From positions 62,001-126,000 of the forward strand of contig CAJOEI010000002.1 in the NCBI GenBank assembly GCA_905233465.1: 64,000 bases of DNA. Reading direction: 5' to 3'. Below the pieces are notes generated by a model. That model did no database searches and had not been told where the DNA came from. It saw only the letters and a list, made by a program, of their open reading frames with translations. The stretch is from an uncultured Bacteroidaceae bacterium. GTDB lineage: Bacteria > Bacteroidota > Bacteroidia > Bacteroidales > Bacteroidaceae. Below, piece by piece: positions 1 through 64,000 of this stretch. Made by a program: the position numbers and the translations under genes. How positions within the stretch are numbered: the first letter of the stretch is position 1; the number at the start of each line of letters is the position of its first letter.

Positions 1-984
1 CGCAACTATCTCGACTGGATAGCCGACAAGGATGCTGCCGACAGGCCTTTGATGAGCACTGATGTGTTCCGCTCACGCGTCTTCCCCCTGTTGGATAAGG
101 GCTGCCGTGTCTTTCTGATAGTCATAGACAATTTCCGATACGATCAATGGCGTGTGTTGCGTAACGAGATAGCTGACAGCTTTGCCATTGACGAGAACCT
201 GTATATGAGCATCTTGCCCACGGCAACACAATATGCTCGCAATGCCATATTCTCTGGACTGATGCCCAACATCATCGCAGAGATGTTTCCCGACCTGTGG
301 GTGGACGAGGACTCCGAGGAAGGCAAGAACCTCAATGAGGCGCCGCTGATACGCACACAATTCCAGCGCTATCGTCGTCACGACACTTTCTCCTACAACA
401 AGGTCAACGATTCGGCAGCTGCTGAACGCCTGTTGCGCGAACTGCCGTCGCTGAGCAAATACGACCTCAACGTGTGCGTGCTCAACTTCATCGACATGCT
501 CTCGCATGCCCGCACAGAGAGTCAGATGGTGCGGGAGCTGGCCAGCACAGAAGCCGCTTATCGCAGCATCACACTATCGTGGTTGCGGCATTCGCCTGTT
601 GGCGAGCTGTTCAGGGCACTGGCACAGACGGACTGCCACATCATCCTCACAACAGACCACGGCAGCATACGCTGCAAGACACCTATACGCGTCAAAGGCG
701 ACCGCAACACCAATACCAATCTGCGATACAAGCTGGGCCGCAACCTGGACTACAACCCGCGAGAGGTCTTTGACATTACACAGCCGCACGCAGCACAGCT
801 GCCAGCACCCAACATCAGCACACGATATATCTTTGCCACATCGGACAGCTTCTTTGCTTATCCTAATAACTATAACTACTATGTGTCTTACTATCGCGAT
901 ACCTTCCAACATGGAGGCATCTCGATGGAAGAGATGCTCATACCATTAGTACACTTGCAACCAAAAAGATTCATCGAAACGTGA
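1..984 (+). CDS. porX: PorX-type PglZ-domain response regulator (5' end outside window)
   Basis: The frame is open from base 1, so the N-terminus, presumably the CheY-like receiver, lies outside the window; 327 codons are visible. The visible part is an alkaline-phosphatase-like PglZ domain: FLIVIDNFRYDQW near the start supplies a metal-binding Asp, LPTATQYARNAIFSG follows, and TTDHGS late in the domain is the second metal site. In Porphyromonas and Flavobacterium, PorX works with the sensor PorY to control type IX secretion genes. The TGA stop overlaps the GTG start of tsaE by 4 bp, so the two are probably translationally coupled. Seen: the PglZ motifs. Known: the PorX role. Inferred: the same role here, consistent with a type-IX-like tail on the protein at 22-25.5 kb. 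Confidence 0.88.
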   Translation, partial: RNYLDWIADKDAADRPLMSTDVFRSRVFPLLDKGCRVFLIVIDNFRYDQWRVLRNEIADSFAIDENLYMSILPTATQYARNAIFSGLMPNIIAEMFPDLWVDEDSEEGKNLNEAPLIRTQFQRYRRHDTFSYNKVNDSAAAERLLRELPSLSKYDLNVCVLNFIDMLSHARTESQMVRELASTEAAYRSITLSWLRHSPVGELFRALAQTDCHIILTTDHGSIRCKTPIRVKGDRNTNTNLRYKLGRNLDYNPREVFDITQPHAAQLPAPNISTRYIFATSDSFFAYPNNYNYYVSYYRDTFQHGGISMEEMLIPLVHLQPKRFIET

Positions 985-1412
985 AAAGTGACATCATAAC
1001 CATCCCAACATTGGAGGCCATTGACGAGGCTGCACAGCAATTCGTAAAGAACATGCACGATAGCACGGTGTTTGCCTTCTACGGCAACATGGGTGCCGGC
1101 AAAACCACATTCATCCGTGCCGTGTGTGCCGCATTGGGGGTGACAGACACCGTCACATCTCCAACATTTGCCATCATCAACGAATACAGATCATCCACAG
1201 CACCAGTCTATCACTTCGACTTCTATCGGCTGAAGGACATAGGTGATGCTATGGCCATAGGCACAGAGGATTATCTGTACAGCGGACACATATGTCTCAT
1301 AGAATGGCCTGAAATCATTGAGCCTTTGTTGCCCGCTGATGCCGTGAAGGTTGCTATCAGTGTCGACGACGACGGAGTGCGAACTGTGGAAATGTTGAAA
1401 GTTGAAAGTTGA
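981..1412 (+). CDS. tsaE: tRNA threonylcarbamoyladenosine biosynthesis ATPase TsaE
   Basis: A 143-aa P-loop protein with Walker A GNMGAGKTT at residues 35-43, SPTFAIINEY near 60-69, HFDFYRL near 78-84 and LIEWPE with the conserved Glu near 108. This is the full TsaE signature at normal family length. TsaE is the ATPase partner of TsaB/TsaD in making t6A37 on ANN-decoding tRNAs in the cytoplasm. The GTG start lies in the GTGA overlap with porX. The last residues, MLKVES, and the stop come from a TTGAAAG spacer repeat, so the natural C-terminus has probably been extended by the repeat. Confidence 0.93.
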   Translation: MKSDIITIPTLEAIDEAAQQFVKNMHDSTVFAFYGNMGAGKTTFIRAVCAALGVTDTVTSPTFAIINEYRSSTAPVYHFDFYRLKDIGDAMAIGTEDYLYSGHICLIEWPEIIEPLLPADAVKVAISVDDDGVRTVEMLKVES

Positions 1413-1434
1413 AAGTTTAGGGTTTAAAGTTAGG

Positions 1435-1995
1435 ATGGTCGCATTATCTTCTTGCTACCTGGCTCCTGTCGACTGGTATGCTATGTATGTGCATTCGGGC
1501 GGAGCAAAAGTTGATGTCAATGCTGCCTACACAGGGCAGCGCCACGTCAACAGATGCACCATACTCATGCCCGACGGACCACAGACGCTAACAATACCTC
1601 TGGTGGCCAGTAGCACACACGGCACCATTGCCGACCTGCGCATCAGCGACCACGGCCGATGGCGTAGCCATCACTGGAACGCTTTGCGCACAGCCTACGG
1701 CAAGAGCCCATTCTTCGAGTTCTATGCTGATGACTTTGCACCTTTCTACACAGAACAATGGCACTCACTGGCTGATTTCAATTCTGCATTGCACAAACTG
1801 GTATGTCGGCTGTTGGATATAGAAGCTATAGACTCTATAGAAACTATAGAAGCTATAGAGACAAAACCCTCTTTGGGGCCGCCATATTATCAGGTTTTTG
1901 GCCACCGTCAGGGCTTTGTGCCACATTTGAGCATACTCGACCTGTTGTTCAATATGGGTCCTGAAGGACTGTTGGTGTTGCTGGCTTCACATTAG
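1435..1995 (+). CDS. WbqC family protein
   Basis: A 186-aa soluble protein. The start is the first ATG after the heptad spacer, because the longer reading from 1402 would be translated from repeat sequence. It shows the WbqC pattern: an early SSCYLAPVDWYAMY, then NRCTILMPDGPQTLTIPL and a later aromatic FFEFYADDFAPFY. WbqC proteins are tied to surface polysaccharide or sugar-nucleotide loci, but their reaction is unproven. Residues of about 130-145 are a tripeptide run (IEA, IDS, IET, IEA, IET) encoded by five nonamer repeats at 1819-1863, an in-frame expansion just before the conserved C-terminal part. It converges on the 7TM-HD gene with only 10 bp between stops. Confidence 0.8.
   Translation: MVALSSCYLAPVDWYAMYVHSGGAKVDVNAAYTGQRHVNRCTILMPDGPQTLTIPLVASSTHGTIADLRISDHGRWRSHHWNALRTAYGKSPFFEFYADDFAPFYTEQWHSLADFNSALHKLVCRLLDIEAIDSIETIEAIETKPSLGPPYYQVFGHRQGFVPHLSILDLLFNMGPEGLLVLLASH
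1819..1863 (+). repeat. Five tandem 9-bp repeats inside the WbqC gene
   Basis: The unit is approximately ATAGAAGCT, with variants ATAGACTCT and ATAGAAACT. Period 9 keeps the frame and makes five tripeptides of the form I-(E/D)-(A/S/T). It is related in style to the short-period repeats in spacers across the window. Confidence 0.85.
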
Positions 1996-2005
1996 CCACT
2001 ACTTA

Positions 2006-4117
2006 TCAGCTCTCTTTAGCCTTTTCTTCTTTCTCGCTACCCTTCAAACTCGGATAGCTGATGCGGGTGTGGTAAATAATCTTCAACTTCTCCTTGAACA
2101 CGTCCTTGGCCATCTTGATATCCAAGAACGTTATCGGACAGTCGGCAAAGAGGCCTTCCTTCAGTTGTGTGTCAATGATGCGGTCTACAAGGTCGCTGAT
2201 AGTCTTTTCGTTGTATTCATCCAGCGAGCGTGAGCTGGCTTCCACAGCATCTGCCATCATCAATATTGCCTGCTCCGTAGTCTGAGGATTGTGGCCTGTG
2301 TACATGAAATCCTCTTCATTGACCTCCTCATCAGGATGAGCATTGCGGTAGGTGATATAGAAATACTTCACCAACCCACGACCGTGGTGCGTAGAGATGA
2401 ATTCGCGTATGATATGCGGCAACTGATATTTGTCTGCCAGCGCCTCGCCCTCTGCCACATGACGAATGATGATGCGAGCACTCTCGCGAGGATCAAGTTT
2501 GCTATGCGGATTCACTCCGCCGGCCTGATTCTCAGTGAAGAACGGCGGGTTATAGATTTTGCCGATATCATGATACAGTGCTCCTGTGCGCACGAGCTGG
2601 CTCTTAGCTCCAATGTGAAGCGCGACTTCAGCAGCGAGATTGCTGACTTGCAGCGAATGCTGGAATGTTCCTGGTGCAACTTCCGACAGGCGGTGGAGCA
2701 ACGGCCGATTGATATTGGACAGCTCTACGAGCATCACATTGCTGGTGAATCCAAAAAGTTTCTCCAACGCCGCCATCAGCGGATAGGCAAACAACAGCAA
2801 CAGTCCGCTGGCCGCGATGTGCTTGTATATTCCCCAATCTATGGCACTCACGCTGTCGCCGCCAAATGGCAGACGGCCATGCATGAGTTCTATGCTCATA
2901 TACATAGCCCATGCAGACAATGTCACCAATACAGCCGTGCGAATTATCTGCGAACGCTCGGATAGTTCCCGCAGCGTGTAGATGGCCACCATGCCCGCTA
3001 CAGCCTGAGTAGCAATGAACTCAAATGGGTACTTCAGCGCTACGGCACTGAGCAGCACTGATGCCACATGCGTGGTGAAGGCAGTACGAGAATCCATGAA
3101 GACACGGACAAACACAGGCAGCATCGCGTATGGTATGATATACACAGACAACAACGTATGGCGCACGAGGAATGCAGTCATCAGTGGGAACGCCACAACC
3201 AGCACTATCAGCAGCATCACGCTGCGAAGACTGCAGATATAGTCCATGCGGAACAGATGGAAATACAGTGCCAGACATAACACAATGAAGCTCACATAGA
3301 GAATCTGACCTATCACCGTCAAATTAAGCTCCTGAGCTGTCTGACTGCGTGCTGCCGTAGCACGTTGGTAGCTCTCAAGCTTCTGGTAGGTGGCTTCGTC
3401 AACAATATCACCGCGATCTATAACCTTCTCACCCGCCAACACCATGCCCGAACTGGGCGAGAGGGAGCGCTCGAGATCATTCCAGTAGTCGACAGACTTC
3501 TGCTCATCGTACACCAAATTGGGCTCTATATACTGTGACAGATTGAGCTTTTGCAGTCGTTGACGGCTCACCGCGTTGCTGTCCTCAGCTGCCAGCAGAT
3601 ACTCGTATGCTGACTTCTGAGTGAACAAGTTTGCAACACGTCGAGAGGCCTTGGTCTCGGAACCCTCGAAGATGCGCACACTCTGTGTGCTGTCGGCCTG
3701 CAGACGCTCCTGGTCTTCTGGAGACACCACGCCACGCGCATATATCGTCCTTAGCTGCTCCTCAATGTAGGCCCTGTATGCGAATGGCACATCACCCATC
3801 ATCTGGTTGCGGAAGTCGGCACGGAAGCGCGCCACTTGCTGCGCTTCCACATCACGCTGGATGGCATAATACGGTTCGTAGATGCGACGAACGCTGTCGC
3901 GCTCATAGCTGAGCTGGGCATCGGTCTTGAAAACGGGGAAGTCAAAGGGCGCTATGAACTGTCCGTAAGGCCAGGGACGGCCCACGTCAGTGATAAACGA
4001 CGAACGCGAACCTCGAGGCAAAGCCCATACCAGCAGCGCTATCACACACAATAGCACCACCACCTGTTTCAGATAGTCCTGCCAACTCAAATCTTTATGT
4101 TTGTTGTTGCGACTCAT
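2006..4117 (-). CDS. 7TM-HD family membrane phosphohydrolase
   Basis: A 703-aa integral membrane protein. It has an N-terminal TM segment ([15 protein letters not shown]), a long extracytoplasmic region of about 280 residues, a block of roughly seven TM helices, and a C-terminal cytoplasmic HD domain with HSLQVSNLA and the metal-binding HD pair in LYHDIGK near residue 515. This is the layout of the 7TMR-HD family, whose PgpH members hydrolyse cyclic di-AMP; that substrate is inferred here, not shown. The start at 4117 (MSRNNKHKD) is preferred over an upstream ATG at 4162 because a TAnnTTTG box on the minus strand lies at 4141-4148, putting transcription start downstream of 4162. It diverges from gltX. 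Confidence 0.88.
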
Positions 4118-4140
4118 GGCGAAAAGTGTTGATTTCGCTG

Positions 4141-4148
4141 CAAAAATA
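4141..4148 (-). promoter_or_regulatory. -7 box of the 7TM-HD gene
   Basis: TATTTTTG on the minus strand matches the Bacteroidota TAnnTTTG element. It lies 24 bp before the chosen ATG at 4117 and 35 bp from the opposing gltX box, so the two promoters are back to back. Confidence 0.65.
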
Positions 4149-4182
4149 GTACAAAGTTTCATGTTATTACCAAAGATTGTTG

Positions 4183-4190
4183 TATTTTTG
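4183..4190 (+). promoter_or_regulatory. -7 box of gltX
   Basis: TATTTTTG on the plus strand, 25 bp before the gltX ATG at 4215. No clear TTTG -33 element is visible 19 bp upstream. Confidence 0.65.
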
Positions 4191-4214
4191 CAAAAAATTT
4201 CTCAACTTCATCTC

Positions 4215-5768
4215 ATGACAACATCAAACGTTCGTGTACGCTTCGCCCCTTCACCCACCGGACCATTGCACATCGGCGGCGTGCGCACAGCCTTGTATAA
4301 CTATTTGTTTGCCCGCCAACATGGTGGACAATTCATCTTCCGCATCGAGGATACAGACTCCACACGCTTCGTCCCAGGAGCCGAAGACTATATCATCGAG
4401 TCGTTCCGATGGTTGGGCATCAACTTTGACGAGGGCGTGGGCATAGGCGGCGACTGCGGCCCCTATCGCCAGAGCGAACGGCGCGATATCTATATCCGTT
4501 ATGTGCAACAGCTGCTGGATGCCGGCGCAGCATACTATGCCTTCGACACTCCTGAGGAATTGACCGCACGCCGCGAACAGGAAGCCAATTTCCAGTATGA
4601 TGCTTCCACACGCATGTCGATGCGCAACTCCCTCACACTCGGCATTGACCAGGCTCGACGCATGGTGGCCGACGGAGTGCCGTATGTCGTGCGTTTCCTC
4701 ATACAGCCCGGCGAAGACGTGCATGTCGACGACATCATTCGCGGCGATGTGTGCATCAACAGCAGCGTGCTCGACGACAAGGTGCTGTGGAAGAGTGCCG
4801 ACGGACTGCCGACATACCATCTGGCAAACATCGTCGACGACCATCTGATGCGCGTCACACACGTCATCCGCGGCGAAGAATGGTTGCCAAGTTCACCTTT
4901 GCATGTGCTGCTCTACCGCGCTTTCGGATGGGCAGACACCATGCCGCGATTCGCACACCTGCCACTCCTGCTCAAACCCGACGGCAAAGGCAAACTCAGC
5001 AAGCGCGATGGCGACCGCCTCGGCTTCCCCGTCTTCCCGCTTGAGTGGCACGACCCCAAGAGCGGAGAAGTTAGCAGCGGGTATCGCGAGAAAGGCTATC
5101 TTCCCGAGGCAGTCATCAATTTCTTGGCCCTGTTGGGCTGGAATCCCGGCGACGACCAGGAGCTGATGAGCCTCAGCGAGATGGTGCAGAAGTTCGATCT
5201 CGCCAAGTGTTCCAAAAACGGCGCGCGCTTCGATTATGTCAAAGGCTTCTGGTTCAACAGAGAATACCTCATGCGACGCTCCGACAACGAACTCGCACCC
5301 GCCTTTGTCCATTTGCTGGCAGAACAGGGCATCACGACAACCGAGGAACGCGCCGCCGTGGTCATAAGCCTGATGAAGAGCAAAGTCATCGAATACGAGA
5401 CCAAGGACGGTCCACGCAAACGCAACATATCCTTCATCAGCGACCTCTGGCCCCTGTGCCGTTTCTTCTTCGTAGCACCAACCACCTTCAACCGCGAGGA
5501 CAAGTTCATCCGTAAGAATTGGAATGAGACATCTGCCGAAGAGATGCGTCTGTTGCGCACACAGCTCGCTGACGTTGACGACTTCAGCGTTGAGGGCATA
5601 AAGGCAGTCATCGACCCGTGGGTGGAAGCCAATGGCCTGAAGCCCTGGAACGCATGGCGCGTATGCCTCGTCGGCGAGGGCCAAGGCCCCGATATGTATG
5701 CCTTAGCCGCCTTCCTCGGCAAAGAAGAGACGTTGCGTCGCATGGACTATGCCATTGCAACCCTTTAA
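4215..5768 (+). CDS. gltX: Glutamyl-tRNA synthetase
   Basis: A 517-aa class I aminoacyl-tRNA synthetase charging tRNA-Glu. [14 protein letters not shown] at the N-terminus contains the HIGH-type motif, RIEDTD follows, and KLSKRDGDR near residue 270 is the KMSKS-type loop. The length is normal for the Bacteroidota enzyme. The reading frame extends upstream to 4101, but the residues before MTTSNVRV come from the promoter region. The stop TAA sits inside the TTTAAAC spacer repeat that leads to waaA. Confidence 0.95.
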
Positions 5769-5816
5769 ACCTTAAACTCTATACTTTAAACTTTAAACCG
5801 CGGCTACGCCGCACCC
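5769..5816. repeat. Heptad spacer plus GC mini-hairpin between gltX and waaA
   Basis: AAACTTTA-type heptads are followed by CGCGGCTACGCCGC, a short perfect GC stem with a TAC-like loop, ending just before the waaA ATG. The same composite occurs at other spacers in the window. Confidence 0.75.
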
Positions 5817-7070
5817 ATGTACACTCTCACTATCTATATCTATATGATGGCCATCGGCATTGTGGCCATCTTCAACACGCGAGCACGCAAGCTGGCCGTT
5901 GGCCATCGCAAGGCCTTTGATCTGCTCAAGCAACAGGTGCAGCCAGCAGAGCGCTATGTGTGGTTCCACGCAGCATCGCTTGGCGAGTTCGAGCAGGGTC
6001 GCCCGCTGATGGAGCGCCTGCGCCGTGAACATCCTGAGTTTAAGATTCTGCTCACCTTCTTCTCGCCCTCGGGCTACGAGGTGCGCAAGGATTGGTCTGG
6101 TGCCGATGTCATCTGCTACCTGCCACTTGACACACCCGCCAATGTGCGTCGGTTCTTCCACATTGTGCAACCTCAGGCACTCTTTCTCATCAAATACGAA
6201 TTCTGGCAGAACTATCTCAAAGGCTGTGCTCGCCGTGGCATTCCCGTCTACAGCGTGTCAAGCATCTTCAGACCCAATCAGATATTCTTCCGTTGGTATG
6301 GCCGCGGCTACGCCCATGTGCTTGACAAGGTGACCTATTTCTTTGTTCAGAACGAGCAGAGCCGTGAACTGCTATCCACACTCGGCCACCGCGACAACGT
6401 CCGCGTGGTTGGCGACACACGCTTCGACCGTGTGATAGACATCCGTCGCGCCGCCAAGCCGCTGCCACTGGTCGAGCGCTTTGCTCAGGATGCAGAGATA
6501 TTTGTTGCTGGCAGCTCGTGGCCGCCTGACGAAGCGCTGTTCATACCGTGGTTCGTAGAGAGGGTGAAGAATAGTGGCAAGAGAACAAAGATGATTATTG
6601 CTCCACATCTCATCCATGAGAGCCACTTGCGTGACATCGAGGCCGCACTCTGCAATTGTAAGGTGTTGCGCTATTCGGCTGCCAATGAGGATAATGTGGC
6701 AGAGGCCGATGTGCTCATCATCGATTGTTTTGGCCTATTGTCAAGCATCTACCGCTATGGTCGTCTGGCGATGGTAGGCGGAGGTTTTGGCGAAGGCATT
6801 CACAACGTACCCGAAGCAGCTGTCTATGGATTACCTGTACTCATTGGACCCAATAACAGGAACTTCCGCGAGGCACGCTATCTCATTGATGCTGGCGGTG
6901 TGTTTGAGGTGACAGATGCTGCTACATTTGCTGCGGCTGTCAATCGCCTGCTTGCCGACGCCACAGCTTGGCAGAGGGCTGCCGACGCATCTAAGACGTA
7001 CATCACTGGCAATGCTGGTGCTACAGACATCATCTACGAGCATGTCTTCACTCAAGTCTCGCACAGCTAA
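5817..7070 (+). CDS. waaA: 3-deoxy-D-manno-octulosonic acid (Kdo) transferase, GT30
   Basis: A 417-aa enzyme transferring Kdo from CMP-Kdo to lipid A precursor at the inner face of the cytoplasmic membrane. The N-terminal hydrophobic segment (LTIYIYMMAIGIVAIF) is the usual anchor. HAASLGEFEQG at about residues 51-61 carries the catalytic Glu (residue 57), and FLIKYEFWQN and VGGGFGEGIHNVPEAAVYGLPVL are GT30 landmarks. Its 3' end overlaps the flippase start by 29 bp, suggesting a shared transcript for envelope polysaccharide genes. Confidence 0.94.
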   Translation: MYTLTIYIYMMAIGIVAIFNTRARKLAVGHRKAFDLLKQQVQPAERYVWFHAASLGEFEQGRPLMERLRREHPEFKILLTFFSPSGYEVRKDWSGADVICYLPLDTPANVRRFFHIVQPQALFLIKYEFWQNYLKGCARRGIPVYSVSSIFRPNQIFFRWYGRGYAHVLDKVTYFFVQNEQSRELLSTLGHRDNVRVVGDTRFDRVIDIRRAAKPLPLVERFAQDAEIFVAGSSWPPDEALFIPWFVERVKNSGKRTKMIIAPHLIHESHLRDIEAALCNCKVLRYSAANEDNVAEADVLIIDCFGLLSSIYRYGRLAMVGGGFGEGIHNVPEAAVYGLPVLIGPNNRNFREARYLIDAGGVFEVTDAATFAAAVNRLLADATAWQRAADASKTYITGNAGATDIIYEHVFTQVSHS

Positions 7071-8568
7071 CGGCCTGCTATGGGGAGCACTCTCCGGCGG
7101 CTTGGTACAGCTTGTGGGCGCCTTGTTCGGCTTCTGGCTCATCAAGCTGCTGTCGCCATCGGACTATGGCAAGATGGCCGCGTTGGTGATATTCTCCAAC
7201 CTCGCCAGCTGCCTGCAGGAGAGCGGCTTCACAGCAGCTCTGGCCAATAAGCACGAACCCCGTCACGAGGACTACAACGCAGTATTTTGGTTTAACATCA
7301 TCGTGGGGGTGACGCTCTATGTTATCCTTTTTGCTACAGCCCCGCTGATAGCACGTTTCTATGCCGAGCCAGTGTTGGTGCCATTGTCACGAGTGGCCTT
7401 CCTAAGTTTTGTGGTCAGTTCTTTCGGCACAGCCCAGCGGGCATATTTGTTCGGCCACATGCGTGTGCGTCAGAACAGCATCTCACTCCTTGTAGCGACA
7501 ACGGTGTCCGGCGCTGCTGGTGTAGCAATGGCTTACGCAGGCATGGCTTATTGGGGTTTGGCGCTACAGTCGGTCGTCTACGTGTCAATGGTGACGCTGA
7601 TGAGCTGGCATTTCTCTCCGTGGCGCCCGACGCTGCACATAGACCTGCGTCCAGCATGGCGCATGTTTGGTTTCTCGTCAAAGCTTCTCATCAACAGCTT
7701 TGCATCACAACTCAACAGCAACGCTTTCGGCGTGCTACTCAACCGTTTCTTCCCCGACAAGGGCCACACGGCAGGTCTCTACAGCAACGCTCGCAAATGG
7801 AACGACATGGCCATTGTCACCATCTGCGGTATGGTGCAAGGTGTGGCCCAGCCCATGCTGGTTGAAAGCTCTACCACGAACAGCGACTCTCCCCCTCCGG
7901 CAGAGGGCAATAATCCATTATCCATTATCCATTATCCATTGATAAAAGCTTTCCGCAAGCTGTTGCGCTTCACGTGCTTTGTCTCGTTCCCCGCTATGCT
8001 GGGTCTGGCCCTGATAGCTCGTGATTTTGTTGTGGTGTTGCTTGGCGAGAAATGGTCCGCTTCCGTACCACTGTTGCAAATGCTATGCATCTATGGTGCC
8101 TTTGCACCTGTTGTGACGCTCTATAGCAACCTTGTCATTTCCCGCGGGCGCTCGACCATCAACATGAGCATCGGGCTCATCAACTGCGTCCTTGTCTGGG
8201 GTGGCCTCATCACCCTCCACATAATGGCTGCACGGATGGAGCTCAGTCGGGCTGTGGAACTTTATGCTATGGTCGTGTATTATGTCATCCTGAATGTAGC
8301 CTGGCTGATAGTATGGCAGGCTGCGGCGAAGCGTCTCATAGGCTTAAGATGGTGGCACGCATTGATAGACATCCTGCCTTTCTGGTTCTTTGCACTTGCT
8401 GTAATCCTTGCCGCCTGGTGGTTAACCCACACATGGCCTCTGAGCGTCACACGTATGTTGGTGCGCATTGTCGCTGCTGCCACTCTCTATATTGGTGCAT
8501 TATGGGTGGCACGTGCCCGCATACTTCGAGAGTCAATACAATTCATAATGCACAAGAAAGAATGTTGA
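7042..8568 (+). CDS. Polysaccharide flippase, MOP superfamily (Wzx/TuaB-like)
   Basis: A 508-aa multi-TM protein; the N-terminal GLLWGALSGGLVQLVGALFG followed by LLSPSDYGKMA is typical of PST-family oligosaccharide exporters. The ATG at 7042 is preferred to the frame start at 6916 because the upstream residues overlap waaA and are not family-like. Around residues 280-302 a stretch (DSPPPAEGNN, then PLSIIHYPLIK) is encoded by a GC-rich repeat fragment plus CCATTAT heptads, lengthening a loop between membrane segments. The last residues, KKEC, and the stop fall in the TTGAAAG spacer. It probably moves an undecaprenyl-linked glycan across the inner membrane; the glycan is unknown. Confidence 0.87.
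   Translation: MSSLKSRTANGLLWGALSGGLVQLVGALFGFWLIKLLSPSDYGKMAALVIFSNLASCLQESGFTAALANKHEPRHEDYNAVFWFNIIVGVTLYVILFATAPLIARFYAEPVLVPLSRVAFLSFVVSSFGTAQRAYLFGHMRVRQNSISLLVATTVSGAAGVAMAYAGMAYWGLALQSVVYVSMVTLMSWHFSPWRPTLHIDLRPAWRMFGFSSKLLINSFASQLNSNAFGVLLNRFFPDKGHTAGLYSNARKWNDMAIVTICGMVQGVAQPMLVESSTTNSDSPPPAEGNNPLSIIHYPLIKAFRKLLRFTCFVSFPAMLGLALIARDFVVVLLGEKWSASVPLLQMLCIYGAFAPVVTLYSNLVISRGRSTINMSIGLINCVLVWGGLITLHIMAARMELSRAVELYAMVVYYVILNVAWLIVWQAAAKRLIGLRWWHALIDILPFWFFALAVILAAWWLTHTWPLSVTRMLVRIVAAATLYIGALWVARARILRESIQFIMHKKEC
7887..7940 (+). repeat. Repeat insertion within the flippase gene
   Basis: A C-rich fragment (7887-7907) is joined to four CCATTAT-type heptads (7913-7940), in frame. The same two repeat classes occur elsewhere in the window in coding or spacer DNA. 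Confidence 0.75.
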
Positions 8569-8613
8569 AAGTTGAAAGATTTTGGTTTCAGGTTCCAACT
8601 TTCAACTTTCAAC
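8564..8613. terminator. Inverted heptad hairpin between convergent genes
   Basis: GTTGAAAGTTGAAAG at 8564-8578 and its exact reverse complement at 8599-8613 form a 15-bp stem with a 20-nt loop. It sits between the convergent stops of the flippase and relA/spoT genes, each of which ends inside an arm. It could act as a bidirectional terminator, though there is no long T-run. Confidence 0.6.
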
Positions 8614-10840
8614 TTATTCTTGTCACCTCCTCCATTCCATCAATATGCTTGAGATTGCGTATGATGTCCTTGAGGTCATCCGCATCATGTATGCTTAGTT
8701 CTATGTCGCCTTGGAAGATACCATCAAGCGTGTCGATGCGCAGGCGATGAACGTTGACATTAAACTGCTCGGTGAGCACATCCGTGAGGCTTCTCAGGAT
8801 ACCCACTCGGTCTATGCCTCCGATGTGTATCGTTGCAGCGAAGTGCATGAGTTTATGAGTATCCCATGTAGCAGCGAGGATGTGATTGCCGTCTGACGTC
8901 TTGAGTCTGTCAGCCTGTGGACATTGTCGTTTGTGTATGATGACGCGGTTGAGCTTGGTATCGTGATATCCCAGGATCTCATCACCCGGTATTGGCCGGC
9001 AGTCAGGGCATAGCAGGAACCGTGATAGCGTTTCCTCATTGAGGATGAGTGTCTTCTTGCGGTCGATTTGCATCGGCTCATTATCAGCAGTTGCCACACT
9101 ATTGTTCTTGGCTTTCCAAAATGGGATATATCTCTTCCAACCATTGCCGCCACCTTCTTTGACAGGCCGCATCAGCGCCTCGGCATCGGTGTCAGTGAGC
9201 ACCACGCGCTGTGCTCCTATGGCCACCAGCAGTTCGTCGCGGTTTTCGCATTCGTGGAGTGTGCACAGCCGTTGAATGAGTTGGCTGGTCTGTTCCATGT
9301 CGTGCTGCTGGAACCACTCCGCCATGATGTCCTCTCCCTGCTTCTGCTGCTCTCGTCGTTGCCGCCGGAGCACGGCCTCGATTTTGTTCTTGGCTTTACC
9401 TGTTGAGGCATATTGAATCCATGACTCCTCAACTCGCGAGCTGTTGGCAGTAAGGATCTCCACTTGATCTCCGCTGTTGAGTTTATGGCTGATGGGCACG
9501 AGTTGGTGGTTGACCTTTGCACCCATGCAGTGTGTTCCTACGAAGGTGTGTATGCTGAATGCAAAGTCGAGTGCCGTGGATCCTGCCGGCATGGTCTTGA
9601 ATTCTCCCTTTGGGGTAACGACGAATATCTCGGAAGCATAAAGGTTGAGCTTTATGGTATCGAGGAAGTCCATAGCCGAAGGCTGTGGGTCATCGAGCAG
9701 TTCCTTGATTGTCGACAACCATTTCTCAAGTTCTATTTCGCTGGCGCTGGTGTCCTTCTCACCCTCCTTGTATTTCCAGTGTGCTGCAAATCCTCGTTCG
9801 GCCATTTCGTCCATGCGCTCGGATCGTATCTGCACCTCTATCCACCGTCCTATACGGCTCATGAGTGTGGTGTGGAGTGCGCGGTATCCATTGGCTTTGG
9901 GCTGCGAAAGCCAGTCTCTGAAGCGGTCGGGATGTGGTCTATAGATTTTTGTGCAGACATTGTAAATCTGGAAACATTCTCCTTCCTCGTCCTGAGGGTC
10001 CTTTGGCGTGAAGATGATGCGCACAGCCAGCAAATCATAAATTTCCTCGAATGCGACGTGCTTGTTCTGCATCTTGACCCATATGCTATATGGTCGCTTG
10101 ATGCGTCGCTTGATTCGATAAGTGAATCCCAGCTTGTCGAGTCTCTCACGTATAGGTCCTATAAACTGTTCGTATGCCTCATTCAGCAGCGGTTGTATCT
10201 GCTCCAGCTGCTGACAGAGCTGTGCGTGCGCCTCGGGATGTTCGTAGCTGAAGCTGAGGTCCTCCAGCTCTTCCTTTATCAGGTTCAGGCCCAGTCGGTG
10301 TGCCAGCGGTGCATAGATATACAGCGTCTCACCCGCAATCTTGTATTGCTTGTTGGGCAGCTGTGACCCCAATGTGCGCATGTTGTGCAGGCGGTCGCTG
10401 ATTTTTATGAGGATGACGCGGATATCATCACTCATTGTCAGCAGCAGTTTCTTGAAGGACTCTGCCTGTGCCGATGCCTTGTCTCCGAATATGCCACCCG
10501 AGATCTTTGTCAGTCCATCGACAATCTGTGCAATCTTCGGGCCGAAGAGGTTGGCGATGTCATCGACGGTATAGTCCGTATCCTCCACGACATCGTGCAG
10601 CAGAGCGGCACAGATGCTGGTTGAGCCCAATCCTATCTCTGAGCATGCTATCTGAGCCACAGCAATAGGATGCATAATATACGGCTCCCCCGAGAGGCGT
10701 CTCACGCCGCGGTGCGCCTGCTTAGCGAAGTTGAAAGCTTTCTGTATAAGCTCGTTCTTCTTGCGATGTGGTGATGCGTTATAGGAGTCCAGCAGTTGCT
10801 GAAACGCCTCCTGCACCATTATTTCGTCTTTATCTTCCAT
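8609..10840 (-). CDS. relA: RelA/SpoT family (p)ppGpp synthetase/hydrolase
   Basis: A 743-aa long RSH enzyme of the stringent response. The N-terminal HD hydrolase domain has LLHDVVEDTDY at residues 81-90 with intact HD and ED pairs. The synthetase domain includes YDLLAVRIIF and GYRALHTTLM, followed by RGFAAHWKYKEGE (here ERGFAAHWKYKEG). The TGS domain (FVVTPKGEFKTMPAGSTALD) and a C-terminal ACT domain (IHIGGIDRVGILRSL) complete the full layout. Both active sites look intact, so it is probably bifunctional. It is the last gene of the parA-parB-DUF5683-mltD set, 37 bp after mltD. The stop falls in the heptad hairpin. Confidence 0.95.
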   Translation of the reverse strand: MEDKDEIMVQEAFQQLLDSYNASPHRKKNELIQKAFNFAKQAHRGVRRLSGEPYIMHPIAVAQIACSEIGLGSTSICAALLHDVVEDTDYTVDDIANLFGPKIAQIVDGLTKISGGIFGDKASAQAESFKKLLLTMSDDIRVILIKISDRLHNMRTLGSQLPNKQYKIAGETLYIYAPLAHRLGLNLIKEELEDLSFSYEHPEAHAQLCQQLEQIQPLLNEAYEQFIGPIRERLDKLGFTYRIKRRIKRPYSIWVKMQNKHVAFEEIYDLLAVRIIFTPKDPQDEEGECFQIYNVCTKIYRPHPDRFRDWLSQPKANGYRALHTTLMSRIGRWIEVQIRSERMDEMAERGFAAHWKYKEGEKDTSASEIELEKWLSTIKELLDDPQPSAMDFLDTIKLNLYASEIFVVTPKGEFKTMPAGSTALDFAFSIHTFVGTHCMGAKVNHQLVPISHKLNSGDQVEILTANSSRVEESWIQYASTGKAKNKIEAVLRRQRREQQKQGEDIMAEWFQQHDMEQTSQLIQRLCTLHECENRDELLVAIGAQRVVLTDTDAEALMRPVKEGGGNGWKRYIPFWKAKNNSVATADNEPMQIDRKKTLILNEETLSRFLLCPDCRPIPGDEILGYHDTKLNRVIIHKRQCPQADRLKTSDGNHILAATWDTHKLMHFAATIHIGGIDRVGILRSLTDVLTEQFNVNVHRLRIDTLDGIFQGDIELSIHDADDLKDIIRNLKHIDGMEEVTRIS

Positions 10841-10877
10841 AGCAACACCCAGACCTTGAATTATGAATTATGAATTT
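10841..10877. repeat. AATTATG heptad spacer before relA
   Basis: Two to three AATTATG/AATTTTC-like heptads between mltD and relA. Similar AATTATGAATT runs occur at 55109-55133. Confidence 0.6.
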
Positions 10878-12242
10878 TCATTTCACCCGTAACTTCTGTC
10901 CTGCACGTATATTGTTTCCGCGTATGCCGTTGAGCTGGCGCAGACGTTTCACCGTGGTGCCGTTACGCTTGGCGATAGCCCCCAGCGTGTCGCCGCGACG
11001 CACTGTAGCTGTGCGCTTACCTACTGCACTGCTACGGCTGTTGCGACCCCTGCGACCCTTGGCCTTGGGCGTGTATGTCGGTTCCACCACCTCTATCTCG
11101 CGTCGCGATGTCAACAGTTCGTCGGCATGGTAGCGGTAGATGCTGTCGCCGCTTTGCAGGAACGCTGTCACAGCCGCTTGTGGCAGTCGCAGCGTACAGT
11201 CGTGGCTGTCTCCAGGGATGAGACTCGTGCGATATTGTGGATTGAGGGCCTTGACCTGTTCGGCAGGCACATCGCATATTGCCACAATCTGGTCAGTGTG
11301 TAGGTTACGTTGTATGCGCAACGTGTCCGTGCCAGCTGGCAACTGTGCCTGCATGGGACATATGCCATGATCGCAGTAGTACGTCATCGCATAGTTGGCA
11401 GCAATGAAGGCAGGTACATAGCCTCGTGTCTCGCGAGGCAGATAGGGATATATCTGCCAGTAGTCCTTCACCCCTCCGGCTCGCGTAATGGCTTTGTTCA
11501 CGTTGGCAGGACCGCAGTTGTATGCCGCAATCACCAGCGTCCAGTCGCCAAATATGGCGTATAGGTCGTGCAAGTAGCGAGCTGCAGCATAGCTGCTCTT
11601 GATGGGATCACGACGTTCGTCCACCAGGCTCGTCACCTCCAGCCCGTAGCGCTTGGCCGTAGTAATCATGAATTGCCACAATCCCGCTGCTCCCGCACGG
11701 CTCACAGCCTGAGGATTCAGCGCAGACTCTATCACGGGCAAGTATTTCAGCTCCAAAGGTAGCTGGTAGGCCTCCAGTGCCTCCTCAAAGATGGGCACAT
11801 AAAAGTTTGCCGAACCCAACATTACACTCACCGAGCGACGCAGGCGGCCTGTGTATTGGTCGATGAACTTGCGCACAACCTCGTTATAAGGCATCTCAAT
11901 AACATTCGGCAACCGCGAGAGACGATGGATATATTCTTCCTTGGTGAATTCAGGGTTCACACCAGTGTCGCGGCAATCGGCATCGGCAGGAGTGAGATAC
12001 GCGCGCTCGTTCCACCCCAGCAACAGGCTGTCAAATTCCGAAACCATACCTTCGGGCAGAGTGATGTCCATATCATCGCCATCGTCGTTCTCGTCACCAT
12101 TATTTTGTCCTGAGATGGTCGAAGAATCGTTTTCGAATTCCGTTTCCTCGTCATCGTCAATAGACACTTGTGCGCTTGCAGCAAGCGGCATGGACAACAG
12201 TGATGCTATAAGTAGGAGTAATGTAGCGTGGTTTATCTTCAT
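10878..12242 (-). CDS. mltD: Membrane-bound lytic murein transglycosylase D (SLT + LysM)
   Basis: A 454-aa exported protein with signal peptide ending ASAQ near residue 25, then an acidic low-complexity stretch (about 29-60). The SLT domain has LPVIESALNP with catalytic Glu172 and AGAAGLWQFM. A degenerate LysM-like segment lies around 330-375, and a clear C-terminal LysM (RRGDTLGAIAKRNGTTVKRL) ends the protein. It cleaves peptidoglycan to 1,6-anhydro muropeptides in the periplasm. It is co-oriented with the parAB operon, an arrangement common in Bacteroidales. Confidence 0.93.
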   Translation of the reverse strand: MKINHATLLLLIASLLSMPLAASAQVSIDDDEETEFENDSSTISGQNNGDENDDGDDMDITLPEGMVSEFDSLLLGWNERAYLTPADADCRDTGVNPEFTKEEYIHRLSRLPNVIEMPYNEVVRKFIDQYTGRLRRSVSVMLGSANFYVPIFEEALEAYQLPLELKYLPVIESALNPQAVSRAGAAGLWQFMITTAKRYGLEVTSLVDERRDPIKSSYAAARYLHDLYAIFGDWTLVIAAYNCGPANVNKAITRAGGVKDYWQIYPYLPRETRGYVPAFIAANYAMTYYCDHGICPMQAQLPAGTDTLRIQRNLHTDQIVAICDVPAEQVKALNPQYRTSLIPGDSHDCTLRLPQAAVTAFLQSGDSIYRYHADELLTSRREIEVVEPTYTPKAKGRRGRNSRSSAVGKRTATVRRGDTLGAIAKRNGTTVKRLRQLNGIRGNNIRAGQKLRVK

Positions 12243-12303
12243 ACTTATGTAAGTACGCGGCCTCGGCCGCAGATTAAAGTTTAAGGTTTAAAGTTTAAAG
12301 AAA
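12243..12303. repeat. GC mini-hairpin plus TTTAAAG heptads between mltD and DUF5683 gene
   Basis: CGCGGCCTCGGCCGC at 12256-12270 is followed by ATTAAAGTTTAAGGTTTAAA heptads. It has the same composite layout as 14005-14051. Confidence 0.75.
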
Positions 12304-13065
12304 TCAAAAGTCCAGCGTCAACGCCAGACCGAGGTTGTTGGCCCGCCGCAGCGATGGCGCATCGGCTGTGGGGCTGGTGTCAATGGCCCGCGGAGACATA
12401 CGCAACGAGAGGTCGGGCGAGATGTCGAACGACGATAGCTCGGCATCCACGTATGCATCTATGATGCCGATGACATATACGGCTGCAAAAGCCAGGATGC
12501 TCATGTCACGATATTTGCGGTAGTAGTTCTTCTTATTCTTGAATATCTCCTTGAACTGGTCAATGCGAGGAGTGATGTCGTAGCCCAGAGGCAGCATTTT
12601 CTCATAACTCTTCGTGTTGGGGTCAGAGTCCATGATATCAAGGTATGCCTGAGAGTAGTCGCGCAGCATCTGATTGTTCCATGACAGCGCATAGGCACAG
12701 CCCAAAAAGCCTCCGTAGATGATAGGCAGCTTCCAGTATTTCTTGTTATATATTTGCCCGCCACCAGGCAGCACCATTGCCACCCACTGCGAGCGTATCG
12801 GGTCGGGCTGGAAAGTGCGTGGACGCAACGCCTTCAGAGCTCTGTCAGCCAAGCTGTCGATGGTCATTGGCGTCAGCCCTTGCACTGCGCTATCGGCACG
12901 CTGAACAAGCATCGTGTCGGGCATAGCTACAACTATTTGCCGCGTAGTGTCGTCAGGCACCACATCCTGAGCAAAGACAGACAACGGCAGATGGGCTGTC
13001 AGGACAAGCCCCAACAGCAGCAGCAACCTATGGACTCCTATGCGATTCAAACTATAAACTTTCAA
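12304..13065 (-). CDS. DUF5683 domain-containing exported/membrane protein
   Basis: 253 aa. An N-terminal hydrophobic segment (LLLLLGLVLTAHLPLSVFAQ) looks like a signal peptide. The domain core reads SQWVAMVLPGGGQIYNKKYWKLPIIYGGFLG, with a second hydrophobic helix (ILAFAAVYVIGIIDAYVDA), which is the DUF5683 pattern. Function is unknown. Its constant position between parB and mltD in Bacteroidota suggests a link to cell division or wall growth, which is only an inference. The spacer downstream carries a hairpin-heptad repeat. Confidence 0.85.
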   Translation of the reverse strand: MKVYSLNRIGVHRLLLLLGLVLTAHLPLSVFAQDVVPDDTTRQIVVAMPDTMLVQRADSAVQGLTPMTIDSLADRALKALRPRTFQPDPIRSQWVAMVLPGGGQIYNKKYWKLPIIYGGFLGCAYALSWNNQMLRDYSQAYLDIMDSDPNTKSYEKMLPLGYDITPRIDQFKEIFKNKKNYYRKYRDMSILAFAAVYVIGIIDAYVDAELSSFDISPDLSLRMSPRAIDTSPTADAPSLRRANNLGLALTLDF

Positions 13066-13101
13066 CTATCCGCTCGGCTTTGCCGCTTTCCTAAGAAAGA
13101 A

Positions 13102-13998
13102 CTACTGCCTCCGCCCGCTATCCAGCAGCTCGACGATGCGCTCCAACTCCTCCTCATTTCTGAACGGGATGGTTATCTGGCCCTTGCCGCGTGCCGAGCA
13201 CGTGAGCTGAACCTTGGTGTCGAAGAGCTTTGAGAGGTTGTCGCGTAGCATGACAAATTCCTCCGACAGCTGTGCTCCGCGCGGTCGCAACTTGAGGTTG
13301 GCGGTTGTCACTGTCTTGCCTTGTGTCAGCTGCTTGACCATCTCCTCCACACGGCGCACGCTGAGGTGATCGCGAATGATCTCGCCAAAGACTTTCAGTT
13401 GCAACGTGGGGTTGTCTAAAGCCAGTAAAGCCCTTGCATGGCCCATGTCCAGCTCGCGTCGTTGCAAAGCCACCTGTATTGTAGCAGGAAGCTTGAGCAG
13501 TCGCAGATAGTTGGTGATAGTAGCCCGCTTCTTGCCAACGCGTTCGCTGAGCCGATCTTGGGTCAGCTCGTATTGCTCCAACAGATGCTGGTAGGCCAGA
13601 GCTATCTCCATAGCGTTGAGGTCCTCACGCTGGATATTCTCTATGAGTGCCATCTCCATCACGTTCTCGTCATCGGCCGTGCGGATGTATGCAGGGATGG
13701 TGCGCATCCCTGCGCGCTCTGAGGCACGCCAGCGTCGCTCACCTGCAATAATCTCGTAGGTACCGTCGGCCATCTGCCGCAGCGTTATTGGCTGTATGAT
13801 GCCTATCTCACGTATGCTTGATGCCAGTTCGTCGAGGGCTTCCTCGTCGAAGTCGTGGCGCGGCTGGTTGGGGTTGGGATGTATCAACGTGAGTTCAATC
13901 TCGTTGATGCTCGATGAGCCGCCCGTACGCACGTTATCAGTGGAGATAAGTGCATCGAGCCCGCGGCCCAAAGCAGGATATTTCTTGTGTGCTGCCAT
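13102..13998 (-). CDS. parB: Chromosome partitioning protein ParB
   Basis: A 298-aa ParB/Spo0J protein: an N-terminal YPALGRGLDALIS ParA-interaction segment, then the CTP-binding box (IIAGERRWRASERAG with preceding NPNQPR), and a helix-turn-helix (QDRLSERVGKKRATITNYLRL in pieces) that reads parS. A short C-terminal dimerisation region follows. It spreads from parS sites and works with ParA 53 bp upstream in the operon. No parS candidate was recognised by eye in this window. Confidence 0.95.
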   Translation of the reverse strand: MAAHKKYPALGRGLDALISTDNVRTGGSSSINEIELTLIHPNPNQPRHDFDEEALDELASSIREIGIIQPITLRQMADGTYEIIAGERRWRASERAGMRTIPAYIRTADDENVMEMALIENIQREDLNAMEIALAYQHLLEQYELTQDRLSERVGKKRATITNYLRLLKLPATIQVALQRRELDMGHARALLALDNPTLQLKVFGEIIRDHLSVRRVEEMVKQLTQGKTVTTANLKLRPRGAQLSEEFVMLRDNLSKLFDTKVQLTCSARGKGQITIPFRNEEELERIVELLDSGRRQ

Positions 13999-14051
13999 AT
14001 AATGGACGCGGCGTTGCCGCAGTTTAAAGTTGAAAGATTAAAGTTTAAGGT
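13999..14051. repeat. Composite hairpin-heptad element between parA and parB
   Basis: ACGCGGCGTTGCCGC near 14008-14022 is followed by AGTTTAAAG, TTGAAAG and TTTAAGG heptads. parA terminates inside it. Confidence 0.75.
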
Positions 14052-14834
14052 TTAAAGACCACGTTCCACAGCCGCGTTCTTCTCCAAAATCTCCTTTGCA
14101 AGCTCCAGGTGGTTGCGTGCTCCCGCGCTGTCGGCATCGTAGAGGATGGCCGGAACGCCGTGGCTGGGGGCCTCGCTAAGCTTGACATTGCGGTTAATCA
14201 CCGTGCGGAACACCAGTTCCTGGAAGTGGCGCTGCACCTCATCCTTTATCTGGTTTGCCAGACGCAGGCGAGAGTCGTACATCGTCAGCAAGAAGCCCTC
14301 AATCTCCAAAGCTGGATTCAGCTTTTGCTTGATTATCTTAATGGTGTTCAGCAGCTTGGATATGCCTTCGAGTGCAAAATACTCACACTGCACAGGAATT
14401 ATCACCGAGTTAGCGGCTGTCAGGGCATTCACAGTGATGAGGCCCAGCGACGGCGAGCAGTCGATGAGGATATAGTCGTAGTCCGGCAGCAACGGCTTGA
14501 GCACACGTGCCATAACCTGTTCGCGGCTCGGCAGGTTGAGCATCTCTATCTCAGCTCCCACAAGGTCGATGTGGCTGGGGATGAGGTCCAGTCCGGGAGT
14601 GTCGGTCTCGTAGATTGCCTCGCGGGCATCAACGCCGTTGACCAGACAGTCGTAGATGCTGCTTTCCACTTTCAGTATGTCCACGCCAAGGCCGCTGGAG
14701 GCATTGGCTTGGGGGTCGGCATCCACGAGCAGCACACGCTGCTCCAGTGTTGCCAGTGATGCGGCCAGATTCATTGACGTTGTGGTTTTGCCCACACCGC
14801 CCTTCTGATTGGCCAAAGCTATGATTTTACCCAT
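14052..14834 (-). CDS. parA: Chromosome partitioning ATPase ParA (Soj)
   Basis: A 260-aa deviant Walker ATPase: KGGVGKTTTS at residues 11-20, ILIDCSPSLG for the Walker B region, and VQCEYFALEG. The start ATG at 14834 gives the canonical MGKIIALANQKGG; an upstream ATT-initiated extension at 14855 is not convincing. A -7 box at 14878-14885 precedes it, so parA opens the five-gene operon. The last residue and stop come from the TTTAAAC spacer. Confidence 0.96.
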   Translation of the reverse strand: MGKIIALANQKGGVGKTTTSMNLAASLATLEQRVLLVDADPQANASSGLGVDILKVESSIYDCLVNGVDAREAIYETDTPGLDLIPSHIDLVGAEIEMLNLPSREQVMARVLKPLLPDYDYILIDCSPSLGLITVNALTAANSVIIPVQCEYFALEGISKLLNTIKIIKQKLNPALEIEGFLLTMYDSRLRLANQIKDEVQRHFQELVFRTVINRNVKLSEAPSHGVPAILYDADSAGARNHLELAKEILEKNAAVERGL

Positions 14835-14877
14835 TGTTGGTTTCGGTTTTCGCAATATTACAGTTATTCTTAGGGCG

Positions 14878-14885
14878 CAAAGGTA
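14878..14885 (-). promoter_or_regulatory. -7 box of the parA operon
   Basis: TACCTTTG on the minus strand, 43 bp before the parA ATG. It is a perfect TAnnTTTG match with no clear -33 TTTG. Confidence 0.65.
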
Positions 14886-14946
14886 GGAAAAATATGCGTT
14901 TCAGCACCACTATTTAATCCTATTTATAGTTTTATAACTACTTTTC

Positions 14947-14978
14947 TTGACGAATTATGTAAAAAACTTGTACCTTTG
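14947..14978 (+). promoter_or_regulatory. Promoter of tadA
   Basis: TTGAC at 14947-14951 and TACCTTTG at 14971-14978, 26 bp before the tadA ATG. The spacing fits the Bacteroidota sigma factor pattern. Confidence 0.65.
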
Positions 14979-15004
14979 TGCCGACTAAAACACATGCACT
15001 GACG

Positions 15005-15460
15005 ATGACCGACGACACGATTACAACTACCGACGAGCGATTCATGCGCTTGGCAATAGATGAGGCGCAGCGGGCTGCCGACGAGGACGAAGTGCCCATC
15101 GGCGCCGTCATCGTCACACGCACAGGACAAGTGATAGCCAAGGCACACAACCTCACCGAACGCTTGGGAGATGTCACAGCACATGCCGAGATGCAGGCCC
15201 TCACTGCCGCAGCAGCAGCTTTGGGAGGCAAGTATCTGCCCGACTGCACACTGTATGTCACTGTCGAACCTTGCCTGATGTGTGCCGGCGCACTGGCATG
15301 GGCCCAGATCGGGCGAATAGTCTATGCCGCAGCAGACGACAAACGTGGCTTCAGCAGGCTCGCACCGCGATGCCTACACCACAAGACTGAGTTGAAATCA
15401 GGCGTTATGGCCGAGGAGGCCGCCGAACTCATGCGGCGATTCTTCAAGTCAAAGCGCTGA
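15005..15460 (+). CDS. tadA: tRNA adenosine(34) deaminase TadA
   Basis: A 151-aa cytidine-deaminase-fold enzyme making inosine at the wobble base of tRNA-Arg(ACG). Zinc ligands and catalytic Glu are in HAE (residues 60-62) and PCLMC (89-93). A longer reading from 14978 would start inside the -7 box, so the ATG at 15005 is used. Length and motifs are normal. Confidence 0.94.
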   Translation: MTDDTITTTDERFMRLAIDEAQRAADEDEVPIGAVIVTRTGQVIAKAHNLTERLGDVTAHAEMQALTAAAAALGGKYLPDCTLYVTVEPCLMCAGALAWAQIGRIVYAAADDKRGFSRLAPRCLHHKTELKSGVMAEEAAELMRRFFKSKR

Positions 15461-15679
15461 CAACCAGACACAAACAAGAGTACAACAGAACCATGAGTTT
15501 CCACCACAATATCCCAAAAGCTACAACATACAATGCAAAGGTCTGCAACATCCGGACGAACCGACTGCATCCACTGGATGTTTTGGCTGCATCGTACGGT
15601 CAACCCAGCTGCATCGTACGGATGTTCCTCAGTTTTCCGCTCGGCTTTGCAAAGAACTTTCAAATTTCAACCACCTGAT
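15461..15679 (+). other. Intergenic region upstream of the GH43/GH2 pair with 14-bp direct repeats
   Basis: 219 bp with no convincing gene. GCTGCATCGTACGG occurs twice, at 15586-15599 and 15608-15621 (22 bp start to start), with a weaker CTGCATCC upstream. Such spacing could bind a dimeric regulator of the glycosidase genes, which is inference. The 3' part contains the CCGCTCGGCTTTGC spacer element and TTTCAAA repeats. Confidence 0.5.
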
Positions 15680-16729
15680 ATGAGAACATCATTCCTCCTG
15701 CTGTCGTTGCTGCTCTGTCTCAGCATGACGGCCAAAACCAACAAGAACCGCACAAGCGGCAACCCCATTCTGCCGGAATTCCATGCCGACCCCGAGGTGA
15801 TGTATTCCAGTCAGACAGGCCGTTTCTACATCTACTCCACCACCGATGGGGCACCCGGATGGGGCGGTTATTATTTTACCGTATTCTCATCTGCCGACCT
15901 CACCGACTGGCGGCACGATGGCATCATGCTCGACTTGGGCACGAATCAGGTGCCGTGGGCTACGGGCAACGCATGGGCACCATGCATCATCGAACGAAAG
16001 ACAGCCGATGGATGGAAATACTATTTCTACTATTCAGGACATTATCCCAAGGACGACCGCAAAGCCATCGGCGTGGCGGTGGCAGACTCGCCCACGGGTC
16101 CGTTCATCGACCACGGTGAGCCCATAGTCACCGATGCCGAACGTCCACGCGAGGCACGAGGCGGTCAGGCCATTGATGTCGATGTGTTTCAGGATCCAGT
16201 CTCCGGCAAGTTCTACCTCTACTGGGGAAACGGTTTCATGGCTGGTGCGGAGCTGGGCGACGACATGACCAGCCTGAAGAAGGAAACCATCACACATCTC
16301 ACACCGCATGGCGGTTCGCTGCAGGACTACGCCTATCGCGAGGCACCATATGTGTTCTATCGCAACGGCCTCTACTACTTCCTCTGGAGCGTCGATGACA
16401 CCGGCTCGCCAAACTACCACGTGGCATACGGCACAGCGACATCGCCGCTCGGACCCATCGAAGTGGCCAAGGACCCGATTGTGCTAATCCAAGACCCGGA
16501 TGCGGGCATCTACGGGCCGGCACACAACAGTGTGCTGCAAATACCCGGACGTGACGAATGGTACATCGTCTATCATCGCATCAATGCTGCCTACATGCAG
16601 CGCGACAAGGGACCGGGCTTCCACCGTCAGGTGTGCATAGACCGTATGTTCTTCAATCCTGACGGAACAATACAACGAGTGAAGCCTACCACTACTGGCG
16701 TATCACCACTTAAGGGCAGAATCAGATGA
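15680..16729 (+). CDS. Secreted glycoside hydrolase family 43 protein
   Basis: 349 aa. The start at 15680 (MRTSFLLLSLLLCLSMTAKT) gives a clean signal peptide; the frame upstream is spacer. It is a five-blade GH43-like protein with the three expected acidic residues: HADPEV (base Asp), IDVDVF (pKa-modulating Asp) and REAPYVF (acid Glu). GH43 enzymes cut arabinose-, xylose- or galactose-containing side chains, and the subfamily cannot be assigned by eye. The stop overlaps the GH2 start (ATGA), so the two enzymes are made together and probably act on the same plant-type glycan. Confidence 0.88.
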   Translation: MRTSFLLLSLLLCLSMTAKTNKNRTSGNPILPEFHADPEVMYSSQTGRFYIYSTTDGAPGWGGYYFTVFSSADLTDWRHDGIMLDLGTNQVPWATGNAWAPCIIERKTADGWKYYFYYSGHYPKDDRKAIGVAVADSPTGPFIDHGEPIVTDAERPREARGGQAIDVDVFQDPVSGKFYLYWGNGFMAGAELGDDMTSLKKETITHLTPHGGSLQDYAYREAPYVFYRNGLYYFLWSVDDTGSPNYHVAYGTATSPLGPIEVAKDPIVLIQDPDAGIYGPAHNSVLQIPGRDEWYIVYHRINAAYMQRDKGPGFHRQVCIDRMFFNPDGTIQRVKPTTTGVSPLKGRIR

Positions 16730-19143
16730 ACAAGACATCACAAATGTTGCTGACACTGGCCTTTGTGCTATGTGCTCATACCATCAGCGCTCGCACGCGC
16801 GAACTTATCAATTTTGGCTGGCGATTCCATGCGGGAGACGTGCCCGAAGCCAGCACATCAAACTATGACGACAGCAGCTGGCGGCTGGTGGACTTGCCAC
16901 ACGACTTCCTGATAGAACAGCCTTGGGTGGCACCTGATGCCAACGAACGCCCCGACAACACTGACCCTGGAGCCAACATCCGTAGCCGACTTTCAGGACG
17001 AGGCTTCAAGGAGATGGGCGTGGGATGGTACAGATATTCTTTCGTGCCCAATGAATCATGGCGCGGACGCCGAGTGCTGGTGGACTTCGAAGGAATCATG
17101 CTTGTGGGAGATGCATGGCTCAATGGCGAAACAATAGGCAAGACAGACTATGGATATCTGGGCTTCGAGGCCGATATCACAGACAAGCTGCGATGGGGCC
17201 AGAACAATATCTTGGCAGTGCGAGCCGATACTCGCGATGCCAACAACTCGCGATGGTACACAGGCGCAGGCCTCTATCGCGATGTTCACATCCTGACCAC
17301 TGACCCGCAAATATATTTCACACGACATCCGCTGCAAATCACCACAAACGGCACCGACAGCGTCTTTGTTCAGGCTGAGGTCACACGACTTGGGCAGGCA
17401 CAAAAGACCTTGACCTTCGGAGTGCGTATCCTCAACAGCGAGGGCCGCATTGTGGCCGAGCAGAAAAGCAGCGAACCATTCCGTGCCAACCAGCGCACGC
17501 GCGAGTACATCCTGCCACCCATTCAGCTGGCAGATGCCCACCGATGGGATATTGACGACCCATATCTCTACACAGCCGAGATAACGGTATTAGACGCCGA
17601 CGGCCAAGAGGCCGACCGTGTGACACAGCGATTCGGTGTGCGTAAGGTGGAGTTCGGACCAGACTTCGGCATGAAACTCAATGGCAAGAAGGTCATCCTC
17701 AAAGGCATTGCCAATCACCACACACTGGGAGCACTTGGAGCATCTGCTTATCCGCGTGCCATCGAACGCCGACTGCGGATGCTCAAGGAGTTTGGCTTCA
17801 ACCACATCCGTACCAGCCACAATCCATACAGCGTGAGCCTGCTGGACATGTGCGACGAGATGGGCATACTGGTTGTGGATGAGCTCTACGACAAATGGCT
17901 GAAGCAGTATGCCGGCGGCCGAGTGAAGTGGGAACAGCTGTGGCAGCACGACGTGCCAGAGTGGATACGCCGCGACCGCAATCACCCGTCTGTGGTGATG
18001 TGGAGCCTTGGCAACGAACTTCAGACATACTGGAACATACCCTATGCCGACTGGGGTGTGACGCCATATCGCATGCAGAAACAACTGTTGCTGCGCTACG
18101 ACAACACACGACCCATCACCGTGGCCATGCATCCGCGAGGACGATCGATGGAGACTGACTCGCTGCCCGCACCGCTCGTGATGGAGACCGATATAGCATC
18201 ATATAATTACCGCTATATGTACTTCCCCGGCGACGGGCGGCGCTTCCCCTGGATGACGTTCTATCAGAGTGAGGCCACCACATCGGCACTGGGCCCGAAC
18301 TACTACGAGATGGAACTGGACAAGGTGATAGGTTTGGCCTATTGGGGTGCAATCGACTATCTCGGCGAGAGCCAGGGATGGCCCGCAAAGGGCTGGGCAC
18401 AAGGCTTCTGGTATATCGACCTGCAGCCCAAGCCGACGGCATATCTGGCCAAAGCCATCCTACGTGAAGACGAGCCAGTGTGTCATATTTGTATCAACGA
18501 GGGCAACCGCGACATAGATTGGAACGGCGTCAAGCAGCGCATACGCAGCCTCACCGACCACTGGACACGCAATGAAGGTGATGAGCCGATGGTGACAGTA
18601 TATACCAATGCCGACGAGGTGGAGCTAAAGCTCAATGGACGCAGCCTCGGCATTAAGCAAAACAACCGTGCTGACACCAAGAGCCGCAACCAGATTGCCT
18701 TTGGTCGCATCAAATATGAACCAGGAAAACTAACGGCAATTGCACGCAACGGCGGCCAGGTGGTGGCCGAGCACAGCATACAGACCACTGGCCCGGCAGT
18801 GGCGCTGCGGCTTGTGGCAGATCCACAGGTTTGGCAGGCAGACGGCATAGACCTTCAGCACGTCGTGGTGCAAGCTGTTGACAAACGTGGACGTGTGGTG
18901 CCTACGGCATCATGCGACGTGAAGTTCACTATCTCGGGTGAAGCAACATTAGCAGCAGTGAGCAGCGGCGACCACTATAGCAACGAACTCACGCAGACCG
19001 ACCACAGATGCCTCTTCCAAGGCAACGCTTTAGCCATATTGCGTGCCACGCGCAACGCCGGCAGTGTGAATCTCACAGCAACTGCCCCTGGGCTGAAACC
19101 CGCTGTACTGAAGCTGAAAAGCACAGCAATCTTTAAACTTTAA
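16726..19143 (+). CDS. Secreted glycoside hydrolase family 2 protein (beta-galactosidase-like)
   Basis: An 805-aa protein with signal peptide (LLTLAFVLCAHTISA), the GH2 sugar-binding jelly roll, an Ig-like domain, and a TIM barrel with NHPSVVMWSLGNE (acid/base Glu431) and FYQSEATT (nucleophile Glu516). After the barrel come a DUF4982-like domain (VTVYTNADEVELKLNGRSLG) and a C-terminal Ig-like domain. Specificity is uncertain: beta-galactosidase is the usual annotation for this layout, and beta-glucuronidase or mannosidase is less likely. The final FKL and stop derive from the TTTAAAC heptad spacer. There are no SusC/SusD genes beside it. Confidence 0.88.
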   Translation: MNKTSQMLLTLAFVLCAHTISARTRELINFGWRFHAGDVPEASTSNYDDSSWRLVDLPHDFLIEQPWVAPDANERPDNTDPGANIRSRLSGRGFKEMGVGWYRYSFVPNESWRGRRVLVDFEGIMLVGDAWLNGETIGKTDYGYLGFEADITDKLRWGQNNILAVRADTRDANNSRWYTGAGLYRDVHILTTDPQIYFTRHPLQITTNGTDSVFVQAEVTRLGQAQKTLTFGVRILNSEGRIVAEQKSSEPFRANQRTREYILPPIQLADAHRWDIDDPYLYTAEITVLDADGQEADRVTQRFGVRKVEFGPDFGMKLNGKKVILKGIANHHTLGALGASAYPRAIERRLRMLKEFGFNHIRTSHNPYSVSLLDMCDEMGILVVDELYDKWLKQYAGGRVKWEQLWQHDVPEWIRRDRNHPSVVMWSLGNELQTYWNIPYADWGVTPYRMQKQLLLRYDNTRPITVAMHPRGRSMETDSLPAPLVMETDIASYNYRYMYFPGDGRRFPWMTFYQSEATTSALGPNYYEMELDKVIGLAYWGAIDYLGESQGWPAKGWAQGFWYIDLQPKPTAYLAKAILREDEPVCHICINEGNRDIDWNGVKQRIRSLTDHWTRNEGDEPMVTVYTNADEVELKLNGRSLGIKQNNRADTKSRNQIAFGRIKYEPGKLTAIARNGGQVVAEHSIQTTGPAVALRLVADPQVWQADGIDLQHVVVQAVDKRGRVVPTASCDVKFTISGEATLAAVSSGDHYSNELTQTDHRCLFQGNALAILRATRNAGSVNLTATAPGLKPAVLKLKSTAIFKL

Positions 19144-19167
19144 ACTGCGGCGCAAGCCGCCCCCCAA
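19144..19167. repeat. GC mini-hairpin spacer after the GH2 gene
   Basis: GCGGCGCAAGCCGC at 19147-19160, a 5-bp stem, directly follows the TTTAAAC heptads that end the GH2 gene. Confidence 0.7.
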
Positions 19168-21276
19168 GTGTCTCCTCTCATCACCAACCCGACGTGGATA
19201 TTCCTCGTCATGCTCCTCATCATTCTTCTGGCACCAATAGTGTTCAGGCGCCTGCATGTACCACATATTATAGGGCTCATCCTGGCAGGTTTGGTAGTGG
19301 GACAGCACGGCCTGAACCTTCTGGCCCGTGATGCATCGTTTGAGCTCTTCGGTCAGGTGGGCATCTACTACATAATGTTTTTGGCGGGTTTGGAGATGGA
19401 CATGGGTAGCTTCCGTCGCTTTGCACGTCAGGGTGTTGGCTTCGGTGTGCTCACTTTCGGCGTACCGTTTGCCATTGGTCTGATGGTTGCACACTGGGTG
19501 CTTGGCTATGGTGTGCGTTCGTCATTAGTTGTCAGTGCACTCTTGGCATCTCATACGTTGGTGACCTACCCTATCGTGAGCCGCTACGGTCTGGGTAAAC
19601 ACGGCAGTGTAGTTCAAAGCATAATAGCTACAGCTATGGCTACTTTCGGTGCGTTGCTGGTGCTTGCCATTGTTGTGCAGCAGCAGCGTGGTGGTGGTGG
19701 TTGGGTATACTGGCTGGGCTTCGGCGTAGGGATGGTGGTGTATGTAGTTGCTGTGGCGTATGCGTTCCCAAAAATTGGCCGTTGGTTCCTGCGTCGCAAC
19801 GAAGATGCTGTGACGCAATACATATTTGTCATGGCGATGGTGTTCATCAGTGCTTGTCTGGCAATGCTGGTGGGTCTGGAGGGGCTACTGGGAGCCTTCT
19901 TGGCAGGTCTGGTGCTGAATCGCATCATCCCGCATAGCGGTCCACTGATGGTGAGGATTGAGTTTGTGGGCAACGCGCTGTTTGTGCCGTATTTCCTGAT
20001 TGGTGTGGGCATGATTATTGATGTACACATCATATTCACCGACCCTGGCACACTATGGCTCAGCGCATGGGTCATCATATCAGCCTTGGCCGGCAAATGG
20101 ATGGCTGCGTGGATGATGCAGCGTTTTTCGGGCGGCAAGACATGGGACCGCAACATGATGTTTGGACTGACCAATTCTCACGCTGCTGGAGCGCTGGCAA
20201 TAGTGATGATTGGAACTCAGCCCGACGTGCAGCTGATGGATGCTCAGATGCTTAATGCCACCGTGTTGCTCATACTGGTGTCTTGCGTCGTAAGCGGTCT
20301 GGCGACGGGTCGTGCGGCACGCACACTGGCACTGAAGACCACTGAGATGGAACGAAACCGCGGTTCGTATCACGGCAAGTGTTTGACAGCGTATGCCTAT
20401 CCGCAGACCGTTGACGTGCTCACACAGATATCAATCATGCTGCGCAATCCCACTATTCCAGACAGCCTGATGGGTCTGTCGATTGCTATGGACGATGACC
20501 CTGACGATGCGCTTCGTGCGCGTGGTAAGGCCAATCTGGCGGAAGCGAAGCGTATTGCCGCGGCAGCGGACGTGACGATGTCGGCCATGAGCCGTGTAAG
20601 CAGCAATGTGGCACAAGCCATTGTCCACACGATGCGTGAGGTGGATGCCGGCGAGGTCATCATGGGTCTGCATGAGACAAAGGAGGGTCAGCCGGCCGGC
20701 AATCTGGGCGTAATAGCGCACAGCGTCCTTTCGGCCACTCACCGCGAGGTACTGTTGGTGCGTCTGCAGATGCCCCCCGGCACGGTGCGTAGGATTGTTG
20801 TTGTTGTTCCTGCTCAAGCGGAGTATGAAGTCGGTTTCTACAAATGGCTGGAACATGTGTGTCGTATTGGCGAACAGACGGGTCAGCTAATGCGTTTCCA
20901 CACATGCGGCGACACGGGCTACTACATCAAGGAATATATGGAGCATCATCATCCGTCGTTGAGAATAGAACTGTTTGCTGAAACTGGTCTTGGCAAACTG
21001 TTGCAGCGATTGGCAGATGAGGTAAATGCCGACCATTTGCTGGTGCTTGTCAGCTCCCGTTCAGGGTTCATCTCGCACACACCAGTCATCAACACCCTGC
21101 CAGCTGTGATTGCCCGCAGCTTTGCCCACACGAATGTGATATTGCTGTATCCAGACCAATGGGGTGACCCACACGAAACGCTGTCTGTGTTTGCGCCCAA
21201 TGGCCAAAGCATAACGCAGCGTCAACTACAATTCGAACAATGGTTGAAGAGAGGACGCGGCAACGTCGCAGTTTAA
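19168..21276 (+). CDS. Cation:proton antiporter, CPA2 family, with C-terminal UspA-like region
   Basis: 702 aa with a GTG start, 24 bp after the GH2 stop. The first ~400 residues form a 12-TM Na+/H+ exchanger domain (HVPHIIGLILAGLVVG, MFLAGLEMDM, GLEGLLGAFLAGLVLNR). The C-terminal ~290 residues are soluble and resemble a pair of universal stress protein domains (GKCLTAYAYPQTVDVLTQIS; VLLVRLQMP). It likely exchanges monovalent cations for protons; ion and physiological role are inferred. The last residues lie in a GC mini-hairpin and the stop in a TTTAAAG heptad. Confidence 0.85.
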   Translation: MSPLITNPTWIFLVMLLIILLAPIVFRRLHVPHIIGLILAGLVVGQHGLNLLARDASFELFGQVGIYYIMFLAGLEMDMGSFRRFARQGVGFGVLTFGVPFAIGLMVAHWVLGYGVRSSLVVSALLASHTLVTYPIVSRYGLGKHGSVVQSIIATAMATFGALLVLAIVVQQQRGGGGWVYWLGFGVGMVVYVVAVAYAFPKIGRWFLRRNEDAVTQYIFVMAMVFISACLAMLVGLEGLLGAFLAGLVLNRIIPHSGPLMVRIEFVGNALFVPYFLIGVGMIIDVHIIFTDPGTLWLSAWVIISALAGKWMAAWMMQRFSGGKTWDRNMMFGLTNSHAAGALAIVMIGTQPDVQLMDAQMLNATVLLILVSCVVSGLATGRAARTLALKTTEMERNRGSYHGKCLTAYAYPQTVDVLTQISIMLRNPTIPDSLMGLSIAMDDDPDDALRARGKANLAEAKRIAAAADVTMSAMSRVSSNVAQAIVHTMREVDAGEVIMGLHETKEGQPAGNLGVIAHSVLSATHREVLLVRLQMPPGTVRRIVVVVPAQAEYEVGFYKWLEHVCRIGEQTGQLMRFHTCGDTGYYIKEYMEHHHPSLRIELFAETGLGKLLQRLADEVNADHLLVLVSSRSGFISHTPVINTLPAVIARSFAHTNVILLYPDQWGDPHETLSVFAPNGQSITQRQLQFEQWLKRGRGNVAV

Positions 21277-21303
21277 AGTTGAAAGTTTAAAGTTTAAAGT
21301 TTG
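21258..21303. repeat. Composite hairpin-heptad element spanning the antiporter stop
   Basis: GCGGCAACGTCGC-like imperfect hairpin inside the last antiporter codons, then AGTTTAAAG, TTGAAAG and TTTAAAG heptads up to the lolD start. Confidence 0.7.
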
Positions 21304-22059
21304 ATGATACATCTACGAAATATAACAAAGAGCTTCGGGTCGCTACAGGTGTTGAAAGGCATAGACCTGGATATCGCTCGTGGCGAAGTCGTAAGCATTG
21401 TTGGTCCCAGTGGAGCCGGCAAGACGACCTTGCTACAGATAATGGGAACACTGGACCGTGCCGACAGCGGCAGCGTGGAGATAGACGGAACGGACATCAC
21501 GCGTCTGGGGCAAAAGGCCTTGGCGCGCTTCCGCAACCAACGTATTGGCTTTGTGTTTCAGTTTCATCAGCTGTTGCCAGAGTTCACAGCCGTGGAGAAT
21601 GTGATGATTCCTGCTCTCATCAGTGGTTGCAGTCAGAGGGAGGCTCGCACGAGAGCCGTGGAGTTGCTTGAATATATGCGTCTTGCAGACCGTGCGACGC
21701 ATAAGCCAGCGGAACTCTCTGGGGGCGAGAAGCAGCGGGTAGCCGTGGCGCGAGCACTGGTGAACCGTCCATCAGTGGTCCTCGCGGATGAGCCGAGCGG
21801 AAGCCTTGACACACAGAACAAACAGGAGTTGCATGACCTCTTCTTCAGTCTTCGCGAGGAGATGGGTCAGACTTTTGTCATCGTGACACACGACGAGGGC
21901 CTTGCAGCTCGTGCCGACCGCATGATACATATTTGTGACGGGATTATCATCCCACACGATGTCGAGCAATCGGGTGAACGATTCATAGATTCACCGATTC
22001 CACGACCCGAACATGACAACCCCGACCATCCACATGGCCCAGAAACATATCTTGCATAA
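21304..22059 (+). CDS. lolD: LolD-type ABC transporter ATP-binding protein
   Basis: A 251-aa ATPase of the LolD/MacB family. Walker [10 protein letters not shown] at 34-42, [18 protein letters not shown] for the Q-loop region, signature [15 protein letters not shown], Walker B VVLADEP and a conserved H in VTHDE. It would power lipoprotein release from the inner membrane with LolC/E-type permeases; a candidate permease is encoded at 47303-48529, not adjacent. The C-terminal ~30 residues are Pro/His-rich and unlike the family core. The ATG at 21304 follows an alternative TTG at 21301. Confidence 0.85.
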
Positions 22060-22078
22060 TTCACAATTCATAATCATA

Positions 22079-25000
22079 ATGAAAAAGCTATTTCTTTACC
22101 TATTCCTGCTCTGTGCTGTCGCATCAAGTGGTGCTGCAGCAGCGCTACCTATTAGTGTCATCGCGGACGAAGGAGCCTGGTGCTGGTTTGCCGATCCTCG
22201 GGCGCTGCACTACGAGAATGCATCGGCCACCATCAATGCTACATATATAGGTTACATCGACGTGCACGGCAATGTCAAGGCGACTCAATACGACTGGCTC
22301 AAGCATCGCAAGACTGACGTTCTCATCCGCAGCTATTTCCAGCCTGATGACCACAACAACCCGACCTTTGTGGTGCTGCCAGACGAGCGCGTGATGATTT
22401 TCTACACACGCCACACGGACGAGGCGAAAATATGGTATCGCATATCCAGTAAGGCTGGAGACATCACGTCGCTGGGCGAAGAGAAATATCTTACGACAGC
22501 CAACAACACCACCTATCCGTCGCCCTTCATCCTCAGCGATGACCCACAACATATATATATATGCTGGCGAGGCATCAACTGGCATCCCACAATAGCCCGT
22601 ATCACGATGCCTGACGCCCACGACAACTGCCAGTTTGACTTCGGACCGAAGCAGATAGTGCAGAGCACGGGGGCGAGACCATACGCCAAGTACCAGAGCA
22701 ATGGCAAGGACAAGATATTCCTGGCATATACAACAGGACATCCTGACAACGAGATGCCAGACTGGCTGTATTTCAATGTCATCGATATCAATAATGGCAA
22801 CGGCCCAATCCTGCGAGACTTAAATGGCACAGAGCTCAAGCGCGTGGCCAACGGAGTGTTTAATGTCAGCAAGACAAGCAGTTATGCCAGCTCCTATCCC
22901 ACAACGATAGTGGACAACACGTCGGGTGTGCGCAACTGGCTATGGCAGATTGTCCTCGATAGTGAAGGCAAACCTGTGATTGCATATCCTCACATCGACG
23001 ATGCCAAGACAAACCATGAATACTGGTATGCACGTTGGACTGGTAGCGAGTGGCGTCGCACGAAGGTGGCCGACGGCGGTCATGGCTTCCACCAGAACTG
23101 GAATCAGACCGAACGATGCTACAGCGGCGGCATGAGTCTGGATTCAGACAATGTTGGCGACCTCTATCTGAGTATACCCACCACAGGTGGATCATACAAC
23201 AAGAATGGAGTGTACGAGATATGGAAATACACCATCAACGCTGACGGCGAGGTGATGGGCAGCGAGCAGCTGACACAGAATTCTACAAAGAACAACGTGC
23301 GCCCGTTTGTCATACCGGGTTCCAAAAACTCACCCATGCGTGTGGCATGGATGAATGGTGACTACTACTACTGGATGGTAAACAAAAACTATCCGAAGGG
23401 TTATCCCACAGAAATGCATGCAGGATATGACTGGACAGAGACGCTGACGCAGGAGCAAATACCTGATGCCTTGCCAAATTGCTTCTGTTTTAGCAAAAAC
23501 GAGACACTGACAATGGCTTTCGCAATGAATGAGAACAAATACGAAGGCGCACTCTTCACCATCGGACATGGCATAGACGCTACAAGGAAATTCGTCTACA
23601 GCCTTGATGCAGACCAGTATCCTGTCGTGACAATTGACGGCATACAATACAAGAGCCAAAACCGATTGCTGACTTCCGACGACTGGGCAATACAGAGCTC
23701 AGGAACCAACGGTGACAACCACCCAACAAAGGTCGGCACATGGATATTGTCTATGACCTACGACGGCCAGACGCTGACGACATATCGCAATGGCTTCGTG
23801 GATCAAGTGATTGAGCTTGGGGACTGGAATTTCGGTACCGTAAACTGGGTGACCTACGAGAATACGGGTACACAATACAACCACACGCTGCTCACACACA
23901 ACACTTTCTATGGCGTAGCATCACCCGTGACCGTTCAAGATATCACCAAGCGAATGCAGTCGAAGCTCGAAGCTGAAAAAGAGAAGAATGCACTGATGAT
24001 GCTCTCTGTGTCCACGGACGTACACACCGACATTGTGCTGCCCGTGCTCAGTCTTGGACTGCCCGTAACATGGCAGAGCTCCAACGCAGCCGTCCTCTCA
24101 GCAGATGGCATAGTCACCTTCCCCGCTGCTGCCACCAGCGTTACACTGACGGCCACATGCGGCTCGCAGCATCGCGACTTCAACGTCACTGTCCATCCAC
24201 GTGACTTGACCACCAACTTGCGATATTCCAAGGACAACATCGATCTTACGGGCAACACCGCCACAGGATTTAACACCAACACAGCCGTCACAGCACCCGA
24301 AGGGCTGCTCACCGACCTGCGCTCCTACACCGTACTCGTCACAGCCAAAATGACAGCAACCACTAAGCAACCACGTATCTACGATTTCGGCTCGGGCTCG
24401 GGCAACAGCCTCTTCCTGCGTGCCGATGCGCTGTCTGCGGGAATAAAGTACAACGGTGGCACCACAACTATGGTGACAAGTCAGACAAAGCTGCAAGTGG
24501 GTACGCAGTATAAGTTGGCTGTGACCTTCGATGCCGCCTCGCGCGTGACGCGCGTATATATAAATGGTGTTGAGGACATCAGCGGCACAGCCAATCAGGT
24601 CGAGCCATACCAGCTCGCACTCATAGCCTCCGACACACGCAACTACATCGGCCGCACACAGTGGTGGGACGGCTCCTACAAGGCAGACAACCAAGACTTC
24701 TGTGGCACCATCGATGGCTTCCGCCTGTATGATGTATGCCTGACACGGCAGGAGATATGCACGCTGCAGGGCCTGCCATACGAGCAAAATGATCTGCCGT
24801 CAGCGCTCACCAACGGCGACTTCGAGGGCAGCTATTCCGAGCAACAGGGCAGTGGAGTAAGCAGCGACCGTGCCATCTATGTGCCTCAGGGCTGGACAGT
24901 GGACCGTGCCTCTGGCAACGAGAACGACCTCACCGCCCTGCGCTCAGGTGACAAATACTTTGACCAGTTCTTCGCGGCACTGGCGCACCCTGACAATCAC

Positions 25001-25471
25001 GGCGCACAGACATATTGGATTCGACAAAACTGGGGCACTCCCACGCTGACATTGTCACAAGAGCTGCGTCTGCCCGCTGGCAAATATGTTCTTAGCTGTG
25101 ACATGTGGAAGAGCGGACTTGGCGGTGATGCCATTGTCAGTGTGCTGACCGAAGGCGGCGGCAGCGTGAGTAGTCCTACACTCGACAACAAAGAAGAGTG
25201 GCAACCTGTGACACTATCCTTCACCAGCGACGGTGTGGCCTCCACCACTATCACCCTCACAGCCAAGCATACCAGCAGTGGTTCGGCAAAGATTATCGGA
25301 TTCGACAACGTCACGATTAAAGTCGACAAGCCTGTGGGTGTGACCTCCCTCAACCCTCATCCCTCAACCCTCAACCCTGTGTATGACCTCAGCGGTCGCC
25401 GCCTGTCGTCAGAAGCAGCAGCTTCACGCAAGGGCGTCTTTATCACAGCTGGACGCAAGATAGTGAAATAA
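22079..25471 (+). CDS. Secreted BNR_4/LamG multidomain carbohydrate-active protein with type-IX-like tail
   Basis: 1130 aa. A signal peptide (KLFLYLFLLCAVASSGAAAA) is followed by a BNR_4-like propeller (VIADEGAWCWFADPRALHYEN; WHPTIARITMPD) to about residue 600, an Ig-like segment of the arabinofuranosidase type (~620-710), a LamG-like domain (~711-900; TRVYINGVEDISG, IDGFRLYDVCLTRQE), a jelly-roll CBM-like region (~905-1080), and a tail YDLSGRRL...GVFITAGRKIVK. That tail matches the C-terminal sorting signals seen in Prevotella-type secreted proteins. BNR_4 members include polysaccharide lyases, so a lyase or hydrolase role is possible but unproven. The linker just before the tail is encoded by CCCTCAA heptads. 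Confidence 0.78.
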   Translation: MKKLFLYLFLLCAVASSGAAAALPISVIADEGAWCWFADPRALHYENASATINATYIGYIDVHGNVKATQYDWLKHRKTDVLIRSYFQPDDHNNPTFVVLPDERVMIFYTRHTDEAKIWYRISSKAGDITSLGEEKYLTTANNTTYPSPFILSDDPQHIYICWRGINWHPTIARITMPDAHDNCQFDFGPKQIVQSTGARPYAKYQSNGKDKIFLAYTTGHPDNEMPDWLYFNVIDINNGNGPILRDLNGTELKRVANGVFNVSKTSSYASSYPTTIVDNTSGVRNWLWQIVLDSEGKPVIAYPHIDDAKTNHEYWYARWTGSEWRRTKVADGGHGFHQNWNQTERCYSGGMSLDSDNVGDLYLSIPTTGGSYNKNGVYEIWKYTINADGEVMGSEQLTQNSTKNNVRPFVIPGSKNSPMRVAWMNGDYYYWMVNKNYPKGYPTEMHAGYDWTETLTQEQIPDALPNCFCFSKNETLTMAFAMNENKYEGALFTIGHGIDATRKFVYSLDADQYPVVTIDGIQYKSQNRLLTSDDWAIQSSGTNGDNHPTKVGTWILSMTYDGQTLTTYRNGFVDQVIELGDWNFGTVNWVTYENTGTQYNHTLLTHNTFYGVASPVTVQDITKRMQSKLEAEKEKNALMMLSVSTDVHTDIVLPVLSLGLPVTWQSSNAAVLSADGIVTFPAAATSVTLTATCGSQHRDFNVTVHPRDLTTNLRYSKDNIDLTGNTATGFNTNTAVTAPEGLLTDLRSYTVLVTAKMTATTKQPRIYDFGSGSGNSLFLRADALSAGIKYNGGTTTMVTSQTKLQVGTQYKLAVTFDAASRVTRVYINGVEDISGTANQVEPYQLALIASDTRNYIGRTQWWDGSYKADNQDFCGTIDGFRLYDVCLTRQEICTLQGLPYEQNDLPSALTNGDFEGSYSEQQGSGVSSDRAIYVPQGWTVDRASGNENDLTALRSGDKYFDQFFAALAHPDNHGAQTYWIRQNWGTPTLTLSQELRLPAGKYVLSCDMWKSGLGGDAIVSVLTEGGGSVSSPTLDNKEEWQPVTLSFTSDGVASTTITLTAKHTSSGSAKIIGFDNVTIKVDKPVGVTSLNPHPSTLNPVYDLSGRRLSSEAAASRKGVFITAGRKIVK
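25347..25379 (+). repeat. CCCTCAA heptads inside the BNR protein linker
   Basis: About 4.5 copies of CCCTCAA/CCCTCAT encode SLNPHPSTLNP between the last domain and the C-terminal sorting-like tail. Confidence 0.8.
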
Positions 25472-25514
25472 TGCACAATCATAAATCGTAAATCGTCAAA
25501 TTGTAAATTAATTC
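25472..25514. repeat. TAAATCG/TAAATTG heptad spacer before cstA
   Basis: CATAAATCGTAAATCGTC and AAATTGTAAATTA runs with period 7; no other signal seen. Confidence 0.6.
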
Positions 25515-26996
25515 GTGGTTTCTTTTCTTCTTAGCCTCATAGCACTTGTGCTGGGCTACATCATCTATGGTCGCTTCGTTGAGCGCGTAATGGGGCCCGA
25601 CGACCGGGTCACTCCTGCCATATCGAAGGCAGATGGTCTGGATTTCGTTGCCTTGCCATCGTGGAAAGTGTTTATGATCCAGTTCCTGAACATCGCGGGC
25701 ACAGGCCCTATCTTCGGTGCCATCATGGGTGCGAAGTTCGGTCCTGCGAGCTATCTGTGGATTATCTTCGGCTGCATCTTTGCTGGTGCTGTACATGACT
25801 ATCTCACTGGCATGCTCTCTATGCGCAACGGCGGTGCCGGCCTGCCGGAGCTCGTGGGCATTTATCTCGGCCGAAGGGCCAAGGCCGTAGCATTGGTCTT
25901 CACGGTAGTGCTGCTGCTAATGGTAGGCACAGTGTTTGTCTATTCTCCTGCCGAAATCCTTGGTGGCATACGTGGCGACAAGATGATGTGGGTGGTGCTC
26001 ATCTTCGTATACTACATCATTGCCACCATGTTGCCCATAGACAAGATCATTGGCAAGATATATCCTTTTTTTGCATTCTCACTGCTCTTCATGGGCGCTG
26101 CCCTCATGGTCGTGCTACTGATGCGATGGCCTGCCATACCAGAGATATGGAGCCATTGCTACAATATGGGCGCTGCCACAGAACCCCAGTCGTGGACCGA
26201 CCAGATATTCCCATGCCTGTTCATCACCATTGCCTGCGGAGCCATCAGCGGCTTCCATGCCACGCAGACACCCATCATGGCACGTTGCGTGAAGGACGAA
26301 CGCATGGGGCGTCCGCTGTTCTATGGCGCAATGATCACTGAGGGAGTTGTCGCACTGATATGGGCCGCCGTATCATCATGGTTCTTTTACGACAGCCCCA
26401 CACCAGGCTACGCTACCATTGCAGCAGCCACAGGCGGCTTCCACACATCGGCAGCGGCGGTGGTGAACCTCGTTTGCAGCGACTGGCTCGGTAGCTTCGG
26501 AGCCCTGCTGGCAATACTGGGCGTGGTGGCAGCACCCATCACCAGTGGCGACACCACATTCCGTAGCAGCCGTCTGATTGTTGCCGAATGGCTTAAGCTG
26601 GACCAGCGCCCCATCCCGAAGCGTATGATTATCTGCATGCCGATGTTTGCGGTTTCCATACTGATTCTGTACTGGCAGATTGAAAACCCTGACGGCTTCA
26701 ACATTATTTGGCAGTATTTCGGCTTCGCCAACCAGTCGTTAGCGACCTTTGCCCTTTGGACCATCACAGCGTATATGGTCAAGGAGGGCAAGACGTATTG
26801 GGTAACACTGGTGCCAGCGCTGTTCATGACATGCGTGTGCACAACCTATCTCTTCATCTCACGCCAGACATTCTTCTTGCCACCCATCATAGCCTATAGT
26901 CTTGGTGGCGCGTGCACAGCTGCTGCTGCAATATGGTTTGCTTTATGGCGCACCGCCTACCCCTCAAACCCCTCAAACCCCTCTACCCCGCAGTAG
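25515..26996 (+). CDS. cstA: Carbon starvation protein A family transporter
   Basis: A 493-aa multi-TM protein with GTG start. VTPAISKADGLDFVALPSWKVF, FLNIAGTGPIFGAIMGAKFGP and VHDYLTGMLSMRNGG are CstA family signatures. Enterobacterial CstA/BtsT import pyruvate or peptides under starvation; the substrate here is inferred. At under 500 residues it is the short Bacteroidota form. The C-terminus YPSNPSNPSTPQ is encoded by CCTCAAACC nonamers at 26959-26990. Confidence 0.88.
   Translation: MVSFLLSLIALVLGYIIYGRFVERVMGPDDRVTPAISKADGLDFVALPSWKVFMIQFLNIAGTGPIFGAIMGAKFGPASYLWIIFGCIFAGAVHDYLTGMLSMRNGGAGLPELVGIYLGRRAKAVALVFTVVLLLMVGTVFVYSPAEILGGIRGDKMMWVVLIFVYYIIATMLPIDKIIGKIYPFFAFSLLFMGAALMVVLLMRWPAIPEIWSHCYNMGAATEPQSWTDQIFPCLFITIACGAISGFHATQTPIMARCVKDERMGRPLFYGAMITEGVVALIWAAVSSWFFYDSPTPGYATIAAATGGFHTSAAAVVNLVCSDWLGSFGALLAILGVVAAPITSGDTTFRSSRLIVAEWLKLDQRPIPKRMIICMPMFAVSILILYWQIENPDGFNIIWQYFGFANQSLATFALWTITAYMVKEGKTYWVTLVPALFMTCVCTTYLFISRQTFFLPPIIAYSLGGACTAAAAIWFALWRTAYPSNPSNPSTPQ
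26959..26990 (+). repeat. CCCTCAAAC nonamers at the end of cstA
   Basis: Three copies of approximately CCCCTCAAA encode the SNP SNP STP tail, extending the cytoplasmic or periplasmic C-terminus. Confidence 0.75.
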
Positions 26997-27048
26997 GTTA
27001 AACCTTAAACTTTAAACTTTAAACTGTGGCGAAGCCACGTCATAAGAC
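26997..27048. repeat. Composite heptad-hairpin element upstream of the sugar operon
   Basis: AAACTTTA heptads then GTGGCGAAGCCAC, a 5-bp stem. The 24 bp at 27022-27045 are identical to 37189-37212. No TAnnTTTG box was recognised, so the operon promoter is not located. Confidence 0.75.
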
Positions 27049-27996
27049 ATGGAATACAGGAAACTTGGCAATACAGGCTTAAGCGTATCAGCCCTGAGCT
27101 TCGGAGCCTCTTCTCTGGGCGGAGTCTTTCACACAATAGATGAAGGTCGAGCCGTAGATACTGTCGGTGTTGCCCTTGAGGGCGGAATGAATCTCATCGA
27201 TGTATCGCCCTACTATGGACATTACAAGGCGGAGACCGTTCTGGGTCGTGCCCTTCGCCAGCTGCCGCGTGACAAATACATCCTCTCCACCAAGGTCGGA
27301 CGCTACGGCAAAGACGGCGTGAACACTTGGGATTACAGCGGCAAGCGCGCTCAGGAGAGTGTCTATGAGAGTATGGAGCGTCTGGGTGTGGAATACATCG
27401 ACCTGATTCATGTCCACGACATCGAGTTTCAGGCATCGCTGCCCGGCGGCTTACAGCTGGTGGTAGAAGAGACGCTGCCTGCACTTGTCGAACTGAAGGA
27501 GAAGGGCCTTGTGAGCCACGTGGGCATTACGGACCTCCAGATTCCGAATCTGCGCTGGGTCATTGACCACAGCAAGGAAGGAACCGTTGAGACGGTGCTG
27601 AATTTCTGCCATTACTGTCTCTGTGACGATGCTCTGGCAGATAATCTTGACTATTTTGAGAGCCACGGCATCGGCCTTATCAACGCATCTCCGCTCAGCA
27701 TGGGCCTGCTCTCAGAGCGCGGAGTGCCTGCTTGGCACCCGGCTCCGAAGCCACTCGTTGAGGCTTGCCAGCGTGCAGCACAGCACTGTAAGGCAAAGGG
27801 TTATCCCATCGAGAAACTGGCTATGCAGTTCTCTGTCAGCAATCCACGTGTTCCCTCCACCCTGTTCTCATCGGCAAATCCGGACAATGTCCGCCGTAAC
27901 CTTCAGTACATCAGCGAGCCTATCGACTGGCAGCTGGTCAAGGAAGTCCAAAACATTATAGGTGATCAGAAGAGAGTAACATGGGCTAATAGCTAA
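27049..27996 (+). CDS. Aldo/keto reductase, probable L-fucose/L-galactose-type 1-dehydrogenase
   Basis: A 315-aa TIM-barrel oxidoreductase. DVSPYYG at 51-57 contains the catalytic Asp and Tyr, STKVGRYG near 80-87 the Lys, and LIHVHDIEF the His. The opening EYRKLGNTGLSVSALSFGASSLGG is typical of the subfamily with D-threo-aldose (L-fucose) 1-dehydrogenases and plant L-galactose dehydrogenase. Those oxidise the sugar to the 1,5- or 1,4-lactone with NAD(P). It is followed 5 bp later by a lactonase-like amidohydrolase, which supports that step. The exact sugar is inferred from neighbours. Confidence 0.82.
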   Translation: MEYRKLGNTGLSVSALSFGASSLGGVFHTIDEGRAVDTVGVALEGGMNLIDVSPYYGHYKAETVLGRALRQLPRDKYILSTKVGRYGKDGVNTWDYSGKRAQESVYESMERLGVEYIDLIHVHDIEFQASLPGGLQLVVEETLPALVELKEKGLVSHVGITDLQIPNLRWVIDHSKEGTVETVLNFCHYCLCDDALADNLDYFESHGIGLINASPLSMGLLSERGVPAWHPAPKPLVEACQRAAQHCKAKGYPIEKLAMQFSVSNPRVPSTLFSSANPDNVRRNLQYISEPIDWQLVKEVQNIIGDQKRVTWANS

Positions 27997-28000
27997 TAAT

Positions 28001-28936
28001 ATGATTATCGATACTCACTCCCACCTCTGGCTTCGTCAGGATACAGAGTGGAATGGCCTCGTCATCAAGACGAAGGATGGAAACGGAAGCCGCTCGGAGT
28101 TCCTCGGTGAGGAGCGTCAGATGCTGCCTCCGTTCATGTTAGACGGACGGAATACGGCTGAGGTGTTCTTGAGCAATATGGACTACGCCCAGGTGGGTGC
28201 AGCCGTGGTTGTTCAGGAATTTATCGACGGGATCCAGAACGACTATCTGAAGTATGTGCAGGAGCGTTATCCCGACCGCTTCTTCTGTTACGCCATGGTG
28301 GATTACCTGCGCGACGGGTTCTGCCAGCAGGCTATTCGCCTGATGAGCGAAGACGGTTTCCGTGGAATGGCTATTCCTGGACACAGGCTGTTGGGTCGTA
28401 AGCTTACTGATGATGAGATGATGGAGATGTTCTGCTGGATGGAGGCTAACGGCAAGTACCTCAGCATCACCCTCGCTGACGGCGACGAGCAGGTAGGCGA
28501 ACTGAACGAGGTTATCATGGAATGTCCGGAGCTGAAGATTGCCATAGGACATCTCGGTATGGCGGACCAGCCTACAACACCCCCTTGGGAGAACGACAGC
28601 TGGCGCATCCAGATGCTCCTGGCCCGCAACGAGAACGTGATGATTGAGAGCGGTGGCATCACCTGGCTCTATAATCCGGAGTTCTATCCCTTCCCATCGG
28701 CCGTGCGTGCCATTCGTGAGGCTGCCGATCTCGTTGGTATCGAAAAGTTGATGTGGGGTTCTGACTATCCTCGTACCATAACAGCCATCACCTATCGAAT
28801 GAGCTACGACTTTATCTTCCGCAGCCAGCTCCTAACACCAAAAGAGCAAGCTGCTTTCCTCGGCGCGAATGCCAATCGATTCTACGAGTTCAAGAACCTG
28901 CCCGAGTTGCCTTATATAAAGAATATGAGTGAATAA
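28001..28936 (+). CDS. Amidohydrolase family protein, probable sugar lactonase
   Basis: A 311-aa metal-dependent hydrolase of the amidohydrolase-2 type: an N-terminal IIDTHSHLW metal motif, IAIGHLGM with a central His, and MWGSDYPR near the C-terminus with the catalytic Asp. Homologues in fucose loci hydrolyse L-fuconolactone. It stands between the AKR and fucI, so it would open the lactone made by the AKR. It could instead be a decarboxylase of the same fold; context favours lactonase. Confidence 0.8.
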   Translation: MIIDTHSHLWLRQDTEWNGLVIKTKDGNGSRSEFLGEERQMLPPFMLDGRNTAEVFLSNMDYAQVGAAVVVQEFIDGIQNDYLKYVQERYPDRFFCYAMVDYLRDGFCQQAIRLMSEDGFRGMAIPGHRLLGRKLTDDEMMEMFCWMEANGKYLSITLADGDEQVGELNEVIMECPELKIAIGHLGMADQPTTPPWENDSWRIQMLLARNENVMIESGGITWLYNPEFYPFPSAVRAIREAADLVGIEKLMWGSDYPRTITAITYRMSYDFIFRSQLLTPKEQAAFLGANANRFYEFKNLPELPYIKNMSE

Positions 28937-28962
28937 TCTAATAATAAAAACGAAATAACCTT

Positions 28963-30783
28963 ATGAACACTTATCCCAAAATCGGTATTCGCCCAACCAT
29001 CGACGGTCGTCAGGGCGGTGTCCGCGAGAGTCTTGAAGAGAAAACTATGGCTCTGGCCAAGGCTGTGGCTGAGCTGATAAGCACTAATCTGCGCAACGGC
29101 GACGGCTCCCCCGTGGAGTGCGTCATCGCTGACTCTACCATCGGTCGCGTGGCCGAGAGCGCCGCCTGCGCCGAGAAGTTCGAACGCGAGGGCGTCGGCT
29201 CTACCATAACAGTCACCTCCTGCTGGTGCTACGGATCTGAGACCATGGACATGAACCCGCATTACCCCAAGGCCGTATGGGGCTTCAACGGCACAGAGCG
29301 CCCGGGTGCTGTCTATCTCGCTGCCGTTCTGGCCGCCCACGCTCAGAAGGGCCTGCCCGCTTTCGGCATTTACGGCCACGACGTGCAGGACATCAACGAC
29401 AACACTATCCCCGAGGACGTGGCTGAAAAGATCCTACGCTTCGCTCGCGCTGCTCAGGCTGTGGCTACTATGCGCGGCAAGAGCTACCTCTCTATGGGCA
29501 ACACCTGTATGGGCATTGCCGGCTCAATAGTGGATGCAGACTTCCTGCAGCACTACCTCGGTATGCGCACAGAGTATGTCTCGCTGGTTGAGATTCTGCG
29601 CCGCGTGGACTTCAATATCTTCGACCCCGAAGAGTTTAATAAGGCTATGGCTTGGGTAGAGAAATACTGCAAGCCGCAGGAGGGTCACGACTACAACGAG
29701 GACCGTCCGCTCTTCCCGGGCACGCCGATGACCACCTTCAACGGTAAGGGCAAAGGCAAGAACCGCGAGGAGAAGGATGCCGACTGGGAGTTCACCGTGA
29801 AGACGATGATGATCATCCGCGACCTCATGCACGGTAACCCGCGCCTACTGGAACTTGGTTACAAGGAAGAGGCTCTGGGTCACAACGCCCTCTTCGGCGG
29901 TGTGCAGGGTCAGCGCCAATGGACTGACTACCGCCCCAACTTCGACTTCCCGGAGTCGATGCTCTGCACCTCATTCGACTGGAACGGCACGCGCGAGGCC
30001 GATGTCCTCGCCACTGAGAACGACTTCCTGAACGGCCTCTCGATGCTCTTCGGACATCTGCTGACGAACCGCGGCGTTATGTTCTCAGACATCCGCACCT
30101 ACTGGAGTCCCGAAGCCGTCAAGCGCGTGGCAGGCAGTGCGCCCAGCGGTTTAGCCGCTGTGGGTTTCATCCACCTCATCAACAGCGGCGCTACCACCCT
30201 CGATGCCACCGGCGCGATGACTGCAGCTGACGGCAAACCCACGATGAAGGAGCCGTGGAATATCACTCCCGAAGATGCAGAAGCCTGTCTGAAAGCCACA
30301 TCGTGGATGCCGGCCGACCGCGACTATTTCCGTGGAGGCGGTTACAGCTCTCACTTCGTGACCAAAGGTGGGATGCCTATGACGATGATGCGCGTGAATA
30401 TGGTTGCTGGGCTCGGTCCCGTGCTGCAGCTGGCTGAGGGTTGGACCGTGGAACTCGACCCGAAGACCCACGACATCCTGGACAAGCGCACCGACCCGAC
30501 ATGGCCCACTACGTGGTTCGTGCCGCGTCTCGACCCGACAAAGGACTGCTTCAAGGACGTCTATAGCGTGATGAACTGCTGGGGAGCGAACCACGGCGCC
30601 ATTGCCTACGGCCACATCGGTGCCGACCTCATCACCCTCTGTAGCATCCTCCGCATCCCCGTCTGCATGCACAATGTTGCTGACAAGGACATCTTCAGGC
30701 CCGCAGCGTGGAACGCCTTCGGTATGGACAAGGAGGGAGCAGACTACCGTGCTTGCCAGAACTTCGGCCCAATTTACAAGTAG
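28963..30783 (+). CDS. fucI: L-fucose isomerase
   Basis: A 606-aa enzyme, full length against ~591 for E. coli Fuc[23 protein letters not shown] opens the protein, and [30 protein letters not shown] and the CWGANHGA end match the family. It interconverts L-fucose and L-fuculose (and D-arabinose/D-ribulose) with Mn2+. Codon use is strongly biased to C-ending codons compared with neighbours, suggesting high expression. No fuculokinase or fuculose-phosphate aldolase gene is present in the window. Confidence 0.96.
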
Positions 30784-30814
30784 GTTAGAGTTAAGAAATA
30801 CTTTTTCTATAATA

Positions 30815-32161
30815 ATGAAGACATCCAGTCAAATAGAATCCGCTCCCTCCCTACAAGGGAGGGCGGGGGGAGAGTCTCCTTTAGTTCCCCGCAAGTACCT
30901 CCTCACGTTTATCCTCATCACATCGCTCTTCGCACTCTGGGGCTTTGCCAACGACATCACCAACCCGATGGTGGCAGCTTTCCAGACTCTGATGGAGATA
31001 TCAGCAGCCAAAGCCTCGATGGTTCAGTTCGCCTTCTATGGCGGTTATGCCACGATGGCTGTTCCGGCCGCTTTATTCATCCGCAAGTATTCGTATAAGG
31101 TCGGAGTGCTTATCGGCCTTGGACTGTATGCCGTGGGCGCATTCCTGTTTATCCCTGCGGCACAGTTCCAGGAGTTCACTTTCTTCTGCGTGTCGCTTTA
31201 CATCCTCACTTTCGGTTTGGCTTTCCTTGAGACCAGCGCCAACCCCTTCATCCTCTCGTTGGGTGACAAGAGCAATTCCACACGCCGTCTGAATCTGGCA
31301 CAGGCATTCAACCCAGTAGGCTCACTGAGCGGCATGGCTGTGGCATCGTTCATCGTGCTACCCAACCTGCTCTCCGACAAGCGCGATGCCGCCGGACAGA
31401 TTATCTACCACGGACTGAGCGAGGCTGAGAAGGCCGACATCCGTCTGCACGATCTGGCTGTGATCCGTGACCCGTATGTTGCCATCGGAATGGTTGTGCT
31501 CGTGATGTTCATCATTATTGCCCTCACCAAGATGCCTTCGTTGAAGGGAGAAGAGGACGGAAAGACAAGCGCAAGCACCACGCTCTCACGTCTTTGGAAA
31601 AACAAGATATACCGCAATGGGGTGTTTGCTCAGGTGCTGTATGTGGCAGCGCAGATCATGGTCTGGACATTTATCATTCAGTATGCAGACCACTTAGGCA
31701 TCGATAAGGCTACGGCCCAGCGCTGGAACATCCTGGCAATGTCGCTATCGCTTACAGGCCGCTTCGTCGGTACATATATCATGAAGTGGATTAATCAGCG
31801 TCTGCTGCTTAGTATCTTCGGCGTCGGTGCTACTGTGTGCACGCTTGGTGCTATCTGTATAGAAGGTTTGTTCGGACTGTACAGTCTGGTTTGCATCAGC
31901 CTGTTTATGTCCATCATGTTCCCAAGCATTTATGGCATTGCACTTGAGAACGTCAAGAGCGAGGACACTTCACTTGGTGCCGCTTTCCTTGTTATGGCCA
32001 TTGTGGGCGGTGCATTGATGCCTCCTCTTCAGGGACATCTCATTGACCAGCAGGTAATCTTCGGCTGGCCCGCCGTCAATTTCTCGTTCATCCTGCCGTT
32101 CATCTGCTTCGTCTTTATCACTCTCTACGGCTACCGCACTTTCAAACTCTCGAAAGCATGA
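30815..32161 (+). CDS. fucP: L-fucose:H+ symporter
   Basis: A 448-aa MFS permease (FucP subfamily). ITSLFALWGFANDITNPMV at TM1 contains the conserved Asn/Asp pair used for sugar and proton binding, and ETSANPFILSLG in TM4-5 is characteristic. It imports L-fucose and can take L-galactose and D-arabinose. The start at 30815 is the first ATG after fucI. Residues of about 10-20 of the cytoplasmic N-terminus (SLQGRAGGESPL) are encoded by a G/C-rich palindromic repeat at 30843-30874. Its stop overlaps the next gene by 4 bp. Confidence 0.93.
   Translation: MKTSSQIESAPSLQGRAGGESPLVPRKYLLTFILITSLFALWGFANDITNPMVAAFQTLMEISAAKASMVQFAFYGGYATMAVPAALFIRKYSYKVGVLIGLGLYAVGAFLFIPAAQFQEFTFFCVSLYILTFGLAFLETSANPFILSLGDKSNSTRRLNLAQAFNPVGSLSGMAVASFIVLPNLLSDKRDAAGQIIYHGLSEAEKADIRLHDLAVIRDPYVAIGMVVLVMFIIIALTKMPSLKGEEDGKTSASTTLSRLWKNKIYRNGVFAQVLYVAAQIMVWTFIIQYADHLGIDKATAQRWNILAMSLSLTGRFVGTYIMKWINQRLLLSIFGVGATVCTLGAICIEGLFGLYSLVCISLFMSIMFPSIYGIALENVKSEDTSLGAAFLVMAIVGGALMPPLQGHLIDQQVIFGWPAVNFSFILPFICFVFITLYGYRTFKLSKA
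30843..30874 (+). repeat. GC-rich palindromic repeat within the fucP N-terminus
   Basis: CCCTCCC-TACAA-GGGAGGG arms followed by a G-run. A related element lies inside the PAP2 gene at 35845-35875. Both are in frame. Confidence 0.75.
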
Positions 32162-32538
32162 GTACAGAAGGATTTATTCAAAAACGTCACGGCCAACCCG
32201 TGAAGCGCTATGTCCAGACTATGGACTTGAAGGATGACCCGGCTCTCATCGCAGAGTATCGTCGTCGTCACGACAGCGAGCATTCGTGGAAGGAAATTCG
32301 CGACGGGATACGCGAAGTAGGCATTCTCGAGATGGAAATATATATCATTGGCACGCGCCTCGTCATGATTGTTGAGACTCCGCTCGACTTCGACTGGAAC
32401 AAAGCGATGGCACGTCTCGCCACCCTGCCCCGTCAGCAAGAGTGGGAGGATTACATGGCCATGTTCCAGCAATGTGCCGAGGGTGCAACCAGCGACGAGA
32501 AGTGGCAGATGATGGACCGCATGTTTTACTTATATTAG
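32158..32538 (+). CDS. DUF718 (RhaM-type) sugar mutarotase
   Basis: A 126-aa dimeric alpha/beta barrel-type protein. VKRYVQTMDLKDDPALI and EYRRRHDSEHSWKEI carry the conserved His/Tyr features of the L-rhamnose mutarotase family, and WQMMDRMFYL closes it. Members interconvert alpha and beta anomers of L-rhamnose or L-fucose. Its ATGA overlap with fucP and place in the operon favour L-fucose or L-galactose. It is unrelated to the RbsD-like FucU. Confidence 0.87.
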   Translation: MSTEGFIQKRHGQPVKRYVQTMDLKDDPALIAEYRRRHDSEHSWKEIRDGIREVGILEMEIYIIGTRLVMIVETPLDFDWNKAMARLATLPRQQEWEDYMAMFQQCAEGATSDEKWQMMDRMFYLY

Positions 32539-32542
32539 AATT

Positions 32543-33559
32543 ATGAAAGCACTACAAATAACAGACACACACACGTTGGAGGTCATCGACCTCCCGATGC
32601 CTGAACCTGCTGCCGACCAGGTTCTGCTGCGCATCAGCTATGTCGGCTTTTGCGGTTCCGACCTCAACACCTGGCGAGGCCGCAACGCACTGGCTTTGAA
32701 GCCGGTAATTCCAGGTCATGAGATCAGTGCCGTCATTGAGAAGGTCGGTGAGAACGTTCCCGCTAATCTGCAAACAGGTCAGCTCGTAACGGTCGATCCT
32801 TACACCGCTTGTGGCAACTGTCCCAGCTGCCGTCGTCGTCGCTTCAACGCCTGCCAGCACAACGAAACTCTCGGCGTGCAGCGTCACGGTGCCATGCGCG
32901 AGTTCATCTGCGTGCCTTGGCAGAAGGTTATCCCTGCAGAAGGCATTGCTGCTAAGGACATCGCGCTCATCGAGCCCATGAGTGTTGGCTTCCATGCCGT
33001 TGATCGCGGTCAGGTCACGGACTCAGACACAGTCCTCGTCATTGGTTGCGGAATGATAGGTGTGGGCGCCATAGTGCGTGCCAGCCTGCGCGGAGCCACC
33101 GTCATCGCTATGGATCTCGATGATGAGAAGCTCGCTCTTGCGCGCGAACTGGGTGCTTCGGCAACAGTCAACAGCGGCTCCGAGGATGTCCACGCCCGTT
33201 TGCAGGAACTGACTAACGGAGCTGGCCCCGATGTGGTCATTGAGGCTGTTGGCGCAACACCCACCTACAACTGCGCCGTCAACGAGGTCGCCTTCACCGG
33301 TCGTATCGTCTGCATTGGCTATGCCCCCGGCGACGTGCCTCTCCCCACTCGCTTCTTCGTGCAGAAAGAGCTCGACATCCGCGGCTCGCGTAACGCCCTG
33401 CCCGATGATTTCCGTGCCGTAATCCGCTATCTCCGCCGTGGCTCTTGCCCCACAGACCGCCTCATCTCCAGCATCGTGAAACCCGAGGCCGCAGCCGAGG
33501 CAATGGTCGCCTGGGATTCCGCCCCCGGCAAGGTGTTCAGAATATTGGTGAACTTTTAA
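32543..33559 (+). CDS. Zinc-dependent alcohol dehydrogenase, LgoD/RspB-like
   Basis: A 338-aa medium-chain dehydrogenase. Catalytic Zn ligands Cys37 (GFCGSD) and His59/Glu60 (PGHE), structural-Zn cysteines at 90, 93, 96 and 104, and a Rossmann VIGCGMIGVGA. The sequence is closest in style to E. coli LgoD/RspB; LgoD oxidises L-galactonate at C5 to D-tagaturonate. The next gene is a tagaturonate-reductase homologue, so together they would epimerise C5 of an aldonate. L-fuconate is 6-deoxy-L-galactonate, so either acid is a plausible substrate. The stop lies in a TTTAAAC-type spacer. Confidence 0.82.
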   Translation: MKALQITDTHTLEVIDLPMPEPAADQVLLRISYVGFCGSDLNTWRGRNALALKPVIPGHEISAVIEKVGENVPANLQTGQLVTVDPYTACGNCPSCRRRRFNACQHNETLGVQRHGAMREFICVPWQKVIPAEGIAAKDIALIEPMSVGFHAVDRGQVTDSDTVLVIGCGMIGVGAIVRASLRGATVIAMDLDDEKLALARELGASATVNSGSEDVHARLQELTNGAGPDVVIEAVGATPTYNCAVNEVAFTGRIVCIGYAPGDVPLPTRFFVQKELDIRGSRNALPDDFRAVIRYLRRGSCPTDRLISSIVKPEAAAEAMVAWDSAPGKVFRILVNF

Positions 33560-33604
33560 CTTTAAACCTTAAACTTTAAACTACCGCCGCAGGCCGTAAA
33601 TAAG
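33560..33604. repeat. Heptad and GC-hairpin spacer before the uxaB-like gene
   Basis: TTTAAACCTTAAACTTTAAA heptads then CCGCCGCAGGCCG. It separates the dehydrogenase and reductase genes without an obvious promoter or terminator. Confidence 0.65.
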
Positions 33605-35029
33605 ATGGAGATTATTCAGTTTGGCGAAGGTAACTTTCTTCGTGCCTTTGTGGAATGGATAGCACAGCGATTAGGGCTGACGGTAGCCATCGTGAAGCCT
33701 CGTCCCGGCAACTCCTTAGATGCCTTGCGGGCTCAGGATTGTCGCTACCATGTCAACTTGCGTGGCATGCTTGGTGGCAAGACTATAGACTCTATGGAGG
33801 AGATTACGTGCGTCGCAGCAGCAGTGAACCCATACGAGGACTATGCTGCCTTCCTGTTGCTGGCAAAGCAGGCGGATGCGCGATTCATCGTTTCGAACAC
33901 GACAGAGGCGGGCATTGTCTTTGACGACGCATGTGGTTTCGACGATGCGCCGCCTACGTCTTTCCCAGCCAAACTCACGCAGCTGCTGTGGCACAGGTAT
34001 TGTGCATTCGGCGGTGACCCAGAGAAAGGCTTCATCATCCTGCCCTGCGAGCTCATTTTCCACAACGGTCGGCAATTGAAATCCTGTGTGGACCAGTATA
34101 TAGAGCTGTGGCGCGAGGCGCTGGGTGAAGAATACGTGCAGTTCAAGGCATGGGTGGATAGTGCCTGCTACTTCTGCACTACGCTTGTGGACCGCATCGT
34201 GCCCGGTTACCCGAAGAAGGATGTGGAGCAACAACAGGCGCGCCTGCCGCAACCCGACCCGTTACTGGTGCAAGCGGAGCCATACCACCTTTGGGTTATT
34301 GAAGTGCCGGAGAACATGAGCGTGCAACAGCTGTCGGCGGAGCTGCCGGCTGCTGAGGCTGGCCTGAATGTAGTGGTAACGAGGAACGAAGGGCCATATC
34401 ACGAACGCAAGGTGACGCTTCTGAATGGCCCGCACACTGTACTCTCTCCCGTGGCATGGCTTGCGGGGTTGGCCATCGTGCGCGATGCGTGCGAGCATGA
34501 GACCGTTGGTGCCTATGTGCGGCATGTGATGTACGATGAGCTGCTGCCGACATTGGACATGCCTGAGTCGGAGCTGCGCCGCTACGCAGATGATGTGCTG
34601 GAGCGTTTCTGCAATCCATTCGTAGACCACCAGTTGACAAGCATCATGCTCAACAGTTTCCCGAAATATGCAACACGCGACCTCCCAGCACTAAAACGCT
34701 ATTACGAGAAGCGTGGTGAGCTGCCGCGTGGCATCGTGCTCGGACTGGCAGCAATCTGTGTCTATTATCGTGGCGGCCAGCGTGCTGACGGCACTCCCAT
34801 CCAGCCCAACGATGATGCACACATAATGCAACTGCTTGCAGACTTGTGGGGAGGAGAGAATGGAGTGGAGAGCACAGCCCGCCGTGTTGCTGAGGGTGTG
34901 CTTGCAGCCAAAGAGCTCATCTGGCACGAACACGGCGACCTTAATGCCATTCCAGGCCTCACAGACATGCTGGCCACATATATTGACAACATTGTGCAGC
35001 ATGGCATAATGGCCGTAGTTGAAACTTGA
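33605..35029 (+). CDS. uxaB: Tagaturonate reductase (altronate oxidoreductase) family protein
   Basis: A 474-aa mannitol-dehydrogenase-superfamily enzyme. IIQFGEGNFLRAFVEW at the very N-terminus is the UxaB nucleotide-binding signature. ILPCELIFHNG, FKAWVDSACYFCTTLVDRIVPGYP, and VTLLNGPHTVLSP (the catalytic Lys is in the preceding HERK) follow. UxaB converts D-tagaturonate and NADH to D-altronate. The protein begins directly at the motif, about 15 residues shorter at the N-terminus than E. coli UxaB. Neighbours suggest it acts after the LgoD-like enzyme; an altronate dehydratase (UxaA) would be needed next and is not in the window. Confidence 0.87.
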   Translation: MEIIQFGEGNFLRAFVEWIAQRLGLTVAIVKPRPGNSLDALRAQDCRYHVNLRGMLGGKTIDSMEEITCVAAAVNPYEDYAAFLLLAKQADARFIVSNTTEAGIVFDDACGFDDAPPTSFPAKLTQLLWHRYCAFGGDPEKGFIILPCELIFHNGRQLKSCVDQYIELWREALGEEYVQFKAWVDSACYFCTTLVDRIVPGYPKKDVEQQQARLPQPDPLLVQAEPYHLWVIEVPENMSVQQLSAELPAAEAGLNVVVTRNEGPYHERKVTLLNGPHTVLSPVAWLAGLAIVRDACEHETVGAYVRHVMYDELLPTLDMPESELRRYADDVLERFCNPFVDHQLTSIMLNSFPKYATRDLPALKRYYEKRGELPRGIVLGLAAICVYYRGGQRADGTPIQPNDDAHIMQLLADLWGGENGVESTARRVAEGVLAAKELIWHEHGDLNAIPGLTDMLATYIDNIVQHGIMAVVET

Positions 35030-35037
35030 AGATGAAT

Positions 35038-35058
35038 CCCGTCGGCGAAACCGACGGG
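35038..35058. terminator. Stable hairpin between convergent uxaB and PAP2 genes
   Basis: CCCGTCGG, loop CGAAA, CCGACGGG: an 8-bp GC-rich stem just after the uxaB stop. There is no T-run, so intrinsic termination is uncertain. TTTAAGG heptads follow and contain the PAP2 stop. Confidence 0.55.
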
Positions 35059-35079
35059 CACACTGCCCTGAATGGATGT

Positions 35080-36054
35080 TTAAGGTTTAAACTCGTAGCC
35101 TGTGAGGCGGCTGGCAAGCCACAACACAATGGGCGCGGTGATGAGACCTGCGATGGCATCTACGAGATAGTGGGCCTGAATGTAGATGGTGGCACCATAG
35201 AGAAGCAGGCACAGGGGCAGCAGTAGTGGCACAACGCGGCGTGCATGCCGCAAGGCAAGGATGAGTACAATAGTGGCGATGCCTATGTGGCTGCTGGGGA
35301 AGGCGGCTGTGGGGCGCTCGCCAGTGTGCTGAGTGAGGGCCACGAGTTTGTAGAAGAAGCCGTCTGTCCATCCTGGGGCTGGAAGCATGGCTGTTTGAGT
35401 GTCGAAATACGTTCCAATCTTCGGATAGATGCCCTGTGCTGCTGCCTCGGGACCAATGGCGGCGAAATAGAATTGTGGCCCAGCCACAGGGAGGGCAATA
35501 TAGATTGTATAGTATATGAAGAAGGAGGCGAGGATGACTGCCCCAACACGGGGGAGAAGGGGTGAGGGGAGAATGGTGGATGAGGAACGTGATAATGCGA
35601 TGGCGATGATGAGGATGGCAATCATGGGGAAATAGCTGAAGTAGCCAAGGTTGAAGGCCTCGCTCCACCAGGGGCTGTCAAGTAGCTTGCTCATCTCCAA
35701 TGCTGGCTGGCATCCAAAGAGGTGCCAATCGGCCTCGGCAAACCACCAGTCGAAGTTGTCGCGCCAACGATTGAATTCATACGTTTCGGGGTAGAACACG
35801 GAGAGCCACGCGAGTGCAGCTGCTGTGCGAAGAAAAAAGAGCAGCCCCCTCCCGACCTCCCCCAAGGGGGAGGAGATGGAGGCAATGCGTGCAAGCAACA
35901 GCGTGGCAGCTATCCACGCTATGCGCACGCCCACCATCTGCCAAGGTGAGGCGAGATGAGGCCACATCACCAGGATGAGCACGGAGGTGAAAACGACCCA
36001 TGCCAATCCTACTTTCTCTACTATCAACAATTTAACTTTCAATTTTCCGCTCAA
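35080..36054 (-). CDS. PAP2-superfamily membrane phosphatase
   Basis: About 324 aa, multi-TM. AAFPSSHIGIATI and YIQAHYLVDAIAG are the second and third phosphatase motifs (PSxxH-like Ser/His and the late His). The first motif is less obvious, so activity is probable rather than certain. It may act on inositol-phosphoryl or isoprenoid-phosphate lipids. The start is unclear: the longest reading begins at a TTG within spacer repeats, and other TTGs follow. Two inter-TM loops (about residues 58-72 and 157-168) are encoded by GC-rich repeat fragments. The stop lies in a TTTAAAC heptad. Confidence 0.8.
   Translation of the reverse strand: MSGKLKVKLLIVEKVGLAWVVFTSVLILVMWPHLASPWQMVGVRIAWIAATLLLARIASISSPLGEVGRGLLFFLRTAAALAWLSVFYPETYEFNRWRDNFDWWFAEADWHLFGCQPALEMSKLLDSPWWSEAFNLGYFSYFPMIAILIIAIALSRSSSTILPSPLLPRVGAVILASFFIYYTIYIALPVAGPQFYFAAIGPEAAAQGIYPKIGTYFDTQTAMLPAPGWTDGFFYKLVALTQHTGERPTAAFPSSHIGIATIVLILALRHARRVVPLLLPLCLLLYGATIYIQAHYLVDAIAGLITAPIVLWLASRLTGYEFKP
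35541..35575 (-). repeat. GC-rich repeat fragment within the PAP2 gene (loop 2)
   Basis: On the minus strand this reads CTCCCCTCACCCCTTCTCCC plus flanks. It encodes ILPSPLLPRVG between two TM helices, in frame. Confidence 0.7.
35845..35875 (-). repeat. GC-rich palindromic repeat within the PAP2 gene (loop 1)
   Basis: CCTCCCCC-AA-GGGGGAGG arms adjoining a second C-run, encoding SSPLGEVGRGL. It has the same layout as the repeat in fucP at 30843-30874. Confidence 0.75.
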
Positions 36055-36090
36055 CTATAACTGTAAACCGTAAACTGTAAACTTTAAACT
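36055..36090. repeat. TAAACTG/TTTAAAC heptad spacer between epimerase and PAP2 genes
   Basis: Period-7 runs such as TGTAAACCGTAAACTGTAAA preceded by the CCGCTC element. Confidence 0.65.
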
Positions 36091-37104
36091 CTACAGCCAT
36101 CCATTGGCTTTATACCAGGCTACCGTGGCTGCGACGCCGCGTTGCAGTGGCCATTGTGGAGTGTATCCAAGCAGTCGGCGTGCGGGCTCGATATCGCATC
36201 GCCAGTTGCGTTGTGCCAGAATGTGGTACTTGTCCATGTTGAGTGTTGTCAAGCGCCCCATTGCATGCGCAAGTGTGCCGCTGACGTAGCACACGGCACG
36301 CAGGACACATAGCGGGGCTTTGATATGCATCACATGACGCACACCCATCTCGCTCTGCAGAAGGTCGCTGAAGGTGCGGCTGGTGTAGACCTCACCGTCG
36401 CTGAGGAAGAATGCATGATGCTCCACGCCCTGACGCTGACAGGCAAGCAGTGCCGCCTCGACGACATCCTGAACATAGACAAAGGTTATCTCCTGCCGAC
36501 GATAGCCAACAGCGAAATCCACGTGCTGCGCTATGCTCTTGGCCATGAGGAAGTAGTCACGTTCGCGCGGCCCGTAGACACCTGTTGGACGCAGCACAAC
36601 CCAGGGCACATCGTCCTGCTGTGCGAGCCACTGTTCTGCGGCCAGCTTGCTTCGTCCATAAGCGGTATTGGGCTCGGGTGTGTCTGTGTCGAGTATTTCT
36701 GTGTATGGTTCCTGTTCGCGTATGGCCCCGAAGATGCTCAACGAGCTGATGAACACCAGTCGGCTGGGCATCATCTGCTCAGCACGCAAGGCCTCTACAA
36801 GGTTTTGTGTGCCCCGCAGATTGGTGCGAAAGAAGCCCTCGTCGTCGCGACTCTTGGTGGCGCCTGCGACGTGAATGACATAATCCCATGGTGCCCCCAT
36901 CTGCTGACGCAATTCGCGCAGCTGAGTGCGCAGCACGTCTGGTCGTCCGAGGTCAAGCGTGGCAAACTGCGTGCCAGGACACTGCAACCACTGACGCGAA
37001 CTGGTGGCACGCACACCGGCCCACACCTCGTGGCCACGCTGCAAGGCTGCTTCCACTATATAACTACCTATGAAGCCCGAGGCTCCTGTGACAAGAATCT
37101 TCAT
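36091..37104 (-). CDS. NAD-dependent epimerase/dehydratase (extended SDR)
   Basis: A 337-aa extended short-chain dehydrogenase: N-terminal Rossmann TGASGFIGSYIVEAA, HVAGATKS, SSLSIFG, and the active-site YGRSKLAAEQW (YxxxK). The substrate is probably a nucleotide sugar or a 3-beta-hydroxysteroid/flavonol-like compound; the motif set does not decide. It is transcribed toward the PAP2 gene with a 36-bp repeat spacer and may be co-transcribed with it. Confidence 0.85.
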   Translation of the reverse strand: MKILVTGASGFIGSYIVEAALQRGHEVWAGVRATSSRQWLQCPGTQFATLDLGRPDVLRTQLRELRQQMGAPWDYVIHVAGATKSRDDEGFFRTNLRGTQNLVEALRAEQMMPSRLVFISSLSIFGAIREQEPYTEILDTDTPEPNTAYGRSKLAAEQWLAQQDDVPWVVLRPTGVYGPRERDYFLMAKSIAQHVDFAVGYRRQEITFVYVQDVVEAALLACQRQGVEHHAFFLSDGEVYTSRTFSDLLQSEMGVRHVMHIKAPLCVLRAVCYVSGTLAHAMGRLTTLNMDKYHILAQRNWRCDIEPARRLLGYTPQWPLQRGVAATVAWYKANGWL

Positions 37105-37206
37105 ATCTTGATTTTACGATTTTACAATTTCACGATTTTACGATTGGCCATTGAACAACTTTCCGCTCGGCTATAACTTTCAACTTTCAACTGTGGCGAA
37201 GCCACG
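37105..37206. repeat. Dense repeat spacer between epimerase and DUF4294 genes
   Basis: 102 bp made of GATTTTAC-type repeats, the CCGCTCGGCTAT element, CAACTTT heptads and GTGGCGAAGCCAC. The 24 bp at 37189-37212 are identical to 27022-27045 and contain the DUF4294 stop. Confidence 0.75.
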
Positions 37207-37851
37207 TCATAACTGCCCGACCTCTATCTGCCGCACTATGCGTTCGATTTCTGCATCCTCGCCTTCGGGGTCGTACTCACGTTTGAGGCTGGCCTTGAAG
37301 GTCCATGCAAAGACCTGATAGAATCCTGCACGCAATGGTCCAAGGAAGGCCTTGATGATTTCAAAGCTCGACTGGTTGCACTCGCGGTCGATGAGCTTGA
37401 TAAGTATCTTACCCTGAGAATAGGTCAGACGTTTCATCTCTGGCGTGTATTGTTTCTTGATGTCTCGTTCCACGGCCTTGATGTGTGCGTCCTTCTCCTG
37501 CTTAGTAGGCAACGACTCAAGCACCTCGTACGTCTCCTGCAACATCATATTGGCTTTGCGCGCCAACGGCAACACACGCTTGACGTTATAGACAAGACGG
37601 TTGTAGCGGCGACGCTCACGCTCGTTCTTGAACACCTTGGGCAAATACACCGGCAGCTCCGGCATGAGATATGTCCATATCGTGTCGCCGGCGACGATCT
37701 CAGGCGTTTTGTAGCGGTAGAAGACCAAATGTATGAGGTCGGGTGTCGGCGTCGGTTCGAGCACGAAGTCGTCGTCAACATCGATCACATTCTCCTGTGC
37801 AGCCAATGGCAACACAAGCATGAGCGATACTATCGTCAAAAGCCTACGCAT
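37207..37851 (-). CDS. DUF4294 domain-containing exported protein
   Basis: 214 aa. The start at ATG 37851 (MRRLLTIVSLMLVLPLAAQ) gives a signal peptide; a longer frame to 37866 would overlap the -7 box. The charged core (FKNERERRRYNRLVYNVKRVLPLARKAN) and RLTYSQGKILIKLIDRECNQSSFEIIK match DUF4294. Function is unknown; family members are periplasmic in Bacteroidota. The last Leu and stop codon come from a duplicated spacer element. Confidence 0.85.
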   Translation of the reverse strand: MRRLLTIVSLMLVLPLAAQENVIDVDDDFVLEPTPTPDLIHLVFYRYKTPEIVAGDTIWTYLMPELPVYLPKVFKNERERRRYNRLVYNVKRVLPLARKANMMLQETYEVLESLPTKQEKDAHIKAVERDIKKQYTPEMKRLTYSQGKILIKLIDRECNQSSFEIIKAFLGPLRAGFYQVFAWTFKASLKREYDPEGEDAEIERIVRQIEVGQL

Positions 37852-37863
37852 AGAATTCGGGCG

Positions 37864-37871
37864 CAAAGGTA
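37864..37871 (-). promoter_or_regulatory. -7 box of the DUF4294 gene, very close to its start
   Basis: TACCTTTG on the minus strand ends only 12 bp before the ATG at 37851, so the mRNA leader would be a few nucleotides, nearly leaderless. Confidence 0.6.
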
Positions 37872-37879
37872 GGGAAAAG

Positions 37880-37925
37880 TAGATGAAAAGTTTAAAGTTT
37901 AAAGTTTAAAGTTTAAAGTTTTCAT
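37880..37925. repeat. TTTAAAG heptad run upstream of the DUF4294 gene
   Basis: Five consecutive TTTAAAG-type heptads between the Fur-family gene stop and the DUF4294 promoter. Confidence 0.8.
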
Positions 37926-37944
37926 CTATTTTAGGGCTTTTTCA

Positions 37945-38376
37945 CTAACCTTGCGTCCGACAATTGACACACACACCTTTTATCAGGACGTTGACGCTCT
38001 CTATGGCAAAACCTTCTGGCACAAGCACTTCCGGTATGGGCTGTGTGCGAAAACAATATGTACGATGGCAGCGTGTACAATAGAAATGCATGTGCTGGTC
38101 ATCATCGTCTTCGGCATCAGACGAGGTGCAGACCTCATACAGAGCCACTCCCGACCCATCTTCCAGCGCATGTATCAGGTGTGCTCCATGCAACAATGTC
38201 AGTGTGCGGAAGATTGTAGAGCGGTCCACGGTGTCGAGCTCATCGTCCAACTCACGCAATGACACTGGACGGCGATGCCTGGCCAATGCCGCATAGACAA
38301 GCTGGCGAATGGCCGTGACCTTAACGCCATGAGACTCCAATAGCGAATCTATTTGTGCATGATTATTGCTTGCCAT
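37945..38376 (-). CDS. Fur-family transcriptional regulator
   Basis: 143 aa: an N-terminal winged helix (KVTAIRQLVYAALARHRRPVS; STIFRTLTLLHGAHLIH) and a C-terminal metal-binding domain with HMHFYCTRCHRTYCF and CVNCR, giving two CxxC pairs for structural zinc. It could be a Fur, Zur or PerR type; the acidic DAEDDDDQHMHF stretch does not decide. Its upstream region is the 22-bp periodic array at 38409-38680, which begins about 30 bp before the start codon, so the array may be its own operator or leader. Confidence 0.9.
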   Translation of the reverse strand: MASNNHAQIDSLLESHGVKVTAIRQLVYAALARHRRPVSLRELDDELDTVDRSTIFRTLTLLHGAHLIHALEDGSGVALYEVCTSSDAEDDDDQHMHFYCTRCHRTYCFRTQPIPEVLVPEGFAIESVNVLIKGVCVNCRTQG

Positions 38377-38408
38377 GTTTCTTTATAAATAAATGTCAGG
38401 TTGGAACT

Positions 38409-38680
38409 GGTAAAACAACCGCAAGTTGATGCTGAATCATCCGCAGATTTTGCTTTGTCCACGTTCGTGGAGCATTTCGTACACGTTCGCGGACGATATT
38501 GTCCGTGGTCGTGGACGATATTGTCCGTGGTCGTGGACGATATTGTCCACGATTGTGGAGTTATTCGTCCACGATTGTGGACAGAATCGTACACGTTCGT
38601 GGACAGATATAAACCTCTGGTGGTTTAACACGCAAATACTGGTGGAACAACACGCAACCTATGGTGGTTTGACAGGTGGG
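38409..38680. repeat. 22-bp-period tandem array of short imperfect inverted repeats
   Basis: Seven core units of the form GTCCACG(A/T)(T/C)CGTGGAC and variants start at 38457, 38479, 38501, 38523, 38545, 38567 and 38589, exactly 22 bp apart. The periodicity continues left (CCGCA at 38419 and 38441; arms CAAC/GTTG and AATC/GATT) and right (GGTGG at 38619, 38641 and 38663; AACACGCAA at 38627 and 38649; arms AAACC/GGTTT at 38611-38626 and AACC/GGTT at 38656-38669). It fills the gap between the Fur-family and nucleoside-kinase genes. Coding is unlikely because 22 is not a multiple of 3. Its function is unknown. Confidence 0.9.
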
Positions 38681-38689
38681 GCCAGTGCC

Positions 38690-39679
38690 TCAATACTTGA
38701 ACGTTGAACCTCCGAGGAACTCGCGCAGCAGCGATGTCAATGGAATCTGGCGGTCGGTGATAGGTTCGAAGCACTCCAGCAGCGACAACAGACGGTCTGC
38801 ATCCTTGCGCTCTGGTGTGTCGAAGGGCACAGCCTGCAGCATCGGCTCCACCTTAGTCCTCAGAACCGACAACTCATACACCAATGCGCTGTTGACCATC
38901 ATGTCGGCATTGTCCTGGAAGGGGAATATCCAGCGCTCTTCTCCCGCACGCACACTTGGCCAGCGATGCAGTGTCTCACAGGCTGAATATTTGCGATACT
39001 TGCTATCACGAATGATGCGACGCAGCAAGCGGTTGTCTGCCGAAGATATGCTCTTGCCGCCATCCAGCCGTATGGTGGTCAACGCAGAAACATAGAGCAG
39101 GAACTTCTCTTCGTCGGGAATATCGGGCGTGAGGTCTGGATTAAGTGCATGTATGCCTTCCACGATGAGCACATGTTGTGGCATCATCTGCAATGTCCTT
39201 CCACTGTCTATACGTTTGCCAGTAGCAAAGTCATATTTAGGCAGCTGGATGCTCTGGCCGGCGAGCAAGGCCTTAAGATGTTCATTGAACAGAGGCACAT
39301 CCACAGCCTGCAGACACTCGAAATCGTATTCTCCATTCGCGTCGCGTGGTGTACGTTCGCGTTCCACAAAGTAGTCATCCATAGATATTGCAATGGGCCA
39401 TAGGCCTGTAGCTGCCAGCTGCACACTGAGCCGCTTTGCCGTGGTGGTCTTGCCGCTGCTGCTGGGACCAGCCAGCAGCACAAGTCGTGATCCTAAGCGC
39501 TTGATATGGTCAGCTACCCGTGCAATCTGGCGTTCTTGAAAAGCCTCGGCCACAGAGATGATCTCGTGTGAATGACCATCCAGTATCGCTGCATTGAGCT
39601 CCTTTGTGGAAGAGAGACCCAATATTTCCTGTAAGCGACGCTGCTCGCATACAAGCAAATGAAGTTTACGACTATACAT
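38690..39679 (-). CDS. Nucleoside (uridine) kinase family protein, short form
   Basis: 329 aa from ATG 39679; a GTG at 39724 overlapping the sirtuin stop would add 15 residues. The P-loop LAGPSSSGKTTTAKR, then ISMDDYFVERERTPRD and VLIVEGIHALNP, match phosphoribulokinase/uridine kinase enzymes of the Bacteroidales nucleoside kinase type. Those proteins are usually ~550 aa with an N-terminal TGS and ThrRS-like region; here the protein begins just before the kinase core, so that region is absent and no remnant is visible upstream. It may still phosphorylate uridine or another nucleoside. Confidence 0.82.
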   Translation of the reverse strand: MYSRKLHLLVCEQRRLQEILGLSSTKELNAAILDGHSHEIISVAEAFQERQIARVADHIKRLGSRLVLLAGPSSSGKTTTAKRLSVQLAATGLWPIAISMDDYFVERERTPRDANGEYDFECLQAVDVPLFNEHLKALLAGQSIQLPKYDFATGKRIDSGRTLQMMPQHVLIVEGIHALNPDLTPDIPDEEKFLLYVSALTTIRLDGGKSISSADNRLLRRIIRDSKYRKYSACETLHRWPSVRAGEERWIFPFQDNADMMVNSALVYELSVLRTKVEPMLQAVPFDTPERKDADRLLSLLECFEPITDRQIPLTSLLREFLGGSTFKY

Positions 39680-39713
39680 AACATTTACTATTAGGCTGTT
39701 TGCTATTGTTTTT

Positions 39714-40421
39714 TTACTGTGCACTACCTAAAATATGCATCAGTTCTGCCATACCTTCGCTGGCGCCCTTGAGGATGTGGCGGAAGGGGTGGCTGGCATT
39801 CCACTGAACAGGTTTGGGATCAATGAGATATATCGGACAGTCGTCAGCAGCAAAGCCCACCAAACCAGCTGCCGGATACACGTTCAGACTTGTGCCAATG
39901 ACGATGAGGATATCAGCCTTCATCACGGCATCCACGGCACGTTCAATCTCAGGCACAGCCTCGCCGAACCACACGATGAATGGCCTCAACTGGCTGCCAT
40001 CGGCCGCTGTATCACCAATGTGAATATCCTGGTCAGGAGCCAGCTGGACAATCTGTCGCGGATCATTGGGTTCGCGGGTTGATGTGGCCTTCAGCAGTTC
40101 GCCATGCAGGTGTATGATGTTCGTAGAGCCTGCACGCTCGTGCAGGTCGTCGACGTTCTGTGTCACCACGGTGACATCATAGTCTTGCTCCAATGCCGCC
40201 ACAAGTTCGTGCCCCCTGCAGGGCTTGACCTGCGGCAACTGACGTCGGCGCTCGTTGTAGAAATTGATGACAAGCTCCGGATTGCGGATGTAGCCATCAA
40301 TACTGGCCACATCTTCCACACGATACTGCTCCCAAAGTCCACCCGAATCGCGAAAGGTGCTGATTCCACTTTCAGCGGACATTCCAGCACCTGTCAATAC
40401 GACAATATTCTTTCTGTTCAT
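39714..40421 (-). CDS. cobB: NAD-dependent protein deacylase, sirtuin (CobB-like)
   Basis: 235 aa. VVLTGAGMSAESGISTFRD is the NAD-binding motif, TQNVDDLHERAG follows, and HLHGEL has the catalytic His. WFGEAVP and VIGTSLNVYPAAGL complete the core. The four zinc cysteines of many sirtuins are absent, which is usual for Bacteroidales members as far as recalled. The start ATG at 40421 is used; upstream residues fall in the 5' leader. Its -7 box is at 40479-40486. Confidence 0.92.
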   Translation of the reverse strand: MNRKNIVVLTGAGMSAESGISTFRDSGGLWEQYRVEDVASIDGYIRNPELVINFYNERRRQLPQVKPCRGHELVAALEQDYDVTVVTQNVDDLHERAGSTNIIHLHGELLKATSTREPNDPRQIVQLAPDQDIHIGDTAADGSQLRPFIVWFGEAVPEIERAVDAVMKADILIVIGTSLNVYPAAGLVGFAADDCPIYLIDPKPVQWNASHPFRHILKGASEGMAELMHILGSAQ

Positions 40422-40478
40422 AACAACTAATGTAAAGAAAAAGGTGTTTTGCGGCTGCAATCACAGCCCTTCAAGCAG

Positions 40479-40486
40479 CAAAAGTA
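40479..40486 (-). promoter_or_regulatory. -7 box of the sirtuin gene
   Basis: TACTTTTG on the minus strand, about 57 bp before the ATG. A GGCTG/CAGCC stem lies in the leader at 40453-40468. Confidence 0.6.
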
Positions 40487-40540
40487 TGGAAAAAACCCGA
40501 AAGACATCAATTAATTGCAATAAAAAAGTTTAAAAAAGAC

Positions 40541-40568
40541 TTTGTTACACTAAAAAGCACTACCTTTG
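40541..40568 (+). promoter_or_regulatory. Promoter of the first FKBP gene
   Basis: TTTG at 40541-40544 and TACCTTTG at 40561-40568, spaced 16 bp, 35 bp before the ATG at 40604. Confidence 0.65.
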
Positions 40569-40603
40569 CGCCCGATTTCGGAAAAAGTTAAGAATCACAG
40601 TAC

Positions 40604-41188
40604 ATGAACAAAATCAGTTACGCTCTCGGACTGGGCATAGGTCAACAGCTGAAGAGCATGGGCATCAAGGACTTCAACGTACAGGACTTCACACAGAGTA
40701 TCTGTGATGTGCTCAGCGACGCCGAGCCCGCCATCTCGCATCGCGAGGCACAGGCTCTGCTCAACGAATACTTCGACCGTCAGGCACGCGAGCAGGCACA
40801 GGATGCTATAGCCGAGGGCAAGGCATTCCTCGAGGCCAACGCTACCCGCAAGGAAGTGACGCAGACCAAAAGCGGCCTGCAGTATGAAGTCATCACCGAG
40901 GGCACAGGCCGCAGTCCCAAGGCCACGGACAAGGTGCGTTGCCACTACGAAGGCACGCTCATCAACGGCACAGTCTTTGACAGCAGCTACAAGCGCGGCG
41001 AACCCGCCGACTTCCCGCTCAACGGCGTCATTCCCGGATGGACAGAAGGCGTACAGCTGATGCGCGAGGGTGCAAAATACAGGTTCTATATCCCCTACCT
41101 CCTCGGCTACGGCGAGCGCGGGGCTGGAAGCAGCATACCACCCTACTCCACTCTCATCTTTGATGTGGAACTCATCAAGGTGCTGTGA
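40604..41188 (+). CDS. FKBP-type peptidyl-prolyl isomerase, cytoplasmic (FklB-like)
   Basis: A 194-aa protein without a signal peptide. The N-terminal helical dimerisation domain (ISYALGLGIGQQLKSMGI) is followed by the FKBP domain (~90-194): GLQYEVITEGTG, VRCHYEGTLINGTVFDSS, FPLNGVIPGWTEGVQLM and STLIFDVELIKV. It catalyses cis-trans isomerisation of prolyl bonds during folding. It is the first of three FKBP genes in a row, each with the same layout but different targeting. Confidence 0.93.
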   Translation: MNKISYALGLGIGQQLKSMGIKDFNVQDFTQSICDVLSDAEPAISHREAQALLNEYFDRQAREQAQDAIAEGKAFLEANATRKEVTQTKSGLQYEVITEGTGRSPKATDKVRCHYEGTLINGTVFDSSYKRGEPADFPLNGVIPGWTEGVQLMREGAKYRFYIPYLLGYGERGAGSSIPPYSTLIFDVELIKVL

Positions 41189-41247
41189 TAATTCACAGTT
41201 TTGAAAACAACTCAATAAAATTATAACAACCAACAAAAACAAAAGAA

Positions 41248-42120
41248 ATGAAAAAGTTTGCTTTCATCGGTGCAGCTGCCATTGCTACCATCATGGCTTC
41301 GTGCACACAATCCACCCCCACTGCTTCACTGAAGACCGACATCGACACCCTGAGCTATGCCATCGGCATGAGCCAGACCAGCGGCCTGAAGGATTATCTC
41401 GTTATGCGCATGGGTGTTGACACAGCCTACATCGACGACTTCATCAAGGGCTTTGCCGAGAGCGTCAAGACAGGCGAGGATCCCAAGAAGACTGCCTACT
41501 ATGCAGGTCTGCAGATTGGCCAGCAGGTGAGCCAGGGTATGCTGCGCAATATCAATCAGATGATTTTCGGCGACGACAGCACACAGAGCGTTAACGCCAA
41601 GAACCTCTATGCCGGTTTCATCGCTGCTGTGGCAGGCAAGACCACTATCATGGATGTTGACTCTGCCAGCGCCTACGTTCAGGCCAACATGGAGCGTGTC
41701 CAGAAGGCTGCCCGCGAGGCTCAGTACGGCCAGAACAAGATTGACGGCGAGAAGTTCATGGAAGAGATTGCCAAGGAAGACGGCGTCAAGGAGCTGCGCG
41801 ACGGCATCTATTACAAGGTTCTGACAGAAGGTACAGGCGAGCTCATCAGCGACACCACCAACGTGCAGGTGCGCTATGAGGGTAAGCTCATCGACGACAC
41901 CGTGTTTGACAGCAACCTGGAGAACGCCGAGCCCACAGTCTTCTCACCCGACAAGGTCATTCCTGGCTTCAAGGCAGCCCTGACAACTATGCCTGTTGGT
42001 TCCAAGTGGATTGTCTACATCCCGCAGGATCAGGCCTACGGCGCACAGGACATGGGCAACATCAAGCCTTTCAGCACCCTCATCTTCACCATCGAATTAG
42101 TTGGCGTTGCCAATAAGTAA
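41248..42120 (+). CDS. FKBP-type peptidyl-prolyl isomerase, lipoprotein
   Basis: 290 aa. The signal peptide with lipobox IMASC places it on a membrane facing the periplasm or surface. The N-terminal domain (LSYAIGMSQTSGLKDYLVMRMG) is the FkpA-type dimerisation region; the C-terminal FKBP domain has VQVRYEGKLIDDTVFDSN and KVIPGFKAALTTMPVGSKW. It ends 1 bp before the third FKBP gene's start. Confidence 0.92.
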   Translation: MKKFAFIGAAAIATIMASCTQSTPTASLKTDIDTLSYAIGMSQTSGLKDYLVMRMGVDTAYIDDFIKGFAESVKTGEDPKKTAYYAGLQIGQQVSQGMLRNINQMIFGDDSTQSVNAKNLYAGFIAAVAGKTTIMDVDSASAYVQANMERVQKAAREAQYGQNKIDGEKFMEEIAKEDGVKELRDGIYYKVLTEGTGELISDTTNVQVRYEGKLIDDTVFDSNLENAEPTVFSPDKVIPGFKAALTTMPVGSKWIVYIPQDQAYGAQDMGNIKPFSTLIFTIELVGVANK

Positions 42121-42121
42121 G

Positions 42122-43012
42122 ATGAAATCCGTACGTATAGCTTTGTTTGTCGTGGCAGCACTGCTGTGTGTCAACGCAGGTGCTGCACGCAAACGCAGCA
42201 AGAAAGCCACAAAAACCGTCGCCGAGAAGGTGGACACTGTCAGCATCGACAGTTTCAGCTATGCAATGGGTGTGGCACAGTCCAACGGCCTGTTGTCATT
42301 CCTCTCTCAGCGTATGGGTGTGGACACACAATATATGTCGGACTTCCTGGTCGGGTTCGATCAGAAAGAGATGTCAGAGGCCGACCGCAGGCTGAAAGCG
42401 CGTTTGGCTGGCGTGGAGATACGCCAGCAGGTGGACAGCCAGCTCGTGAACCAGGTGAACCGCCAGATCAATGACTCGGTGGATAAGCTCAACCACGAGC
42501 TCTTTGTTCAGGGCTTCCGCGACGCCGTGGCTGGTTCTGCCACAATAGCTCAAGACAGCGCACAGGCTCTGGTGCAGAAACAGATGGACTATTACCATCG
42601 CGAGCGCATGCTGGAGAAGTATGGCAAGAACATTGCCGAAGGCGAGGCATTCCTCAAGCAAAATGCCAAGCGCGACAGCGTGAAGCAGACTGCCAGCGGA
42701 CTGCAATACAAGATTCTCACAGCCGGCACAGGAGACATCCCCACTGCCACCGACCGCGTGAAGGTGAACTATGAAGGTCGCCTCACCGACGGTACGGTCT
42801 TTGACAGCAGCTACAAGCGCGGCCAGCCTGCTACTTTCGCATGCAATCAGGTCATCAAGGGCTGGACAGAGGCGCTGACGATGATGCCTGTGGGTTCGAA
42901 ATGGGAACTTTATATCCCGCAAGAGCTGGGATACGCCGACCGCGAGGCGGGTAAGATACCTCCGTTCTCCACACTCATCTTCACCGTCGAGCTACTGGAA
43001 ATAGTCAAATAA
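42122..43012 (+). CDS. FKBP-type peptidyl-prolyl isomerase, periplasmic
   Basis: 296 aa. A signal peptide (IALFVVAALLCVNAGA) and a basic stretch (ARKRSKKATK) precede the N-terminal dimerisation domain (FSYAMGVAQSNGLLSFLSQRMG) and the FKBP domain (VKVNYEGRLTDGTVFDSSYKRG). The close match to the preceding gene indicates tandem duplication. A terminator follows at 43035-43065. Confidence 0.92.
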   Translation: MKSVRIALFVVAALLCVNAGAARKRSKKATKTVAEKVDTVSIDSFSYAMGVAQSNGLLSFLSQRMGVDTQYMSDFLVGFDQKEMSEADRRLKARLAGVEIRQQVDSQLVNQVNRQINDSVDKLNHELFVQGFRDAVAGSATIAQDSAQALVQKQMDYYHRERMLEKYGKNIAEGEAFLKQNAKRDSVKQTASGLQYKILTAGTGDIPTATDRVKVNYEGRLTDGTVFDSSYKRGQPATFACNQVIKGWTEALTMMPVGSKWELYIPQELGYADREAGKIPPFSTLIFTVELLEIVK

Positions 43013-43034
43013 AGTAGCAATTATACACTATGAG

Positions 43035-43065
43035 AGGCATCAAAACGCGTTTTGATGCCTTTTTT
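43035..43065 (+). terminator. Rho-independent terminator after the FKBP cluster
   Basis: AGGCATCAAAA, loop CGCG, TTTTGATGCCT (11-bp stem) followed by TTTTTT. Confidence 0.9.
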
Positions 43066-43076
43066 GTGACAAAATG

Positions 43077-43107
43077 TTTGCCAAGTGCAAAGAATTGACT
43101 ACTTTTG
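43077..43107 (+). promoter_or_regulatory. Promoter of the Lrp-family gene
   Basis: TTTG at 43077-43080 and TACTTTTG at 43100-43107 with exactly 19 bp between them, the textbook Bacteroidota TTTG-N19-TAnnTTTG arrangement, 28 bp before the ATG. Confidence 0.8.
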
Positions 43108-43134
43108 CGCAATGCAAACTTAAAACCCTATACT

Positions 43135-43668
43135 ATGGAAAAGATTGACAGTCTTGACAAGAAAATTCTCGAAATAATAACCCACAATGCCCGCATTCCA
43201 TTCAAGGATGTGGCATCTGAATGTGGTGTGTCGCGTGCAGCCATCCACCAGCGCGTGCAGCGTCTGGTGGATATGGGAGTTATTATCGGCTCCGGCTATA
43301 ACGTTGATCCCATTACTCTTGGCTACAACACATGTACATATGTGGGTATAACATTGGAGCGTGGCTCGATGTACAAACGCGTCGTGGCTGAGTTTGAGAA
43401 GATTCCAGAGATTGTCGAATGCCATTTCACAACTGGTCCCTACACTATGCTGATAAAGCTCTATGCACGCGACAATGCCCATTTGATGGAACTCTTGAAC
43501 AATCGCTTGCAGGAGATAGAGGGCGTGATATCCACCGAGACGCTGATCTCGCTCAAACAAAGCATCAAGAAAGAGGTGCCCATAGGTCTGAATGAGGCAG
43601 ACGTGGCGGCTATACGTGCTCTTACAGCTCGCAAGGCAGGACTAATATCGGATAACATTGAAGACTGA
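43135..43668 (+). CDS. Lrp/AsnC family transcriptional regulator
   Basis: 177 aa from ATG 43135; the earlier in-frame codon at 43105 lies inside the -7 box. N-terminal HTH (IDSLDKKILEIITHNARIPFKDVASECGVS in parts) and a RAM ligand-binding domain (YVGITLERGSMYKRVVAEF; ECHFTTGPYTMLIKLYA). A C-terminal extension of ~25 residues is unusual for the family. It likely senses an amino acid and may control the peptidase gene 4 bp downstream. Confidence 0.9.
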   Translation: MEKIDSLDKKILEIITHNARIPFKDVASECGVSRAAIHQRVQRLVDMGVIIGSGYNVDPITLGYNTCTYVGITLERGSMYKRVVAEFEKIPEIVECHFTTGPYTMLIKLYARDNAHLMELLNNRLQEIEGVISTETLISLKQSIKKEVPIGLNEADVAAIRALTARKAGLISDNIED

Positions 43669-43672
43669 CCCC

Positions 43673-45421
43673 ATGCCACTTTCACCAGTAGACCTGTATT
43701 ATCGCGACATACACGCCGGGCCACCCCAGCCAAGTCACAAACCCGTCATAGGCATCACTGCAAACTATGGCGACGGAGCATGTAGTCTGGCTCGTGGTTA
43801 CTACGAGAGCGTGTTGCGTGCGGGAGCCTTGCCTGTGCTGTTGCCTCCCACAGACGATGCAGCCGTGATGACAGCGATGCTCGAACATGTCGACGGACTC
43901 TTGCTCTCTGGTGGTGGAGATATCAACCCACTGTTGCTGAACGAGGAGCCTATACCCGAACTTCACTCCATAACTCCGGAACGAGATATGTTCGAGTTGA
44001 TGCTGACGCGTCTGGCAGCCGATAGGCAGATGCCGATGCTGGGCATCTGCCGTGGTATGCAAGTCATAGCAGCTGCACTGGGAGGATCATTGTGGCAAGA
44101 CATATCCAAGCATGTGGCTGAGCCCATCAAGCACAGCCAACAGATGGACAGAGCATACGCCTCGCACACCGTTCGTCTGGAAGAGTCTTCGCGCGTGCGC
44201 GCGATATTTAATAATGTGGAAGAGATTGCCGTGAACTCATTCCACCATCAGGCCGTGGCAGATGGTGGTCCCATGCTCCGCATCACCGCTCGAGCTACGG
44301 ATGGTGTTGCTGAAGCCATAGAAAGCACATCCACAAGCAATATCCTTGCCGTGCAGTGGCACCCGGAATGTTTCATTCTGCGTGGCGACGAGGTGATGAT
44401 GCCTCTTTTCAGATGGTTGTGTGGCGAAGCCGAGCTGTTTGCTCGTGCGCGTAGTTTCCATCAGCATCACATCACTCTTGACAGCCATTGTGACACACCG
44501 ATGTTCTTCGACAACGACATACATTTTGAGCAACGTGACGAGCGAATATTGGTTGACTTGCACAAGATGACCGAAGGACGCTTGGATGCAACTATAATGG
44601 CAGCATATATCCCTCAAGGCGAACTCACTGACGCAGGCAGGGCGGCTGCCAAGGCCTTGGCAGACAAACGCATCGATGGCATCATGGCTCTGACTGGTCA
44701 TCAAGGCATAGAGATTGCACGCACTCCGGCGGAGCTGCCTGCAATCAAGGCTCGCGGCAACAAGGCAATAATGATTGGCATCGAGAACGGCTATGCCATA
44801 GGACGTGATCTGAACTTGCTGAATCATTTTGCCAATCGCGGCATAGTCTATATGACGCTATGTCATAATGGCAACAATGATATATGCGGTTCGGCCCGTC
44901 CGCGCGATGGCGAGCGTGAAATGGGTCTGACATCATTCGGCCACGAGGTTGTTACACGCATGAATGAGCTGGGCATCCTCGTAGACATGAGCCATGCATC
45001 CGTGCAGAGTTTCTATGATGCTATGGATGCCAGCCGTACTCCCATCGTCTGTTCCCATTCTTCGGCACGGGCATTATGCGACCATCCACGTAATCTGACA
45101 GACCAGCAGCTGCATGACTTGGCCCGCAAGGGCGGTGTAGCCCAGGCGACACTCTACGACGGCTTCCTGCGCAAGGGTGGCGGGGCCGATATCAACGATT
45201 TCATCGCCCATGTGGACCACATGATTCATGTTGCAGGCATAGAGCATGTGGGGATTGGCACAGATTTTGATGGTGACGGAGGTGTGCCGGGTCTGGCCTC
45301 GGCTGCTGAACTCATCAATTTCACACGCGAAGCCCTGCGTCGTCACTACAGTGAGGATGACCTTCAACTAATATGGGGTGGCAACTTCATGCGCGTGATG
45401 ACGATGGCACAGGAAAGTTGA
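43673..45421 (+). CDS. Fusion of class-I glutamine-amidotransferase-like hydrolase (C26) and membrane dipeptidase (M19)
   Basis: 582 aa in one uninterrupted frame. Residues ~1-265 are a gamma-glutamyl hydrolase domain of the PuuD type: LGICRGMQ with nucleophile Cys126, and WHPE with His230/Glu232. Residues ~270-582 are a renal-dipeptidase-like domain: DSHCDTP metal motif, MSHAS, SHSSARA and GIGTDFDGDGG. The pair could release gamma-glutamyl groups and then cleave the remaining dipeptide, as in glutathione or gamma-glutamyl peptide use, which is inference. No signal peptide is visible. The stop lies in a TTGAAAG spacer. Confidence 0.88.
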   Translation: MPLSPVDLYYRDIHAGPPQPSHKPVIGITANYGDGACSLARGYYESVLRAGALPVLLPPTDDAAVMTAMLEHVDGLLLSGGGDINPLLLNEEPIPELHSITPERDMFELMLTRLAADRQMPMLGICRGMQVIAAALGGSLWQDISKHVAEPIKHSQQMDRAYASHTVRLEESSRVRAIFNNVEEIAVNSFHHQAVADGGPMLRITARATDGVAEAIESTSTSNILAVQWHPECFILRGDEVMMPLFRWLCGEAELFARARSFHQHHITLDSHCDTPMFFDNDIHFEQRDERILVDLHKMTEGRLDATIMAAYIPQGELTDAGRAAAKALADKRIDGIMALTGHQGIEIARTPAELPAIKARGNKAIMIGIENGYAIGRDLNLLNHFANRGIVYMTLCHNGNNDICGSARPRDGEREMGLTSFGHEVVTRMNELGILVDMSHASVQSFYDAMDASRTPIVCSHSSARALCDHPRNLTDQQLHDLARKGGVAQATLYDGFLRKGGGADINDFIAHVDHMIHVAGIEHVGIGTDFDGDGGVPGLASAAELINFTREALRRHYSEDDLQLIWGGNFMRVMTMAQES

Positions 45422-45431
45422 AAGATGAAAG

Positions 45432-46439
45432 ATGAAAGTTGAAAGGATAAAATTGAAACTGTTGTTCTTGCCAGTAATGCTACTCATCATGGCTTGCACC
45501 GGCAGCAAGACACACGAGCCGTCTGCTTCGGACAAAGTGGACACATTGGTTGCTACGCCAGCCTTCAACGGCGATAGCGCCTTTGCCTTTGTGGTGGCGC
45601 AATGCGACTTCGGGCCACGTGTGCCGGGTAGCACAGCTCATGATGCTTGCGCAGAATGGATAAAGCAGCAATTTGCGTCATTTGGCATGCTGGTGACCGA
45701 GCATCAGGCAACAGTGCGCAGCTACGATGGTGCACAAATGCTGTGCAGAAACATCATATCCCGCATGAATCACGATGCGTCATCGCGTGTCCTCATAACA
45801 GCACATTGGGATAGCCGTGCATGGGCCGACAACGACCCGGATCCTGACAATCACCATTCACCTGTGATGGCAGCCAACGACGGTGCCAGCGGTGTGGCTG
45901 TCATGCTGGAGATGGCTCGTGTGATGGCAACGATGCCTCCAGCGACAGGTGTTGACTTCGTGTGTTTCGACGTTGAAGACCAAGGTCGTCCGCAATGGGC
46001 TGACGCAGGAGATGATGACGACAATGCTGATTTCTGGTGTTTAGGCTCCCGAGCATGGGCCGAAGCTGCATACGCAGAAGGATACACAGCTCGTTTTGCC
46101 ATAAATCTGGATATGGTCGGTGGGCGTGATGCACGCTTCGCTCGCGAAGGCTATTCCCTGCGTCAGGCGGCATCTGTTGTTGAACTCATCTGGACCACAG
46201 CCTCACGCCTGGGCCACTCAATGCTTTTCACCTCTTCCACTGGCGGCTATGTGATGGATGACCATGTGTCGGTGTCGCAGTTAGCTGGCATACCTGCTGC
46301 GGATATCATACCAAATGTGGATTATCAGCGTTCCAGTTTCGGACGTACTTGGCATACGATTGATGACACTCCAGAGAACATTGACCCTCGTGTGATGGCA
46401 GCTGTTGGAGAGACTTTGTTGCAAATCATCTACCGATGA
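45432..46439 (+). CDS. M28-family lipoprotein, probable glutaminyl-peptide cyclotransferase
   Basis: 335 aa. A lipobox LLIMAC near residue 22 indicates a lipoprotein. Motifs AHWDSRAWADNDPDP, AANDGASG, and FDVEDQG are those of M28-like zinc proteins, and the arrangement resembles the human-type glutaminyl cyclases described in oral Bacteroidota, which convert N-terminal Gln to pyroglutamate on exported proteins. An aminopeptidase role is the alternative. The start ATG at 45432 is itself formed by the ATGAAAG/TTGAAAG repeat. Confidence 0.82.
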   Translation: MKVERIKLKLLFLPVMLLIMACTGSKTHEPSASDKVDTLVATPAFNGDSAFAFVVAQCDFGPRVPGSTAHDACAEWIKQQFASFGMLVTEHQATVRSYDGAQMLCRNIISRMNHDASSRVLITAHWDSRAWADNDPDPDNHHSPVMAANDGASGVAVMLEMARVMATMPPATGVDFVCFDVEDQGRPQWADAGDDDDNADFWCLGSRAWAEAAYAEGYTARFAINLDMVGGRDARFAREGYSLRQAASVVELIWTTASRLGHSMLFTSSTGGYVMDDHVSVSQLAGIPAADIIPNVDYQRSSFGRTWHTIDDTPENIDPRVMAAVGETLLQIIYR

Positions 46440-46474
46440 TAGTTGAAAGTTTAAAGTTTAAAGTTTAGAGTATA
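46440..46474. repeat. TTGAAAG/TTTAAAG heptad spacer before sufE
   Basis: Four period-7 units; no promoter seen. Confidence 0.7.
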
Positions 46475-46912
46475 ATGATGACAATAAACGAGATACAAGA
46501 CGAGATCATTGAGGAGTTTGCAGACTTCGACGATTGGATGGACCGTTACCAGTTGCTAATAGATTTAGGTAACGACCAACAGCCCTTGCCTGCCAGCGCC
46601 AAGACCGACCAAAACCTCATTGAGGGATGCCAAAGCCGTGTTTGGCTCACAGCAGAATTAACGCCCGAAGGCCTTGTACACTTTGAGGCAGAGAGCGATG
46701 CACTGATAGTGAAGGGCATTGTCGCCCTGCTGATACGCGTCCTGTCTGATCATACTCCGTCAGAAATTGTCGGCGCAGAGTTATATTTCATTGAGCGTAT
46801 AGGATTGCGCGAGCATCTGTCTCCAACTCGCAGCAATGGCTTGCTGGCCATGCTACGTCAGATGCGGATGTATGCGCTGGCATTTCAATCTCGCGCTGCG
46901 CACGAAGATTAA
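46475..46912 (+). CDS. sufE: SufE-family sulfur acceptor protein
   Basis: 145 aa. QNLIEGCQSRVWL contains the sulfur-accepting Cys (residue 52), with YQLLIDLG and the terminal GLREHLSPTRSNGLLAML typical of SufE. It takes persulfide from SufS for Fe-S assembly. Two adjacent ATGs at 46475 and 46478 leave the start ambiguous by one residue. The stop TAA lies in an ATTAAAG repeat. Confidence 0.92.
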   Translation: MMTINEIQDEIIEEFADFDDWMDRYQLLIDLGNDQQPLPASAKTDQNLIEGCQSRVWLTAELTPEGLVHFEAESDALIVKGIVALLIRVLSDHTPSEIVGAELYFIERIGLREHLSPTRSNGLLAMLRQMRMYALAFQSRAAHED

Positions 46913-46936
46913 AGTTAAATGCTTAAAGTTTAAAGT

Positions 46937-47278
46937 ATGGAAACCACACGACAAAATAAGATTGCCCGACTGATACAGAAAGAACTAAGCGACATCTTCC
47001 AAAAGCAGACACGCGCCATGCACGGCACTCTGGTGAGCGTGAGCGTGTGCCGTATCAGTCCCGACATGAGTGTATGCCGCGCATACCTCAGCGTCTTTCC
47101 CAGCGAGCGCGCACAGGAGATTGTTGACAATATCAATGCCAACAAGAGTGCTATACGCTATGAACTGGGACAGCGCACACGCCATCAGCTGAGAATCATT
47201 CCAGAACTCAAATTCTTTGTCGATGATTCACTGGACTATGCCGAGAACATCGACAGGCTATTGTCCATTGATCATTGA
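46937..47278 (+). CDS. rbfA: Ribosome-binding factor A
   Basis: 113 aa, KH-like fold. RQNKIARLIQKELSDIFQK opens as in RbfA; RISPDMSVCRAYLSVFP and HQLRIIPELKFFVDDSLDY follow. It binds the 30S subunit to help 16S 5'-end maturation. The stop sits in the ATTGAAC/ATTGTAA spacer, 24 bp before the ABC permease gene. Confidence 0.95.
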   Translation: METTRQNKIARLIQKELSDIFQKQTRAMHGTLVSVSVCRISPDMSVCRAYLSVFPSERAQEIVDNINANKSAIRYELGQRTRHQLRIIPELKFFVDDSLDYAENIDRLLSIDH

Positions 47279-47302
47279 ACATTGTAAATTGTAAATTATT
47301 TC
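47279..47302. repeat. ATTGTAA heptad spacer after rbfA
   Basis: ATTGTAAATTGTAAATTA, period 7. Confidence 0.65.
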
Positions 47303-48529
47303 ATGTTCCCCCTGTACATCGCAAAGCGTTATCTGTTTGCTCGCCGCAGCCACCACACTATAGGCATCATCTCGGCTATTAGCATGGCTGGTGTTGCCTT
47401 GGCAACGATGGCTATGGTGGTGACTCTTTCGGTGTTTAACGGGTTCAGGGACATGGTGGCGAGTTTCTTCACAGCATTCGATGCGCAGCTGCTCGTAAGC
47501 CGTGTTGATGGACGCCCAATGCCTGCAGATGCTGCAGAACTCCAAGTCTTGGCAGCAGATCCTGACATTGAAGTTGTGACGCATGTCATGGAAGATCAGG
47601 CACTTATTGTGACACCAACACGCCAGGTTGTTTGCATAGTCAAAGGCGTTGAAGACAATTTCCTGGATCAGGGCGATTTACGTTCCTGTTTGTTCGGTGA
47701 TGGCGACCCCACGCTGCATGCAGCAGAACTTGAATATGGCATTCTTGGCATACGTCTGGCTTCACTGCTGGGATTATCTATAGACTTTGAAGCCCCCCTT
47801 GCTATATACGCTCCACGCAAGGGTGAAAGCGTGAGTCTGACAAATCCCATGAGTAGTTTCAACACTGACGAGCTACTGTCGCCAGGACTTGTCTTCGGAG
47901 TCAACCAAAACAAGTATGACAGCCATTATGTCCTCACATCAATAGGTTTCGCACGACGTCTGTTTGAGGCTCAGGGGATGAGCACAGCTGTCGAACTGCG
48001 TTTGCAACCCAACGCCAACGAAGGCAGTGTGCAACGCCGCATAGCATCGCGTTTGGGTAGCGATTACACTGTTCAGAACCGCTATGAACAGCAGGAAGAC
48101 ACCTTCCGCATCATGCGCGTGGAAAAGCTTATTGCCTACATCTTCCTTACAATGATTCTGCTGGTTGCATCATTCAACATCATCGGTTCGCTGTCCATGC
48201 TCATGCTTGACAAACGGGCTGACACACAGACGCTGCGCAGCCTCGGGGCAACAGATAATCAGATATCATCCATCTTTTTGCTTGAGGGATGGCTCATTTC
48301 TGCGCTGGGGGCACTGGTTGGCATTGCATTAGGCATAGCATTGTGCCTCATCCAAGAACGTTACGGCATCGTCAGCATGGGCCCCAGCGCGGGTATGTTT
48401 GTTGTCGATGCATATCCTGTCAGCGTACACGCCTCGGACATCGTTATTGTCTTTGCCACGGTACTTGTGGTTAGCCTCATAGCCGTATGGTTGCCTGTGC
48501 GCCGACTCGCGGCACGCCTTACTCCATAG
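47303..48529 (+). CDS. LolC/E-type (FtsX-MacB) ABC transporter permease
   Basis: 408 aa with four TM segments: one N-terminal (ISAISMAGVALATMAMVVTL), a ~220-residue periplasmic domain, and three at the C-terminus (IFLTMILLVASFNIIGSLSM; FLLEGWLISALGALVGIALG; IVIVFATVLVVSLIAVWLPV). YIAKRYLFARRSHHTIGIIS is the family's start. It probably works with a LolD ATPase (candidate at 21304-22059) in lipoprotein release. Confidence 0.9.
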   Translation: MFPLYIAKRYLFARRSHHTIGIISAISMAGVALATMAMVVTLSVFNGFRDMVASFFTAFDAQLLVSRVDGRPMPADAAELQVLAADPDIEVVTHVMEDQALIVTPTRQVVCIVKGVEDNFLDQGDLRSCLFGDGDPTLHAAELEYGILGIRLASLLGLSIDFEAPLAIYAPRKGESVSLTNPMSSFNTDELLSPGLVFGVNQNKYDSHYVLTSIGFARRLFEAQGMSTAVELRLQPNANEGSVQRRIASRLGSDYTVQNRYEQQEDTFRIMRVEKLIAYIFLTMILLVASFNIIGSLSMLMLDKRADTQTLRSLGATDNQISSIFLLEGWLISALGALVGIALGIALCLIQERYGIVSMGPSAGMFVVDAYPVSVHASDIVIVFATVLVVSLIAVWLPVRRLAARLTP

Positions 48530-48570
48530 ATCTTTATTAAGCACAACCCCATTCAACATCAAAATTCAAT

Positions 48571-49935
48571 ATGCACGAAATTAAAAGCGAATCCTCATTT
48601 GCAGGCCTTATCAGACGTTACGTCAGTGCCAGCGGCCTGCTTATCGCTGCAACAATAGCAGCACTGATATGTGCCAATACACCTGCAATATCCGACACAT
48701 ATTTCCGCCTTTGGAACGAACCCATCAGCCTGAGCATTGGTGGTTTCAACCTCTTCAGCCATGGAGGACATACATTGTCGCTGATGGACTTCATCAATGA
48801 CTTCCTGATGTTTTTCTTCTTCCTCAGTGTGGGATTGGAGATTAAGCGCGAAGTCCTTTGCGGCGAGCTGTCATCACGCCAGAAGGCGTTGCTGCCAGTG
48901 ATAGGAGCATGTGGCGGTATGATTGTTCCTGTGCTCATCTTCTATGCCATCTGCAGCGGCGATGCGTTGGCCGAGCGCGGTTGTGCCATACCGATGGCCA
49001 CCGACATAGCATTCTCCTTGGGAGTGTTGAGCGTCTTCGGCAAACGTGTACCAGTGGGCCTGAAGGTCTTTCTTGCAGCACTGGCGGTAGCCGACGACCT
49101 CGGAGGCATCATCGTTATCGCCCTCTTCTATTCCCAAGGCCTGTCTTGGCCATACCTCATTGCCGCAGCCGTTGTGATAGCCATACTGCTGATTGGCAAT
49201 AAGCGTGATGTACGGGCCAAAGTGTTCTACTGGCTGTTTGGAATCATACTATGGTATCTCGTCCTCAACTCAGGCATTCACGCCACCATCGCCGGCGTAG
49301 CTTTAGCCTTTTGCATACCTGCCAACCTCGGCGTTGGCACACGCTATTATCTCGAACGCATCCGCGATTGCGTCAATGAGTACCCCGATATCGATGTCAC
49401 TGAGGCCGATCGCAAGAAACCCATGGTGCTGTCAAAGGAAGAAATACACAGTCTGCGTCGCATCGAAAGTGCATCAGACAAACTCATCTCACCCTTGCAA
49501 GACATTGAAGACAGCCTCTACTATCCCATCAACTTCGGCGTCATACCTATCTTTGCCTTTGCCAACGCTGGTGTCGCCTTTGGTGGCCTCACCTTCGGCA
49601 ATGTGGCATTGGGCGTGATGCTCGGCTTACTGCTCGGCAAATTCCTCGGAGTGATGAGTTTCTCATGGCTGAGCATGAAATGCGGTCTCTGCCAGATGCC
49701 AGCTGGTGGCAACTGGAAATCATTTGCCAGCGTATCTATGATCTGCGGTATAGGCTTCACCGTGTCCATGTTCATTGCCGAGCTCAGTTTCCGCGGTGCA
49801 GGCGCTGAAGCAGCAGTATATCTTGACGAAGCCAAACTGGGTATACTTGCCGGAACAATAGCATCTGCACTTATCGGATGCATCATGCTGCACCTCACAC
49901 TGCCCAAAGATGCGGCTGCGAAAATTGAAAGTTGA
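48571..49935 (+). CDS. nhaA: Na+/H+ antiporter NhaA
   Basis: 454 aa, ~12 TM. IPMATDIAFSLGVLSVFG and LAVADDLGGIIVIALFYS carry the ion-binding Asp pair. A charged insertion (~270-310; DVTEADRKKPMVLSKEEIHS) between the two halves is longer than in E. coli NhaA and common in Bacteroidota. It exports Na+ in exchange for protons at alkaline pH. The last residues ES and the stop come from a TTGAAAG-type spacer. Confidence 0.95.
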   Translation: MHEIKSESSFAGLIRRYVSASGLLIAATIAALICANTPAISDTYFRLWNEPISLSIGGFNLFSHGGHTLSLMDFINDFLMFFFFLSVGLEIKREVLCGELSSRQKALLPVIGACGGMIVPVLIFYAICSGDALAERGCAIPMATDIAFSLGVLSVFGKRVPVGLKVFLAALAVADDLGGIIVIALFYSQGLSWPYLIAAAVVIAILLIGNKRDVRAKVFYWLFGIILWYLVLNSGIHATIAGVALAFCIPANLGVGTRYYLERIRDCVNEYPDIDVTEADRKKPMVLSKEEIHSLRRIESASDKLISPLQDIEDSLYYPINFGVIPIFAFANAGVAFGGLTFGNVALGVMLGLLLGKFLGVMSFSWLSMKCGLCQMPAGGNWKSFASVSMICGIGFTVSMFIAELSFRGAGAEAAVYLDEAKLGILAGTIASALIGCIMLHLTLPKDAAAKIES

Positions 49936-49971
49936 CATTTTACATTTTACATTCTATAGTCCACATATTTC
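49936..49971. repeat. ATTTTAC octamer spacer before pyrE
   Basis: CATTTTACATTTTACATTC, period 8. Confidence 0.6.
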
Positions 49972-50604
49972 ATGCAAACACTCGAAAAGATCTTTGCCAA
50001 TAAGTTACTCAACGTTAAGGCAATCAAGCTGCAACCCACAAATCCCTTCACATGGGCCAGTGGATGGCGAAGCCCATTCTACTGCGACAACCGTAAGACA
50101 CTGTCATATCCTGAACTGCGCACATTCGTCAAGATTGAGATAAGCCGCATCATCATGGAGCGCTTTCCCGAGGCTGACGCCATTGCAGGAGTGGCAACAG
50201 GAGCCATTCCACAGGGAGCACTCGTAGCTGATGTGCTGGCATTGCCGTTCGTATATGTCCGCTCCAAACCCAAAGACCACGGACTCGAGAACCTCATCGA
50301 GGGCGAACTCAAGCCGGGAATGAAGGTCGTCGTGGTCGAAGATCTCATCAGCACTGGCGGCAGCAGCCTCAAAGCCGTGGAAGCAATTCGACAGAATGCC
50401 TGTGATGTCATAGGCATGGTAGCCGCCTACACCTATGGCTTCGATGTCGCAACAAAAGCATTCCGAGATGCCAAGGTGACTCTTGTCACTTTGACCAACT
50501 ACGAGGCTGTGGTGGCTGAGGCTCTGCGCATAGGATATATCAAAGACACAGATGTCCAACTCCTCAATGACTGGCGGCGAGACCCCGCTAACTGGAAAGG
50601 ATAA
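49972..50604 (+). CDS. pyrE: Orotate phosphoribosyltransferase
   Basis: 210 aa. FTWASGWRSPFYCDNRKTLS is the substrate-loop signature and VVVVEDLISTGGSS the PRPP-binding motif. It makes OMP from orotate in pyrimidine synthesis. It is followed at 6 bp by an SRPBCC protein and then argH, a conserved Bacteroidales order as far as recalled. Confidence 0.96.
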   Translation: MQTLEKIFANKLLNVKAIKLQPTNPFTWASGWRSPFYCDNRKTLSYPELRTFVKIEISRIIMERFPEADAIAGVATGAIPQGALVADVLALPFVYVRSKPKDHGLENLIEGELKPGMKVVVVEDLISTGGSSLKAVEAIRQNACDVIGMVAAYTYGFDVATKAFRDAKVTLVTLTNYEAVVAEALRIGYIKDTDVQLLNDWRRDPANWKG

Positions 50605-50609
50605 CTATT

Positions 50610-51086
50610 ATGACAAAATACGAAAGCAATATCAAGCAAATAGCAGCCTCGCAAACTGCTGTTTACAACAAACTGGCTGACCTGCGCAATCTCGAAACAT
50701 TGCGTGAACGACTCAACGATCCCGCTTTTGTGGATTCCTTGCGCGCCTCTGGTCAGGTGCCAGATGACAAGTTGGAGCAAATACTACAGATGGCTTCGCA
50801 ACTCGAATTGTCCGAAGATGAGGTGTGCATCAACGGGACACCTTTAGGCTCCATCGCCTTGCGTATCATAGAAAGGGATGATCCTAAATGCATCAAATTT
50901 GAAGCAATAGGAGCACCCATTCAAGCCAATCTATGGATACAGTTGCTGCCTACATCACCATACGAATGCAAGATGCGGTGCACCATCGGCGCAGAGCTCA
51001 ATTTCTTCATGAAACAGATGGCCAAGAAGCCCTTGCAAGAAGGCGTTGAGAAACTCGCTGATATGCTCGCAATGATTCCGTATTAA
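50610..51086 (+). CDS. SRPBCC/polyketide-cyclase-like protein
   Basis: 158 aa, soluble. The central CIKFEAIGAPIQANLWIQLLP and a C-terminal amphipathic helix (MAKKPLQEGVEKLADMLAMI) fit the START-like SRPBCC fold, and an N-terminal helix (KQIAASQTAVYNKLADLRNL) is typical of this small family. Ligand and role are unknown. It lies tightly between pyrE and argH, 1 bp before the latter. Confidence 0.75.
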   Translation: MTKYESNIKQIAASQTAVYNKLADLRNLETLRERLNDPAFVDSLRASGQVPDDKLEQILQMASQLELSEDEVCINGTPLGSIALRIIERDDPKCIKFEAIGAPIQANLWIQLLPTSPYECKMRCTIGAELNFFMKQMAKKPLQEGVEKLADMLAMIPY

Positions 51087-51087
51087 C

Positions 51088-52446
51088 ATGAAAGAGAACA
51101 ATATATCTGCTTCACCCATCTGGCAGAAATCTACATCGATGACTGCCGAGATTGAGCGCTTCACGGTTGGACACGATCGCGAGTTGGATATGTACCTCGC
51201 TGAGAGCGATGTAATTGGTTCCCTGGCACACACCGCAATGCTACAGACCATCGGGCTGCTCTCCGACGCAGAGCTCCAAGCCATACACCGCGAATTGCGC
51301 AATATCCTGCATGACATTCTCAACGGACACTTCCAGATAGAAGACGGTGTCGAGGATGTCCATTCAGAAGTTGAGCTCCTACTCACTCGGCGACTTGGCG
51401 ATGTCGGCAAGAAGATTCACAGCGGCCGCTCGCGCAACGATCAGGTGCTGCTGGACCTCAAGTTGTGGACACGACGTCAATTGCGCGAGGTCGTTGAGCT
51501 CGTCACAGAGTTGTTCCGTGGGCTACAGGCACAAAGCCAGCGCTACAAGGACATTCTCATGCCTGGCTATACCCATTTGCAGGTGGCTATGCCATCCAGT
51601 TTCGGACTCTGGTTCGGTGCCTATGCCGAGAGCCTGACCGATGACATGCTCTTTTTGCAGGCAGCCTACAAGTTGGTCAATCGCAACCCACTGGGTTCTG
51701 CTGCCGGATACGGAAGCAGTTTCCCTCTCAACCGCGAGCTGACAACCGATCTATTGGGATTCGACAGCATGGATTATAATGTTGTCTACGCACAAATGGG
51801 ACGTGGCAAGATGGAGCGCAATGTCGCTTTTGCGCTCGCATCACTTGCCGGTACCGTGGCCAAGCTCGCTTTTGATGCATGCATGTTCAGCTCACAGAAT
51901 TTTGGGTTCATACGTCTGCCACACGAGTGCACCACTGGGTCAAGCATCATGCCACACAAGAAAAACCCGGATGTATTTGAACTCACCCGAGCCAAATGTA
52001 ACAAGATACAGGCTCTGCCAACACAGGTAACTCTGATAATGAACAACCTGCCCAGCGGATACTTCCGCGACCTACAGATACTCAAAGAGGTCTTTCTGCC
52101 GGCCTTTGACGAGATTAAGGACTGCCTGCGAATGACAACTTACATAATAAAAAGAATAGACGTCAACCCTGACATCCTCACCGACCCGCGGTACGACCTT
52201 ATGTTCTCAGTCGAAGAAGTTAATCGTTTGGCTGCCGAGGGCATGCCCTTCCGAGATGCCTACAAGAAAGTGGGACTGGATATTGAAGCCAGCCGCTTTA
52301 CTCCCGTCAAAACAGTCCACCACACACATGCCGGCAGCATTGGCAACCTCTGTAACGACCGCATCGCCGCCCTCTTCCACAGTGTGCTCGAAGGTTTCGC
52401 CTTCGAGAAGGCTGAGGCTGCGGAGCACAAATTGGTAGAAGGATGA
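51088..52446 (+). CDS. argH: Argininosuccinate lyase
   Basis: 452 aa of the fumarase/aspartase superfamily. SRNDQVLLDLKLW, GYTHLQVAMPSSFG and GSSIMPHKKNPD (the mobile-loop signature with catalytic Ser) are all intact. It splits argininosuccinate to arginine and fumarate. The stop overlaps the next gene's start by 4 bp (ATGA). Confidence 0.96.
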   Translation: MKENNISASPIWQKSTSMTAEIERFTVGHDRELDMYLAESDVIGSLAHTAMLQTIGLLSDAELQAIHRELRNILHDILNGHFQIEDGVEDVHSEVELLLTRRLGDVGKKIHSGRSRNDQVLLDLKLWTRRQLREVVELVTELFRGLQAQSQRYKDILMPGYTHLQVAMPSSFGLWFGAYAESLTDDMLFLQAAYKLVNRNPLGSAAGYGSSFPLNRELTTDLLGFDSMDYNVVYAQMGRGKMERNVAFALASLAGTVAKLAFDACMFSSQNFGFIRLPHECTTGSSIMPHKKNPDVFELTRAKCNKIQALPTQVTLIMNNLPSGYFRDLQILKEVFLPAFDEIKDCLRMTTYIIKRIDVNPDILTDPRYDLMFSVEEVNRLAAEGMPFRDAYKKVGLDIEASRFTPVKTVHHTHAGSIGNLCNDRIAALFHSVLEGFAFEKAEAAEHKLVEG

Positions 52447-52979
52447 TGAAGAAAGTGTTGTGTCTTTTGATGGCTGTTCTGATTGTGGCCTGCTCCGCTA
52501 CAGAAAATACTTACTCGACCATGCCTGCATATTTCGTGTATCAAAACACAAATACCGTGCCACAGTTGAATGCAGCCTTGGGCAATCCCGGGGAATTCTG
52601 CACCATCGAGCTACGAGGACAATACTATGTCTTCACTAACCTCACAGGCAGCACACAGACCAACCGTACAGCATTGTCCAACTATCAGAAAACATATCTC
52701 GGATTATCTGGTTTAATTGTGGGGCTGCCTGTCATTCCTGCACCAGGCGAGGACGCCCAGCATGTGGTGTGTTTTGATTTAGCTTGTCCAAACTGCTACG
52801 ACACTTATGCCATCACAAAGAGCATGCGTCTGCATGAAGGTGGGCTTGCTCAATGTCCGTCATGTCAACGCATCTACGATCTCAACACACAGGGCATCAT
52901 AAACGATGGAGAGCCGGGACAAAGCCTCTACCGATACCGCGTAACTTATATCCCATATACCCTACAGGTAAACAACTAA
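52443..52979 (+). CDS. Lipoprotein with Cys4 (Rieske-like or zinc-knuckle) domain
   Basis: 178 aa. Lipobox LIVAC near residue 17. The C-terminal half has CFDLACPNCYDTYAIT and, 25 residues on, AQCPSCQRIYDLNTQG, giving two CxxC pairs. The layout recalls a Rieske fold with the histidines replaced by cysteines, or a rubredoxin-like zinc site. Two parallel GLSGLIVG/LPVIPAPGE stretches precede it. No function recognised; it may be an electron carrier or structural lipoprotein. Coupled to argH by a 4-bp overlap and followed 11 bp later by upp. Confidence 0.72.
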   Translation: MMKKVLCLLMAVLIVACSATENTYSTMPAYFVYQNTNTVPQLNAALGNPGEFCTIELRGQYYVFTNLTGSTQTNRTALSNYQKTYLGLSGLIVGLPVIPAPGEDAQHVVCFDLACPNCYDTYAITKSMRLHEGGLAQCPSCQRIYDLNTQGIINDGEPGQSLYRYRVTYIPYTLQVNN

Positions 52980-52990
52980 ACATCATTAAT

Positions 52991-53647
52991 ATGACTATCA
53001 TCAACTTTGCAGAGCAGAACTCCGTCATAAATCAGTATATGGCAGAACTGCGTGACAAGAGCTATCAGAAGAATCGCCTACTCTTTCGTCACAACATAAA
53101 GCGTGTTGGCGAGATGATGGCATACGAACTCAGCAAGACACTGGAATACAAGGCAAAGACTGTCACCACTCCACTTGGCACTATCGACATGCCACTGCCC
53201 AAAGATGACCTGCTCATAGCTACAGTGTTACGCGCTGGACTGCCGTTCCATGAAGGATTCCTACATGTCTTCGACCGAGCCGCCAACGGCTTTGTATCAG
53301 CCTATCGCATGTATACAAATCGAGAGCATACCGAGGTCGGCATACACACCGAATACATGGCAGCTCCATCATCCAAGGGTAAGACACTCATCATCGTAGA
53401 CCCCATGTTGGCCACTGGCGGCTCTATGGCTGCCAGCTATGAAGCTTTGATAAAGACTGGCATACCGCGTAAGGTGCATATCGCATGCGTCATAGCGACA
53501 CCAGAGGGGCTCGACACACTGCGCCAGACACTGCCAGACAACGCCACCGTATGGTGCGCCGCTATTGACCCTGGCATGAACATAAATAAATATATCGTGC
53601 CTGGCTTTGGCGATGCTGGTGACCTTTGTTACGGCGAGAAATTGTGA
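52991..53647 (+). CDS. upp: Uracil phosphoribosyltransferase
   Basis: 218 aa from ATG 52991; upstream in-frame sequence belongs to the lipoprotein gene. TVLRAGLPFHEGFL and VDPMLATGGSM (PRPP motif) are diagnostic. It salvages uracil to UMP. Confidence 0.95.
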   Translation: MTIINFAEQNSVINQYMAELRDKSYQKNRLLFRHNIKRVGEMMAYELSKTLEYKAKTVTTPLGTIDMPLPKDDLLIATVLRAGLPFHEGFLHVFDRAANGFVSAYRMYTNREHTEVGIHTEYMAAPSSKGKTLIIVDPMLATGGSMAASYEALIKTGIPRKVHIACVIATPEGLDTLRQTLPDNATVWCAAIDPGMNINKYIVPGFGDAGDLCYGEKL

Positions 53648-53684
53648 TCCACCCTTTCACTTGAAACCTGAAACTTCGCAAGCT

Positions 53685-55100
53685 ATGTCTAAAATGAAGA
53701 AGAGCTTATTTATCATTTACCATTTATTGTTTATCATTTCTGCTACAGCCCAGAACACCACCGATGGGGGTATAAGCGCCAACATGTTGCGCCAGATACA
53801 AGCTGCACAGCCCGCAGCCGGCACCTACCGCGCCATAGGCAACGCCATCGCTGCTAATGCCATCGACGACTTGGCACGCTCGCGCGCCAATGCACGACCT
53901 GTGCCGACTCAGTTTAGCATCGAAACGCCAACACAGAGCATCACAGACCAAAAGTCCAGCGGACGATGCTGGATGTTCTCTGGACTCAACGTGTTGAGGG
54001 CAGACTTCGCGCATCAGCATGCTGACAGCCTCGCACTGGAGTTGTCTCAGGGTTACCTCTTTTTCTGGGATCAACTGGAAAAGAGCAACCTCTTCCTACA
54101 AGGTGTGCTCGACTGCGCCCGCGAACCAATGGACAGCCAGCGAGTGCAGTTCTTCTTCCGAACCCCAATCAATGATGGTGGCACCTTCTGCGGCGTTGCA
54201 GATCTGGCAACCAAATATGGTCTCGTACCTGCTGAAATGGCTCCCGAGACCTACAGCAGCGAGAACACAGCACGCATGAGTCGTCTGGTCAGTTCCAAGC
54301 TGCGCGAATTCGGACTTGAGCTGCGTAAGATGGTTGCTGACAAGAAGAAAGCCGCCGACATCCGTGCGCGCAAGACATCCATGCTTGCAGACATATATAG
54401 GATGTTAGTGCTAACACTGGGTGAGCCCATAACAGAATTTGACTATGCTTTCCACGGCAAGGACGGTAAGGCCAAGACCGCACGCCGCCACTATACACCA
54501 AAGTCTTTTTATGATGAGATTGTCGGGCACCCGCTGAATGGCACCTTTATCATGGTCATGAACGACCCGCGACGTGAATACCATCGCACATACGAAGTGC
54601 AGTGGGATCGACACACCTACGACGGAACAAACTGGTGCTACCTCAACCTCCCGATGGATGACATAGAGCAGCTGGCAATAGCCCAATTGCGCTCCGGACG
54701 CAAGCTCTATAGCAGTTATGACGTCGGTAAGCAGCTCGACCGCAAACGAGGCTTCTGCGACATCGATAACTTTGACTATGCCTCACTATTCCAGACAACA
54801 TTCCCAATGACCAAGGCAGAGCGTATAGCCACCTTCGACAGCGGGTCAACACACGCCATGACGCTTACCGCCGTAGATCTCGACGACCAAGGCAAGCCAC
54901 TCATGTGGAAGGTTGAGAACTCATGGGGAACAGCCTCAGGACAAAAAGGATGTCTCGTGATGACCGACCGCTGGTTTCGCGAGTATATGTTCCGCCTCGT
55001 CATTGACAAACAGTTTGTACCCGAAGCACTTCAGCAAGAAGCACAGCAAAAGCCCATAATTGTCATGCCCGAGGATCCACTATTCCAGAGTGATTTATAA
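53685..55100 (+). CDS. Secreted C1-family cysteine peptidase (bleomycin hydrolase/PepC-like)
   Basis: 471 aa. QKSSGRCWMFSGLNVLR has the active Cys95; STHAMTLTAVDLD has the His and KVENSWGT the Asn, so the triad is complete. Unlike classical cytoplasmic PepC it carries a signal peptide (FIIYHLLFIISATAQ). That peptide is encoded almost entirely by TTTATCATTTACC-type repeats at 53707-53741. It is probably an exported aminopeptidase or peptidase acting on peptides in the periplasm or outside. Confidence 0.9.
   Translation: MSKMKKSLFIIYHLLFIISATAQNTTDGGISANMLRQIQAAQPAAGTYRAIGNAIAANAIDDLARSRANARPVPTQFSIETPTQSITDQKSSGRCWMFSGLNVLRADFAHQHADSLALELSQGYLFFWDQLEKSNLFLQGVLDCAREPMDSQRVQFFFRTPINDGGTFCGVADLATKYGLVPAEMAPETYSSENTARMSRLVSSKLREFGLELRKMVADKKKAADIRARKTSMLADIYRMLVLTLGEPITEFDYAFHGKDGKAKTARRHYTPKSFYDEIVGHPLNGTFIMVMNDPRREYHRTYEVQWDRHTYDGTNWCYLNLPMDDIEQLAIAQLRSGRKLYSSYDVGKQLDRKRGFCDIDNFDYASLFQTTFPMTKAERIATFDSGSTHAMTLTAVDLDDQGKPLMWKVENSWGTASGQKGCLVMTDRWFREYMFRLVIDKQFVPEALQQEAQQKPIIVMPEDPLFQSDL
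53707..53741 (+). repeat. TTTATCA-type repeats encoding a signal peptide
   Basis: TTTATCATTTACCATTTATT and continuation, period 7, coding for the hydrophobic core FIIYHLLFIIS of the C1 peptidase. Confidence 0.8.
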
Positions 55101-55140
55101 GCTGCCAATTATGAATTATGAATTGTGAATTAGCTAAACC
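55101..55140. repeat. AATTATG heptad spacer
   Basis: AATTATGAATTATGAATTGT, period 7, between the C1 peptidase and glycosyltransferase genes. Confidence 0.65.
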
Positions 55141-56025
55141 ATGTCTGTGATAGTTCTTGAAGGCGGTCTGGGCAACCGCATGCGCGTAGCCGCTTCGGCC
55201 CTAGCGCTGTGCAATGCGAAACAGCAGCCATTGCAAGTGCTATGGACCGAGCAATGGGGAATGCGTTGTCGCTTCGATAACCTCTTCTGTCCCGTGAAGA
55301 CTGATAATGTCGTTGCTGACGGCTTCTCTTTACGCGATGCCACAACAGCTGAAAACATCTTTTACGCCCGCCCCACAGCAAGCAACCTGTATTTACCAGC
55401 CCTCACGCGCCGCCTGCGCCATAAACATATCATCCTCTCACCACGCATATGGCATCTCAATCAGGTCGGCTTCGACTTTGCAGCATTTCTTGCTCAGGGA
55501 AACAGCCTTATCACAGCATATCGCGACTTCTTTCCATGGCAGCGCAAGCATCTGACAGCATTGTTCCGACCAAACGAACGAGTGGACAGCCTCATCCGAG
55601 CCCGTACTGCTCCTTTCACATCTCATACCATTGGCGTGCATGTGCGACGTACAGACTTGCAGCAGTCCATCGATGAGAGCCCACTCGACTTGTTCATAGA
55701 AGCCATTGATCGCGAACTCGAACTTGACTGCAACCTCACTATCTATCTCGCCACTGACGACGAAGCCACTAAGCAAGAGCTCTTCAAGCGCTACGGCCAA
55801 CGTCTGTTCACCGCACCAGACGAAGCTACGCGCGACAGCACTGAGGGCATCCGCAATGCAGTAGTAGAGATGTTTGCCCTCTCCTACACACACCACATAT
55901 ACGGCTCTTCTGGCAGCACATTTTCCACTATAGCCGCCTGTTTGGGTAATGTCCCCATAGACATCATCCAGCGTAATGGCCGTGGCAACATAGACCTGCT
56001 ATGCCAAGACATGGCAAAGCCGTAG
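55141..56025 (+). CDS. Fucosyltransferase-like glycosyltransferase (HxRRxD type)
   Basis: 294 aa. VLEGGLGNRMRVAASAL at the N-terminus and GVHVRRTDL (His167, Arg169, Arg170, Asp172) are the GDP-fucose-binding pattern of alpha-1,2 (GT11) and alpha-1,6 (GT23/NodZ) fucosyltransferases. YLATDDEATKQEL and YGSSGSTFSTIAACLG fit the donor-binding domain. The acceptor is unknown; a surface glycan is likely. It stands alone rather than in a polysaccharide cluster. The last residues MAKP and stop overlap a GGCAAAGCC mini-hairpin and TTTAAAG repeat. Confidence 0.78.
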   Translation: MSVIVLEGGLGNRMRVAASALALCNAKQQPLQVLWTEQWGMRCRFDNLFCPVKTDNVVADGFSLRDATTAENIFYARPTASNLYLPALTRRLRHKHIILSPRIWHLNQVGFDFAAFLAQGNSLITAYRDFFPWQRKHLTALFRPNERVDSLIRARTAPFTSHTIGVHVRRTDLQQSIDESPLDLFIEAIDRELELDCNLTIYLATDDEATKQELFKRYGQRLFTAPDEATRDSTEGIRNAVVEMFALSYTHHIYGSSGSTFSTIAACLGNVPIDIIQRNGRGNIDLLCQDMAKP

Positions 56026-56043
56026 TTTAAAGTTTAATGTTGA

Positions 56044-58887
56044 ATGTATAAGAAGTTTCTCTCCACCACTTGTCTTCTTCTGCTACATATCTGTGTGGCA
56101 GCACAGGTGCAAGGTATTGTCATTGATGCCAAAACCCGCAAGCCACTGGAGTATGTCAATATTGTCTACGAGGGTCATGGCTATGGCGGTCAGAGTGATG
56201 AGGACGGTCGTTTCATCATCCGTGAGGATTCTACGTGGAAGGTGCTCACGGTGTCGACTATGGGCTATGAGACACAGCGCGTGCGTCTCGGCGACTATGG
56301 CAAGAATCGCGACCTGCGCATCCGCCTGAAGCCAGAGGGTTCCAACCTGCGGGAGGTGACTATCACCACCAAACGCACGCGCTACAGCAGGAAAAATAAT
56401 CCGGCTGTGGATTTCATGCGGCGCGTGATAGAGCACAAGCGCAGCAACGACTTGCATGCAAAGGACTACTTCACGTACACCACCTACGAGAAGATGACAG
56501 CAAGCATCAATGAGTTCACCGAGAGAATCTTCGATGTCGAAGAGGGCAAGGCATGGGCATTCCTCAAGGATCATGTTGAGCGCCACCCTCAGACAGGTAA
56601 ACTCATACTGCCACTAACCGTAGACGAACAGTTGTCGCACACTTTCTACCGCCGCCAGCCCAAGACCGAGAAAGAACTCATCAAGGCAAAGAGCAACCGA
56701 GGCATCACTGAGCTCATCAACACTGGCGAGATTGTCACGACCGTGCTCAAGGACTGTTTCACAGACGTGAATATCTATGACGAGGAATGCCGATTGCTGC
56801 AGTTCCACATCAAAAGTCCAATTGCGAACTCGGCAATATCATTCTACCGTTACTATATTCAAGATACGCTCTACTTCACGCGTTCGACTCCTGAGGGTCG
56901 TGCCGCCAAGGAATACAACCCTCTTGACCAGTACATAAGTCGTGCCGAGGCACTGGCCACTCTGCGTCCCCTAATCATGCCAGACAGCATACCTGTCTCG
57001 TCGACCATGCCCGACAGTCTGCGTCGCCGCATCCTGCGCGAACGTGAGAACCGCATCCTGCGAGCACACTACGACAGCGTGCTTGTAATGGGATTCACCC
57101 CCAACAACCAGCAGGACATAGCCTTCAACGGTAATATCTATGTGATGCTTGACTCTACCTACCAAGTCAAGACAGCAGAGCTGCATTTCCCCAAGCAGAG
57201 CAACGTCAACTTCGTTGAGGACATACGCATAGATCAGTACTACGAGGATCTGCCAACAGGCGAACGAGTGTGCGTGAGCAACGACATGCTGGTTGAGCTC
57301 GCAGTGACATCATGGTTGCACAAACTGCTGGTGCAGCGCACAGTGCGCAACTTTGACTATCAGTTTGATCCAATATCGGCAAGCGTCTTCAAGCGCATCA
57401 AGGGCACAACGTACACGGAGCCAGACGCGACGATGCACACTGACGATCAGTACTGGGCACAATATCGCCAGACGGAACTGACACAGAGTGAAAGCCGCAT
57501 CGGTGGCATGCTTAAGAAACTGACTGAGATGAAATATTTCAAGCCAGTGATGATAGTTGCCAAAGCCCTGATAGAGAACTATGTTGAGACATCGGACTCG
57601 ACGGCCACTAACAAATTCGACTTTGGCCCTATCAACACCATCATCTCATACAACAGCTATGACCGCTGGCGTTTCCGTCTGTCAGGCTTCACGACAGCGC
57701 ACATGCATCCGCACCTCTTCGCCAGCGGGTACATCGCCTACGGCACTAAGTCAAAGAATCTCTATGGCTGGGGCGAACTTGTATACTCCTTCAATCCGAA
57801 GGCATATCTAGCACGCGAGTTCCCGCGCAACAACATACACTTCAGCTACCGCCGAGATGTCACTGCACCGTTTGACAAATTCGTGCCGACGGACAAGGAC
57901 AATATGTTCATGGCGTTGCATACGAGCACTGTGGACCAGTATCACCTCATCCGCGAATGGAAAGTAATGTATGACCGTGAATGGTATAACGGAGCACGTG
58001 CTCTGTTCCGTTTCACCCGCACGCAACAGCGCCCTGTGGATGCACTTTTCTACCAGCCACTTGGCACAGACCCGTTTGTTACTATCCACAACGACATCAG
58101 CCGCCTATCCGAGCCCACCTCACTGCATAGCCGCATCAATGGGATTAACCTGACAGAATTCTACGGCAGCGTTAGCTTCGAACCTGGTGCGACATACATC
58201 AACACTAAGCAGCGCCGAGTTAAGATCAATAAAGACGCACCCATATTCACTGTGAGCCACACAATGGGAGTGAAGGGCTTACTCGGAGGTGACTACAACT
58301 ACAACGTCACAGAGGCGGGAGTGTACAAACGTTTCTATATACCAGCAGGCTGGGGCTACACCGACTTTGATATCAAAGCTGGCATACAGTGGAACACTGT
58401 ACCATACCCGCTTCTCATACACCCTGCCGTGAACCAAAGCTTTGTCATACAAGACAACACCTTCTCACTGATCCACAACCTTGAGTTCCTCAACGACCGC
58501 TATGTGCAACTCATGTGGGGATGGGACATCTGCGGCAAGATCTTCAACCGCGTGCCATTGCTCAAGAAGCTGCATTGGCGCGAGTTTGTGGGCGTCAACG
58601 TCCTATGGGGCACACTTACCGACAAAAACAATCCTGCTGCCTCAGCCTACACCAATCCAGAACTGTTCTACTTCCCTGGACACTTCATCACTGCAGAAGA
58701 CGGTACTACATATTACGAGCAGAATTCCGTGGTTATGGATCCACATACACCATACGTTGAACTACGTCTGGGCGTTCACAATATACTCAAAATCTTCCAC
58801 ATCGAATATGTACGTCGCCTCACCTATCGCAATAATCCAGGTGCACAGAAACATGGTGTAAGGTTTATGTTCCGAGTGTTTTTCTAA
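56044..58887 (+). CDS. DUF5686 outer-membrane protein with CarboxypepD_reg-like domain
   Basis: 947 aa. Signal peptide (FLSTTCLLLLHICVAAQ), then a carboxypeptidase-regulatory-like beta-sandwich (QGIVIDAKTRKPLEYVNIVY; DGRFIIREDS), then DUF5686, starting with NNPAVDFMRRVIEHKRSND and ending in many amphipathic strands with terminal VRFMFRVFF. The final aromatic residue suggests an outer-membrane barrel inserted by BAM. It resembles a TonB-receptor-like protein without a plug. Function is unknown. Confidence 0.88.
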   Translation: MYKKFLSTTCLLLLHICVAAQVQGIVIDAKTRKPLEYVNIVYEGHGYGGQSDEDGRFIIREDSTWKVLTVSTMGYETQRVRLGDYGKNRDLRIRLKPEGSNLREVTITTKRTRYSRKNNPAVDFMRRVIEHKRSNDLHAKDYFTYTTYEKMTASINEFTERIFDVEEGKAWAFLKDHVERHPQTGKLILPLTVDEQLSHTFYRRQPKTEKELIKAKSNRGITELINTGEIVTTVLKDCFTDVNIYDEECRLLQFHIKSPIANSAISFYRYYIQDTLYFTRSTPEGRAAKEYNPLDQYISRAEALATLRPLIMPDSIPVSSTMPDSLRRRILRERENRILRAHYDSVLVMGFTPNNQQDIAFNGNIYVMLDSTYQVKTAELHFPKQSNVNFVEDIRIDQYYEDLPTGERVCVSNDMLVELAVTSWLHKLLVQRTVRNFDYQFDPISASVFKRIKGTTYTEPDATMHTDDQYWAQYRQTELTQSESRIGGMLKKLTEMKYFKPVMIVAKALIENYVETSDSTATNKFDFGPINTIISYNSYDRWRFRLSGFTTAHMHPHLFASGYIAYGTKSKNLYGWGELVYSFNPKAYLAREFPRNNIHFSYRRDVTAPFDKFVPTDKDNMFMALHTSTVDQYHLIREWKVMYDREWYNGARALFRFTRTQQRPVDALFYQPLGTDPFVTIHNDISRLSEPTSLHSRINGINLTEFYGSVSFEPGATYINTKQRRVKINKDAPIFTVSHTMGVKGLLGGDYNYNVTEAGVYKRFYIPAGWGYTDFDIKAGIQWNTVPYPLLIHPAVNQSFVIQDNTFSLIHNLEFLNDRYVQLMWGWDICGKIFNRVPLLKKLHWREFVGVNVLWGTLTDKNNPAASAYTNPELFYFPGHFITAEDGTTYYEQNSVVMDPHTPYVELRLGVHNILKIFHIEYVRRLTYRNNPGAQKHGVRFMFRVFF

Positions 58888-58929
58888 GTTAAAAAAAGCA
58901 AAAAAGTCTCTCGCATCACAAATTATGTC

Positions 58930-58937
58930 TACCTTTG
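58930..58937 (+). promoter_or_regulatory. -7 box of tRNA-Gln
   Basis: TACCTTTG, 30 bp before the mature tRNA 5' end. Confidence 0.75.
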
Positions 58938-58966
58938 CACCGCTTTTAGCAATAAAAGCCGCGGAT

Positions 58967-59040
58967 TGGGATATGGTGTAATGGTAACACAACAGGTTTT
59001 GGTTCTGTTTTTCCTGGTTCGAATCCGGGTATCCCAACCA
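58967..59040 (+). tRNA. tRNA-Gln (anticodon TTG)
   Basis: A 74-nt cloverleaf. The acceptor TGGGATA pairs with TATCCCA; the anticodon arm ACAGG/TCTGT encloses TTTTGGT with anticodon TTG (CAA codons). The T arm has loop TTCGAAT with stem CCTGG/CCGGG, and the discriminator A and CCA are encoded. Confidence 0.96.
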
Positions 59041-59047
59041 ATTATTC

Positions 59048-59082
59048 AAAGACTCTCACACGTGTGCGTGTGAGAGTCTTTT
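59048..59082. terminator. Rho-independent terminator after tRNA-Gln
   Basis: GACTCTCACACG at 59051-59062 pairs with CGTGTGAGAGTC at 59067-59078 (12 bp, loop TGTG), flanked by AAA and TTTT. It can work in either direction. Confidence 0.92.
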
Positions 59083-59105
59083 AAATGTAAAATGGAAAAT
59101 GTAAA

Positions 59106-59993
59106 ATGCTTCGTCGCTATCGTCAATACCTTATGCTTGAACGAGGGTTCTCTGCCAATACCCTTGACGCATATATGCGCGATTTGTCGCGACTGATGGA
59201 GTATCTCGAGACACATGGCGTAGACTACCACGCCGCTCAGCCAGAGCATCTGCAGCACTTCGTTGCAACGCTGATGGATATGGGCATCACTGCGCGCAGC
59301 ATAGCCCGCATTCTGGCTGGTGTGCGATCGTTCTACAGATTCCTGTGCATAGAGGGCGAGATTATCGACGACCCTACGGCACTGATAGAGTCGCCAGAGC
59401 GCGGTAGCCGCTTGCCAGACGTGCTCACAGTGGCGGAAATAGACAATATTATCGCAGCCATAGACCTCAGCAAGCCCGAGGGGCAGCGCGACCGCGCCAT
59501 CATCGAGACACTGTATTCGTGCGGGCTGCGCGTGAGCGAGCTCTGTGCCCTGCGAATGGGCGACCTGTTTCTGGAGGAGGGCTTCATACGTGTTGTGGGC
59601 AAGGGGCGGAAGCAGCGCCTCGTGCCGATATCGCATACGGCAATAGCCGAATTGCAGGCGTGGTTCGAGCAACGTGCAGAGGTCAACGTGCGCACGGGGC
59701 ATGAAGACGTTGTGTTCCTCAGTATCAGACGCGGCACGGCGCTGTCGCGCATCACCGTGTTCCATATCGTCAAGGAGCTGTGCATATCTGCCGGCATACG
59801 CCACACGGTGTCGCCACACACTTTCCGCCACAGCTTTGCCACCCATCTGCTCGAAGGCGGTGCTAACCTCAGGGCTATTCAGGAAATGCTTGGTCATGAA
59901 GACATTGGCACGACACAATTGTACATGCACCTCGACCGTTCACACCTCAGGGAAGAAATAATGTTGCACCATCCAAGAAATTTTTCTTCTTAG
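59106..59993 (+). CDS. xerD: Site-specific tyrosine recombinase XerD
   Basis: 295 aa. The N-terminal SAM-like domain (RYRQYLMLERGFSANTLDAY) and catalytic domain are complete: CGLRVSEL (Arg142), GKGRKQR (Lys), SPHTFRHSFATHLLEGG (His238, Arg241), LGHEDIGTTQLYMHLD (His and nucleophile Tyr). It resolves chromosome dimers at dif with XerC. Its place next to a tRNA is coincidental; it is the housekeeping type. The ATG is formed in an ATGTAAA repeat spacer. Confidence 0.93.
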   Translation: MLRRYRQYLMLERGFSANTLDAYMRDLSRLMEYLETHGVDYHAAQPEHLQHFVATLMDMGITARSIARILAGVRSFYRFLCIEGEIIDDPTALIESPERGSRLPDVLTVAEIDNIIAAIDLSKPEGQRDRAIIETLYSCGLRVSELCALRMGDLFLEEGFIRVVGKGRKQRLVPISHTAIAELQAWFEQRAEVNVRTGHEDVVFLSIRRGTALSRITVFHIVKELCISAGIRHTVSPHTFRHSFATHLLEGGANLRAIQEMLGHEDIGTTQLYMHLDRSHLREEIMLHHPRNFSS

Positions 59994-60058
59994 TTTGCAA
60001 CTTTCTTGCAACGTGTGTCGTCTAAAGGGTGTAGTTCAACCAATAAAAATCATTAATC

Positions 60059-61027
60059 ATGCAGAACAACATCACAAAGAGTGCCAAGTGCACCAACAAT
60101 CATTCAATCTCTACTCTTCTTTTTGCAGCTCTCTTGAGCCTAATGGTGGCTGCACCCGCTATGGCCGCAAGACACACAGGAGAGATCACTACCACCATGT
60201 CCAGCGCTTTAGTGGCTGAAGCAGACAGCATCAACGGCAAACAGGTTACACCTCAACAGAAAGCGGTGGCTCGCAAGATGGCCCAACATGGTGCACAAAT
60301 GGCTCGCCAAGGTGCCCAAATGGCAGTAACAGCACTGACACATCCGTCGAAGATTGACAGTGTGGCCAAGCGAATGGATGCTATAGGCGAGAAACTTGAA
60401 GAACTTGGTGACTCTTTGGCCGCTATGAGCGAGGACACTACATTCCTCTACATGGATGAAGACAGTCTGCTGAGTGACTCAGACGATCTTGATGACTTCA
60501 TCAATGGCATGGCTGACGAATGGGATAGCGACTTCACACTACCAACCTGGCTCACAGACACCTGGTGGGGCAAAGGTCTGGCTGGATTGGCAGCAATCAT
60601 AATCTCTGTGATGGCCGTTGCACTTGTTGCACTTGTGATAGTACTGTTATTCTTGTTTTTTACGGCTCCATTGTGGCTCATTGGTCTCATAATATGGCTC
60701 ATCGTGCGCAACGACAGAAAGGTGAAAAAACATAATCCAACACCTTCACCAGAAACACCTAAGCCTGAAAACACACCCACTGACGACACTGATATGACAG
60801 GCATAGAGGCAATGACAGACGAGGCATCCAACGTTTTCACCGGCACCGATATGTCATACACAGCAAGCGATGAGAAACAGCAGATGTGGAAGAGCGGCAT
60901 CATGTATTCCTGTGTGGGCGTTGGTTTAATCACTGTGTTCATCAGCATTGGTGCAAGTGCTCTATGGGGTATAGGAGCATTAGTGGCATGCATAGGAGTG
61001 GCAAAGCTCATAATTGCAAAAAGTTGA
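60059..61027 (+). CDS. Hypothetical exported membrane protein upstream of an ECF sigma factor
   Basis: 322 aa, no family recognised. N-terminal signal/TM (STLLFAALLSLMVAAPAMA); a Gln/Ala-rich helical part (MAQHGAQMARQGAQMAV, ~78-100) and acidic stretch (DEDSLLSDSDDLDDF, ~140-155); then TM helices around 185-225 (GLAGLAAIIISVMAVALVAL), a Pro/Thr-rich linker (~235-260), and two C-terminal TMs. It ends 11 bp before the sigma factor start, so co-expression is likely. Confidence 0.75.
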   Translation: MQNNITKSAKCTNNHSISTLLFAALLSLMVAAPAMAARHTGEITTTMSSALVAEADSINGKQVTPQQKAVARKMAQHGAQMARQGAQMAVTALTHPSKIDSVAKRMDAIGEKLEELGDSLAAMSEDTTFLYMDEDSLLSDSDDLDDFINGMADEWDSDFTLPTWLTDTWWGKGLAGLAAIIISVMAVALVALVIVLLFLFFTAPLWLIGLIIWLIVRNDRKVKKHNPTPSPETPKPENTPTDDTDMTGIEAMTDEASNVFTGTDMSYTASDEKQQMWKSGIMYSCVGVGLITVFISIGASALWGIGALVACIGVAKLIIAKS

Positions 61028-61038
61028 AACGCTGACAG

Positions 61039-61596
61039 GTGGCATCCATCTCTGACATAACCCTTGTGGCTCAGGTGGCCACGTTTGGCAGCGAACGAGC
61101 CTTCGCCAAGTTAGTTGAACGCCATCAAGAGGCTGTGCGGCAGACGCTGCGCAGCCTCTGCGAGGGCGACACGATGTTGGCCGATGACTTGGCACAGGAG
61201 ACGTTCATCAAAGCCTGGCAAGGTATTGCCACCTTTCGGGCGATGTCGGGATTCAGGACGTGGCTCATCAGCATTGCCTACCATGTCTTCCTTGACAACC
61301 GTCGTGCTGCGTCGCACAACGCTCTAACCGATGCGACAGACATCAGCGACATGCAACACGGAGGCATGCCCAACACGGCTATACCTGATACATCAACGAT
61401 GCTGAGCCACGACATTGACCGCGCGATGGCAACATTGAATCCCACAGAGCGCACGTGCATCATCCTGCAATGCATGCAAGGACTGCCAATCAACGAGATA
61501 GCAACGATAACCGATTTGCCCCCAAACACTGTGAAGAGCCATCTTCTGCGTGCAAAACGCAAACTCGTGACTTTCCTCACACAGAATGGGTATTGA
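61039..61596 (+). CDS. ECF-type RNA polymerase sigma factor
   Basis: 185 aa from GTG 61039. Region 2: ERAFAKLVERHQEAV, DDLAQETFIKAWQ and FRTWLISIAYHVFLDNRR. Region 4: LNPTERTCIILQCMQGLPINEIATI with LPPNTVKSHLLRAKRKL. It is followed 15 bp later by a small one-TM or two-TM protein that may be its anti-sigma partner. Confidence 0.92.
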   Translation: MASISDITLVAQVATFGSERAFAKLVERHQEAVRQTLRSLCEGDTMLADDLAQETFIKAWQGIATFRAMSGFRTWLISIAYHVFLDNRRAASHNALTDATDISDMQHGGMPNTAIPDTSTMLSHDIDRAMATLNPTERTCIILQCMQGLPINEIATITDLPPNTVKSHLLRAKRKLVTFLTQNGY

Positions 61597-61611
61597 AATG
61601 GACAATGGATA

Positions 61612-62031
61612 ATGGATAATTCACAATTCATAACAAAGGAAGAGGAGCTGCTGCTTGGCCGCTTCTTCCACGATGCTCAGCAGCCTATTGCTGACAACGG
61701 CTTCACACAGAGGGTGATGGCTGCATTAGATACCCAGCAGGTGCGTGATACACGTGCAGCCCTTAGGCTACGTCGCTGGAATCTCGCTCTCAATATCGCA
61801 GCCGCATGTATTGTGGCATTTGTGGTGATTGTCATAGGAGGTCAGCTGCTCGGGCATATCAATGCAATGGATGCAGACGAGTTGTTGGTGCAATTCATGC
61901 TTGCCGTGCGCACAGTTCCCCAAACCGTGGCAAACCATATCCCAAACATGATGCAAGTGACAGCCTTCATATCATTGGCAATATTGGCCGTTGTATTCAC
62001 TGTGAACGAAAGATTATATCCACAAAAATAG
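61612..62031 (+). CDS. Small membrane protein, possible anti-sigma partner
   Basis: 139 aa. An N-terminal ~60-residue cytoplasmic part (EEELLLGRFFHDAQQPIADNGF) is followed by two TM helices (NIAAACIVAFVVIVIGGQLL and VTAFISLAILAVVFTV). The pattern of a short cytoplasmic segment plus TM after an ECF gene fits Bacteroidota anti-sigma or DUF5056-like proteins, though no zinc HxxxCxxC is seen. The first residues, MDNSQFI, are encoded by the ATGGATA and AATTCAC repeat. Confidence 0.7.
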   Translation: MDNSQFITKEEELLLGRFFHDAQQPIADNGFTQRVMAALDTQQVRDTRAALRLRRWNLALNIAAACIVAFVVIVIGGQLLGHINAMDADELLVQFMLAVRTVPQTVANHIPNMMQVTAFISLAILAVVFTVNERLYPQK

Positions 62032-62084
62032 CTGCAAATCATTATTTTTTGTCTTGACAGGCAAATAGTCTCGGACTTTTTTTC

Positions 62085-62092
62085 TACATTTG
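62085..62092 (+). promoter_or_regulatory. -7 box of parC
   Basis: TACATTTG, 28 bp before the ATG at 62120. A TTGAC at 62054-62058 is too far to be its -33 element with normal spacing. Confidence 0.6.
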
Positions 62093-62119
62093 CCGACAAA
62101 TCAAGCCAAACTTGCCGAT

Positions 62120-64000
62120 ATGGATGAGATCTTAGTGCCCCGAGACAGCTTCACCCATCACCTCAATCACATGTTCCAGGACTGGTTTCTGGAATACGCT
62201 TCATACGTCATTCTTGAACGTGCCGTGCCACATATCAGCGATGGCTTCAAGCCTGTGCAGCGACGTATCCTGCATTCGATGAAGCGCATGGACGACGGCC
62301 GCTACAACAAGGTAGCGAACATTGTAGGCCACACCATGCAGTTTCACCCTCATGGCGATGCAAGCATCAAGGACGCATTGGTGCAACTGGGGCAGAAAGA
62401 GTTGCTGATTGACTGCCAAGGTAACTGGGGAAACATCCTGACAGGCGACGATGCAGCGGCAGCCCGTTACATTGAGGCACGGTTGTCAAAGTTTGCACTG
62501 GATGTCGTCTTCAACCCAAAGACCACAGAGTGGAAACTCAGCTACGACGGCCGCAACAAGGAACCCATCACTCTGCCGGTGAAGTTCCCTCTGCTGCTGG
62601 CACAAGGTGCAGAGGGTATTGCCGTGGGACTGTCGTCAAAGATTCTGCCGCACAACCTCGTAGAGCTATGCGATGCAGCCATCAGCTATCTCCATAACGA
62701 GCCCTTCCAGCTCTATCCCGACTTCCCCACAGGTGGAAGCATTGATGTGTCAAAGTACAACGACGGTGCCAGAGGCGGCGTGGTGCGAGTGCGTGCCAAG
62801 ATAGAGAAACGCGACCAGAAGACACTGGCCATCACTGAGTTACCCTTTGGCAAGACAACTGGCTCGCCGCAAAAACCATCACAGTTCATAGACACAATTC
62901 TCAAGGCAGCCGAGAAAGGTAAAATCAAGGTGCGCAAGGTTGAGGACATGACAGCAGCAGGCGTTGAGATACTCATACACTTGCAACCTGGAGCATCCTC
63001 AGACAAAACCATCGACGCCCTATACGCTTGCACAGACTGTGAAGTCAGCATTTCACCCAACTGCTGTGTCATCGACGGACGCAAACCTTGTTTTCTCACC
63101 GTAAGCGAGGTGCTGCGCCGTAGCGTGGACAACACACGCGAGTTGTTGCGGCGTGAGTTGCTCATCCGCAGGGGTGAACTCATGGAAGCACTCCATTTCG
63201 CCTCGTTGGAACGCATCTTCATCGAGGAGCGGATATACAAGGGCAAGCCCTTCGAGAATGCGCAGTCGACAGACGACCTCTGCAACTACATCGACGAGCG
63301 ACTGACGCCATTCTACCCCCAATTCGTGCGCGAGGTGACAAAGGACGATATCCTAAAGTTGCTCGAAATCAGAATGCAACGCATTGCCAAGTTCAACAAA
63401 GACCGCGCAGATGAGGCCATAGCACGGATGAAAGACGAGATTGCAAGCATCGATCGAGATTTGGCAAACATTGTCGAAGTGACAGCTGAATGGTTTAGGT
63501 TCATCAAGGAAAAATACGGAGAACAGCACCCACGGCGCACCGAGATACGCAACTTCGACAGCATTCAGGCCGCAAAAGTCGTGGAGGCCAACCAGAAGCT
63601 CTACATCAACCGCGAAGAGGGATTCATCGGCACGGGATTGAAGAAGGATGAGTTTGTCTGCAATTGCTCGGACATTGACGATGTCATCATCTTCTACAAA
63701 GACGGAACCTACAAGATTATACGTATCGGAGAGAAAGTCTTTGTTGGCGAGACAGAACGTTCCAAGGCAGAGAAACGCAAGTGCCAAATCATACACATCG
63801 ACATCTTCAAGCGAGGCGACACACGCACCATATACAACTGCATCTACCGCGATGGCAAGGCGGGAGCATACTATATCAAGCGATTCAATGTCACATCTAT
63901 AACACTCAATCGCGAATATGACCTCACACGAGGCAAGCCCGGGAGCCGCGTCGTTTACTTCACAGCCAACCCCAATGGCGAGGCCGAGACCGTCAGAGTT
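62120..64000 (+). CDS. parC: DNA topoisomerase IV subunit A (3' end outside window)
   Basis: 627 codons visible, open to the window end. GFKPVQRRILHSMKRMDDGRY, HPHGDASIKDAL and AAARYIEARLSKF with catalytic Tyr117 define a type IIA topoisomerase A subunit; YDGRNKEPITLPVKFP and GIAVGLSSKILPHNL follow. The N-terminus lacks the gyrase-style GyrA opening, and the body matches Bacteroidota ParC-like proteins. A GyrA assignment cannot be fully excluded because the C-terminal GyrA-box region is outside. The partner ParE gene is not in the window. Confidence 0.88.
   Translation, partial: MDEILVPRDSFTHHLNHMFQDWFLEYASYVILERAVPHISDGFKPVQRRILHSMKRMDDGRYNKVANIVGHTMQFHPHGDASIKDALVQLGQKELLIDCQGNWGNILTGDDAAAARYIEARLSKFALDVVFNPKTTEWKLSYDGRNKEPITLPVKFPLLLAQGAEGIAVGLSSKILPHNLVELCDAAISYLHNEPFQLYPDFPTGGSIDVSKYNDGARGGVVRVRAKIEKRDQKTLAITELPFGKTTGSPQKPSQFIDTILKAAEKGKIKVRKVEDMTAAGVEILIHLQPGASSDKTIDALYACTDCEVSISPNCCVIDGRKPCFLTVSEVLRRSVDNTRELLRRELLIRRGELMEALHFASLERIFIEERIYKGKPFENAQSTDDLCNYIDERLTPFYPQFVREVTKDDILKLLEIRMQRIAKFNKDRADEAIARMKDEIASIDRDLANIVEVTAEWFRFIKEKYGEQHPRRTEIRNFDSIQAAKVVEANQKLYINREEGFIGTGLKKDEFVCNCSDIDDVIIFYKDGTYKIIRIGEKVFVGETERSKAEKRKCQIIHIDIFKRGDTRTIYNCIYRDGKAGAYYIKRFNVTSITLNREYDLTRGKPGSRVVYFTANPNGEAETVRV

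Follow-up and report, generated by a model that had tools for sequence, protein, structure and literature searches.

What is the array of short inverted repeats that recurs every 22 bp beside a Fur-family gene in the window (the whole stretch of 64,000 nucleotides analyzed here), and might a protein read it? Our preferred answer, which we hold with a probability of about 0.5, is that it is one copy of a dispersed element made of 16-bp palindromes at exact 22-bp spacing, which probably serves as a platform where dimers of a putative DNA-binding protein would sit side by side.

The array and its copies in the source genome

The array covers window positions 38391-38670, with no strand assigned, and comprises 13 units (three flank, seven core, and three flank), each a 16-bp dyad plus a 6-bp linker, at a period of 22. 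Its core (38457..38610) contains seven 22-bp units of the GTCC-N8-GGAC type, whose starts at 38457, 38479, 38501, 38523, 38545, 38567, and 38589 keep a pitch of exactly 22 bp, as originally predicted; the core dyads span 38457 to 38604, plus the linker. Four of the seven units have one altered arm base; two units start with GTAC and two finish with GGAG. The period had also been predicted to go on at both sides, and it does so for three in-register units per side, near the limits first proposed. The left arm (38391..38456) holds three flank units of dyad plus linker, defined by the dyad register pooled over 17 copies and imperfect in the window copy, while the right arm (38611..38676) is defined by the family alignment, in which it is the inverted-repeat homologue of the left arm; the last of its three 16-bp dyads stops at 38670. 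Over all 13 units, 61 of 104 dyad pairs are Watson-Crick in this register, while the 21 others give 17 to 45. The six flank units alone give 21 of 48 pairs and another register gives 22, which is not significant here, and an early caution that arms this short can match by chance was therefore right for the window copy taken alone.

The element occurs at no fewer than 21 places in the 2.54-Mb source genome, a lower bound taken from the matches listed to a two-unit pattern with up to two mismatches, the window included. This search gave 67 forward matches in the genome and the exact two-unit pattern gave 29, with 0 for the backward-read control in both cases. The family alignment contains 17 copies; an eighteenth (C30:1375), whose register is broken, was dropped, and three places outside the alignment (C1:128807, C4:64833, and C9:12795) are known as pattern matches only. 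Copies have between 2 and 7 core units and are 170 to 280 bp long in total. Across the 17 copies, flank units 1 to 3 on each side have a mean of 2.9 to 3.9 of 8 pairs in register versus about 1.9 in other registers, and the pooled flank units are clearly nonrandom; farther out, starting with unit 4, the signal falls close to background, with left unit 7 as an exception (2.65 versus 1.96). Left arms and reverse-complemented right arms have a common position-specific consensus, with information that fades about 66 bp from the core, and these 66-bp arms are homologous as inverted repeats in all 17 copies, as terminal inverted repeats are in a MITE. No target-site duplication was found in the 17 copies, the best offset pair occurring in 3 of them at length 4 and arm ends not being favored. 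Among 18 copies, 16 have no mechanically called open reading frame (ORF) of at least 90 amino acids running across them, and we take the ORFs that cross the window copy and C1:66845 for spurious.

An array of hairpins might instead act as RNA, in cis on transcripts, and as RNA the window array does fold far better than shuffled sequences. The two strands do so to a similar degree (z = −7.2 and −6.9), as is expected of a palindrome array, and because both strands fold, folding cannot separate an RNA from a DNA reading. The original prediction had suggested a structured RNA or DNA element and had noted units that pair fully only as plus-strand RNA with G-U pairs. The strong fold was found, and in the window copy so was the bias of mispairs (8 G-T and 1 A-C), but neither extends to a strand preference in the family: over the 17 copies there are 68 G-T and 82 A-C mispairs, and 10 of the 17 have both kinds. 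Since the two kinds are similar in number and mixed within single arrays, we conclude that the family has no strand polarity. Moreover, no Rfam family matched at the array at gathering score (only a tRNA elsewhere in the window did), a string of hairpins has no obvious need of fixed spacing, and the arrays lie between genes in every orientation (4 convergent, 3 divergent, and 11 codirectional of 18, by mechanical ORFs). A structured RNA is thus very unlikely. Elsewhere in the window, many short AAAGTTT-type heptanucleotide repeats are scattered, for example at 37887-37921.

Neighboring genes and sites without the array

The gene adjoining the array (37945..38376, minus strand) was predicted to be of the Fur family, and its match to PF01475 agrees; it is a neighbor of the array by position. 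On the other side lies a PRK/uridine-kinase-family gene (38690..39724, minus strand; PF00485). This gene pair is kept in eight relatives of the genus, where the estimated gap is −17 to 108 bp (negative values being overlap) versus 313 bp here, and the DNA between the two genes contains no 22-bp dyad array in any of the eight (best three-unit sum, 11 to 14 of 24). The Fur gene was found in 17 of 31 genomes. Lack of both the period and the arm complementarity in close relatives had been named at the outset as grounds for doubting the pattern. Both are indeed absent at this site, but the copies elsewhere speak against chance, and an array-free PRK-Fur site together with copies elsewhere in the genome points to gain or loss of a real element. 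A second such site is found in Prevotella nigrescens FDAARGOS_1486, where a GTCCAA-type array lies between traG and a DUF4141 gene of a conjugative transposon; matching transposons in P. nigrescens F0103 and Prevotella sp. F0039 (91 to 92% identical) are 176 bp shorter there, and the array is missing. Sites without the array show that arrays are gained or lost; which of the two, we can only infer.

A multisite operator had been among the first suggestions, and the position of the array 5′ of the Fur-family gene fits an operator of that gene. However, the element lies at 21 or more places, beside unrelated genes wherever neighbors were scanned, and its absence between PRK and Fur genes in the eight relatives leaves this version of the suggestion hardly credible; a multisite protein-binding element of wider use fits best. 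The nearest ORFs of the 17 copies, of which 32 of 34 were scanned, are mutually unrelated and diverse in Pfam content. No obvious reader protein or transposase was seen among these 32, one of which has a winged-helix (HTH_24) domain, and there is no common neighbor gene, with ORF clusters spanning at most three genomes. Given unrelated neighbors and ordinary gene orientations, a regulon is unlikely, and a genome-wide role (DNA organization, segregation, or a mobile element's own machinery) is suggested over a single regulon.

That copies also come and go is shown by their dispersal, their inverted-repeat arms, and the array-free sites. It is possible, if somewhat unlikely, that the element is nothing but a mobile, nonautonomous repeat of the MITE or Rickettsia palindromic element kind, whose own recombinase would use the dyads, with no host role and with arm spellings set by whichever recombinase was last active. 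The dispersed copies and their 66-bp arms would follow from this, as would the array-free sites in the eight relatives and in two of the three related transposons, and two copies (C14 and C25) are alike at unrelated loci, their likeness beginning near the arm ends when judged by eye. Against it stand the lack of target-site duplications, the lack of a transposase among the scanned neighbors, and a search for the Y1 (RAYT-like) transposase family PF01797, which gave 0 matches in the source genome (85% complete) while its control matched in 5 of 14 known genomes. Furthermore, dead copies of a mobile repeat should decay one arm at a time, and resident copies in proA (see below) keep their dyads with other arms.

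Arm spellings within and between genomes

We return to the proposed protein platform with a survey of 139 genomes of the genus. Three CCA-N4-TGG motifs in a row at 22 bp occur in 30 of the 139 genomes (227 forward matches, summed by hand) and in 0 of 139 at either 21 or 23 bp. The backward-read control, GGT-N4-ACC, gave 20 forward matches at 22 bp in eight genomes (6 in G097 and 8 in G109), 1 at 21 bp, and none at 23 bp; matches such as those in G097 and G109 may be chance or further dialects. The GTCC-type two-unit pattern was found in 7 of the 139 genomes. Since 109 of the 139 have no CCA-N4-TGG triple, the system is either patchy or spelled there in other dialects.

To follow the outer arms, which the CCA-N4-TGG pattern leaves free for three bases per arm, we took the middle unit of one array from each of the 30 genomes, keeping G153 although it resembles another kind of repeat. 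Outer pairs are Watson-Crick in 73 of 90 cases, versus a mean of 40.6 (standard deviation, 3.9; maximum, 57) after redistribution of the right arms across genomes; slid partners give 8 to 31 of 90. The whole outer triplet is complementary in 17 of the 30 genomes, in eight spellings (permutation mean, 3.05; maximum, 12). The outer arms vary between genomes yet remain complementary. Complementary arms would by themselves show a dyad, not binding.

We then compared half-sites in 46 arrays from 11 genomes, chosen out of 56 arrays and all found without fixing the outer arms and not all of them CCA-N4-TGG triple matches; the other 10, found with GTCC fixed, were excluded since that pattern favors agreement (between-genome agreement is 0.11 with them and 0.06 without). 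Whole half-site triplets agree at 0.70 between arrays of one genome versus 0.06 between genomes (maximum of label permutations, 0.236), at 0.73 between units of one array, and at 0.80 within a unit. The 22-bp flanks of the same 46 arrays agree at 0.29 within and 0.27 between genomes, and linkers at 0.59 within (0.80 in G072) and 0.41 between. Spelling can be almost uniform within a genome, with TTC at 42 of 42 half-sites in G016, GTG at 24 of 24 in G066 and 48 of 50 in G017, and GTT at 36 of 38 in G072. Units with unlike halves make up 30 of 150 overall, including 9 of 10 in G106 and 10 of 35 in G120, whose 70 half-sites are mixed (41 GTC and 19 TTG). In most genomes sampled, a prevailing arm dialect is thus shown across unlinked loci with unrelated flanks. 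Copies therefore resemble each other at the positions that a protein would read, to some extent in the linkers, and not outside. The within-genome sharing of linkers is as some copying would give, and it counts in favor of a mobile repeat.

Could such patterns arise without any reader? In a neutral scheme, slippage would keep the 22-bp unit, quasi-palindrome correction would match the arms, and gene conversion would homogenize the genome. The likeness of units within an array, the 30 of 150 units with unlike halves, and the variable core number are all consistent with such mechanics, which nevertheless seem distinctly improbable to us, since agreement at unlinked loci with unrelated flanks is nearly as high as within arrays and the motif triple is absent at 21 and 23 bp throughout the 139 genomes. 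A decaying minisatellite, another early suggestion, does not account for arms that differ from species to species at a single site and yet stay matched, or for their agreement across unlinked loci.

The site in question lies within proA, and it also shows copies inserted in frame within genes, as a mobile repeat of the Rickettsia palindromic element kind would be. In an alignment of 31 ProA proteins (that of locus L118 plus the 30 best loci, out of 95 genomes that gave a match), 6 have a long loop at one position. The remaining 25 do not, including that of G112, which has a middle-length loop and no array. The loop DNA of G120 and G152 contains three GTCCCA-N4-TGGGAC units and that of G130 three TTGCCACCAGTGGCAA units; G133 has GTTCCA-type units, one with an unlike half, and G143 has three units in three spellings, the first imperfect. 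In G155 the best-scoring register is 11 bp off that of the other species, and since its dyads are weaker in the common register (by eye), we regard it as a weak case. Loop-bearing relatives are 80 to 95% identical to the G120 protein, while G161 ProA is 84 to 93% identical to it in two matching parts and lacks the loop. Close relatives thus have proA arrays at one position, in frame, with different matched arms, and the common position and conserved flanks suggest that one ancestral array was rewritten and not replaced. The proA spelling of G130, TTG, recurs at three of four other places in the letters printed for that genome, the fourth being mixed; in G133 and G143 spellings are mixed, and there is no simple match between the arms in proA and those in the rest of the genome. 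A histidine kinase-like protein likewise has an in-frame array, which lies at the same aligned residues in two species (G068 and G018).

A dimeric DNA-binding protein is favored by three features together, namely, the two-turn pitch, dyads without strand polarity, and the agreement of dialect across loci. The last is the strongest argument for a reader protein, whose existence we still infer. Related species keep the layout and spell the words differently, which makes it likely that a putative DNA-binding protein reads the arrays. A trans-acting dimeric protein would read the outer half-sites, its dimers lying side by side on one helix face, and contact between neighbors would fix the two-turn spacing. 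Reader specificity may drift between species, with the sites following, and new copies would arise through some insertion process. A bolder form of this proposal, which we advance tentatively and at less than even odds, is a genome-wide protein-site system whose half-site dialect is rewritten in place in each genome as it follows a fast-evolving dimeric reader, such that the same landing sites in related species, even in proA, would carry mutually unreadable spellings. If a reader exists, nature would have provided a series of matched site dialects, all on the same fixed scaffold and in several states at a single orthologous position, and the coevolution of a DNA-binding protein with many sites would become directly testable. 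If the element does no more than move, Prevotella-like bacteria have a palindromic element that can sit in frame inside genes and whose helical pitch stays rigid. In both cases, ordinary gene annotation would miss such arrays.

Known repeats and other carriers

No description of such arrays was found among the titles and abstract openings of the papers that the literature searches listed. REP/BIME sequences, as summarized in excerpts of two papers, are palindromes that are dispersed, lie mainly outside genes, and often form clusters with regular spacing (PMC2817692, PMC3733652), and the source genome, with its 21 or more places, likewise has dispersed clusters of palindromes. However, REPs are described as 20 to 40 bp long, most with a tag at one end (PMC3733652), while the arrays here have 16-bp dyads at a fixed 22-bp pitch, generally in runs of at least three, and the search of the source genome turned up no Y1 transposase. 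Among Bacteroidales, the BrickBuilt MITE of Porphyromonas gingivalis, described with 19 occurrences in strain ATCC 33277 (PMC4596501), is also an intergenic repeat with tandem short units. It differs in its 23-nucleotide unit (consensus, AGAYCATARTATCCTCTCRTRTG), which we do not read as a dyad, and in its leader and tail with IS5-like ends, and its authors found it in P. gingivalis and P. gulae only (PMC4596501). Compared with that printed consensus, the unit here is 22 bp long and a dyad of other sequence. Klein et al. (2015; PMC4596501) mention earlier observations of direct repeats of 41, 23, and 22 nucleotides in P. gingivalis W83, so a 22-nucleotide repeat is in itself no novelty in this order.

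Rickettsia palindromic elements are likewise palindromic mobile DNA that lies in frame in protein-coding genes, as the arrays in proA and the histidine kinase-like gene do and the window copy does not; they are about 150 bp long, and the excerpted account mentions no periodic 22-bp dyads or arm dialects (PMC10969869). PINSR is a 188-bp intergenic repeat amplified in the Prevotella intermedia/nigrescens group, which includes P. falsenii and P. nigrescens, both array carriers here; in contrast to our arrays, it is described as lacking terminal inverted repeats, and the passages compared mention neither dyads nor a 22-bp period (Naito et al. 2015; PMC4755523). Within a 100-kb stretch of P. nigrescens, repeats did not reach a depth of 4, a strict dyad scan gave 0, and a looser scan gave 15 versus 11 in 87 kb of genus loci, a comparison by which the loose scan alone proves nothing.

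In viral contigs, GTCC-N8-GGAC dyads at the 22-bp pitch occur in 58 stretches (L139-L196), versus 13 for the reversed-arm control. By mechanical calls, 51 of the 58 lie inside an ORF, and of 10 proteins scanned from these ORFs, 9 (three of them weakly) match replication-initiation PHROGs and 1 has no match. O proteins of the lambda type bind iterons that lie within their own gene. We therefore set the viral arrays aside as initiator-gene iterons, which share the dyad type and pitch and differ in lying inside an initiator gene instead of in dispersed intergenic copies; the 17 aligned copies of the source genome have unrelated genes as neighbors. The window array itself had no match in phage and plasmid collections. 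A P. histicola array had no phage match and, among plasmids, matched only P. nigrescens (E value, 0.01); Lactiplantibacillus matches at an E value of about 7 were taken as chance.

A search of genome contigs gave 71 stretches, a list that is biased by the GTCC arms of the pattern and may omit records of the window's own genome, and 26 loci were viewed. Named carriers include Segatella maculosa, Prevotella histicola, P. veroralis, P. falsenii, and Porphyromonas loveana, along with several metagenome genomes of Prevotellaceae/Bacteroidaceae. A genome from horse feces has three-unit arrays (12 Horse_feces104 loci between L068 and L128), most of which, by eye, are preceded on one side by about 100 bp of conserved DNA ending in a ACTTAAGCnnGAAAAA-like sequence, with unrelated sequence on the other. 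Arrays at L296, L231 (G162), L282 (G124), and L106, from three genomes, lie near a VapE-like (PF05272/DUF3874) gene; those of G162 and G124 are in like position, with the spellings GTC and GTA. The genome-contig matches also include high-GC actinobacterial, myxobacterial, and other non-Bacteroidota stretches, of which nine loci and a further one were viewed. Over a dozen 22-bp GTCC-type arrays occur in the metagenome-assembled genome of an Actinophytocola sp., a high-GC actinobacterium (L073, L092, L095, and other NZ_WHTD contigs), and in the three that were viewed, linkers are constant within the array (CCGCGA or TCGCGG).
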